Shown here: one piece after another, positions 1 to 24,069 of the stretch
How positions within the stretch are numbered: the stretch's first letter is position 1
Layout: every line of letters starts with the position of its first letter
DNA from: a virus
Reading direction: 5' to 3' (one strand)
IMG/VR virus record: IMGVR_UViG_3300013118_000263
Location: 1-24,069 of that record
Length of the DNA stretch: 24,069 bases
Position numbers and translations under genes: made by a program
The notes under the pieces: generated by a model
Told to the model about the DNA's origin: nothing
The model's database searches: none
Seen by the model: only the letters and a program-made list of their open reading frames with translations

Positions 1-1
1 C

Positions 2-1588
2 GGACGTCAAACCTTCAAAACTACAACCTGTTCAGATATTCTAGGAAATGCCGTTACAGCGTACAATAACGTTGAAGCCGGTTATGTAGCAGATAATGAA
101 GCCCACTTGGGAGCCTTTTCACTACAAAGATTTAGGAAACAAACTATGATACAGAATCCTAAATTAAGACAATTCTTGCCCGGAAAGGGCAGAGCCAATA
201 TTGGATCTACTGTTTTACTAAATGACTCAATCGCTTATCTAATGACAGATGAGAATGAATACAACAAAGTTGAAGGCAAATCACTATCTGTCCTAATGTT
301 AGATGAGGCACAATATCAAGATGTGCAGTTCTTATCTAAAGCCTTTTACACCTTATCTCAAACTCATGGAAGATTTTATTGCTTTGGTATTGGAGGAGAA
401 GCAGGATCTCCTTACAATGAAATGTGGGAAAGAACAGATCAAAGGGAATGGGTTTATGATGATCCTGAATGGCGTACTAGATTAGAGTTTGATAATAGAG
501 GCACGATAATTAATGAGCCGGACGAACTAAAGAGCATACTAGCAGGAAGATGGACTCCAAGAAAACCGGAGAATACTCAATACAGAGGTTATCATATGCC
601 TCAAGAGATGTTCGCAACTATTCCGTTAACAATTCGGGACGCCATAGACAAATACAAAGTTCAACCGGAATTATCTATTGAATGGCAACGTGAGAATAAT
701 CCTAAATCCATTTATCTTTCTCACTGTAAAGGAGAATTTTTCAAAGCAGAAAGACGTCCAATTACTCCGGAAATGGTCAAGAATTGTATGAATCCTTATC
801 GCTATATGCCTTTAATGACTACCAATGAGATTAAAGAAATTAAAGAAACCTTTGGAAATGAGGTTAGAATCCTTATGGGAGTCGATTTTGGTAGTGGTAG
901 TTCAGCAGGATCATTAACTGTTATCTCTATTCTAATTCATTGGAGGAAATCAAAGAGATACCAACTTGCCTTTATTGATAGACGTCCTCAAGAGAATCAA
1001 ATAGATCAATCTAGGTATATTGCTGATTTATTCCGATCCTGTAATTGTGACTATGGAGTTGGAGATTTAGGTTATGGACAGATTCAAGTTAAATTAATTC
1101 AAGATGGAGGCAGAGATTCTAAAGACAATCCATTTAGTGGATTAGGATCTTCTCACTTTGTAGGAGCAAGAAGTACAGGAGATCTTCATAAGGAAAATTC
1201 AGAGTTTAGAGAAACAACTGACGAGCATGGAACTGAAATATCTAGGATAAATATCTCCAAAACAGCAGCAATTCAAAAGTTCATAGATCTACTAGAGTGG
1301 AATGTATCTCACCCTAATTTCCCGGAGGATAAAACATACAACCGTCCTAAACTTATGATCCCATATCAGAATGATTATGAAGTTGACTTTTTGGTAACTG
1401 ACCTATGTGCTACAACTAGAAAAGATTTGGAACAGGACGCAGATTTAACAGTTGAAGATCCTAGACAAATGGCTAAAAAAGAGTTTAATCACCCGGCAGA
1501 TTCTATGATGAGTTTAATCTATTGCTTTTCAGCAGATGAGAACTTTGATGAAGGAGCATATTCGATTAGCAGGACTTCACGCAGTTGA
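2..1588 (+). CDS. terL: Terminase large subunit (DNA-packaging ATPase/nuclease), 5' end outside window
   Basis: This is the motor that pumps genomic DNA into the prohead through the portal and cuts it. The frame is open from base 2, so the TTG at 107 is not the true start; about 528 residues are visible. At nt 2-25 the protein reads GRQTFKTT, a Walker-A-like P-loop with Phe where most families have Gly before the Lys. SVLMLDEAQ at nt 287-313 is a clear Walker B with the catalytic Glu, followed by FGIGGEAGSP as a coupling-type motif. The C-terminal RNase-H-like nuclease starts with GVDFGSGSS (Asp codon at 884) and has CDYGVGDLGYG and HPADSMMS as the likely second and third acidic motifs. It lies upstream of the portal, as expected, but is separated from it by about 1.4 kb of tiny genes. 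The family call is secure from these motifs; the packaging type (cos or pac) cannot be told. Confidence 0.93.
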   Translation, partial: GRQTFKTTTCSDILGNAVTAYNNVEAGYVADNEAHLGAFSLQRFRKQTMIQNPKLRQFLPGKGRANIGSTVLLNDSIAYLMTDENEYNKVEGKSLSVLMLDEAQYQDVQFLSKAFYTLSQTHGRFYCFGIGGEAGSPYNEMWERTDQREWVYDDPEWRTRLEFDNRGTIINEPDELKSILAGRWTPRKPENTQYRGYHMPQEMFATIPLTIRDAIDKYKVQPELSIEWQRENNPKSIYLSHCKGEFFKAERRPITPEMVKNCMNPYRYMPLMTTNEIKEIKETFGNEVRILMGVDFGSGSSAGSLTVISILIHWRKSKRYQLAFIDRRPQENQIDQSRYIADLFRSCNCDYGVGDLGYGQIQVKLIQDGGRDSKDNPFSGLGSSHFVGARSTGDLHKENSEFRETTDEHGTEISRINISKTAAIQKFIDLLEWNVSHPNFPEDKTYNRPKLMIPYQNDYEVDFLVTDLCATTRKDLEQDADLTVEDPRQMAKKEFNHPADSMMSLIYCFSADENFDEGAYSISRTSRS

Positions 1589-1641
1589 CAAAATCTTTCC
1601 ATAAATGTCCTAAATGTAAGGAGCCGGACGATGAGGTGTAA
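1585..1641 (+). CDS. Possible 18-aa micro-ORF with a CPKC knuckle
   Basis: A TTG start overlaps the terminase stop (TTGA), a junction used repeatedly in this window. The product, MTKSFHKCPKCKEPDDEV, carries one CxxC pair that could be half of a zinc site. There is no convincing ribosome-binding site upstream. Its main visible role may be to carry AGGAG (1619-1623) for the next gene. It is reported because of the overlap and the Cys pair, but it may not be translated. Confidence 0.3.
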   Translation: MTKSFHKCPKCKEPDDEV

Positions 1642-1777
1642 AACTTGTATGAGGACTAATCTTCATAGTAAAAGAAAAGATTGTCATTCATGGCAAAAAG
1701 GTCAATGCGCTAGGTGTCATTATTTAGGGAAAAATGGAGGAGGACGACCAAAAGTTGCGCTGTTGCAAGTGTCGTAA
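1631..1777 (+). CDS. Small zinc-finger-like protein (48 aa)
   Basis: Starts at ATG 1631, 7 nt after an AGGAG ribosome-binding site (1619-1623), and overlaps the micro-ORF before it by 11 nt. The protein is basic and has CKTC near residues 3-6, a CH pair at 18-19 and CARCH at 26-30, so it could bind one or two zinc ions. This spacing resembles small viral zinc-ribbon proteins that bind nucleic acid or partner proteins, but no named family is recognised. It overlaps the next gene (1734) in another frame. Function unknown; a role in host or viral transcription is only a guess. Confidence 0.55.
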   Translation: MRCKTCMRTNLHSKRKDCHSWQKGQCARCHYLGKNGGGRPKVALLQVS

Positions 1778-1931
1778 AGTTTCAAGAAGTCCAAAGGCTC
1801 CAAATTGGATTGATTATCAGATGTGTTATCGCTGTTACTGTATTAATGTCCTAAATTCTTTGCCAAAAAAAGGCACAGGAGGAACTTACATGGGAGAGCA
1901 GAAATACAATGATTTTCACTCAAATTCTTGA
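1734..1931 (+). CDS. Small four-cysteine zinc-ribbon protein (65 aa)
   Basis: The acidic N-terminus is followed by CCKCRKVS at residues 10-17 and CYRCYC at about 31-36, a two-CxxC arrangement typical of a zinc ribbon. The tail is Gly/Asn/Lys-rich and looks flexible. It overlaps the upstream 48-aa zinc gene by 44 nt and has no strong ribosome-binding site, so it is probably translated by coupling. The gene ends just before the TATA box of the next unit. No specific family is recognised; nucleic-acid or protein binding through zinc is inferred from the Cys pattern. Confidence 0.65.
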   Translation: MEEDDQKLRCCKCRKVSRSPKAPNWIDYQMCYRCYCINVLNSLPKKGTGGTYMGEQKYNDFHSNS

Positions 1932-1934
1932 TTC

Positions 1935-1986
1935 TTTTATATACGAAAAACAGAATAGTTAAGTAGTAAACTAGTAAACTAATAGT
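1935..1986 (+). promoter_or_regulatory. Promoter with TATA box plus AGTAAACT tandem repeat (class II, copy 1)
   Basis: TTTTATATAC at 1935-1944 is a strong archaeal-type TATA box, about 50 nt before the ATG at 1987, giving a predicted leader of roughly 25 nt. That leader holds AGTAAACT twice in tandem (about 1965-1980). The same TTATATAC box, the same repeat and the same sequence up to the start codon recur before the gene at 8416. The repeats could be an operator or a leader-RNA binding site for one shared regulator. Confidence 0.7.
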
Positions 1987-2217
1987 ATGAATAAAACCGA
2001 AATGCAACAAGAAATTGAAAAAGAATTTGACAGAAAAATGTCAAGATTAGATAAAAGACAAGAGTTAATTTTTTCAACTCTAAAGAAATACAATAGTTTG
2101 AATGATAGTGTCTTTATCATTCAAAGAGGAGAACAACTCAAAGAAATAGAGATGGAAGCAAGAGAGGCACGAAATGTTAAGGCAGCACAAATGGAAGTAT
2201 TGGAGGAGTTGGATTGA
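1987..2217 (+). CDS. Small coiled-coil protein (76 aa), shares 5' region with gene at 8416
   Basis: Almost the whole product is charged, helical sequence rich in Glu, Lys, Gln and Arg, as expected for a coiled coil; no Cys, membrane segment or catalytic motif is visible. The ATG is set by its own promoter (1935) and by the stretch AACTAATAGTATGA, which is identical before the 8416 gene. The first codons (reading TEMQ) are also shared with that gene over 14 nt. It begins a run of overlapping small genes (TGA overlaps the TTG of the C2H2 gene). A small structural, scaffolding-like or regulatory role is possible; the position between terminase and portal would also suit a small-terminase substitute, but nothing in the sequence proves this. 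Confidence 0.75.
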   Translation: MNKTEMQQEIEKEFDRKMSRLDKRQELIFSTLKKYNSLNDSVFIIQRGEQLKEIEMEAREARNVKAAQMEVLEELD

Positions 2218-2369
2218 TTACTCTTAACTGTCCTAAATCCGATTGCTCCTTTGAGCATAACAACCTAGACGATTTTATTGACCATGTAAAGACTCATGGA
2301 GTCAAAACTCCGGGAATTGAGAAAGTTTCTGGAACCTACAAAATTATAGCAAGGAGTTATAGAGATTGA
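2214..2369 (+). CDS. C2H2 zinc-finger protein (51 aa)
   Basis: TTG start 2214 lies 5 nt after GGAGGAG (2202-2208), and TTGA overlaps the stop of the coiled-coil gene. The N-terminal half is a textbook C2H2 finger: C6-x4-C11-x12-H24-x3-H28, with the hydrophobic core Phe and Leu in the expected places. The C-terminal half is short and basic. Single-finger C2H2 proteins of this size are common in archaeal viruses and usually bind DNA or a host transcription protein. Here it is co-translated with four other micro-genes, so it probably acts as a regulator or assembly adaptor; the target is unknown. Confidence 0.75.
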   Translation: MITLNCPKSDCSFEHNNLDDFIDHVKTHGVKTPGIEKVSGTYKIIARSYRD

Positions 2370-2449
2370 GCCTCATTGAAACCCTTGATAGAGTTATTGA
2401 AGCCCAACTCAAAGCAATAGACGATTCAGTGGAGGAGTTGTTTGAATGA
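2366..2449 (+). CDS. 27-aa acidic helical peptide
   Basis: TTG start 2366 sits 9 nt after AAGGAG (2351-2356) and overlaps the C2H2 stop as TTGA; the stop overlaps the next ATG as ATGA. The product, about 27 residues, is acidic and looks like one amphipathic helix (SLIETLDRVIEAQLKAI). The tight couplings and the ribosome-binding site argue that it is translated in spite of its size. No function is recognised. Confidence 0.5.
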   Translation: MSLIETLDRVIEAQLKAIDDSVEELFE

Positions 2450-2640
2450 CCTCCAAAATCAAATTTTATGCTGAGGATATATCTGATGAAGTCGCAGATA
2501 AGATCTACCACCTAATTCAAGGCGAAATTTATGATTTGGCTATGAATGACCTTTATGAAAATTTTGACGATGAAGGCGTCAACCAACGACTAGATTTAGA
2601 GCAAGAAAGAATCCCTAACAAAAATGGAGTTATCGAATAA
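2446..2640 (+). CDS. Hypothetical acidic protein (64 aa)
   Basis: ATG 2446 is 8 nt after GGAGGAG (2431-2437) and overlaps the preceding stop (ATGA). The protein is acidic, mostly helical in appearance (ISDEVADKIYHLIQGEIYDLAM), with no Cys, membrane segment or known motif. Its last base is shared with the ATG of the next gene (TAATG). The ribosome-binding site and the two overlaps support translation. Function unknown; it is part of the same co-translated cluster as the zinc proteins. Confidence 0.7.
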   Translation: MTSKIKFYAEDISDEVADKIYHLIQGEIYDLAMNDLYENFDDEGVNQRLDLEQERIPNKNGVIE

Positions 2641-2789
2641 TGGATCACGAACACGATTCATCTGTTGATATTGATGAGGATATTCCGGAATTTGATGAAG
2701 CAGATGGATTTGGATATGGGCTTTGTCGTGCCTGTAAAAAATACGGCAACTGTTCTAATGACGACGGCTATTGCACTGATTGCAATTAG
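2640..2789 (+). CDS. Acidic protein with C-terminal zinc ribbon (49 aa)
   Basis: ATG 2640 overlaps the upstream stop (TAATG) and follows GGAG at 2626-2629. Residues 1-25 are strongly acidic (DSSVDIDEDIPEFDEAD). Residues 29-48 hold C29-x2-C32-x5-C38 and C45-x2-C48, enough for a zinc ribbon. An acidic tail joined to a zinc ribbon is a design seen in proteins that imitate nucleic acid or contact transcription factors, but that is inference. Last gene with firm support in the micro-gene cluster. Confidence 0.65.
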   Translation: MDHEHDSSVDIDEDIPEFDEADGFGYGLCRACKKYGNCSNDDGYCTDCN

Positions 2790-2825
2790 CCTAACACCTT
2801 TATTTTATTATTTTTGAATACGATT

Positions 2826-2897
2826 ATGCACTCACTCATTCCTCATGTTCCTACATGGGCAGGAATTGCTATTGCCGTTGGCTTAGCAATAGTTTAA
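2826..2897 (+). CDS. Possible 23-aa membrane peptide
   Basis: ATG 2826 opens a 23-codon frame reading MHSLIPHVPTWAG followed by a hydrophobic run (IAIAVGLAIV), long enough to insert in a membrane. There is no ribosome-binding site; an AT-rich stretch at about 2798-2815 could act as a promoter. It fills the gap between the zinc cluster and the portal promoter. It may be a real micro-protein or a chance frame. Confidence 0.35.
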   Translation: MHSLIPHVPTWAGIAIAVGLAIV

Positions 2898-2901
2898 TCC
2901 G

Positions 2902-2936
2902 GTTAGGATAACATCAATTTATTCTACAAACCTAAC
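2902..2936 (+). terminator. Weak inverted repeat before portal promoter
   Basis: GTTAGG at 2902-2907 and CCTAAC at 2931-2936 are complementary, with a 23-nt loop, and are followed by a T-rich stretch (2946-2952). This could end the upstream transcript before the portal unit starts. The stem is short and the loop long, so the call is tentative. Confidence 0.3.
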
Positions 2937-2954
2937 TTTCCACACTTTTTTATA

Positions 2955-2972
2955 AACACTTTTAGCAATAAA
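2955..2972 (+). promoter_or_regulatory. Leaderless promoter element for portal unit (AACACTTTTA)
   Basis: AAACACTTTTAGCAATAAA matches the shared element at 19726 (AACAGTTTTAGCGATAAA) at nearly every base. The first T of TTTTA (2960) is 29 nt before the TTG start at 2989. This is where an archaeal TATA box would sit if transcription began at or next to the start codon, and no ribosome-binding site lies between. Confidence 0.7.
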
Positions 2973-2988
2973 CAAGGCAGATAAAACA

Positions 2989-4569
2989 TTGACTTGGAAG
3001 AGCCGTTTGGCAAATAGTTTAGGCAAATTGGGTATTCAATCCGAATCTCCTTATCAAAGAAATAATGGAACGTCAGTAGATGTTCATGCTTTACAAGACG
3101 CCATGAGTGGTTTTTCTCAGCCAGTTTGGGGAGCAGAAATTAATACAGTTGGAGCATATTCCCGTGAAGGTTATACTTCTAAAACTAGAGATACACCTGT
3201 CGTCAAATTTAGAACTCAAGCAAAGGCTATGGAACAAGATGAGGACGTTCAACTAGCAATTAATCACTTATCATCTAAAGTTACAGGAGGAGCGCATTAT
3301 TGGAAGGCTCAAGACGATATGGTTGAAGATCATATTTCTAAATTCTCTAAACAAATTGACTTTGATTGGTTTGATACTATTTTGGTTAAGGAATTATTAG
3401 GCTATGGAAATTCAGTTTGGAAACCACGTTTGGGAATTGCTAACATTAGAAATAAAGACGATTTAATGCAGATACCAATTTCATCTTTTGTCGCAGTATG
3501 GTGGGACAGGCAAAGACGTCCTTACAAGTATGAATTTAGAGGAGCAGAATATCAAGGCTATCATAATCCTCAAGACATTATTGCTTTTAATTGGAATCCA
3601 GTAAATGGTAGTGTAATTGGTAATGGCTTCATTACTGCTTTAACAGTGCAAAAAACATTTGATCAAATTACACCGGCAGGAACTGAAACTAACACTTTGC
3701 CTTCACTACTTGATAGAAAATACTCAACTCACATGACCATGCACATAGCAGAAAGAAGATACATTCCTCATAATGTCTATGTCGCAGAAGGAGCAAACCA
3801 AGATGAAAGATCTCAACTTGCTAGTGATGTAAATACGCTTAATCCGGGTGAGGACTTTGTAGTTGGTAAGAAAGTAGAAGTTCAAGAATTAGGATCTGGA
3901 CAGAGAGCCTTTGATCCAACATTATTTAGTGATTTGACTCAAGGAGGAATTTTCAAGGCATTGAATGACTTTAGAGGCAAAATGGCGCAAGAGAGTTCAC
4001 ATCAATTTGCCAATGCCGAAGAATCATCAGTGTTAGACGAAATTGGGCTTGCGTCCTTCCCATTAGCAGTCACTAGACAACTTGAAGCCAAACTTTTCAA
4101 ACCTTGGTATAATTCCAATCCTATGTATTCAGCCAATTATGGAGGAGGATTAATCTCAATGCCTTATGAGGAATGTGAATACGAACTTAACTTTGGACGA
4201 CAAAAGAAAGTCGATATTGAACCTGAACAGGCTATGAAATTAATTGAAATAGGTATTAGTTCAGGAGCAATTCAAGATCCTAATGAGATAAGAGAATTGC
4301 TTGAAGATCATGGACTAGGATTAAGAAAAGAATTTGCAATGGCTCTAATGAATCAATATAATCCTGTCATGCCCGGAATGCCTCAAGTAATGCCTCAACA
4401 ACCATACCAATTCGATAATCAAACAATGGGCAATCCTCCAATGAACAATCAGAATTATAATACAGAAGGCAATAGATTTGTCCCTGAAAGATATGACGGT
4501 CAACCTTCCAATCCAAGACAAAACTTTGCTTGGACTAAAACGCAGTACACGAAAAAACCTCAATTATAG
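2989..4569 (+). CDS. Portal protein (526 aa)
   Basis: The portal forms the dodecameric ring at one head vertex through which terminase packages DNA and to which the tail attaches. Length fits the family. After an N-terminal arm, the wing/stem-like core contains the portal-style segments VWWDRQRRPYKYEF and IAFNWNPVNGSVIGNGF at about residues 166-215, then a helical region and an HQFANAEESSVLDE segment. The last 70 residues are rich in Pro, Gln, Met and Asn and look disordered. The TTG start is chosen because it lies 29 nt after the shared promoter element and no ATG is better placed. The next gene starts 2 nt after the stop, so portal, ADP-ribosyltransferase-like and protease genes form one unit. 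The call rests on order and motifs. Confidence 0.85.
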   Translation: MTWKSRLANSLGKLGIQSESPYQRNNGTSVDVHALQDAMSGFSQPVWGAEINTVGAYSREGYTSKTRDTPVVKFRTQAKAMEQDEDVQLAINHLSSKVTGGAHYWKAQDDMVEDHISKFSKQIDFDWFDTILVKELLGYGNSVWKPRLGIANIRNKDDLMQIPISSFVAVWWDRQRRPYKYEFRGAEYQGYHNPQDIIAFNWNPVNGSVIGNGFITALTVQKTFDQITPAGTETNTLPSLLDRKYSTHMTMHIAERRYIPHNVYVAEGANQDERSQLASDVNTLNPGEDFVVGKKVEVQELGSGQRAFDPTLFSDLTQGGIFKALNDFRGKMAQESSHQFANAEESSVLDEIGLASFPLAVTRQLEAKLFKPWYNSNPMYSANYGGGLISMPYEECEYELNFGRQKKVDIEPEQAMKLIEIGISSGAIQDPNEIRELLEDHGLGLRKEFAMALMNQYNPVMPGMPQVMPQQPYQFDNQTMGNPPMNNQNYNTEGNRFVPERYDGQPSNPRQNFAWTKTQYTKKPQL

Positions 4570-4571
4570 TA

Positions 4572-6107
4572 ATGGACGAATCAATAGCAATCTCCGGTAA
4601 TTTATCAAGAGTAAAAATTGGAGAAACTGTTTACATGGGTAGGAATATCTCAAGAGATCTTTCTGATAGAATTAATGAAAGAGCAGAAGAATTAGCAAAA
4701 TATGATTTAACGGAATCAGAAATTATGTTCCAAATTATGAAAGAGTTTGCTAATGGCTCTCATCACGATTTAGCAAGAGAAGATTGGGGAGATACAAATG
4801 GTGAATATGATGAAGCCGGCAATCAAACCAATAGTGTCGTAGATACAGGCAAACCGTCCGGCTATTTAGGAGATGATACAAATTGGACGGCAACCGGAGC
4901 AAAGATCAATTCAGAGCCATATCCAACTAATTTAGAACCGGCTATCAATCAAAGAAATATTCCGGAGGAGTCATATTTTCCAGAAACTCCATTGTATGAG
5001 GCAAGAAGTAATGAAAGACACGATATGCCTGATTTACTAAAAAAGAGCAATAAAGACGATCAACCCTACATACCTGTAAGAATTATCAATGATGATTTGG
5101 AAATGGAAGTTCCAAAGAATGAGCAGATTGAAGATTTAGCAGATGAGGAAGGTGAGCCGGATAAACTGTATTTGGAAACTCCTGAACTAGATGAAACAGA
5201 AGATCCTATTACAGAAACTGATGATGATATTACTTGGATAACAGTAAAAGGCTCTCATATTCCTGTAAAAAAAGGTGAATCTAATGAGGTGGCTATCAGC
5301 AATTTCTTTCACGAAAAACATAAGAAAAGAAAAGCAGATGAGAAAAAAACTCGAGATGATAATAGACGAAGCAAACAAGATCTAATGAAATATGGATTAG
5401 ATAAGGGTAAAATCAAAACACTAGAAAATAACTACATGAAATCAGATTTATCTATCACAGGTAAAAAATTTGAAACTCATGAAATAACTAAAAGTGAATA
5501 TAGAAAGTTAATGGGAAATATTGGCGCAGTTGAATATGATATGGCATTAAGAGATTCAAATCATAAAGAAGCAGATAAAATATTTATGAATGCCATTAAG
5601 AAGGATTCTGAAAAACTAAATCAATTCAAGAAGGAAATGGAGAATGTAATAGCATTTAACAATGTATTGAAGGATAAGTTAGATAAAGCAACTCATGTTT
5701 ATAGATTTGTGTCATTTTCAGAATTGGGTAATATGGTAGATGATGGAGTATTTGAAAATAAATATTCTGACTTTAAATCGTTCACTGTTGAGAAACAATC
5801 AGATTATTTTAGTGAAAGAGATGTAACAATATCTGTTCCAACAAAAGATATTAAAAATGAATTAACTCCTTTAGAATATACACCGTTTTTTAGAAATACG
5901 GATTATTCAAATGAAAAATTAGGAGATTCTAAAAACTCTGAATTTGCTTCTGAAACAGAAGTAAGAATGAAAAATAATACTAAGATACCAAAAGGACTAT
6001 CCATAACAATTAACACATCTGTTTCAGAAAGTAAGAAAAAAAGAATACAAGAAAGATATGGAAGTCTTGGTAAAATAACATTTGCAGATGAGGAATGGTC
6101 ACCATGA
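4572..6107 (+). CDS. Head-module protein with C-terminal ADP-ribosyltransferase-like domain (511 aa)
   Basis: Three parts are visible. Residues 1-220 are acidic and low in structure, with a helical N-terminus. Residues 222-237 read TWITVKGSHIPVKKGE, like the G-x-H-[IV]-P-[IV] element I associate with phage minor-head proteins (recall, not checked). Residues 245-372 are Lys/Glu-rich and helical. The C-terminal 135 residues carry the R-S-E signature of ADP-ribosyltransferases: VYRF with Arg378, KSFT with Ser403 and Thr405, and SETEVRM with Glu461-x-Glu463 followed by NNTKI, in the right order and spacing. Such enzymes move ADP-ribose from NAD+ to a target. Lying directly between portal and MuF/protease genes, it may be packaged in the head and injected. 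The 3' half is clearly more AT-rich (about 27% G+C in samples at 5641-5820, against about 43% at 4861-4920), hinting at a separately acquired domain. The fold assignment is by motif only. Confidence 0.7.
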   Translation: MDESIAISGNLSRVKIGETVYMGRNISRDLSDRINERAEELAKYDLTESEIMFQIMKEFANGSHHDLAREDWGDTNGEYDEAGNQTNSVVDTGKPSGYLGDDTNWTATGAKINSEPYPTNLEPAINQRNIPEESYFPETPLYEARSNERHDMPDLLKKSNKDDQPYIPVRIINDDLEMEVPKNEQIEDLADEEGEPDKLYLETPELDETEDPITETDDDITWITVKGSHIPVKKGESNEVAISNFFHEKHKKRKADEKKTRDDNRRSKQDLMKYGLDKGKIKTLENNYMKSDLSITGKKFETHEITKSEYRKLMGNIGAVEYDMALRDSNHKEADKIFMNAIKKDSEKLNQFKKEMENVIAFNNVLKDKLDKATHVYRFVSFSELGNMVDDGVFENKYSDFKSFTVEKQSDYFSERDVTISVPTKDIKNELTPLEYTPFFRNTDYSNEKLGDSKNSEFASETEVRMKNNTKIPKGLSITINTSVSESKKKRIQERYGSLGKITFADEEWSP

Positions 6108-7258
6108 GTGAGTATAATGGATCATCGAGAGATCCTAAAATCAACCCTATTGTTGCTATTTTAAGTAAACGTGATTCTATGATGAAAGGTAATGTAATGT
6201 CACAGATACAAACTTGGTATGATGTAGATCCTGAACCTATTTTCAATGCCTCAATGGAAAATAATATTATTAAAGTTAAAGATGATTATTGGTCATTATC
6301 AGAACCACATATCAAGGAAACAAAACAAGAACAAAACCTAGCAACCTTCATTTATCTTGAGAAGGGTAATTGCCCTATTTGTAAGCCGTTTAGCAAGAAA
6401 GTATTTGATCTAAATGATAAAGTTCATCGTCCTATTATCCCAAGTGAAGGATTAGGATATACAACAACTCACCCAAACTGCTTATGTCAATATAAGGAAG
6501 TAAAAACCACTAAAAAGAAAACTAGCGTATTAACAAAGAAACAGCAAAAGACTTCAACTGCTATAATTAGAGATATTGGAAGGCAAGCCAAGAAGGGCAA
6601 ACTCCATACAGTTCATCAAGACGGACACATGAGTAAAAGGACAAGAAAGACTAATCCAATTTATGAGATGATTAAACTAAGAGAATCAGTTACAGGAATC
6701 AAAAAAGACTTTCAGTGGCTAACAGAATCATATATTTCAAGACTCAAGAAAGTATCTCAAAAAGAAGGTGGTAAATGGCTTATCATAAGAGCCAGTGAAG
6801 AAACTGTCACTGACCATAGAAGTGAAGGAGAACCGTATAGACGTAAACTATCAGGCATGGAATTATTTGCTACAACTAGAACCTCCATAGGCAAGGATAT
6901 GGACATTAATCATTATGGAAGGGATTATGCGACAGGAGGTAAAATTGTTGACGCAGAATATGATCCAGAATTGGGACAATCTCAAATGCTAGTTCTTGAA
7001 CAAGATCCAGAAATATTGGACGCCATTAAGGACGGAACCATTGATGCTGTATCTATTAACGGTGGTGCGCCAAGAGAGTCTAACATTGAATGTGGATCAG
7101 ATGAGTGTTTTGTAGTCCCTAAAGGAGTGGTTTTGGGTGAAGATGATGGAATAGCATTGACTTATGTAGTGACCAATCCTCAAGGAATGTATTGGAAAGG
7201 CAAACACATACCAAACGCAGAGCCGGGAGTCAAGACAACCAAAATAGAAATTCTTTAG
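6104..7258 (+). CDS. MuF-tail / prohead maturation protease fusion (384 aa)
   Basis: The start at 6104 is preferred over 6095 because ATGA overlaps the upstream stop. Residues 85-130 hold C90PIC93 and H123PNC126LC128, the pattern that ends many MuF (SPP1 gp7-like) minor head proteins. A basic linker rich in Lys and Thr follows (131-185). The C-terminal half (225-360) resembles capsid maturation proteases: NHYG with His270, GGKIVDAEYDPE, then DAIKDGTIDAVSING with Ser317, matching the His/Ser order of HK97-type prohead proteases. Such enzymes cut scaffold and capsid termini before the shell expands. In most phages MuF and protease are separate genes, so the fusion is unusual. The order portal, MuF, protease, scaffold, capsid is kept. 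Protease call is good; MuF part rests on the Cys/His pattern. Confidence 0.78.
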   Translation: MSEYNGSSRDPKINPIVAILSKRDSMMKGNVMSQIQTWYDVDPEPIFNASMENNIIKVKDDYWSLSEPHIKETKQEQNLATFIYLEKGNCPICKPFSKKVFDLNDKVHRPIIPSEGLGYTTTHPNCLCQYKEVKTTKKKTSVLTKKQQKTSTAIIRDIGRQAKKGKLHTVHQDGHMSKRTRKTNPIYEMIKLRESVTGIKKDFQWLTESYISRLKKVSQKEGGKWLIIRASEETVTDHRSEGEPYRRKLSGMELFATTRTSIGKDMDINHYGRDYATGGKIVDAEYDPELGQSQMLVLEQDPEILDAIKDGTIDAVSINGGAPRESNIECGSDECFVVPKGVVLGEDDGIALTYVVTNPQGMYWKGKHIPNAEPGVKTTKIEIL

Positions 7259-7266
7259 CATACTGT

Positions 7267-7452
7267 ATGTGTGAAGAAGATTTTAACCAATGCCAGTGCG
7301 ATTCTCATAATTGTCCTAAACATAACAAAACTATTCAACGTCCAATTCCTTCAATTCAAAATACTTGGATTGGGTTAAGTGACGCAACCGGAACATCTAG
7401 CGCAACTCAAACAGTTTCATTTCCTCCGGGATCATTACTAGATGAAGTTTAA
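7267..7452 (+). CDS. Small Cys-rich protein (61 aa)
   Basis: ATG 7267 lies 8 nt after the protease stop. An earlier ATG in the same frame (7192) would run inside the protease gene and give an unlikely basic leader, so 7267 is preferred. The N-terminus reads MCEEDFNQCQCDSHNCPKH, with four Cys and two His in 20 residues, suitable for a zinc site. The rest is Pro/Ser/Thr-rich and probably extended. It ends about 65 nt before the scaffold promoter and may be a minor head component. No family recognised. Confidence 0.6.
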   Translation: MCEEDFNQCQCDSHNCPKHNKTIQRPIPSIQNTWIGLSDATGTSSATQTVSFPPGSLLDEV

Positions 7453-7534
7453 TCCATTACTCTGTTCTCCAAGTCCAAGAGATATTAGAGAAATATACAG
7501 ATTTTATCAAGAAGTGAAAACAGTTTTATCCTAA
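7442..7534 (+). CDS. Possible 30-aa basic micro-protein
   Basis: ATG 7442 overlaps the end of the Cys-rich gene by 11 nt, and the frame closes at 7534 inside the next promoter element. The product is basic and helical in its second half (PRDIREIYRFYQEVKTV). There is no ribosome-binding site. It could be a coupled micro-gene like those at 2214-2789, or chance. Confidence 0.35.
   Translation: MKFNPLLCSPSPRDIREIYRFYQEVKTVLS
7517..7534 (+). promoter_or_regulatory. Leaderless promoter element for scaffold unit (AACAGTTTTA)
   Basis: AAAACAGTTTTATCCTAA, the best-conserved form of the shared element. TTTTAT begins at 7524, exactly 28 nt before the ATG at 7552, and no ribosome-binding site lies between. 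This fits an archaeal TATA-like box with transcription starting at the initiation codon. Confidence 0.72.
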
Positions 7535-7551
7535 ATTACCACCGTAAAAAT

Positions 7552-8334
7552 ATGAAATACTGTAAAAAAGATCTGCTTAATTGTAGAACTTTAACCGAGG
7601 CAAACGCCATTCTTGAATCATTAAGACCTTCTGAATCTGCTAGAAAACTAGTTGAAACAGCAATTCCCTTAATGACTTCAACTGACGGACGCCAAAGAAG
7701 TATTGCACTAGACTTTATGCACACTGCAATCAAAGAGATTGATGATGATAATGACGTAAAACCAAAGAATGGTAGCGTTGAACCACCAACCTCAGAAGCA
7801 GTGGAAACCTCCAATACTCAACCGGGTGATTCTACTAACCACCAATCCACTTCTACCACAGGATTGACAGGTGAAGGAACCGAAGAACCTGTTGAAGCCG
7901 GAGCAATCGCAACTGAAAATCAAATGAAAGAAGGATTTGGTCAACCGGGAATGCCTCAAGGTGTTCCACCTCAAATGGATCCTGCTTTACAACAAGCAAT
8001 GGTTCCACCGGGCGCAATTCCTCAAATGAACAATGAACAAATGATGCAACAAATGCGTTACACTGTTCAGGAATCATTAAGACCAATCGTTTCAGAGATT
8101 AAATCACTCAAAGAAGGATTAGTTGCTTTAGATGGTAAAGTTCAAGAAACCGTGCAATCACAAACCGTCGCATTAGATATTCCTATGAAATCAAATGCAA
8201 TTCCTGTAAGAATCCAAGAAACAGAACCGGGCGCAAAATCAAGTCCTGCTGAAAAATCTAGATTCAATAAACAAGAAGTAGCATTATCAATGGAAAGAAT
8301 GAACGACGAATTATCAAGACCGGGTGTCCAATAA
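7552..8334 (+). CDS. Candidate capsid scaffolding protein (260 aa)
   Basis: Scaffolding proteins fill the prohead and guide capsid assembly, then are removed, usually by the protease. The features here fit: a helical N-terminal region (1-66), a long low-complexity Ser/Thr/Glu/Pro segment (70-125), a Pro/Met/Gln-rich linker (125-160), a helical, coiled-coil-like stretch (155-205, EQMMQQMRYTVQESL then IKSLKEGLVALDGKVQETV) and a charged C-terminus of the kind that binds capsid protein. It follows the protease and precedes decoration and capsid genes, the usual slot. Start is fixed by the promoter 28 nt upstream. The stop codon lies in a terminator hairpin. No catalytic motif is seen; the call rests on position and composition. 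Confidence 0.6.
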   Translation: MKYCKKDLLNCRTLTEANAILESLRPSESARKLVETAIPLMTSTDGRQRSIALDFMHTAIKEIDDDNDVKPKNGSVEPPTSEAVETSNTQPGDSTNHQSTSTTGLTGEGTEEPVEAGAIATENQMKEGFGQPGMPQGVPPQMDPALQQAMVPPGAIPQMNNEQMMQQMRYTVQESLRPIVSEIKSLKEGLVALDGKVQETVQSQTVALDIPMKSNAIPVRIQETEPGAKSSPAEKSRFNKQEVALSMERMNDELSRPGVQ

Positions 8335-8355
8335 ACACCGGATTTTTCTTTTTTA
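8320..8355 (+). terminator. Hairpin plus T-tract terminator after scaffold gene
   Basis: CCGGGTGT (8320-8327) pairs with ACACCGG (8335-8341), giving seven base pairs with one bulged G and a 7-nt loop that includes the stop codon. T-rich sequence follows (8342-8354). The end of the coding sequence forms one arm, so translation to the stop would open the hairpin. Confidence 0.7.
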
Positions 8356-8415
8356 TTATATACTAAAATGCAGTAAACTAGTAAACTTATTATAGTAAAC
8401 TAGTTAACTAATAGT
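8355..8415 (+). promoter_or_regulatory. Promoter with AGTAAACT repeats (class II, copy 2)
   Basis: TTATATAC at 8356-8363 matches the box at 1937-1944. It is followed by AGTAAACT at 8372-8379, 8380-8387 (in tandem) and 8394-8401, and by AGTTAACT at 8402-8409. AACTAATAGTATGA (8406-8419) is identical to 1977-1990 and includes the start codon. The repeats around ACTAGT form an imperfect palindrome (TAGTAAACTAGTTAACTA), as an operator for a dimeric repressor would. The predicted leader is about 30 nt, unlike the leaderless units. Confidence 0.7.
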
Positions 8416-8925
8416 ATGATTACCGAAATGCAACATTTAGAAATGACCGAGCAGATCATTTCTAAGCACGAAAAATCTATGGAACCACTTTTTGGAGTGG
8501 ACTATGGAATAGCAAAATTAGTCAGAGACGGCAGATCTTTCCGTATTTTTGTAAAAGAGATCGAAAAAACAAAAAGTGGCAAAGCAATTTTAGCAGATGT
8601 TGAAGTCTTTGTAGATAAGGACAATAAACCTTTTGCTAGAATTAGTGGCGTGACTTATCTCCCAAATTTTGTAGTGGATAACAAGGACGTTTACTGGATC
8701 CTTGAAAATAAAATCTCCGGTAAATTAAGTGACGAACCGGAATATATGCAAATTACAGGTGAGTATATTCCTAGAAAATATACTGCTAGAATGTATCGTC
8801 ATGCCTACGATACTTCAAAGAGTGCCGAACAAACTCACCTTGACTTCCTCAAGTCTTTTTATGAGGATAAAAATCGAGTTGAAGCAAAAATCAATATCGA
8901 GATTGCCCTTCAAAACTGGGCTTAA
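8416..8925 (+). CDS. Hypothetical protein in the head module under its own promoter (169 aa)
   Basis: No family is recognised. The protein is charged and looks alpha/beta: a helical start (1-20), strands around residues 33-90 (FGVDYGIAKLV, FRIFVKEIEK, ADVEVFVDKDN), an IPRKYTARMYRHAYDT segment and a C-terminal helix. There is no membrane segment or Cys. It sits between scaffold and decoration genes but is isolated by a terminator on each side and by its own class II promoter, so it is regulated apart from them and probably is not a shell component. It shares promoter, leader repeats and the first codons (TEMQ) with the gene at 1987, suggesting joint control by one regulator, possibly early or constitutive expression. 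Confidence 0.75.
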   Translation: MITEMQHLEMTEQIISKHEKSMEPLFGVDYGIAKLVRDGRSFRIFVKEIEKTKSGKAILADVEVFVDKDNKPFARISGVTYLPNFVVDNKDVYWILENKISGKLSDEPEYMQITGEYIPRKYTARMYRHAYDTSKSAEQTHLDFLKSFYEDKNRVEAKINIEIALQNWA

Positions 8926-8947
8926 TTTTTTTCTTTTTTCTTTTTTC
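8926..8947 (+). terminator. T-tract terminator (three TTTTTTC units)
   Basis: Three consecutive T6-7 runs each ended by C lie directly after the stop of the 169-aa gene. U-rich tracts without a hairpin end archaeal transcripts, so this isolates the 8416 unit from the decoration/capsid unit. Confidence 0.75.
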
Positions 8948-8963
8948 TAAACAGTTTTATCCT
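8948..8963 (+). promoter_or_regulatory. Shared promoter element for decoration/capsid unit
   Basis: TAAACAGTTTTATCCTA matches the element at 7517 over nearly its whole length. Here TTTTAT (8955) is only 16 nt from the ATG at 8971 and 34 nt from the in-frame ATG at 8989. With the 28-nt spacing of the other copies, transcription would start near 8983, after the first ATG. Either the true start is 8989 with a leader of a few bases, or spacing differs here. Confidence 0.6.
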
Positions 8964-8970
8964 ATTTCTC

Positions 8971-9453
8971 ATGAGTCAAGTTAAGAAAATGACTGACTTA
9001 TATCCCGGTGTATATGATGGCGCTGTCGACGAGGCAGCAACCGTCATAAACGCTATCGCAGACGAATCCATTACAATCGGATCTCCTGTAATTTTGGTCG
9101 CAGCAGGCACAGGTGAATTGGCTCCTAGAGTCGAACCTAATGCCTCACAAGGCGCATGGGCTTATGGCGTATGTGTTGGTGGTCAAGATAATGGCACATA
9201 CGGAGGCAGTTCAGAAGTTGCAGCAAGTGCAGCAGGCGAATCTGTCAAAATATGTACTAAGGGCAGATGTAAGGTTAGAGTCAACGGTTCCACAGGATCT
9301 ATTGCTATTGGAGCAAAACTTACTATTGACGCAGTTGATGGTATTGCCGAAGTAGCAGCAGCAAGTGATGAAGTCTTCGGACGTGCATTACAAGCCTCCA
9401 CAGGAGCAAGTGACTTTATCTTATGTGATGTCAACAGTGAGGGAGTTGTATAG
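8971..9453 (+). CDS. Capsid decoration protein (DUF2190-like), 160 aa
   Basis: Small beta-rich, Gly/Ala-rich protein directly before the major capsid gene. The layout fits DUF2190-type decoration proteins: ADESITIGSPVILV, a GxWAYGVCVGG segment, VKICTKGRCKVRVNG, IAIGAKLTID, then FGRALQASTGASDFILCDV at the end. Such proteins sit on the outside of the shell and stabilise it. The two closest Cys (CTKGRC) could form a disulphide or metal site. The start may be 8989 (MTDLYPGVYDG), better placed relative to the promoter. The gene ends 2 nt before the capsid gene, so both are made from one strong unit. Call is by pattern and position. Confidence 0.72.
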   Translation: MSQVKKMTDLYPGVYDGAVDEAATVINAIADESITIGSPVILVAAGTGELAPRVEPNASQGAWAYGVCVGGQDNGTYGGSSEVAASAAGESVKICTKGRCKVRVNGSTGSIAIGAKLTIDAVDGIAEVAAASDEVFGRALQASTGASDFILCDVNSEGVV

Positions 9454-9455
9454 AT

Positions 9456-10631
9456 ATGACATACAAGGACAAATACACACGCAGTTCAATACTTGATCTC
9501 CCAGAGTTCAACCACGTTAAAGAAACACTCCAAGTGAGTGCAGAAATTCGTGCTAACGCAGGAGAGGAGTTCAACATTTGGAAGCCTATTAGAGAAACAC
9601 CACTCAAACTATTCTTCGATAAATCCGAAGGATCTATGCTACAAAACCGTCCAAACCCACATCTTTCTGAGATTTGGAAAAGACAGTTTGGTATTCGAAT
9701 GGGAGATTATGCTAAAGGCAGTGCTTCAAAATTGCAAGAAACAGTTTCTGTTCCCGGCACACTCTCTGCTTTGAAAATTGCAGATGAGATTATCGAAGGC
9801 GCAGAACCTTGGAGTGATTGGAAACAATACTCTCACTTGATCAATATGGACACTCCAAAAGTGAACGTACCAAAGACTAGATACAATAATCAAGTTGGAG
9901 GCGCAAGTGCTGACACCATTAACATCTTCAAAGAAGCAGGAGGAAAACCACCTGTAATGGGAGGTAAAATGGAAACTATTGAGTTGGATTGTAGCAATAC
10001 AGCAAACTCATTTAGAGGCACTATTCAAGTTGAACGTAATGATGTAAAAGACAATAACTTCCTAGCCGTTGAACAACCACTCAAAAACGGTGGAAATCTA
10101 TTCTATTACTTAGCAGGCAAGAGAATCATTGATGATATGGTTACTGATACTGCCACAAATACTGATACAAGAGCCAACTTGGATCTTGGAACAAGTGTTC
10201 ATTCAGAATTTGAAGCACTATCTAACGTTATCAGATCACAATTCCCCGGCACTCAAAGAAATAGAGCAGATACAATGTTCATCAATCCATCTGATGCAAA
10301 TCAGGCAATCAGTACTTCTACTGGCGCAAGTGGAACATATCCATTCTTGTCCAGATTCATACTTGGACCAACTGACGACAGAGATGTTGTTAATAATTCA
10401 GGTTTGGCAGGAGCATTAGGATTGAAAAACGTATGGGAAACACCTCAAATTACAGCAGGAACAGTAATGATCACAAAACGTGACGTTGCACAAGTTGTAG
10501 GTGTAAGAGAAGATCTCACCCTTGAGAACTTTGACCTTACAGTAGGTGGATTGTATAACACTGACTTAGTAATGAGATTTGATGTTCAGGAAGCAGATGA
10601 GAATGGAGCCTACAAGGTAACATCATTCTAG
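9456..10631 (+). CDS. Major capsid protein, HK97 type (391 aa)
   Basis: The shell protein. Length and layout fit the HK97 fold: a charged N-terminal arm, a segment with many Pro/Lys (30-100), then the core with TVSVPGTLSALKIADEIIEGAEPW, ELDCSNTANSFRGTIQVERNDVKD, a helix with LAGKRIIDDMV (spine-helix type), TMFINPSDANQAI (P-domain style, as in families where NP follows a strand) and a C-terminal GVREDLTLENFD...VMRFDVQEADENGAY. This last part matches the strand pair that ends many such capsid proteins. It follows decoration by 2 nt. Codon choice is cleaner than the neighbours (more AAC, GGA, CCA), as expected for a highly made protein. The fold is inferred from order and motifs. Confidence 0.82.
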   Translation: MTYKDKYTRSSILDLPEFNHVKETLQVSAEIRANAGEEFNIWKPIRETPLKLFFDKSEGSMLQNRPNPHLSEIWKRQFGIRMGDYAKGSASKLQETVSVPGTLSALKIADEIIEGAEPWSDWKQYSHLINMDTPKVNVPKTRYNNQVGGASADTINIFKEAGGKPPVMGGKMETIELDCSNTANSFRGTIQVERNDVKDNNFLAVEQPLKNGGNLFYYLAGKRIIDDMVTDTATNTDTRANLDLGTSVHSEFEALSNVIRSQFPGTQRNRADTMFINPSDANQAISTSTGASGTYPFLSRFILGPTDDRDVVNNSGLAGALGLKNVWETPQITAGTVMITKRDVAQVVGVREDLTLENFDLTVGGLYNTDLVMRFDVQEADENGAYKVTSF

Positions 10632-10644
10632 GAGTGAAATGAAT

Positions 10645-10833
10645 ATGTCAAAACTTTTCTGTAAAAGATGTAGAGCCGAAGCAGAAGGCAAGAACTTCGC
10701 AGAATGTGACTCCAAAATAGACCACGCAAGAGGTTTATCCATTGGACGCAAATGTGCAGGACTTGAATCTGATTTAGTTTTCACTGATACAGCAAAAGCC
10801 AAAGTGATAGCAAAAAAGTCCACTAGCAAATAG
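10645..10833 (+). CDS. Small zinc-binding protein after capsid gene (62 aa)
   Basis: Two in-frame ATGs exist, 10639 and 10645. The second is chosen because GGAGTG (10631-10636) lies 8 nt before it but only 2 nt before the first. The N-terminus has CKRC at residues 6-9, then C21 and C37 with a His between (CDSKIDHARGLSIGRKC), a possible zinc-binding set. The C-terminus is basic (KAKVIAKKSTSK). Co-transcribed with the capsid gene and closed by a strong terminator, so likely made in quantity; a minor capsid or DNA-binding role is possible. No family recognised. Confidence 0.65.
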   Translation: MSKLFCKRCRAEAEGKNFAECDSKIDHARGLSIGRKCAGLESDLVFTDTAKAKVIAKKSTSK

Positions 10834-10860
10834 TGGCAAACCTTTTTTCCTTTTTATTTT
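10820..10860 (+). terminator. Perfect hairpin plus T-tract terminator closing the capsid unit
   Basis: CCACTA (10820-10825) and TAGTGG (10831-10836) form a 6-bp perfect stem with a 5-nt loop; the stop codon is the first part of the second arm. A T-rich tract follows at 10843-10860. This ends the decoration-capsid-zinc protein transcript. Confidence 0.75.
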
Positions 10861-10877
10861 AATAAACACCTAAATCC

Positions 10878-10886
10878 TTTATTTAT
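10878..10886 (+). promoter_or_regulatory. TATA-like box for holin-like gene
   Basis: TTTATTTAT begins 27 nt before the ATG at 10905, the same spacing as in the AACAGTTTTA promoters, though without that upstream sequence. It lies just after the capsid terminator, so it starts the membrane/secretion unit. Confidence 0.55.
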
Positions 10887-10904
10887 GATTAAAACAATAA
10901 TTGA

Positions 10905-11105
10905 ATGAACTGGACAAAACGTGGAGCAAAACTTTTAGCAACTTATATCACAGGATATTCCGGTGGAATGGGAACACTTCTAGCATTGGGTGTAATGGAC
11001 TCTCATGTAACATTCCATTTACTATTTACGATCCCAAATATAACGGGATTAATCACGGCTCTGCCACAATTAGGGAAAATATTGAATGAATATGGGACAG
11101 AATGA
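10905..11105 (+). CDS. Holin-like small membrane protein (66 aa)
   Basis: Of two overlapping frames here, this one is chosen because it encodes two hydrophobic segments (about residues 10-31 and 36-56) between a basic N-terminus (MNWTKRGAK) and a short charged tail, and because its ATG is 27 nt after a TATA-like box. Size and layout fit holins, which open the cytoplasmic membrane at the end of infection. It opens the module that also holds a secreted protein and two zincin-like proteins. The stop overlaps the next start (ATGATG). Holin function is inferred; it could be another small membrane protein. Confidence 0.62.
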   Translation: MNWTKRGAKLLATYITGYSGGMGTLLALGVMDSHVTFHLLFTIPNITGLITALPQLGKILNEYGTE

Positions 11106-11218
11106 TGAATTTTAAATCTTTTCTAGAAAATAAAATTAACTCATATTATTCCAATGGTAAAAAATCTAAATGTTGGAAATACAACTTTTGTAATCTTTTT
11201 GACAGTGTTGATGATTAA
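11105..11218 (+). CDS. Hypothetical small basic protein (37 aa)
   Basis: ATG 11105 shares one base with the upstream stop, and its own stop overlaps the next ATG (TAATG). The product is rich in Lys, Asn, Ser and aromatic residues with two Cys (KCWKYNFC), possibly a single metal or disulphide site. Translation by coupling is likely from the chained overlaps. Function unknown. Confidence 0.5.
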   Translation: MNFKSFLENKINSYYSNGKKSKCWKYNFCNLFDSVDD

Positions 11219-11343
11219 TGTCTAACCCTGAAAGAGTCTTTGGAACATTAAACTCAGAAGGTGTTTTCCTGTTTCAGGAGGGTTCAAACTGTATCTTATA
11301 TCTACTAATTCATCATGGTAAACCTTTAGTCAATATTATTTAA
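11218..11343 (+). CDS. Hypothetical small protein (41 aa)
   Basis: Starts in a TAATG overlap with the previous stop. The product has a soluble N-terminus (SNPERVFGTLNSEGVFLFQEGS) and a moderately hydrophobic second half (CILYLLIHHGKPLVNII) that looks like strands or a weak membrane-associated segment. Its stop lies at the first base of the repeat block before the ribbon-helix-helix gene. No family recognised. Confidence 0.5.
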   Translation: MSNPERVFGTLNSEGVFLFQEGSNCILYLLIHHGKPLVNII

Positions 11344-11376
11344 TTACAAAACTACATAATTACAAAATTACAAAAC
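11342..11376 (+). repeat. Three direct AATTACAAAA repeats, probable operator
   Basis: AATTACAAAA occurs at 11342-11351, 11358-11367 and 11366-11375, at steps of 16 and 8 bp, ending 7 bp before the ATG of the ribbon-helix-helix gene. Ribbon-helix-helix proteins bind short repeats of this kind as dimers, often before their own gene, so autoregulation is the simplest reading. Confidence 0.55.
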
Positions 11377-11382
11377 GCCATA

Positions 11383-11490
11383 ATGACAAAAACACTAACT
11401 ATTAGTGACGACATACATAGATCACTAAAAATGGAAGCAGCAAAAAGAGGCATTTCCATTAGTGAACTAGCAGAGGAGAAACTGAAATGA
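11383..11490 (+). CDS. Minimal ribbon-helix-helix (CopG/Arc-type) regulator (35 aa)
   Basis: The 35-residue product is close to the smallest possible ribbon-helix-helix unit: a strand (KTLTIS), helix A (DDIHRSLKMEAAKR), a GIS turn and helix B (ISELAEEKLK). Dimers of this fold insert the paired strand in the DNA major groove; here the contact residues would be Lys3, Thr4 and Thr6. It lies just after three AATTACAAAA repeats and overlaps the secreted-protein gene by ATGA, so it probably controls this unit, including itself. The helix-B end is short, so stability may depend on the dimer. Family call is strong from the pattern. Confidence 0.8.
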   Translation: MTKTLTISDDIHRSLKMEAAKRGISISELAEEKLK

Positions 11491-12509
11491 AGATTGCAAT
11501 AATGTTTGTAATTGCTTTTCTAGTAGGATCTTATGCCTATGTTTATGCCGAAGAACAAACAGTTGACGAATCAGTTATTGTTCCGTTTGAGTTCAATGGT
11601 AGAGTTTGTGGAATGTTAGAGAATGGTAATTTTGTTTGTGAATGGGATCCATCAATCATTGATCTAAATGATATTATGGCTAACGGAACAACAGCAATCC
11701 CTAATCCAACCGAAGCAAGCACAACCGTTAATCAAACAGAAGCAGAACCTGAACCAACAGTTGAGGAAGAACCTGAAACAATCCTTACAAAGTTTGAGAA
11801 AGATCTTGAAAGATTAGAACAACAAGAAAAACTCAATTCAATAGATAAGGAATATTTGGCGCTGCTAAAGAACTTAGCAGAATGTCAAAGAGGTTATGCT
11901 GAATCATTCGGAGTAATGGAACCCTCATCATTCCCAATATCCTACACTTGGATAAATGATAGAAATGGCGAATCTCCTGAATGGACTAAATCCTTTGATT
12001 ATAAAGGACGACATGCTGAACTCAAAAAAGGTATTGAAGAATGTAAAGCCATTCGCACGATCCTCAATCCAGTGACTTTAGGAGTTTATACATTACACAT
12101 GGGACAACACTTTGGATCTATCCAACCTCATCATTCTGAAAAGGCAATAGTTGATGAAGGTAGATGGCTAGATGTTAAGACTCATGTTCCACTCAATGAA
12201 CACAATTTCATAGAGTCACTTGAGGACGCAAAGAACGCAATTTGTAATCATACCTTATACGAACAACGAACAAAGGATTATGCAAATTGTCCTCCTATCC
12301 AATATCCCGAAGGTGATATTGTAAACCAAAAGAGATTCATCGAATATGGATCATCAGTTGAAGATAAATGGAAAAACTATCTCACTGACGGAGGTTTACA
12401 ACAGGCTAAGCAAATAATGGGTGAAAAACTAAGAGAGAAGGCAGAACAACTTAGAGAAACCCAAGCAATACAAAGTCAACAATACACTGGCGAAGGTTAC
12501 GGACAATGA
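11487..12509 (+). CDS. Secreted coiled-coil protein (340 aa)
   Basis: The N-terminus is a clear Sec signal peptide: MK, a hydrophobic core (IAIMFVIAFLVGSYAYV) and a likely cut after YA at about residue 21, before EEQ. The mature part starts with a small two-Cys domain (VCGMLENGNFVC), then an acidic Pro/Thr/Glu linker (70-98), a charged coiled coil (100-130), a His-rich middle (YTLHMGQHFGSIQPHH) and a helical Gln/Glu-rich C-terminus. The Cys residues come in pairs, suiting disulphides outside the cell. GAGGAG (11473-11478) lies 8 nt before the ATG. It overlaps the regulator and the zincin gene (ATGA both times), so the three are made together. It may act on or bind the S-layer; no family recognised. 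Confidence 0.72.
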   Translation: MKIAIMFVIAFLVGSYAYVYAEEQTVDESVIVPFEFNGRVCGMLENGNFVCEWDPSIIDLNDIMANGTTAIPNPTEASTTVNQTEAEPEPTVEEEPETILTKFEKDLERLEQQEKLNSIDKEYLALLKNLAECQRGYAESFGVMEPSSFPISYTWINDRNGESPEWTKSFDYKGRHAELKKGIEECKAIRTILNPVTLGVYTLHMGQHFGSIQPHHSEKAIVDEGRWLDVKTHVPLNEHNFIESLEDAKNAICNHTLYEQRTKDYANCPPIQYPEGDIVNQKRFIEYGSSVEDKWKNYLTDGGLQQAKQIMGEKLREKAEQLRETQAIQSQQYTGEGYGQ

Positions 12510-12925
12510 GTCCAACCACTTTATTTTTTCTAATCGTAGTTATAGCAATTTTTGTAATTGGAGTCATGAAAGTTTATGGGGATACTCCGGACGAAATTAT
12601 TTGGGCAGTAAATGAAGAACATGGATTGAGAGCCGTCCCGATTTACTATGTAGATGAGATTGAAAATCATGGAGAGCATACTAAAGGTGTTTACAATCCT
12701 GTATTAGATGAAATTAGAATACTTAAAGGAGTAGGCGATTTTTATGCTGTTCCCGGTTGCACTATTCGAGATCACGAAATATTACATGCTTGGGGATATG
12801 ACCACGTATCCATGCAGGAGTTTAATTGCCCAAATCCAAACGTAGATTATGACGCTTTACAGTATAGAGAAACTTTTGTTAAACACTGGAATCCGAATTA
12901 TGAGTGGAATGGTTATGAACGATAA
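12506..12925 (+). CDS. Membrane-anchored metzincin-like zinc protease (139 aa)
   Basis: An N-terminal hydrophobic segment (residues 5-21, LFFLIVVIAIFVIGV) without a clear cut site should anchor the protein with the rest outside the cell. Residues 90-100 read HEILHAWGYDH, a full HExxHxxGxxH motif: His90, His94 and His100 as zinc ligands and Glu91 as the catalytic base, as in metzincins. Met103 soon after could relate to the Met-turn, though closer than usual. Cys85 and Cys108 flank the site and could be bridged. At 139 residues it is far shorter than most metzincins. It overlaps the secreted-protein gene (ATGA). A cell-surface protease that loosens the S-layer for virus exit or entry fits the context; this is inference. 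Confidence 0.8.
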   Translation: MSPTTLFFLIVVIAIFVIGVMKVYGDTPDEIIWAVNEEHGLRAVPIYYVDEIENHGEHTKGVYNPVLDEIRILKGVGDFYAVPGCTIRDHEILHAWGYDHVSMQEFNCPNPNVDYDALQYRETFVKHWNPNYEWNGYER

Positions 12926-13016
12926 TACTTACAAAGCCTTATTCACTGGACTAGTGATAGGCATGGTTTTCTCAATAGTCACTTTCTCAATAGGATATTA
13001 TGTGATTCCAAAATGA
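12915..13016 (+). CDS. Small single-span membrane protein (33 aa)
   Basis: The frame overlaps the zincin stop; ATG 12909 is also possible and adds two residues. The product has a short polar N-terminus and one hydrophobic span (LFTGLVIGMVFSIVTFSIGYYV), and its stop overlaps the ATG of the zinc-ribbon gene. Size and setting suit a second pore protein or a holin regulator. Too short for a family call. Confidence 0.55.
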   Translation: MNDNTYKALFTGLVIGMVFSIVTFSIGYYVIPK

Positions 13017-13153
13017 AACCTACTTGTCCTCACTGTAATAGTGAAAACTTGGATCAAGGATTAAACGGAAATATTCTTTGCCATGATTGTAAAAACTTCT
13101 TTAGGTTACTAGCCACATGGGTAGATCCCTGTTCAATCACTAGTAATAACTAA
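13013..13153 (+). CDS. Small zinc-ribbon protein (46 aa)
   Basis: ATG 13013 overlaps the preceding stop (ATGA). CPHC at residues 5-8 and CHDC at 23-26, 14 residues apart, form a compact zinc ribbon with the usual Asn-Gly turn between. The rest is short with one more Cys. Such ribbons are used for protein or nucleic-acid contact. It is odd to find it within a membrane/secretion module, which suggests a control role rather than a surface one. Function unknown. Confidence 0.65.
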   Translation: MKPTCPHCNSENLDQGLNGNILCHDCKNFFRLLATWVDPCSITSNN

Positions 13154-13160
13154 ATAATAT
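13151..13160 (+). promoter_or_regulatory. TATA-like box before the two-span membrane gene
   Basis: TAAATAATAT starts 27 nt before the ATG at 13178, matching the leaderless spacing. GAGG (13167-13170), 7 nt before the same ATG, also looks like a ribosome-binding site. Read-through from upstream would use the GAGG, and the local box would give a leaderless copy. Confidence 0.45.
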
Positions 13161-13177
13161 CACTATGAGGATTTGAT

Positions 13178-13417
13178 ATGGGAAATTTACCATTTGATAA
13201 ATCCGACACTGCTTTAATTGTCGGATTAGTCTTTTTGGGAATATTCGCAGGATTAGTCGTTTACATTATTGCTGACGCAGATCTAACAGAAATTAAGATC
13301 ACAGGTAATATTGACGCAAACTACATCTTTGGAATATTTACCGGAATAGTAATTGCCTTTATTGGATTCATCGGAATCACTAGAGGTAAAGTAACAACTC
13401 AAGGAAGTCAAAATTGA
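13178..13417 (+). CDS. Two-span membrane protein, second holin candidate (79 aa)
   Basis: Two hydrophobic spans (about residues 11-32 and 50-67) are joined by a polar loop (DADLTEIKITGNIDAN), with a basic, polar C-terminus. This is the size and topology of class II-like holins. The stop overlaps the TTG of the HExxH gene (TTGA), so membrane protein and zincin are paired here just as they are upstream. Alternatively it could anchor or export its neighbour. No sequence family recognised. Confidence 0.6.
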   Translation: MGNLPFDKSDTALIVGLVFLGIFAGLVVYIIADADLTEIKITGNIDANYIFGIFTGIVIAFIGFIGITRGKVTTQGSQN

Positions 13418-13959
13418 CTTTCATTTTTTCTACTGACAACATAAATCCGAAAGTCTATGAAAAGATTTTCAGAAGATTCTTTATGCTTCAATTTGGTTGG
13501 GAGGATTGGGTTGTTTTCAATAGAGAGTTTGACGTCCATATAGTCCCGGTTGAAAAATCAGATCAATATCGTCAAATGTATGGATTAACTTCTTGGAATA
13601 CTTCTAATGCTATACCTTGGGGATTCACTCAACCTCCAAATGTCGTATCAAATAACACTGTAAAAGGTAGGGTATTTTGGTTCGTTAATGATACTAAAAA
13701 CCCGTTTATTCTAAGACAGAACGCTGAAAAGGGACTCCATGAAGCACTCCATGCCGGTTGTTGGATAGTATTCGGGACGGAACGTATGAAAAGGAAATAT
13801 GATGATCCTCAAGCAAAAGCCGGAACAGAAGGAGCAAAGTATGTTATTGTTCCACATGATGTAGCATACGGCACTAAAGAAACTATCACTTTTTGGATTA
13901 GATATGGAATAATTTGGCTTCCAATAAAGGCATTATCCGTTAGAAATTATTTGCCTTGA
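13414..13959 (+). CDS. HExxH zincin-like protein (181 aa)
   Basis: TTG start overlaps the upstream stop. Residues 109-113 read HEALH in the setting EKGLHEALHAGC, the zinc-binding helix of metallopeptidases: His109 and His113 as ligands, Glu110 as base. The third ligand is not obvious; His148 (IVPHD) is a candidate, so this is a different subtype from the HExxHxxGxxH protein upstream. The N-terminal half is aromatic-rich with possible strands (FDVHIVPVE, KGRVFWFVND). No signal peptide is seen, so it may act inside, be released by a holin or ride in the virion. It closes the module just before a new promoter. A late lysis or adsorption protease is inferred. Confidence 0.65.
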   Translation: MTFIFSTDNINPKVYEKIFRRFFMLQFGWEDWVVFNREFDVHIVPVEKSDQYRQMYGLTSWNTSNAIPWGFTQPPNVVSNNTVKGRVFWFVNDTKNPFILRQNAEKGLHEALHAGCWIVFGTERMKRKYDDPQAKAGTEGAKYVIVPHDVAYGTKETITFWIRYGIIWLPIKALSVRNYLP

Positions 13960-13976
13960 AAACAGTTTTAACCTAA
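13959..13976 (+). promoter_or_regulatory. Leaderless promoter element for fibre unit
   Basis: AAAACAGTTTTAACCTAA differs from the 7517 element at one base. TTTTAA begins at 13966, exactly 28 nt before the ATG at 13994. A nearer ATG (13978) opens only a 10-codon frame, so 13994 is the start, in agreement with the fixed spacing. Confidence 0.7.
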
Positions 13977-13993
13977 TATGATAAATCAACCTC

Positions 13994-14554
13994 ATGGGAT
14001 TCTTACATGAAATAGATCTTTTCTTGGGAAAGGCATTACAGAATCTTCAATGGTATTTCAATCACGAACTGCCAATAGCATTAGGCATGAAAGAAAATAG
14101 TATTTCTCAAGGACGATTAACTGTTATTAAAAATAAAGGTAAATGGAATGAAGAAATTATTTGTGAAAATAAAAGAAATTTGTTAACTGACGCAGGACGA
14201 ACTAAAGCCCATGCACAAATTTACACTAATACCTCAGCAGGAGCCAGAGGTTGTGGATACATTGCCGTCACTGTAAATACTGGAACTCCGGCAGATGGTG
14301 ATACTGTTCTTACAGGTGAAATCACGACAGGAGGTTTAGCAAGGGCTGACGCTTCAACAAAATCTACTTCAACAAATACTACTACAATATCTCACACTTT
14401 TACTGCTTCTGCAACTCATACTGCCGTCCAAAAAGCAGCATTATTTGACGCAGCAAGTTCAGGGACAATGTATCATATTAACACCTTTACAGCAACAACT
14501 TTAATCTCATCTGACACCTTAACTGTCACATGGACTTTGACTTTAGACGATTAG
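13994..14554 (+). CDS. Fibre/adsorption-type structural protein (186 aa)
   Basis: The N-terminal 35 residues are helical and hydrophobic (FLHEIDLFLGKALQNLQWYF) and may attach to another virion part. The rest is beta-rich and Thr/Ser/Ala-rich. ENKRNLLTDAGRTKAHAQI followed by a GxGYIAV strand and a TPADGDTVLTGEI segment is a pattern I associate with phage tail-associated proteins that begin N-L-[LV]-x-D-A-G-R. It opens the unit of fibre-like genes. Its exact place in the particle cannot be told. Confidence 0.6.
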   Translation: MGFLHEIDLFLGKALQNLQWYFNHELPIALGMKENSISQGRLTVIKNKGKWNEEIICENKRNLLTDAGRTKAHAQIYTNTSAGARGCGYIAVTVNTGTPADGDTVLTGEITTGGLARADASTKSTSTNTTTISHTFTASATHTAVQKAALFDAASSGTMYHINTFTATTLISSDTLTVTWTLTLDD

Positions 14555-14568
14555 AGGAATTACAATAA

Positions 14569-16074
14569 ATGACTCTTGCCTCAACTTCTTGGAAAGAAGC
14601 AACAGATACAACATCAGGAGATTCTACCAAATACGGAGTCCCTGACGGATTATTACTTTATGCACAATTATTCAATGGAGATCTTAATGTTGATAATGTA
14701 GATATTAACTCACCTTGGTTTTTTAGGACAGGCAAATGTCAATTTCAGAATACTGCTAACACTTTTGGATTTAACATAGATTCAAGTGCTGCTATTGTAG
14801 CCGACAGAGATGTAGCATTTCCACTCTTAACTGGAAATGATACCTTTGTTACAGAAGCCATGATACAATCCATTTCCTCTAAAAAGATTGGTAATTGGTT
14901 AGATTCAGTTGAAATTGCTGCTCCATCTAGTCCGGCAGCAAGTGAACATAGATTATACTTTGATTCAACTTCTAATCAGTTTACAACTAAGAATAGTGCA
15001 GGAACTGTGCAAGAATTTACAACCAATTCAGGAACTCAAACTTTAACAAATAAGACCATTACAACTCCAACAATCACTATCCTAGACAACGCATGGACAA
15101 TGCAAGATAATGCTGATAATACTAAACAATTACAATTCCAATTATCAGGAATTACAACTGCAACAACTAGAACAATTACAATTCCTGATTTATCAGGAAC
15201 TTTAATGACTTCATTAGTTGAAGATACAACTCCGGATCTTGGAGGAACGTTAACAGGATCTGGATTTGATATTACCGGATTAGGAACTGTATCAATGACA
15301 GAACAGGCAGCAGCAAACGCTGATGTAGCCGGTGACGGTCAATTATGGGTTAAAACAGCAGTGCCTAATCAATTATGGTTCACAGATGATGCAGGAACTG
15401 ACTTTCAACTTGCAACTTTAACAGGAACAGAAACTTTAACCAATAAGACTATTGACGGAGATAACAATACAATTTCCAATCTAGCCATTGGAGCAGAAGT
15501 ATCAGCAACATTAGGAGCAGATGTGGAAATGGCAGGATACAATCTCCAAAACGGTGGTGTAATTTTCCTAACTGAACAAGCAACTGCTGACGCTGACGCA
15601 GCAGGTGAAGGACAGATTTGGGTTAAGACGGCAACACCTAATGAATTATGGTTTACTGACGATGCCGGCACTGATTTTCAAGTAGCCTCTAAAACAGGAA
15701 CTCATGCAGCAACAGAAGCAATAGGAATAGCAGTTGGAGATGAAACAACCGTATTGACCACAGGAACCGGCAAAGTTGAATTTCAAATGCCTTATGCTTT
15801 CACATTAACAGATATTAGAGCAACTGTCACTACTGCTCCTACAACTGACGCAGGATTCACAGTGGATGTCAATGAAGGTGGAACGTCACTTATGACAACA
15901 ACTAAAATAACTATTGATGCAACTGAAAAGACTAGTGCAACAGCAACAACTGCTCCTGTATTAACTGACACATCTTTGGCTGATAGTGCAGTAATAACAG
16001 TGGATATTGACGCATTATCCTCCGGAGGAACAGAGGCAGGACTTAAAATCTGGCTTATAGGTTATCAAACTTAG
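14569..16074 (+). CDS. Repeat-containing tail-fibre protein (501 aa)
   Basis: Strongly beta-rich, Thr-rich protein with internal repeats. The unit GQ[LI]WVKTAxPNxLWFTDDAGTDFQ occurs twice (near residues 260-285 and 345-370), and a related, diverged segment lies near 125-155 (HRLYFDSTSNQF and VQEFTTNSG). Each unit is followed by, or near, GT[EQ]TLTNKTI, a short motif common in phage tail-fibre shafts. The C-terminal 120 residues lack the repeat and read as a beta-sandwich (KVEFQMPYAFTLTDIRATV), likely the tip that binds the host. AGAGG lies 11 nt upstream, so the ribosome-binding site is weak. Role: host attachment. Confidence 0.75.
   Translation: MTLASTSWKEATDTTSGDSTKYGVPDGLLLYAQLFNGDLNVDNVDINSPWFFRTGKCQFQNTANTFGFNIDSSAAIVADRDVAFPLLTGNDTFVTEAMIQSISSKKIGNWLDSVEIAAPSSPAASEHRLYFDSTSNQFTTKNSAGTVQEFTTNSGTQTLTNKTITTPTITILDNAWTMQDNADNTKQLQFQLSGITTATTRTITIPDLSGTLMTSLVEDTTPDLGGTLTGSGFDITGLGTVSMTEQAAANADVAGDGQLWVKTAVPNQLWFTDDAGTDFQLATLTGTETLTNKTIDGDNNTISNLAIGAEVSATLGADVEMAGYNLQNGGVIFLTEQATADADAAGEGQIWVKTATPNELWFTDDAGTDFQVASKTGTHAATEAIGIAVGDETTVLTTGTGKVEFQMPYAFTLTDIRATVTTAPTTDAGFTVDVNEGGTSLMTTTKITIDATEKTSATATTAPVLTDTSLADSAVITVDIDALSSGGTEAGLKIWLIGYQT
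15299..15698 (+). repeat. Two diverged copies of a ~125-bp coding repeat
   Basis: Copies at about 15299-15423 and 15571-15698 encode matching WVKTAxPNxLWFTDDAGTDFQ units. They differ mostly at third codon positions, so the repeat is kept by selection on the protein rather than by recent duplication. Confidence 0.7.
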
Positions 16075-16084
16075 TGAGATCACA

Positions 16085-16849
16085 TTGAAAAGCATTAACC
16101 CATTATTGAAACCATTTGACCAAAAACATGAATCGCCATTTATTATGAATCCTAGTAGATTTGGAGCTGCTCCATGGGAGATGGATATTGATTTTAGTGA
16201 AACAACAACGGCAGGTTGGAATACCATTTTTGTTCCATTAGACAGTGCTAAAATTCTGGCTCAAGGTTCAGATAGTAATGAAAGATTATACATGAATGTT
16301 GTAGAAGATAGTTCAAACGATAATTGTTCGTTCGATTGTCAAGATGCGACTTACGGAATCAGTTCTAATTTATCAAATACTTCGTGGTTACATTGGTTTG
16401 ATTTTTATCAAGATACAAATTCAGCAGAAAGTAATGTAGGATTTTTTGGATTTAGTGCAGTTACAGGGCAGGCTTGGAGTACAGGATCAGGAGATGCTAT
16501 GGTTATTCAAAGGAATGCTAATGCCTCTACTTTTGGTATGAGTCAAACTTATAATAATGGATCGACCTTGCATAGTGGTTTTACTGCTTCAATTTACGCA
16601 TCAACAGCTATTGATACTCAATATTATGGAAAATTTCAAAGAGATAGTGCAACTGCTTCAAGTTCGGGACTTTATACAAATGAAGACAGAAGTACAGGCG
16701 AAGTAGGAACAGCAAGCCAAACACCATCAAGTGGTGTAATTGATTTAAGATATTTCACCGTAGGCAATGAATCTGCTTCTGGCGGTGGGAACGATATTGC
16801 TTGGGTTGACAGAATTAGAGTTGAGGATGGAACAACAACGCCACCGTAA
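16085..16849 (+). CDS. Fibre-associated beta-rich protein, likely recent acquisition (254 aa)
   Basis: TTG start 16085 is 11 nt after the fibre stop; an ATG at 16130 or 16147 could also serve. The protein is beta-rich, with many Ser, Asn, Thr and aromatic residues, and reads like a lectin-type sandwich: FVPLDSAKILAQG, LHWFDFYQDTNSAESNVGFFGF, YYGKFQRDSATASSSGLYT and WVDRIRVEDGT at the end. Such domains often bind glycans. Its base usage stands out: TCG and CGA codons are common (AATCGCC, TTCGTTCGAT, ATCGACC), and the only two AGCT sites I find in the window (16165, 16616) are here. A host-range module gained from another source is the simplest reading. Confidence 0.65.
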   Translation: MKSINPLLKPFDQKHESPFIMNPSRFGAAPWEMDIDFSETTTAGWNTIFVPLDSAKILAQGSDSNERLYMNVVEDSSNDNCSFDCQDATYGISSNLSNTSWLHWFDFYQDTNSAESNVGFFGFSAVTGQAWSTGSGDAMVIQRNANASTFGMSQTYNNGSTLHSGFTASIYASTAIDTQYYGKFQRDSATASSSGLYTNEDRSTGEVGTASQTPSSGVIDLRYFTVGNESASGGGNDIAWVDRIRVEDGTTTPP

Positions 16850-16851
16850 TC

Positions 16852-17382
16852 ATGGAAAAATTAAACATACAAGACGCATTTGATCCTGAAAAAATAGGAA
16901 CATTACATAACAAATTAACATCAGACGCAGGACTCATCAGACTTACAGAGGAATTGAGATTCAAGCCAGCAGGAAACAGACCAAGTGCTGACGGATTAAC
17001 TATGATTTGGGACGAAGGATACCCAGCAGGATTTGACTGTGAAACGTCAGATTATTCTACAAAATTAAATTGGTTTGCAGATGCAAGAGTGAAGAAACGT
17101 TCAAAATCTCAAATTAGCACAGTGGTTCGTTGGATGTTTGTATTACACCCAACAGAATTTCAACGAGATAAAACTAAACTAAGAGATTTGGTTAATCAAA
17201 GATTAGGTATTGATTTGACGGATGAGATTCAATTTGTAGAATCTGAATTAAAAGTAAATGACACGACATCTATGGGATTAGCAGATCATCAACCATTATT
17301 CTCAGAAAATCATAGTTCAACTAAAACTAGAATGAAAATGACTACTGACAAACATAAAAACATCAAATGGGTTAGAGGTTGA
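16852..17382 (+). CDS. Hypothetical tail/fibre-region protein (176 aa)
   Basis: ATG 16852 starts within 3 nt of the upstream stop. The N-terminal two-thirds look alpha/beta with a basic, aromatic middle (WFADARVKKRSKSQISTVVRWMFVLH), and the C-terminus is polar and basic. There is no membrane segment, Cys pair or catalytic motif. The next start (TTG 17383) directly follows the stop. The position among fibre genes suggests a chaperone or connector for fibres; no family recognised. Confidence 0.6.
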   Translation: MEKLNIQDAFDPEKIGTLHNKLTSDAGLIRLTEELRFKPAGNRPSADGLTMIWDEGYPAGFDCETSDYSTKLNWFADARVKKRSKSQISTVVRWMFVLHPTEFQRDKTKLRDLVNQRLGIDLTDEIQFVESELKVNDTTSMGLADHQPLFSENHSSTKTRMKMTTDKHKNIKWVRG

Positions 17383-18081
17383 TTGACTTCATATACTAGA
17401 GAAATTGTAGAAGGTGGAGGAGGGTATGTATTATCAGGTTATGTCAGTTCAGGTTATGTTACTGCCTCAACTAATTGGTCAGATACAACTGCTAGGACTC
17501 TTGCCTCAACTAGAACTGCCTCCCAAACTGTAACTTTAACGGACGCAATAAAATTAGGAATTGTAAGATTTATCACAACTCAAGCCCAAACTATCACTGA
17601 CGCATTAACTAGAGGAATTGTAGCAACTAGAGAATTGGCTATTGGAACGGCAGGATATACTTCAACAGGTTATGTTTCATCAGGATATTTGACAGAGGCA
17701 AAAACCTCCATTTCAGATTCATTAGTAAGAGTGAGAGATGTTCCAAGATCTATTTCTCAAACTGTTACTTTAACTTCTGCTATCAAATTAGGTATAGTGA
17801 GATTCATTGCAACTCAAACTGTAACTGCTTCTGACACTTTAGCACGAATTTATGGAGCCATAAGAACTGCGAGTGAAACTTGGGTTCATACAAATGCTGT
17901 CACTAGAGTATTGGTAGCAACTAGAGCCATAACTGAAACCAACTTAATCACTGAATTATTAATTGTGTTCAAAGGAGTAGCCGGAACAGGAACAAGAAGA
18001 ATCAAGGCAGTTCAAACTAGAGTATTCAAGAGATCTACAATAACTGCTATATTCAAGAGAAGTGCAAAAGTATCAGGATAA
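17383..18081 (+). CDS. Repeat-rich fibre/shaft protein (232 aa)
   Basis: TTG start directly follows the previous stop. Two internal repeat systems are visible. GYVLSGYVSSGYV (15-27) and GYTSTGYVSSGYL (93-105) are near-identical Tyr/Gly/Ser units. SQTVTLTxAIKLGIVRFIxTQ occurs near 48-68 and 126-146, with shorter relatives (R.ITETN, RTASETW) between and after. Regular spacing of Thr/Val/Ala units suggests a trimeric beta shaft. The C-terminus is very basic (TRVFKRSTITAIFKRSAKVS). Role in fibre or tail-spike structure inferred; no named family. Confidence 0.62.
   Translation: MTSYTREIVEGGGGYVLSGYVSSGYVTASTNWSDTTARTLASTRTASQTVTLTDAIKLGIVRFITTQAQTITDALTRGIVATRELAIGTAGYTSTGYVSSGYLTEAKTSISDSLVRVRDVPRSISQTVTLTSAIKLGIVRFIATQTVTASDTLARIYGAIRTASETWVHTNAVTRVLVATRAITETNLITELLIVFKGVAGTGTRRIKAVQTRVFKRSTITAIFKRSAKVSG
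17523..17817 (+). repeat. Paired ~60-bp coding repeats in shaft protein
   Basis: Segments at about 17523-17583 and 17758-17817 encode the same SQTVTLTxAIKLGIVRFI unit with scattered base changes, mainly silent. A second pair encodes GYVSSGY at about 17446 and 17679. Confidence 0.65.
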
Positions 18082-18410
18082 TGGCTGACTTAGAATTTGT
18101 TGTAGGGGACTATGGAGATGATTTTGATATTGAGATTTATGATGAAGAAACCGGAGCATTAATGGATATTTCAGGATTTTCAACTTTTACTATGACTATA
18201 TCTTCAACTGATGAGGCAACTGATATTTTATCAAAATCACTATCTGCTCCGGGTGACACTGGAAAAGTTAGATGGACTATGCTATCTGCTGATACTGCTT
18301 CCTTATCTCCGGGAACGTACAAAGGACAAATCACTATGGTAGATGGATCAAATACAATTAGAAGAAAGACGGATTTAATGACCGTTAGGATCGTGCAAAA
18401 ACTTGACTAG
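18081..18410 (+). CDS. Baseplate/fibre adaptor, BppU-N-like beta-sandwich (109 aa)
   Basis: ATG 18081 overlaps the previous stop (TAATG). The sequence fits the small sandwich that begins many fibre-anchoring proteins (BppU N-terminal type): FVVGDYGDDFDIEIYDEETGALMDISGFS, then paired strands (TFTMTISS, GKVRWTML), PGTYKGQITMV and a last strand. In phages this domain links fibres to the baseplate or tail. Being a stand-alone domain here, it may dock the shaft proteins. The stop lies inside the connector gene (8-nt overlap). Confidence 0.6.
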   Translation: MADLEFVVGDYGDDFDIEIYDEETGALMDISGFSTFTMTISSTDEATDILSKSLSAPGDTGKVRWTMLSADTASLSPGTYKGQITMVDGSNTIRRKTDLMTVRIVQKLD

Positions 18411-18786
18411 TTATTATAAACTTGATACCATAAAGGCAAAACTTCACATTGATACCGGAGATTCTACTCAAGACGATTACATTAACAAATTAGGTGAGGA
18501 GGCAGATTCTTACATTAACTTACAAATTTCAATTCATGCTACAACTCCGATAGCATTTCCAGATAAGGAACTAATCGCATTATCAGCAAAATTAGCAAGC
18601 GCAGAATTTCTCATGTGGAATAGTCCTGATCACCCAAGAGCATTATATGACGACGCAAGAAAAGACGTCCAAGCATACATCAAGGCAAAATATGGACAAA
18701 CTAGTGAAGGTGGAACAACTGCCAATACTTTTAGCAAAAAAGGAGGTATGACCGGAAATGAAACAGGAACCGGCAGAAGTCCATAA
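18403..18786 (+). CDS. Head-tail connector, gp6-like (127 aa)
   Basis: TTG 18403 overlaps the upstream gene. YYKLDTIKAKLHIDTGDSTQDD is the standard opening of gp6-like head-tail connector (adaptor) proteins, followed by helices with ADSYINLQI, KELIALSAKLASAEFLMW and YDDARKDVQAYIK. The C-terminus is Gly/Thr-rich and disordered. The adaptor forms a ring under the portal and starts the neck. It is normally next to the major capsid gene; here it is about 7.8 kb downstream. The stop overlaps the next ATG by one base. Confidence 0.82.
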   Translation: MTSYYKLDTIKAKLHIDTGDSTQDDYINKLGEEADSYINLQISIHATTPIAFPDKELIALSAKLASAEFLMWNSPDHPRALYDDARKDVQAYIKAKYGQTSEGGTTANTFSKKGGMTGNETGTGRSP

Positions 18787-19727
18787 TGGGAGATTTTGAG
18801 GCAGATACACTCCGAGATTCTATTGAATCCGGTTGGGTTTTAACAGGAGCATTAGTCAAGACGGAATCTACAACCGTTCAAAATCCGGTAAAATTCTATG
18901 CTCATGGATTGGTTAAACATACTGAATCTAAAAGAGCCGTAATTGTAAGAAAATTAACTCCAATAGCAACTACTCAAAATCATACTGAATTTAGAGAAGA
19001 AACCAATGTTTATGAAATCACTTGTAGATATACAGTTGACGCCACTAATGAAACGGCTTTTGATTTATCCGTTCAAAGAGTTGAGGATATGTGTAATGAA
19101 GTTGAAAGAATCGTGAAAACAGTTTATGAGCCTCAAAGTGCAACAGGAGGTTTTTTCACTACTAATTTGTCTTGGAGGAATGATGATGAAATTGCAAAAC
19201 AATCACAAGTCTTGGTAAGAACTTTAACACTGACCTTAAAGAAATTAGTAAGCAGTTCAGATGAGGTTTTTCAAGGCTTTGACGGAGTATTACAATATGA
19301 TACTTCTGCTAGTGAAGGAGCCAATAAACCGGCAAGTGACTATTCTTACACTTCTGTTTATCGTGCTAGAACGACAGGTGGTTTCACCGTACATAAAGAG
19401 GCAGTTCATGGCAATAGTAAAATCCCAAAAAGATTCACAGGTAGTTTCTCCGGATTATTCGAGTGCGAACTATATGCCAAAAAATCCGATATTAATGGAA
19501 CAACTGATGAAGATCTAACTAAATTGGGAGATCTAAGAAGTAATGGGGAATTAAACGAGGTTGTATTTCTAAAAACAGCAAAGAACACTGAATCATCTGT
19601 TTTAACCCTAACAGAATCCATTAAAGTCCAAATTATTGATTTTACTAGACTATATGACGATCATGGATTAGTTGAGTTCAGATTGATAGGTGATATAGTA
19701 GAACAATCAACTTTCACGGTAGCATAA
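18786..19727 (+). CDS. Tail-completion/terminator-region protein (313 aa)
   Basis: The N-terminal half (about 1-155) reads like a tail terminator or completion protein: NVYEITCRYTVDATNETAFDLSVQRVEDMCNEVERIVKTVY, a strand-helix pattern also seen in such small neck proteins. The C-terminal half (165-313) is beta-rich and has GFTVHKEAVHGNSKIPKRF and strands that could be a tail-tube-like or Ig-like domain. At 313 residues it is about twice the usual terminator, so a fusion is possible. It lies between connector and tail-tube genes, as expected. Call is positional plus pattern. Confidence 0.5.
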   Translation: MGDFEADTLRDSIESGWVLTGALVKTESTTVQNPVKFYAHGLVKHTESKRAVIVRKLTPIATTQNHTEFREETNVYEITCRYTVDATNETAFDLSVQRVEDMCNEVERIVKTVYEPQSATGGFFTTNLSWRNDDEIAKQSQVLVRTLTLTLKKLVSSSDEVFQGFDGVLQYDTSASEGANKPASDYSYTSVYRARTTGGFTVHKEAVHGNSKIPKRFTGSFSGLFECELYAKKSDINGTTDEDLTKLGDLRSNGELNEVVFLKTAKNTESSVLTLTESIKVQIIDFTRLYDDHGLVEFRLIGDIVEQSTFTVA

Positions 19728-19743
19728 CAGTTTTAGCGATAAA
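19726..19743 (+). promoter_or_regulatory. Leaderless promoter element for tail-tube unit
   Basis: AACAGTTTTAGCGATAAA overlaps the end of the upstream gene. TTTTAG (19731) is exactly 28 nt before ATG 19759. AGGAGATGA (19744-19752), 6 nt before the same ATG, would be lost from a leaderless transcript but would serve read-through RNA. Confidence 0.7.
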
Positions 19744-19758
19744 AGGAGATGAATAAAC

Positions 19759-20184
19759 ATGGCTGACTTTGGAGCAGATACCACTTTAATCAACGCTGAT
19801 CAAGTGCTTCTAAAGGTAGCCAGTGACACTTATCTCCAACTACAAAATATCAATACTCATTTTGGTCGTCCGGAATTTAGAGAGCCTACAACCAATGGAG
19901 GCATAAAATATTACTATGGAGCCGGTGAAAATCACTTCACGGCAGAACTCTTAGCAACAAAGGCAGAAGTTGACTCTTTGAATACCTTAACAAAAAGAAC
20001 CTCCGGGAATATGACAGAAACTGCTTATACTCTATTATGTACGGATAAGGCAGGAGATACGGCAAGTGTAGCCATGACGGCAGTTTTAAGAGATTTTGAT
20101 ATGTCCGGATCAGCAGAAGGAGCATTCAAGTTTGATTGCTTCTTTAGAATAACATCTGACTCATTAACTGTAACCTTAGCATGA
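19759..20184 (+). CDS. Major tail-tube protein candidate (141 aa)
   Basis: Small beta-rich protein with its own strong promoter and a good ribosome-binding site, as expected for an abundant tail protein. ADTTLINADQVLLKVASDTYLQLQNI, then GIKYYYGAGENHFTAELLATKAEVDSLNTL and a final set of strands (SVAMTAVLRDFDMSGSAEGAFKFDCFFRIT) fit the tube-protein pattern in which a ring-forming sandwich ends with a strand pair. It lies after connector and completion genes and before the tape-measure candidate. The stop overlaps the next ATG (ATGA). Confidence 0.68.
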   Translation: MADFGADTTLINADQVLLKVASDTYLQLQNINTHFGRPEFREPTTNGGIKYYYGAGENHFTAELLATKAEVDSLNTLTKRTSGNMTETAYTLLCTDKAGDTASVAMTAVLRDFDMSGSAEGAFKFDCFFRITSDSLTVTLA

Positions 20185-20660
20185 CAACTAAAGGTGAGAT
20201 TAAGGCTCTCAAACTAGGAAGTATGGAATTTAGATTACAAGAGTTTGTCCGTAAAAGAGCAGAACGGATAGCAAGAGAAACTATTGGATTTGAAATTGCT
20301 CAAATTGCTAGTAATATGGGAATGTCTAGCAGATATGTAGATTCAATAAAATATACAGTTGAAGGTATAGGTCATAATTTAAAATTAAAAATTGACTTAG
20401 ATTATTTTGGTCAAGACGGTGAGCCTTTAGGATTTTGGTTTGAGCATGGAACTAAAGATCATTGGATTGAACCTAAAGGAAATGACCCAAGTGTTCTTCA
20501 TTGGGTAGATGGAGGCAAACATTTCTTTTCTAAAGGTCACATGGTTAGTGGAATTAAACCTCACAAAATATTTGATGAAGGCAAAGACAGAGGTATGCCT
20601 GAATTTATTGGAAGATTAAAATCAGAAATTGAACAATATCAGCAGAGGTTATTCGCATAA
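20181..20660 (+). CDS. Neck/tail-completion protein, HK97 gp10-like (159 aa)
   Basis: N-terminal helices (FRLQEFVRKRAERIARETIGFEIAQIAS) are followed by FWFEHGTKDHWIEP and HWVDGGKHFFSKGHMVSGIKPHK, the EHGT and SKG...V.GIKP segments typical of HK97 gp10-like proteins, which help join tail to head. A C-terminal helix ends the protein. ATG 20181 overlaps the tube stop. Its place after rather than before the tail tube is unusual for this family. Confidence 0.75.
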   Translation: MTTKGEIKALKLGSMEFRLQEFVRKRAERIARETIGFEIAQIASNMGMSSRYVDSIKYTVEGIGHNLKLKIDLDYFGQDGEPLGFWFEHGTKDHWIEPKGNDPSVLHWVDGGKHFFSKGHMVSGIKPHKIFDEGKDRGMPEFIGRLKSEIEQYQQRLFA

Positions 20661-21325
20661 TGGCAGGAGATGAAAAATACAAAGTAGGTATTGAGATTGA
20701 TCTTAATGTCGCATTTGAAGATCCAACTCAAGCCGATAAGGTTCAACAGAATCTAAAAGAAGGAACCGGAGGAGAAGCAAGTGAGGAACAACAAGATCTA
20801 AATGATTATGTTCAAGCCTTAAAGGAATCTAACGTTGATGATGTTAAGAATTTTTCAGAAACTCAATTTGGTAATGTAAAGAAAGTAGCAACTGATCCAT
20901 TCCAATTCTTATTCGGAGCATTATTGAGAAAATTCTCAAAACTTGCTAGAGCCGGTGTTTATGTTGGAATTGCTTTACTTATCGCTGAAATTGTAAAATT
21001 CTTTATTGAGGAGGCTATGAAGCCGGGCAGATTCTTAGACAGAAGATTTAGACGAAAAGCCCAAGATGAGATATTCTTATTCAATGAGAGAAAAGAACAA
21101 CAGGAATTAAGACAAGGCTTTAAGGAAGTTAGAATAACATCACTTCAAGGATTAAGAGGATTGGCTTCAAGAGGACAAGTATTTGGTAATTTATTTCCCG
21201 GAGGATTGGACGTCATACCGGGTGGATTCTATGACCAAAAAAGATCAAACCCTGAATCATCTGTTAACGTAAATGCCGAAGGTGGAAACATTAGAAAAGA
21301 CAGATCAACGAGGTATAGTAAATAA
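20660..21325 (+). CDS. Short membrane-spanning tape-measure candidate (221 aa)
   Basis: A charged, Gln/Glu/Asp-rich N-terminal region (1-75) is followed by one strong hydrophobic span (about 96-116, LARAGVYVGIALLIAEIVKFF), a basic Arg-rich helix (124-165) and a Gly/Asn-rich tail. Tail tape-measure proteins are mainly helical with membrane-active spans and follow the tube gene, as here. If so, the length would set a very short tail. Alternatively it is a membrane-channel protein released at entry and the true tape measure lies beyond the window. ATG overlaps the upstream stop. Confidence 0.45.
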   Translation: MAGDEKYKVGIEIDLNVAFEDPTQADKVQQNLKEGTGGEASEEQQDLNDYVQALKESNVDDVKNFSETQFGNVKKVATDPFQFLFGALLRKFSKLARAGVYVGIALLIAEIVKFFIEEAMKPGRFLDRRFRRKAQDEIFLFNERKEQQELRQGFKEVRITSLQGLRGLASRGQVFGNLFPGGLDVIPGGFYDQKRSNPESSVNVNAEGGNIRKDRSTRYSK

Positions 21326-21846
21326 TGGCAGGCGAAACAGCACATATTTGGCAAGTTCAAAGTGGCGCAGCAAACGGCACTAGAGCCACAGCAACAACCT
21401 CAAATGTAATTTCCTTTAACGCAAAACCTGTAACAACATCAGGAGGCTATATTTTCAAGAATGAATTTTCTATCAGAAATGCTGTTCCTGAAAATGAGAG
21501 TGTAGCAGATAACAATAATGAAGTTCAAGATATGGGACTTGACGGAATAGATATTCAGATTACAGGTATGTTTGATAATGCTGACGCAGATACAGATATT
21601 GCTAAACTAATTAGATTTATGAAAGAAGCCAAAACAACAACCGGATATACCAAAGGCAGATTTGGATTAGAAATAACAGAATTTCCGGGCTTTGATGTAG
21701 TCCCTAACGGCAACGCAAATTCTCTAGGAACCTCATACGGTTATCAGATAGCAAATGTTAGATTTATTCAGGAAGGTGAAACTTTTGGAGTTGTAGGTTT
21801 TGTTATGACTTTAAGATTAGCCGGAGATATTGACAATGCCATCTAA
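21325..21846 (+). CDS. Second tail structural protein, tube/distal-tail-like (173 aa)
   Basis: Beta-rich protein with SGGYIFKNEFSIRNAVPENESV, DGIDIQITGMFDNADADTDIAKLIRFMKEAKTT, then FGLEITEFPGFDVV and YGYQIANVRFIQEGETFGVVGFVMTLRLA. The phrase 'ITGMFDNADADTDIAKLIRFMKEA' and the closing strands are typical of tail proteins that ring the lower tube, including distal-tail type. Start overlaps the previous stop by one base (TAATG), and the end overlaps the hub gene by 11 nt. Exact position in the tail is not certain. Confidence 0.55.
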   Translation: MAGETAHIWQVQSGAANGTRATATTSNVISFNAKPVTTSGGYIFKNEFSIRNAVPENESVADNNNEVQDMGLDGIDIQITGMFDNADADTDIAKLIRFMKEAKTTTGYTKGRFGLEITEFPGFDVVPNGNANSLGTSYGYQIANVRFIQEGETFGVVGFVMTLRLAGDIDNAI

Positions 21847-24069
21847 TTTTACTGCTTTAACTGTAACTTGGTATGATGAATCAGATAACTATGTTACCAA
21901 TGCAACATTTCCGGCAGGAGCAATAAAATCAATTCCGGTTTTTACAGATACAGGATCAGGACAAGTCAATGAGGCTCAAATGGTCATTAATTGTAGAGAT
22001 GGGGAATATATCAGAACTGCTGACGCAGGAGGAATTTTGATTGATGATTACGATCGAATTGGAATCACAATTACAGATTTAGGAGGAAATACTTACACTA
22101 GATATTTTGAAGTGATTGATAGGATTCCAACAAAATCGAAGAACAAAGGCGTTCATCTGACTTTAATGATGTTAGGAATTGAATACCATACACAGCACGT
22201 TCATTATGTTAAACCTCATTGGTTTGAAAATGCCTTTAACGTGGCTAAAGATATTGGAGATTTATACAATGCTAATACTAGTTCAAAGACAGGAAATCAT
22301 CAACCCACATTATCAGTTCACGACACGGCTTACAATGGGACAACCCTAAAAGGAAATGACCTTCCAAATTGGACGGCTAATCATTATGAATACGGACTAA
22401 ACGAAGATTCTTGCTATAATAGGTGGTTAGATATTATTGATAAAATGGGAGCCACTGTAGCAGCAGGAGGCGCATTGGAATTTTATGAACTAGGATTTAA
22501 CACTCCAAGTGCTACAACAATGGAATTGAATCTAGTTACATCAGGCGCATATCCAACTACACCGGCAAGCAACGCAACTATCATAAAGAATACTGATTCA
22601 ATTAACGCAGGAGATAATGAAGGACAATTATCAATTCCTTCAGGGACTAATGTTTTGGCGTGGGGAGCGTCAAATGCCGGAACATTACCAATAGGACTAT
22701 CAAAATATAATTCTCAATTATTTACATTCAGATTTAGACCTCAGTGGGATTCAAGTTTAACTTATCCATCTGACGCTAAAATTCAAAGAGCCGGTGGTCA
22801 TTACAAATGCCTTATTGCTAACACCGGAACAGATCCCTTGACTTCATCTTCAACTTGGGAAAGAATTTACATGAAAGGAGAATTTGGAGATACAGTTCAA
22901 TATTCAGAATGGACGGACGGCTCATCTGTTTTCTTTGTTAATTCCGGTTGTAAAGCCTCAGCAGCAGTAAAAGGAACTGCTGACGCAGAAGGCGATGTAG
23001 TTTTCACAAATACTGCGACTCCAACGGCTTCATTCTTTGATCATAATATTATCATAGATGATGGTAAATTCTTTAGAACTTGGGTAAATGATAATGCTAC
23101 ATTAGATAGTACATTGGATTCATTAGCCTTGACCTTTGCTCCGGGTTTAACAAGATACACTTTCAATAGAGGTTTTAGAGTTTTAGTGACTTCTAGTAGT
23201 CCAACGGCAACTCCATTCACTCAAAATTCCGGCAAAGATCAATCCGGACGATCTTATGCTAATTCAATAGTTGAGTTCAATAATGGAGGTTTTACCGGCT
23301 CGAATGAATACAAGAATTGGGACGTGAAATATGCTATCAAGGACTTATCTGCTAATGTAGATGGCGCACAAGTAGCCTCCTTTAATGACGCTAAAGTATT
23401 CAGTTATGATCATGCTACAACTACTTGGACGGACATTTCCGGTTCAGATTTAGGAAATGATTGTTTCCACCCTTGGAATCAAATTGAAAATGTAGAAGGT
23501 GTTGATCCACGTCCTCACGAATTAGACAATATATTATATCCTGCTGTAACAAATGGAGCCAATACTTTTGATACCAATTTGAAATCTGCCGTTAAAATTA
23601 CTTACAATACAGGATCAGCAGCAATAGACCGACTAATTAACAAAGAATTGTATTATGCTCATTGGGTAGGTTTCAATTTAGCATTTCCTTATCCTTGGAG
23701 CATTGAGCAATCATTAGCCTCAACTCCAAAATCTAGTGAATCAGTAGGATCTGTTTATGGAGGTGGAACAGGACGTGAACCGGCAACCTTTGATACTGAT
23801 AATATGCACTTAACTCCGGACGGCTCAAGAGGATTCAATCATGGGGATCAATCAGAAGCATTAGGTCAATGTAGTTCACTATTCATGTATCTTAGAATGA
23901 AAAGAACAGCAGCAACCGGAAATACTTTGGACGGTGACGCAAACTTTAGATGTATTTTGACCGACACTTCTGATAATCAAGTCTATCAGGATTTTGTTCA
24001 AAGATTTTCAGATGGGGACGTATGGCAACCTCAAGACTTACAGTTATCAGGGTTCAATGCTTGGAGAGG
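21836..24069 (+). CDS. Large tail-hub/baseplate protein, 3' end outside window (at least 744 aa)
   Basis: The frame is open from ATG 21836 to the end of the window. The first 110 residues fit the opening domain of tail-hub (gp27-like/gp37-like siphovirus) proteins: IPVFTDTGSGQVNEAQMVIN, DDYDRIGITITDLGGNTYTRYFEVIDRI, then a turn to VHLTLMMLGIEYHTQHVHYV. Later parts are beta-rich and Ser/Asn/Thr-rich (GKFFRTWVNDNATLDSTLDSLALTF, FNNGGFTGSNEYKNWDVKYAI), as in large modular tail-tip proteins that carry receptor-binding or enzyme parts. It overlaps the previous gene by 11 nt. No catalytic motif is seen in the visible part; the missing end may hold one. Confidence 0.72.
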   Translation, partial: MPSNFTALTVTWYDESDNYVTNATFPAGAIKSIPVFTDTGSGQVNEAQMVINCRDGEYIRTADAGGILIDDYDRIGITITDLGGNTYTRYFEVIDRIPTKSKNKGVHLTLMMLGIEYHTQHVHYVKPHWFENAFNVAKDIGDLYNANTSSKTGNHQPTLSVHDTAYNGTTLKGNDLPNWTANHYEYGLNEDSCYNRWLDIIDKMGATVAAGGALEFYELGFNTPSATTMELNLVTSGAYPTTPASNATIIKNTDSINAGDNEGQLSIPSGTNVLAWGASNAGTLPIGLSKYNSQLFTFRFRPQWDSSLTYPSDAKIQRAGGHYKCLIANTGTDPLTSSSTWERIYMKGEFGDTVQYSEWTDGSSVFFVNSGCKASAAVKGTADAEGDVVFTNTATPTASFFDHNIIIDDGKFFRTWVNDNATLDSTLDSLALTFAPGLTRYTFNRGFRVLVTSSSPTATPFTQNSGKDQSGRSYANSIVEFNNGGFTGSNEYKNWDVKYAIKDLSANVDGAQVASFNDAKVFSYDHATTTWTDISGSDLGNDCFHPWNQIENVEGVDPRPHELDNILYPAVTNGANTFDTNLKSAVKITYNTGSAAIDRLINKELYYAHWVGFNLAFPYPWSIEQSLASTPKSSESVGSVYGGGTGREPATFDTDNMHLTPDGSRGFNHGDQSEALGQCSSLFMYLRMKRTAATGNTLDGDANFRCILTDTSDNQVYQDFVQRFSDGDVWQPQDLQLSGFNAWR

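What the first reader, a model, noticed from the sequence alone, without database searches (positions are those of the whole stretch)
5694..6107. ADP-ribosyltransferase-like domain encoded between portal and protease in an archaeal virus
Residues 376-470 of the 511-aa protein show Arg378 in VYRF, KSFT (403-405) and ETE (461-463) followed by VRMKNNTKI: the R-S-E signature in correct order and spacing. Phage ADP-ribosyltransferases linked to MuF-type head proteins are known in bacteria and may be packaged and injected; an archaeal virus version would be a new effector of host takeover. Upstream residues 222-237 contain a G-x-H-I-P-V element that may mark head targeting.
Basis: partly seen in the sequence, partly recalled or inferred. 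Interest (0 to 1): 0.85.

Follow-up and report, generated by a model that had tools for sequence, protein, structure and literature searches.

The report
ART-fold module in archaeal virus head gene
A tailed virus that probably infects archaea carries, between its portal and protease genes, a recently inserted module predicted to fold like enzymes that attach ADP-ribose to host molecules, joined to a head protein by a short linker that in other viruses precedes known toxin domains.

Summary
The loose R-S-E motif alone is weak (33% of shuffles match), and Pfam, PHROGs and my ART profiles miss the domain. Better evidence came elsewhere. (1) Three sister viruses (portal 89-91% identical) lack the domain; in them the N-terminal 217 residues run straight into a MuF-motif/protease protein. 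The window has about 1.1 kb extra, GC 28.5% against 36.7%. (2) The insert begins with the linker WITVKGSHIPVKKGES, which in other viral contigs precedes Gln-amidase, Zeta-toxin, lethal-factor-like and ADP-ribosyltransferase domains. (3) A scan for that linker found one full-length homologue (core score 105 vs 33±6 shuffled). R378, T405 and E463 are conserved; S403 and E461 are not. (4) A two-sequence AlphaFold model (pLDDT 61, pTM 0.53) has only ADP-ribosyltransferase-superfamily chains as its top seven PDB matches (Tpt1 Z 8.6, DarT Z 7.5). (5) Related viruses encode archaeal PCNA, MCM and RadA. Best reading: a horizontally swapped ADP-ribosyltransferase effector module on a head protein, probably packaged and injected. 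Catalysis, packaging and target are untested. New variant of a known kind.

The parts
2989..4569 (+). portal protein gene (526 aa)
Evidence: Position after terminase (phrog_675, 2.4e-15); conserved 91-98% in sister viruses.
4572..5222 (+). ORF1 residues 1-217: conserved N-terminal region of the head protein
   Evidence: 85-99% identical in five related viruses; in sisters L005/L006/L007 it is fused directly to the MuF/protease region.
5223..6328 (+). inserted low-GC segment, absent from sister viruses
   Evidence: Sister alignment breaks at DPITET and resumes at EQNLATF. GC 28.5% (5223-6104) and 30.8% (6105-6328) against flanks 36.7% and 37.6% and a window mean of 36.7+-2.3. GAAAC on both edges.
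5235..5282 (+). linker WITVKGSHIPVKKGES (residues 222-237)
   Evidence: W, T, G and H invariant (by the pattern used) and I/V, V/I, P near-invariant across 83 distinct occurrences in viral contigs; conservation runs past the searched pattern.
5283..5693 (+). helical region before the ART core (residues 238-374)
   Evidence: AlphaFold helices over residues 331-372; aligned to the homologue L255.
5694..6104 (+). predicted ADP-ribosyltransferase-fold core (residues 375-511; Arg378, Thr405, Glu463)
   Evidence: Homologous to L255 core, Smith-Waterman 105 vs 33+-5.8 shuffled; model pLDDT 61, pTM 0.53; top PDB folds Tpt1/KptA and DarT.
6104..7258 (+). ORF2: MuF-like CxxC...HPNCxC motif followed by a prohead-protease-like domain; ATG overlaps the ORF1 stop (ATGA)
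   Evidence: Family members hit Phage_Mu_F 9e-4, head morphogenesis phrog_4728 1e-9 and head maturation protease phrog_595 4e-6; His and Ser invariant in 19 members. The window protein itself is below threshold.
9456..10631 (+). major capsid protein gene
   Evidence: Position and conservation (54-100% identity in 48 viral loci). No library hit; capsid by context.

Best explanation
The 511-aa protein is a head-associated carrier of an ADP-ribosyltransferase effector. Shown: a foreign, AT-rich cassette (linker, helical region, ART-fold core, then a 75-aa leader for the next gene) is present inside a gene that in sister viruses encodes one N-region/MuF-motif/protease protein, splitting it into two overlapping genes. 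Supported by prediction: the core has the ADP-ribosyltransferase fold and keeps the NAD-binding Arg and the catalytic Glu. Inferred: the N-terminal region takes the protein into the prohead, the prohead protease may free the enzyme at the linker, and it enters the cell with the DNA, where it uses NAD+ to ADP-ribosylate an unknown host protein or nucleic acid early in infection. The host is most likely an archaeon.
For: Insertion relative to sisters and GC minimum of the window over the insert. The homologue L255 carries the same linker and core in a virus whose portal and capsid are unrelated by tblastn, which indicates module transfer. Fold: all top seven PDB matches are ADP-ribosyltransferase-superfamily chains, VIA Z 8.6 and 7.5, whereas the poor single-sequence model gave none. 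The same linker precedes PF03496 (3e-13) and PF01129 (3.7e-5) domains in other viruses, plus Gln-amidase, Zeta-toxin, lethal-factor-like, MuF and maturation-protease domains. Known parallel: MuF or protease fused to VIP2-like ADP-ribosyltransferase in Microbacterium and Arthrobacter phages. The cassette is intact in three viruses with only synonymous changes. Related viruses encode archaeal PCNA, MCM and RadA.
Against: No significant Pfam, PHROG or PDB sequence match. Profiles built from phage VIP2-like and T4 Mod enzymes rank the protein about 83rd, 58th and 78th of 815 ORFs, and hhalign probability is 7% at most. Ser403 and Glu461 are D and Q in the only homologue. The model is of modest confidence and rests on two sequences. 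Nothing shows that the protein is in the virion. Host assignment is indirect.
Confidence: 0.6

Rival explanations
1. The domain is an ADP-ribosyltransferase but a nucleic-acid-acting one (DarT- or Tpt1-like): it modifies or repairs DNA or RNA, for example as counter-defence, rather than modifying host proteins.
For: The best structural matches are Tpt1/KptA and DarT, not protein-modifying toxins.
Against: The R...FT...[EQ]xE layout follows the R-S-E pattern; the fold ranking of a pLDDT 61 model does not fix substrate class.
Confidence: 0.25
2. The domain keeps the ADP-ribosyltransferase fold but is catalytically dead or has become a structural or NAD-sensing part of the head protein.
For: Ser403 and Glu461 are not kept in L255; no profile recognises it.
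Against: Arg378, Thr405, Glu463, the EVRM stretch and the whole core are kept; the other domains found after the linker include known toxins.
Confidence: 0.15
3. The domain is not an ADP-ribosyltransferase; the motif is coincidence and the fold match an artefact of a weak model.
For: The loose motif is common by chance; sequence profiles fail; Foldseek E is only 2.8e-3.
Against: A search that knew nothing of the motif ranked seven ADP-ribosyltransferase-superfamily chains first, and Tpt1 and DarT fill the head of the VIA list with unrelated folds at Z about 3 or less; the hhalign path pairs Arg with Arg, SFT with STS and ETE with the ExE region.
Confidence: 0.13
4. It is an ADP-ribosyltransferase made late in the infected cell and not packaged, acting from within (for example against superinfecting elements).
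For: No direct packaging evidence; ORF1 lost its physical link to the MuF motif and protease.
Against: It is still fused to the N-terminal head-protein region conserved in sisters, sits in the head gene cluster, and the linker recurs in polypeptides with head and protease domains.
Confidence: 0.2

Closest known systems
MuF/protease-VIP2 ADP-ribosyltransferase fusions of actinobacteriophages (Microbacterium phage Percival gp4, Goodman gp5; Arthrobacter phage Elezi gp4)
   Same: ADP-ribosyltransferase domain carried by a head protein encoded between portal and capsid genes, with MuF or maturation protease; a related phage lacks the domain (Floof versus Percival, PMC7302621).
   Different: Those are PF03496 members (3e-20, 5e-22) in phages of bacteria, in one polypeptide with MuF or protease; here the domain is outside PF03496, in a separate ORF, behind the GxHIP linker, in a probable archaeal virus.
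MuF polymorphic toxins (Jamet et al. 2017, PMC5576092)
   Same: Variable toxin domain attached to a MuF-locus head protein, proposed injection; 14% are putative ADP-ribosyltransferases.
   Different: MuF motif not in the same polypeptide in the window, no small immunity ORF downstream, lysogeny unknown.
T4 Alt/ModA/ModB and Alt/VIP2 family (PMC9503650)
   Same: R-S-E layout; ModB has YRG, SFT and EQE in the same order. Alt is head-packaged and injected (established knowledge).
   Different: No significant profile similarity; different gene context.
DarT and Tpt1/KptA
   Same: Closest folds to the model.
   Different: About 6-12% identity, different catalytic motifs and context; no macrodomain partner (DarG) seen in the window.
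ADP-ribosyltransferase genes of haloarchaeal tailed viruses HVTV-1 and HCTV-5 (PMC8651126)
   Same: ADP-ribosyltransferase in an archaeal tailed virus.
   Different: No significant match to any record when the insert or L255 was compared with the phage collection; no head-gene linkage in the passage read.

Membership tests
ADP-ribosyltransferase superfamily (R-S-E type) | ADP-ribosyltransferase fold | tested here: met
   Model m229390af8603: top 7 PDB matches all ADP-ribosyltransferase superfamily, VIA Z 8.6/7.5; caveat pLDDT 61, pTM 0.53.
ADP-ribosyltransferase superfamily (R-S-E type) | conserved Arg, S/T-x-S/T, [EQ]-x-E | tested here: inconclusive
   R378, T405, E463 conserved in L255; S403 is D and E461 is Q there.
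ADP-ribosyltransferase superfamily (R-S-E type) | Arg and Glu adjacent in the active site | not testable with these tools
   Model coordinates are not exposed to scripts.
ADP-ribosyltransferase superfamily (R-S-E type) | NAD+-dependent ADP-ribose transfer | not testable with these tools
   Needs biochemistry.
PF03496 / PF01129 (VIP2-like, ART) | match to the family profile | tested here: not met
   Not listed with max E 10; own VIP2-like profile 0.1-1.2 bits.
MuF polymorphic toxins | MuF domain and toxin in one polypeptide | tested here: not met
   The MuF-like motif is in the next ORF; in sisters it is joined to the same N-terminal region.
MuF polymorphic toxins | small immunity ORF directly downstream | tested here: not met
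   ORF1 stop overlaps the start of the 384-aa MuF/protease ORF.
MuF polymorphic toxins | temperate phage | not tested
   The window holds mostly structural genes.
Virion-packaged, injected ADP-ribosyltransferases (T4 Alt type) | protein present in virion and injected | not testable with these tools
   Needs virion proteomics; only gene context and linker point to it.
Archaeal tailed viruses (Caudoviricetes) | HK97-type head/tail module | tested here: met
   Terminase phrog_675 2.4e-15; MuF/protease family; cement protein PF09956 1.9e-5.
Archaeal tailed viruses (Caudoviricetes) | archaeal host | tested here: inconclusive
   Four relatives (capsid 61-72% identical) were scanned; archaeal PCNA x2, MCM, RadA found among them; no provirus or genome match.

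The most novel reading that the evidence does not exclude
The W[IV]T[VI]xGxHIP element is a general joint used by tailed viruses of both bacteria and archaea to attach, and perhaps to dock or release by processing, virion-delivered effector domains. The window's protein would then be an archaeal-virus case with a new ADP-ribosyltransferase family, and the linker could be used to find unknown injected effectors.
Probability: 0.35. Interest if true: 0.78.

Novelty: new variant of a known kind. Interest (0 to 1): 0.6.

Why it matters
Head-packaged ADP-ribosyltransferases are a first-strike weapon of bacteriophages; a module of that kind in a probable archaeal virus would extend the strategy across domains and give a first candidate injected enzyme for this virus clade. 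The presence/absence polymorphism between close sisters, the GC step and the shared linker point to effector swapping at one head locus, and the linker offers a sequence handle for finding other such effectors.

Tried and rejected
Chance motif: tested with shuffles; the loose motif is uninformative, the strict one is rare. Pfam, PHROGs and PDB sequence searches of the insert: nothing significant. tblastn of the insert and of L255 in phages and plasmids: nothing significant; the Campylobacter phage hit at E 0.9 was set aside as probable low-complexity noise. Profiles from VIP2-like and T4 Mod enzymes and hhalign: not significant, though the alignment path is in register. Single-sequence AlphaFold of residues 285-511: pLDDT 46.7, Foldseek without meaning. 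Search for the ART region in 49 related viral records: none. Provirus and host search in GTDB contigs with terminase and capsid alignments: none. Pfam MuF scan of the window record: none. Programmed frameshift between ORF1 and ORF2: not pursued, the ATGA overlap explains the arrangement.

Full report
Observation. The 511-aa ORF (4572-6107) lies between the portal ORF and an ORF (start 6104 or 6095, to 7258) with a MuF-like CxxC...HPNCxC motif and a protease-like domain. By itself the R-S-E pattern is weak evidence: a loose form occurs in a third of shuffles, a strict form in 0.4%. No profile library recognises the segment, and there is no significant sequence match to a solved structure.

Surroundings. 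The window is a 24,069-base virus record. Two viral contigs carry a near-identical gene, and three sister contigs (portal 89-91% identical) lack the segment. In the sisters the N-terminal 217 or so residues continue directly into the MuF-motif/protease region as one 524-aa protein. In the window the alignment breaks after DPITET and resumes at EQNLATF, 1.1 kb later. The insert has GC 28.5% (ORF1 part) and 30.8% (the 75-residue leader of ORF2) against flanks of 36.7% and 37.6%; it is the GC minimum of the whole window. The two edges share GAAAC. The ORF1 stop and ORF2 start overlap as ATGA. The three viruses with the insert differ within it only by synonymous changes, and the reading frame is intact in all. 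Insertion rather than loss in the sisters is inferred from the GC step.

Head-locus identity. Nineteen members of the ORF2 family from related viruses were aligned. Members match Phage_Mu_F (9e-4), head morphogenesis (phrog_4728, 1e-9) and head maturation protease (phrog_595, 4e-6). The window's own protein falls below threshold, so its identity rests on family membership (46-54% identity to most members).

Host. Four relatives with longer contigs were scanned; archaeal PCNA (two), MCM and RadA were found among them. No genome contig in GTDB matched. An archaeal host is therefore likely but inferred from relatives, not from the window itself.

The linker. A scan of viral contigs for W[IV]T[VI]xGxHIP found 70 stretches, some with up to five copies per locus. 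Over 83 distinct occurrences conservation runs past the searched pattern (I/V/L after HIP, then G and K[ED]xA at set distances). Of 65 downstream segments scanned, several match Gln_amidase papain-fold toxin (5), Zeta toxin (3), ADP-ribosyltransferase (PF01129 in 2, PF03496 in 1), lethal-factor-like peptidase (2), KTSC (3) and MuF (1); PHROGs adds minor head, head morphogenesis and maturation protease families. That it targets proteins to the head is possible but not shown.

Homologue and fold. One linker-bearing contig, L255, matches the insert along its full length (24% identity over 298 residues). Without the linker the core still scores 105 against 33+-5.8 for shuffles. Arg378, Thr405, Glu463 and the EVRM stretch are conserved; Ser403 is Asp and Glu461 is Gln in L255. 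L255 shows no portal or capsid similarity to the window by tblastn but shares one small ORF (27%, 5e-13), so the module has moved between different head backgrounds. AlphaFold on the two-sequence alignment gave pLDDT 61.2 and pTM 0.53, with strands and helices in the ADP-ribosyltransferase order. Foldseek's top seven PDB matches are all ADP-ribosyltransferase-superfamily chains: Tpt1/KptA (E 2.8e-3, probability 0.99) and DarT (best 7.6e-3, 0.97). VIA-align gives Z 8.6 (rmsd 3.0, 105 aligned; Tpt1) and 7.5 (rmsd 3.6, 124 aligned; DarT). The tool warns that Z under 8 can be a common arrangement, so the consistency of the list counts more than any one score. The single-sequence model was useless. 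The Arg-Glu distance could not be measured, since coordinates are not exposed.

Mechanism. Shown: a low-GC cassette within a head gene, a shared effector linker, a conserved core. Predicted: ADP-ribosyltransferase fold with Arg and Glu in place. Inferred from known systems (T4 Alt; MuF toxins, PMC5576092; MuF-linked ADP-ribosyltransferases, PMC9503650): packaging via the N-terminal head-protein region, entry with the DNA, NAD+-dependent modification of a host target. Whether the target is protein or nucleic acid is open, since the nearest folds (DarT, Tpt1) act on nucleic acids.

Comparison. The nearest arrangement is in Microbacterium and Arthrobacter phages, where MuF or maturation protease is fused to a PF03496 ADP-ribosyltransferase and a close relative lacks it (PMC7302621). 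The window differs by sequence family, by the split gene, by the linker and by the probable archaeal host. ADP-ribosyltransferases are already reported in haloarchaeal tailed viruses HVTV-1 and HCTV-5 (PMC8651126). Hence: new variant of a known kind.

Scores (my judgement). Fold ADP-ribosyltransferase-like, about 0.85; catalytically active, about 0.65; virion-packaged effector, about 0.55; archaeal host, about 0.85; the whole explanation 0.6. Interest 0.6.

Noticed in passing
L081:6056-7021 (-) and L081:5480-6050 (contig IMGVR_UViG_3300037247_002298): A clade relative encodes a TIGR-Tas RNA-guided endonuclease (NF052498, 180 bits, cut-off 100) next to an array of about 36-nt-period repeats (TGACTCGTA...GGGTTTCA) that looks like a TIGR guide array; a second member of the scanned set also matched.
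   Followed up: partly
L219:786-1832, L232:4332-5282, L218, L220, L226, L231: Other linker-bearing viral proteins carry ADP-ribosyltransferase domains; the MYRG family (L218/L220/L226/L231) has no ART match in Pfam but aligns to my ADP-ribosyltransferase profile at 84% hhalign probability.
   Followed up: partly
L026:3584-6067: At the same head locus a more distant relative has a different upstream domain behind another phage-type linker (NEGDHPRDKDGEFANKGG), suggesting that the site hosts various modules.
   Followed up: no
L255, L223, L264, L030, L067: A KTSC domain follows variable modules in several of these viruses and is shared between L255-type viruses and the window's clade.
   Followed up: no
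window 12506-12925: Small ORF with an N-terminal hydrophobic stretch and a DHEILHAWGYDH motif, which by eye resembles a zinc peptidase; not tested.
   Followed up: no
L006:4833-5444 and L007:5044-5655: Sister viruses carry a 203-aa ORF downstream of the protease gene that the window lacks; by eye it resembles a glycosyltransferase.
   Followed up: no

Follow-up and report, generated by a model that had tools for sequence, protein, structure and literature searches.

The block at positions 10905–13959 of the window (the whole 24,069-nt stretch analysed, from the tailed virus IMGVR_UViG_3300013118_000263, whose host is probably a marine ammonia-oxidizing archaeon) is regarded by us, with moderate confidence and on the strength of its sequence, as a lysis cassette that would combine a holin with an S-layer protease to release virus from an S-layer archaeon. 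How tailed viruses leave such archaea, cells with a protein coat as their sole wall, is an open question. The available portion of a 2015 review proposed holins and S-layer proteases for archaea and stated that S-layer-degrading enzymes were then not known (PMC4456609), and in the open-licence PMC literature we found no earlier description of archaeal-virus matrixins, thaumarchaeal virus lysis, S-layer metalloprotease egress or holins of tailed viruses of ammonia-oxidizing archaea (AOA). The block offers concrete gene pairs for S-layer lysis in viruses linked to marine ammonia oxidizers, which matter for the nitrogen cycle, and lets the proposal of a holin plus an S-layer protease be tested on the N. 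maritimus S-layer, using the proteins in purified form. The original prediction had been of a possible complete lysis/egress cassette; lysis is the best-supported reading, given the conservation of the block and its recurring core, but completeness was not established, and of the ten predicted genes one is probably unreal.

Table 1. Features of the block and its borders in the window (ω, dN/dS versus the related record L004)
Feature	Position	Strand	ω	Remarks
T-rich, archaeal terminator-like stretch	10843..10860	+		Between capsid/zinc-finger genes and block; TTTTTTCCTTTTTATTTT
Small holin-like membrane protein, 66 aa	10905..11105	+	0.08	31% identical relative in L012
38-aa protein, motif Y.NG.K..C..Y...N.FD	11102..11218	+	0.20	4-base overlap
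41-aa ORF, probably not a gene	11218..11343	+		No counterpart found in L004, L005, L013 or L012
35-aa ribbon-helix-helix (RHH) protein	11383..11490	+	0.18	Pfam Omega_Repress E 1.1e-6, under curated cut-off
Secreted protein, signal peptide-like N-terminus, six near-invariant Cys	11487..12509	+	0.25	Alignment of 11 sequences
Small exported or membrane-anchored zincin (zin1), HEILHAWGYDH	12506..12925	+	0.38	
One-span membrane protein	12903..13016	+	0.23	Start 12849, 12903 or 12918 possible; conserved in L004, L013
Zinc ribbon, 46 aa	13013..13153	+	0.25	Weak Zn-ribbon matches; conserved in L004, L013, L018, L022, L039
Two-span holin-like protein, acidic loop between spans	13178..13417	+	0.06	Block minimum of ω
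Soluble putative zincin (zin2), HEALH...HD, no signal peptide	13414..13959	+	0.17	4-base overlap with two-span gene
Downstream border, conserved gene adjoining fibre genes	13994..14554	+		Relatives 81–92% identical

All the ORFs of the block were located at the positions originally claimed. Nine of the ten genes were under purifying selection when compared with L004 (ω 0.06–0.38), the exception being the ORF at 11218–11343. The genes had been described as nearly all joined by overlaps of one to four bases, and this held at six of nine junctions; two others are gaps, of 39 bases (11343/11383) and 24 bases (13153/13178), and at the junction between 12925 and the one-span gene the overlap is 8–77 bases, depending on the start codon chosen. 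In the window clade the block sits between capsid and fibre genes. It begins 3' of the T-rich stretch, itself downstream of the capsid gene, and a similar stretch was present at the equivalent site in L004, L005 and L008, and in a shorter form in L013. At the other end, relatives of the border gene lie directly 3' of the block in L004, L012 and L013. Among the upstream genes, the 66-aa protein had no match in Pfam or PHROG, the motif of the 38-aa protein was also found in L012 and close to the matrixin pair of L073, and the secreted proteins of L008, L010 and L033 carry a fused RHH or Zn-ribbon stretch. The structure model of the secreted protein (pLDDT 43) was too poor for a structure search.

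The two-span protein carries a loop charge of −3 and a C-terminal charge of +2. It is called holin-like on the basis of a hydropathy script, which gave two spans, and of weak, non-significant profile matches: one to Pfam Phage_holin_8 with E 0.003, short of the family's cut-off, and one to a PHROG holin with E 0.096. The set of two-span proteins likewise gave scattered, insignificant holin matches against PHROGs. Its relative in L016 is 68% identical and is directly followed by a matrixin, whereas in the window the unrelated zin2 follows instead. The upstream zincin, zin1, had been called metzincin-like, and the window protein does contain a motif of the HExxHxxGxxH type; this motif was not kept throughout its relatives, HExxH alone being invariant in an alignment of nine sequences, and no Pfam family matched. 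For zin2, HEALH and a conserved later HD were found (the motif is also kept in L075), without the full HExxHxxGxxH and without a Pfam metalloprotease or matrixin match; zin2 of the window is not a matrixin. A model of zin2 built from three sequences (pLDDT 58, pTM 0.60) placed HExxH within a long helix; a Foldseek search of this weak model against the PDB gave nothing below E 1, with YbeY and an M61 aminopeptidase, both HExxH-type metalloenzymes, among the top rows. Scans with the single proteins reached one locus with zin1 and three loci with zin2.

Relatives of the block have as their soluble enzyme a matrixin (Pfam M10, E to 5e-29) in which the residues of the catalytic site and of the Met-turn are present. 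It scored over the Pfam cut-off in 14 of 40 records, and solved catalytic domains of matrix metalloproteinases (MMPs) matched these proteins (E 6.6e-25). In the metzincin motif, the residues H, E, H, G and H lined up in all 36 matrixins, and 35 of these share the Met-turn Met; the motif spacing was altered in four (one additional residue between the two His of HExxH in L073 and L074, and one before the Gly in L033 and L145). The viral matrixins are stand-alone proteins of about 210–280 aa, and 56 of 57 matches lacked a signal peptide or N-terminal span, the exception being L146. An N-terminal Cys fell in one alignment column in 35 of 36 matrixins, which suggests a latency switch. The cysteine-switch consensus of MMPs is PRCGxPD, and this was not seen at the N-terminal Cys of the matrixins. 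The MMP structural zinc site has its ligands in AHA, HGD and GD..H parts, of which AHA and GD..H aligned in the viral proteins and HGD seemingly did not. Searches of the matrixins against PHROGs gave no useful family.

Conservation of the gene set as a block was observed in part of the related viruses. Among 39 capsid-related records, 15 had a block of this type after the capsid gene, six had parts of it elsewhere, 13 had none and five were too short; whole or partial blocks thus occurred in 21 of 34 informative records, while absence from relatives, which had been named as evidence against the prediction, applied to the 13 others, in whose scanned portions no such block was seen and several of which are longer than 40 kb. 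In these 13, either the lysis genes differ or the block is not essential. What recurred was an exported zincin together with a small membrane protein that is directly followed by a soluble zincin lacking a signal peptide, and the core of membrane protein and soluble zincin recurred in other virus backgrounds beyond the window clade. A small transmembrane (TM) gene was found at most 400 bases upstream in 24 of 35 non-redundant matrixin clusters, as compared with 26 of 219 control genes (p=5e-12); it was not called in the remaining 11 clusters, one of which, L016, had been overlooked by the script. Besides the matrixin, another HExxH protein, which bears a signal peptide, was present in L008, L013, L016, L025, L033, L039, L108, L121 and L122. 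Depending on the record, the pair followed the capsid gene or tail genes (L139), preceded a terminase gene (L072) or, in L142, stood between genes of terminase-like and portal-like type.

This arrangement resembles the holin–endolysin cassettes of tailed phages, in particular those with class II, two-span holins, where the gene of a soluble enzyme lacking a signal peptide comes directly after that of a small two-span protein. Such cassettes place the gene of a small membrane protein, with one to three spans, beside that of the enzyme, as is the case for 13178 and 13414 in the window, and no signal peptide was seen in zin2, as in nearly all the matrixin matches. By analogy, the varying genome position of the pair would correspond to that of floating lysis genes, and the exchange of soluble zincins behind one two-span protein may be compared to the replacement of one endolysin by another behind the same holin. 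In contrast to those cassettes, the enzyme of the block is a putative zinc protease and not a peptidoglycan hydrolase, the host is archaeal, and the set also includes a further zincin, which is exported, and a secreted protein. None of the ten block proteins matched a peptidoglycan-degrading Pfam family, matrixin appearing instead in relatives, and no pseudomurein endoisopeptidase (Pei)-type family was found among their matches. The enzymes of the relatives are like matrixins (Pfam PF00413, MEROPS M10) in passing the Pfam cut-off and in having the catalytic motif and the Met-turn, and unlike them in having neither a signal peptide nor a canonical prodomain, with a lone Cys near the N-terminus. 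Available portions of three reports allow further comparison. The phage-origin metzincin that is paired with a TIMP-like protein in Listeria (PMC8235301) compares with the block in being a phage-derived metzincin with a link to lysin sensitivity; it differs in being bacterial and secreted, alongside an inhibitor-like lipoprotein, and no holin pair is described in that portion. The archaeal exit systems covered, PVAP pyramids that push through the S-layer and Pei, which cuts pseudomurein (PMC12596118, PMC4456609), are virus-coded means of release from archaeal cells, as would be the block, and neither is a holin plus an S-layer protease.

The main rival of the lysis reading, which we consider unlikely, is that the zincins are virion-borne entry enzymes, carried on tail or fibres and opening a way through the S-layer when the virus infects, with the membrane proteins as incidental neighbours. 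The location of the window-clade block between capsid and fibre genes would suit such a role, as would the matrixin of L107, which lies after fibre-like genes and has no small TM gene beside it. The matrixins, however, are separate proteins in their own right, their position varies while a small TM gene mostly remains adjacent, and signal peptides such as those on other block members are unusual for tail parts. We give a somewhat lower probability to surface remodelling or superinfection exclusion, in which the exported zincin and the secreted protein would alter or strip a surface receptor during infection. These two genes do form a sub-module without a matrixin in L076, L078, L084 and L170, with an RHH gene added in L078, but this explanation leaves the signal-less soluble zincins behind small TM genes unaccounted for.

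RHH proteins are common antitoxins, and the slot is variable, and 13 of the 39 capsid-related records showed no block; these points would agree with accessory cargo, in which a protease acting inside the cell, or a toxin-like set, and its RHH regulator are exchanged together as a hypervariable island. This seems quite improbable to us, as the block genes have low ω values and L108 kept the gene order and coding logic even though its soluble enzyme was only 31% identical.

Under the lysis reading, the exported zincin and the Cys-rich secreted protein would reach the exterior of the membrane late in infection and start to loosen the S-layer. The two-span protein, perhaps aided by the 66-aa membrane protein, would build up and, as its anatomy suggests, open the membrane like a class II holin. 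The cytosolic soluble zincin (zin2 in the window, a matrixin in most relatives) could then exit and cut the S-layer glycoprotein, and the cell would burst; in the matrixins, the N-terminal Cys may cap the catalytic zinc and confer latency until release. We also put forward, tentatively and as a possibility that we hold below even chances, that tailed viruses of AOA share a mode of lysis free of peptidoglycan hydrolases, in which an exported zincin weakens the S-layer and a holin then frees a Cys-capped, latent metzincin that becomes active outside the reducing cytosol and dissolves the S-layer, the protease being swapped among unrelated zincin families to match host coats.

No match was obtained when 50,697 phage records were searched by tblastn with the window capsid protein and two of the matrixins, and scanning genome contigs with a capsid protein gave no relative, so that no provirus of the clade in a named genome was found in that way. 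As to the host, a Nitrosopumilus MAG encodes matrixins 62% identical to a viral matrixin, one of them with a two-span gene upstream, pointing to archaeal hosts with a protein S-layer. Among 400 Nitrosopumilales genomes, capsid relatives were found in four and a viral-type matrixin in 12.

Of the ten ORFs that the original prediction had read as a possible archaeal lysis/egress cassette, nine are under purifying selection: in a codon comparison with the relative L004, their dN/dS was 0.06–0.38, the lowest value being that of the two-span, holin-like gene at 13178 (0.06), close to that of the capsid gene (0.07). The tenth, ORF 11218–11343, had no counterpart in L004 and is probably not a gene. 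Six of the nine junctions within the block are overlaps of 1–4 bases. A T-rich stretch of the archaeal terminator type lies 5′ of the block in the window and in the related loci L004, L005 and L008, and in shorter form in L013, suggesting that the block may be a transcription unit of its own. The window is an entire IMG/VR record of 24,069 bases, a megablast of the window against 50,697 phage records gave zero matches, and its genes, judged from position and size, were read as the structural region of a tailed virus. A small zinc-finger-like gene directly 3′ of the capsid gene is present in most relatives, and the fibre-like protein has internal repeats around GQIWVKTA.PN.LWFTDDAGTDFQ.

Features of the window around the candidate cassette
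Feature	Position	Basis or remark
Terminase-like gene	2–1588	Gene order, size, reading of sequence
Portal-like gene	2989–4569	Gene order, size, reading of sequence
Protease-like gene	6095	Gene order, size, reading of sequence
Cement protein	8971	Pfam Phage_cement_2, E 1.9e-5
Major capsid protein	9456	Gene order, size, reading of sequence
Small zinc-finger-like gene	10639–10833	
Ten-ORF block	10905–13959	After major capsid gene
Fibre and tail genes	Downstream of block	Gene order, size, reading of sequence
Fibre-like protein	14569–16074	

Searches with the capsid protein found 44 loci by protein scan and 52 by alignment-based scan. Among 39 capsid-related records (G000–G039 without G033), 15 carried a block of this type immediately 3′ of the capsid gene, either whole, in part or truncated by the end of the record (G000–G003, G005, G007, G008, G011, G013, G016, G018, G024, G028, G031 and G038, including G001, which hardly differs from the window). 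Six had parts of it away from the capsid gene, namely the secreted protein and small zincin (G004, G027, G029, G037) or the matrixin and two-span protein (G019, G035), and five end too early to judge (G006, G012, G022, G026, G034). The block was not found in the parts scanned of 13 records (G009, G010, G014, G015, G017, G020, G021, G023, G025, G030, G032, G036, G039), G023, G025 and G032 having been scanned up to their last 1–4 kb and G020 being a 13.5-kb fragment. In L078, RHH, secreted protein, TM protein, small zincin, one-span protein and zinc ribbon lie just 5′ of the terminase-like gene, in an order close to that of the window. The secreted proteins at L008:11664–12827, L010:11601–12707 and L033:11691–12845 begin with an RHH or zinc-ribbon stretch, followed by the membrane span; in other relatives the RHH and zinc-ribbon parts are encoded by separate tiny overlapping genes. 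A DNA-binding-like domain joined to an exported protein is odd.

In relatives, the final gene of the block encodes a matrixin: 14 of 40 records gave a Pfam PF00413 match above its cut-off (E to 5e-29), and the matrixin profile matched the catalytic domains of human MMPs of solved structure (E 6.6e-25). Since 8 of 14 control genomes also gave a matrixin signal, five of them above cut-off, the family as a whole is not a viral one. The second zincin of the window (zin2), encoded by the last gene of its block, is no matrixin; its motifs are HEALH and, further on, a conserved HD, in common with a protein in G033, an otherwise different record in which a related capsid protein was not found and where the zin2-related protein adjoins a signal-bearing matrixin (L075:12550–13976). 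The two-span proteins of the window and L016 are 68% identical, and behind this shared protein lies a matrixin in L016 and zin2 in the window, an exchange resembling endolysin replacement in phages, with one membrane gene here joined to two unrelated soluble enzymes.

The pairing of membrane gene and matrixin recurs outside the clade. Viral contigs scanned for matrixins yielded 32 loci, and viral and archaeal-genome matrixins formed 38 clusters at 90% identity, 35 with at least 400 bases upstream. A small TM ORF (at most 135 aa, with a predicted span, on the same strand and ending within 400 bases upstream) preceded 24 of these 35, compared with 26 of 219 control genes of at least 180 aa from the same loci (Fisher p=5e-12, a guide only, because the clusters are homologous and spans were called from hydropathy with a script rather than with a dedicated predictor). 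Among the 11 clusters lacking such a gene are seven of archaeal-genome origin (L124, L141, L143, L145–L148); L016 was missed by the script, its two-span gene overlapping the called matrixin start. In L108, found by its matrixin (31% identical), the order is secreted protein, TM protein, small exported zincin, one-span protein, two-span protein and matrixin. Besides a two-span protein and a soluble matrixin, L121 and L122 each encode another zincin, which bears a signal and the motif HEFGHALGLGH; the next gene but one in L121 looks, by eye, like window gene 13994.

The two-span protein has an acidic loop and a basic C-terminus. The most parsimonious mechanism from gene anatomy is holin-released proteolysis of the S-layer, the putative substrate: the exported zincin and secreted protein would first weaken it from outside, the two-span protein, presumably as a pore, would then release the soluble zincin encoded behind it, and the freed enzyme would cut the S-layer. 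Because the block sits among structural genes in the window clade, an entry protease carried on the virion is possible, although the floating position and the mostly constant membrane neighbour argue against this. Surface remodelling could alternatively account for the exported sub-module, which occurs with no matrixin found in L076, L078, L084 and L170, but this role leaves the soluble zincins unexplained.

For holin-released proteolysis, a latent enzyme can be proposed. One Cys near the N-terminus is present in 35 of 36 aligned matrixin representatives, the sole exception, L146, having an N-terminal span; no other Cys column reached even 75%. Any Cys, conserved or other, fell within residues 2–13 in 30 of 36 matrixins compared with 18 of 155 soluble control genes (p=8e-17, a guide only, the matrixins being homologous). 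Matrix metalloproteases are kept latent by a Cys of the prodomain that ligates the catalytic zinc, and by analogy we propose that the viral-type Cys may act as such a switch. The canonical PRCGxPD sequence was not seen in viral-type matrixins, and zin2 lacks a Cys of this kind close to its N-terminus.

Holins and S-layer proteases were proposed for archaeal viruses in a review which states that isolates of archaeal viruses had yielded no identified holin gene and that enzymes able to degrade the S-layer were not known (PMC4456609). For archaeal viruses, a 2025 survey of lytic proteins lists Pei, PVAP and structure-based holin and peptidase candidates (PMC12596118). Some members of a set of 38 archaeal proviruses are reported to carry holin or endolysin genes (PMC11705971), the words 'holin' and 'lysis' do not occur in a survey of integrated elements of thaumarchaea (PMC6563490), and a phage-derived metzincin with a TIMP-like partner is described in Listeria (PMC8235301). 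We found no prior description of this cassette in the open-licence literature, and we rate the block as a new form of the holin–endolysin kind, alike in kind but with a different enzyme class and target.

In keeping with an archaeal host, PCNA is encoded in two of the capsid-related records. Among 400 genomes of Nitrosopumilales, the order searched, viral-type matrixins were present in 12 (E≤1e-10) and capsid-protein relatives in four. The S-layer of N. maritimus is described as glycosylated and Ig-type, with stripped cells rounding up (PMC11153153). When genome contigs were scanned for matrixins, a Nitrosopumilus MAG proved to encode two that share 62% identity with the L025 enzyme; one of them lies among cellular-looking genes and has a two-span gene 47 bases upstream. 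These viral-type matrixins in a cellular setting (L123:7615–8630 and L124:7989–8627) are possible cases of domestication or provirus remnants. On a 1.92-Mb archaeal contig (G208), L139:7619–14572 holds a tail-gene cluster next to exosome-like genes; behind the cluster a TM gene overlaps a matrixin gene, and the stretch read showed no capsid gene. This locus may be a provirus in decay or a tail-like particle that has been domesticated.

Follow-up and report, generated by a model that had tools for sequence, protein, structure and literature searches.

A group of adjacent genes in a viral genome fragment may encode an exit cassette, in which a holin-like membrane protein is combined with a protease-lysin without signal peptide and with an exported peptidase/partner pair acting on the cell surface; the chances of this reading seem about evenly balanced. 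It is based on gene content, gene order and overlap, the conservation of catalytic residues and the association of small transmembrane (TM) genes with zincin genes. The fragment, called the window here, is the whole stretch of DNA analysed (24,069 nucleotides, an IMG/VR virus record). The hosts of these tailed viruses are probably archaea, and the holin-like protein and zinc protease apparently stand in place of wall-cutting enzymes. The genes concerned are:

11487..12509, + strand: 340-aa secreted protein that begins with a signal peptide and is paired with the small HExxH protein; six Cys are invariant or nearly so across relatives
12506..12925, + strand: 139-aa protein with HExxHxxGxxH and a hydrophobic helix at its N-terminus (the small HExxH protein); ATG start, ATGA overlap with the preceding stop
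12909..13016, + strand: 35-aa single-TM peptide; a similar peptide lies at the same place in L018 and L022
13013..13153, + strand: 46-aa peptide with a zinc ribbon (CxxC...CxxC), its start sharing ATGA with the stop of the TM peptide; L018 and L022 have a counterpart
13178..13417, + strand: holin-like protein of 79 aa with two TM segments, sharing 70% identity with the one before the matrixin in L016
13414..13959, + strand: second zincin-like protein, 181 aa, no signal peptide; TTG start, HEALHAG at residue 109, in the slot of the matrixin of relatives
13994..14554, + strand: following gene, assigned to PHROG 5417 (function unknown), bounding the cassette on its downstream side

The window encodes a terminase (PHROG 675 match), and its portal-type and major capsid protein (MCP)-type genes were assigned by position and conservation. 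Searches with the latter two genes identified 80 and 44 related viral loci, respectively, the portal-anchored loci providing no additional cassettes. No relatives of the window MCP, the window portal or the L008 matrixin were found in the phage collection. Cellular genomes, scanned twice with MCP and portal alignments, also returned none, and hence no provirus or host link. The presence of MCM (G022, G034, G038, G043, G053, G054, G055 and G061) and of full-length RadA (G034 and G038) in related records nevertheless supports archaeal hosts for this virus group. G034, which has both, encodes a portal 59% identical to that of the window; four of the MCM-encoding records (G043, G053, G054 and G055) carry the TM-matrixin pair described below, and G061 carries a homologue of the second zincin of the window. 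Neither MCM nor RadA was found in the 24-kb fragment itself, which counts against an archaeal exit reading. Bacterial-type promoters and terminators occur in the window at or below the level of shuffled sequence, and Rfam gave no match there.

The association between a small TM gene and a zinc protease gene is clearest in the relatives, where the second gene of the pair is generally a matrixin. The PF00413 profile scores over the Pfam cut-off in 12 of 39 related records, with E-values down to 5e-29, and the H, E, H, G, H residues and the Met are invariant in an alignment of seven matrixin sequences (A5). A wider search with the matrixin gave 31 viral loci. A TM ORF of at most 110 aa lies immediately upstream of 20 of the 25 dereplicated matrixins, compared to 7/165 (4%) of background neighbours, the other genes in the same loci (p 1.5e-23, indicative only since the sequences are related). 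Only three of these 25 have a signal peptide, and among the 22 signal-less proteins 18 are immediately preceded by a small TM gene (19 if L012 is counted by inspection). The TM partners fall into seven sequence clusters and are thus diverse, as holins are. The complete order, secreted protein, small HExxH protein, small TM protein and zincin, is repeated in related viruses. Matrixins with a signal peptide, beside or replacing the signal-less one, occur at L189:4302-5102, L190:3426-4229 and L049:2278-3093. No report of a matrixin in an archaeal virus was found in the open-access literature.

These data also bear on the proposal that virions carry the signal-less zincin or matrixin in the tail, as a protease for crossing the S-layer at entry, and that the small TM gene is there by chance or serves assembly. 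In many MCP relatives the matrixin is succeeded by genes resembling those of tail fibres, and in L182-L184 the matrixin follows a fibre-like gene, which it overlaps by 4 bp, rather than a TM gene; the latter arrangement counts against the exit cassette, and entry via virions is possible for matrixins, particularly those of L182-L184. As a general explanation, however, a tail protease appears unlikely in view of the small TM gene preceding 18-19 of the 22 signal-less matrixins and of TM-preceded loci that include regions unlike tail modules (L179-L181, L186-L195).

In the proposed exit cassette of the window, the slot before the zincin is occupied by the 13178..13417 protein, which overlaps the 13414..13959 gene by 4 bp. 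A hydropathy scan of its L016 counterpart also gives two TM segments. It is a short protein within the range of one to three TM segments expected of holins and lies next to a lysin-type gene, and is therefore termed holin-like by size, topology and position. Matches to holin profiles are all below threshold: PF16931 gives 18.2 bits (cut-off 26.4) and PHROG holins only E 0.096 with the window protein, and PF23778 reaches no more than 17.1 (cut-off 32). The low Pfam scores count against the exit-cassette reading. Although this TM protein is ~70% identical to that preceding the matrixin in L016, the zincin following it in the window belongs to a different family, and from the sequences it is the zincin that was exchanged and the TM partner that was kept. 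The 13414..13959 protein gives no match with PF00413, carries HEALHAGCWIVFG instead of HExxHxxGxxH with a Met-turn, and is not connected to the matrixins by profile comparison. Its predicted model is poor (pLDDT 58), which, like the lack of a matrixin match, counts against the exit reading; the best structural matches, with weak scores, are largely zincins (collagenase, M61, YbeY and matrix metalloproteinases). Since profile comparison does not connect the two zincins, the slot after the holin-like gene seems to demand a zinc protease rather than one particular family.

Two further observations concern the neighbourhood of the TM gene. The small peptides between the two modules are conserved as a unit, a single-TM peptide of 33-35 aa and, after it, a small zinc ribbon, in the L018 and L022 cassettes even without the small HExxH gene, where they lie between the secreted gene and the TM gene. 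In G034, a 41% homologue of the TM protein preceding the matrixin in L171 (L062:16769-17074) stands between a 254-aa secreted protein and the portal, with no matrixin there.

The upstream module contains the 139-aa protein on which the earlier note had focused. Its description of the ORF (12506..12925, with HEILHAWGYDH at residues 90-100) is accurate, as is the coupling to the upstream ORF, which ends in ACAATGA so that stop and ATG share ATGA; the N-terminal anchor that it proposed is supported by a predicted helix at residues 3-23. A full HExxHxxGxxH motif is expected by chance ~0.0002 times in all window ORFs. Homologues or positional counterparts (87-162 aa) exist in about a dozen related records. 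Nearly all have a hydrophobic N-terminus, and they usually adjoin a 330-390 aa secreted protein, often with a 4-bp overlap as in the window. The neighbourhood to holin-like genes in other viruses, which the note had recommended looking for, was found. Because of purifying selection (dN/dS 0.38-0.44 relative to homologues in L004 and L013) and recurrence beside a similar secreted gene in related viruses, the 139-aa ORF is a real, constrained and fast-evolving gene, not a chance ORF.

The assignment to the metzincins was too specific. Only M1, H90, E91 and H94 are invariant in an alignment of 11 sequences (A6), C108 being nearly so. The metzincin-clan site HExxHxxGxxH/D, with His at position +10, is present in the window, L004, L185 and L063; the His is shifted to +11 or +12 in L039, L010, L033 and L078, the +10 residue is Glu in L013 (a close relative), L025 and L039, and the L016 protein has neither His nor Glu at +10. 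Alignments A6 and A8 show no conserved Met-turn after the third His. No family was found for the protein in Pfam, PHROGs or NCBIfam, nothing convincing in the phage collection, and no relationship to the matrixins by profile comparison. The predicted model (pLDDT 75) is confident for the greater part of the core, with block means of 77-94 between residues 31 and 110, and its structural matches, though weak (Foldseek best E 0.55, VIA best Z 3.6), are mostly zincins: selecase, jannalysin, IrrE, archaemetzincin, matrix metalloproteinases and SPRTN. SPRTN, selecase, the matrix metalloproteinases, archaemetzincin and IrrE score within 1 Z of each other. Matches to CoA transferases, PIH1D1 and lumazine synthase in the structure library were dropped as weak, and mLST8, from a PDB sequence search, represents chance matches only. 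With no Met-turn, a variable third His and weak fold matches to mixed zincins, the predicted protein is best called a minimal zincin and not a metzincin. The third zinc ligand is likely H100 in the window and perhaps Glu in the L013 counterpart. The variability of this position in some relatives (no His near +10 in L016 and L025) and the retention of the secreted protein without the small HExxH protein in L018 and L022 could indicate that the 139-aa protein binds zinc but is not proteolytic, acting as a secreted protein that regulates its 340-aa partner or resembles an inhibitor of it. Such a role is very improbable, since every one of the 11 aligned sequences keeps the H, E and H of HExxH, the E being the catalytic Glu, and almost nothing else in the alignment is constant.

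The secreted/small-HExxH pair has a history of its own. Between the window and L004, the synonymous distance of the small HExxH gene (0.95) exceeds that of the MCP (0.41), and, of the two relatives, L013 has the more similar secreted gene but L004 the more similar MCP; this suggests that the pair has been exchanged between viruses. In the same comparison dN/dS is 0.07 for the MCP, 0.06 for the TM gene and 0.17 for the second zincin. The module also varies in composition. In G005, G007, G028, G034 and G047 a 200-230 aa TM protein lies between the secreted and small HExxH genes, and in G006 a similar protein of 218 aa follows the small HExxH gene; two of these proteins (G034, G047) give weak MG2-like C-terminal matches. 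Proteins of this size with an N-terminal TM segment stand beside the small HExxH gene at L063:5419-6108, L185:4234-4851 and L053:17487-18143. They could be spanin-like envelope linkers.

The rapid divergence of the small HExxH gene compared to the MCP (dN/dS 0.44 vs 0.07; identity 53% vs 96%) is expected for a tailor-made surface target and, with the export segments on both proteins, would agree with a surface-remodelling function: the peptidase would trim the host receptor, which would keep progeny from being recaptured and a second virus from binding (superinfection exclusion). The pair moreover occurs without a detected matrixin in G006 and G034, which counts against the exit cassette, and because of such records a separate role for the pair, receptor removal for example, may apply. 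The late-gene position and the location of the pair directly before the TM-zincin pair in most records having it argue in the opposite direction, leaving receptor removal a rather doubtful explanation of the pair.

A possible clue to control of the protease, within the exit-cassette reading, comes from the matrixins. All 23 signal-less viral matrixins examined, including L008:14134-14790, carry a Cys no later than residue 31 of the ORF as called, ahead of the catalytic domain, and it is the sole Cys in ten of them (probability ~1e-16 under random Cys placement, relatedness ignored). Cysteine-switch latency is known for matrix metalloproteinases and is also reported for Wss1 (PMC4559962). The N-terminal Cys possibly provides such latency in the viral matrixins, which would fit a latent cytoplasmic protease freed by a holin.

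Exit could thus be envisaged as follows. Late in infection, the two-TM protein (13178..13417) would make holes in the membrane of the host, as holins do. Through them the zincin without signal peptide (13414..13959), a cytoplasmic protein and in most relatives a matrixin, would get out and cut S-layer or other surface proteins, in the role that endolysins have in bacterial phages. The exported pair (11487..12509 and 12506..12925) would work from outside, the small HExxH protein being a membrane-tethered zinc peptidase co-made with a disulfide-rich partner that might guide it, restrain it or be its substrate. The envelope would be weakened, or surface proteins cleared, and progeny would leave. 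The distribution of export signals, lacking in most matrixins and present as N-terminal hydrophobic segments in both members of the pair, counts in favour of this scheme. The analysis supports the earlier note in assigning a small protein of zincin type to a late module, of the exit kind, in a tailed virus that belongs to an archaeal group. The note had left open whether the enzyme served lysis or entry: exit is favoured, and entry is unlikely for the pair, since both members have segments for export or anchoring at the N-terminus and exported proteins work on the cell that makes them. A stronger lysin candidate than the 139-aa protein is the product of the gene immediately following the holin-like one, a zincin or matrixin without signal peptide, which the note does not mention. 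The most elaborate form of the proposal, in which matrixins and their zincin replacements act as lysins from within the cytoplasm of S-layer archaea, the N-terminal Cys keeps the matrixins inactive, virus-coded holins let the enzymes out, and the exported small-zincin/partner pair prepares the surface, is plausible but falls somewhat short of being probable.

The exit of tailed viruses from archaea coated by nothing but an S-layer is still unexplained. A review of 2015 proposed holins combined with tailor-made S-layer proteases, at a time when isolated archaeal viruses had yielded no holin gene and enzymes degrading the S-layer were unknown (PMC4456609). A 2025 survey, with no mention of such enzymes in the passages covered, found lytic proteins in only 10.9% of archaeal dsDNA viruses (PMC12596118). 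If correct, a holin acting with a latent S-layer protease would count as the first system of enzymatic lysis among tailed viruses whose archaeal hosts lack pseudomurein. The cassette, apparently replacing the wall-cutting enzymes of bacterial phages, could show how S-layer-only cells are burst; the recurrence of a compact holin-like/zincin pair makes the idea directly testable and provides a sequence signature for finding more.

The arrangement resembles the holin-endolysin pair of bacterial tailed phages, where a small TM gene lies just before, and often overlaps, a late gene for a signal-less lytic enzyme and where TM partners are highly diverse, but the enzyme here is a zinc protease (matrixin or other zincin) and not a peptidoglycan hydrolase. 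The second gene of the relatives agrees with PF00413 matrixins in HExxHxxGxxH, Met and overall profile, whereas most of the viral proteins lack a signal peptide, and they have no separate prodomain but an N-terminal Cys before the catalytic domain. Minigluzincins are characterised by HExxH with a downstream Glu as third ligand. Selecase and jannalysin (Methanocaldococcus jannaschii), minimal archaeal zincins of ~110 residues, are among the top, though weak, structure matches of the 139-aa protein, which differs in its HExxHxxGxxH site and N-terminal hydrophobic helix. Among known exit devices of archaeal viruses, pseudomurein endopeptidase (Pei) cuts pseudomurein, and the SIRV2/STIV1 pyramids involve no enzyme, a membrane protein being their builder (PMC4456609). 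The phage-derived Mtz-Tim pair of Listeria, a secreted metzincin and its TIMP-like partner, promotes lysis and virion release (PMC8235301). It is bacterial, Mtz has a Met-turn and Tim is a lipoprotein; the parallel is a functional one, with no sequence relation claimed.
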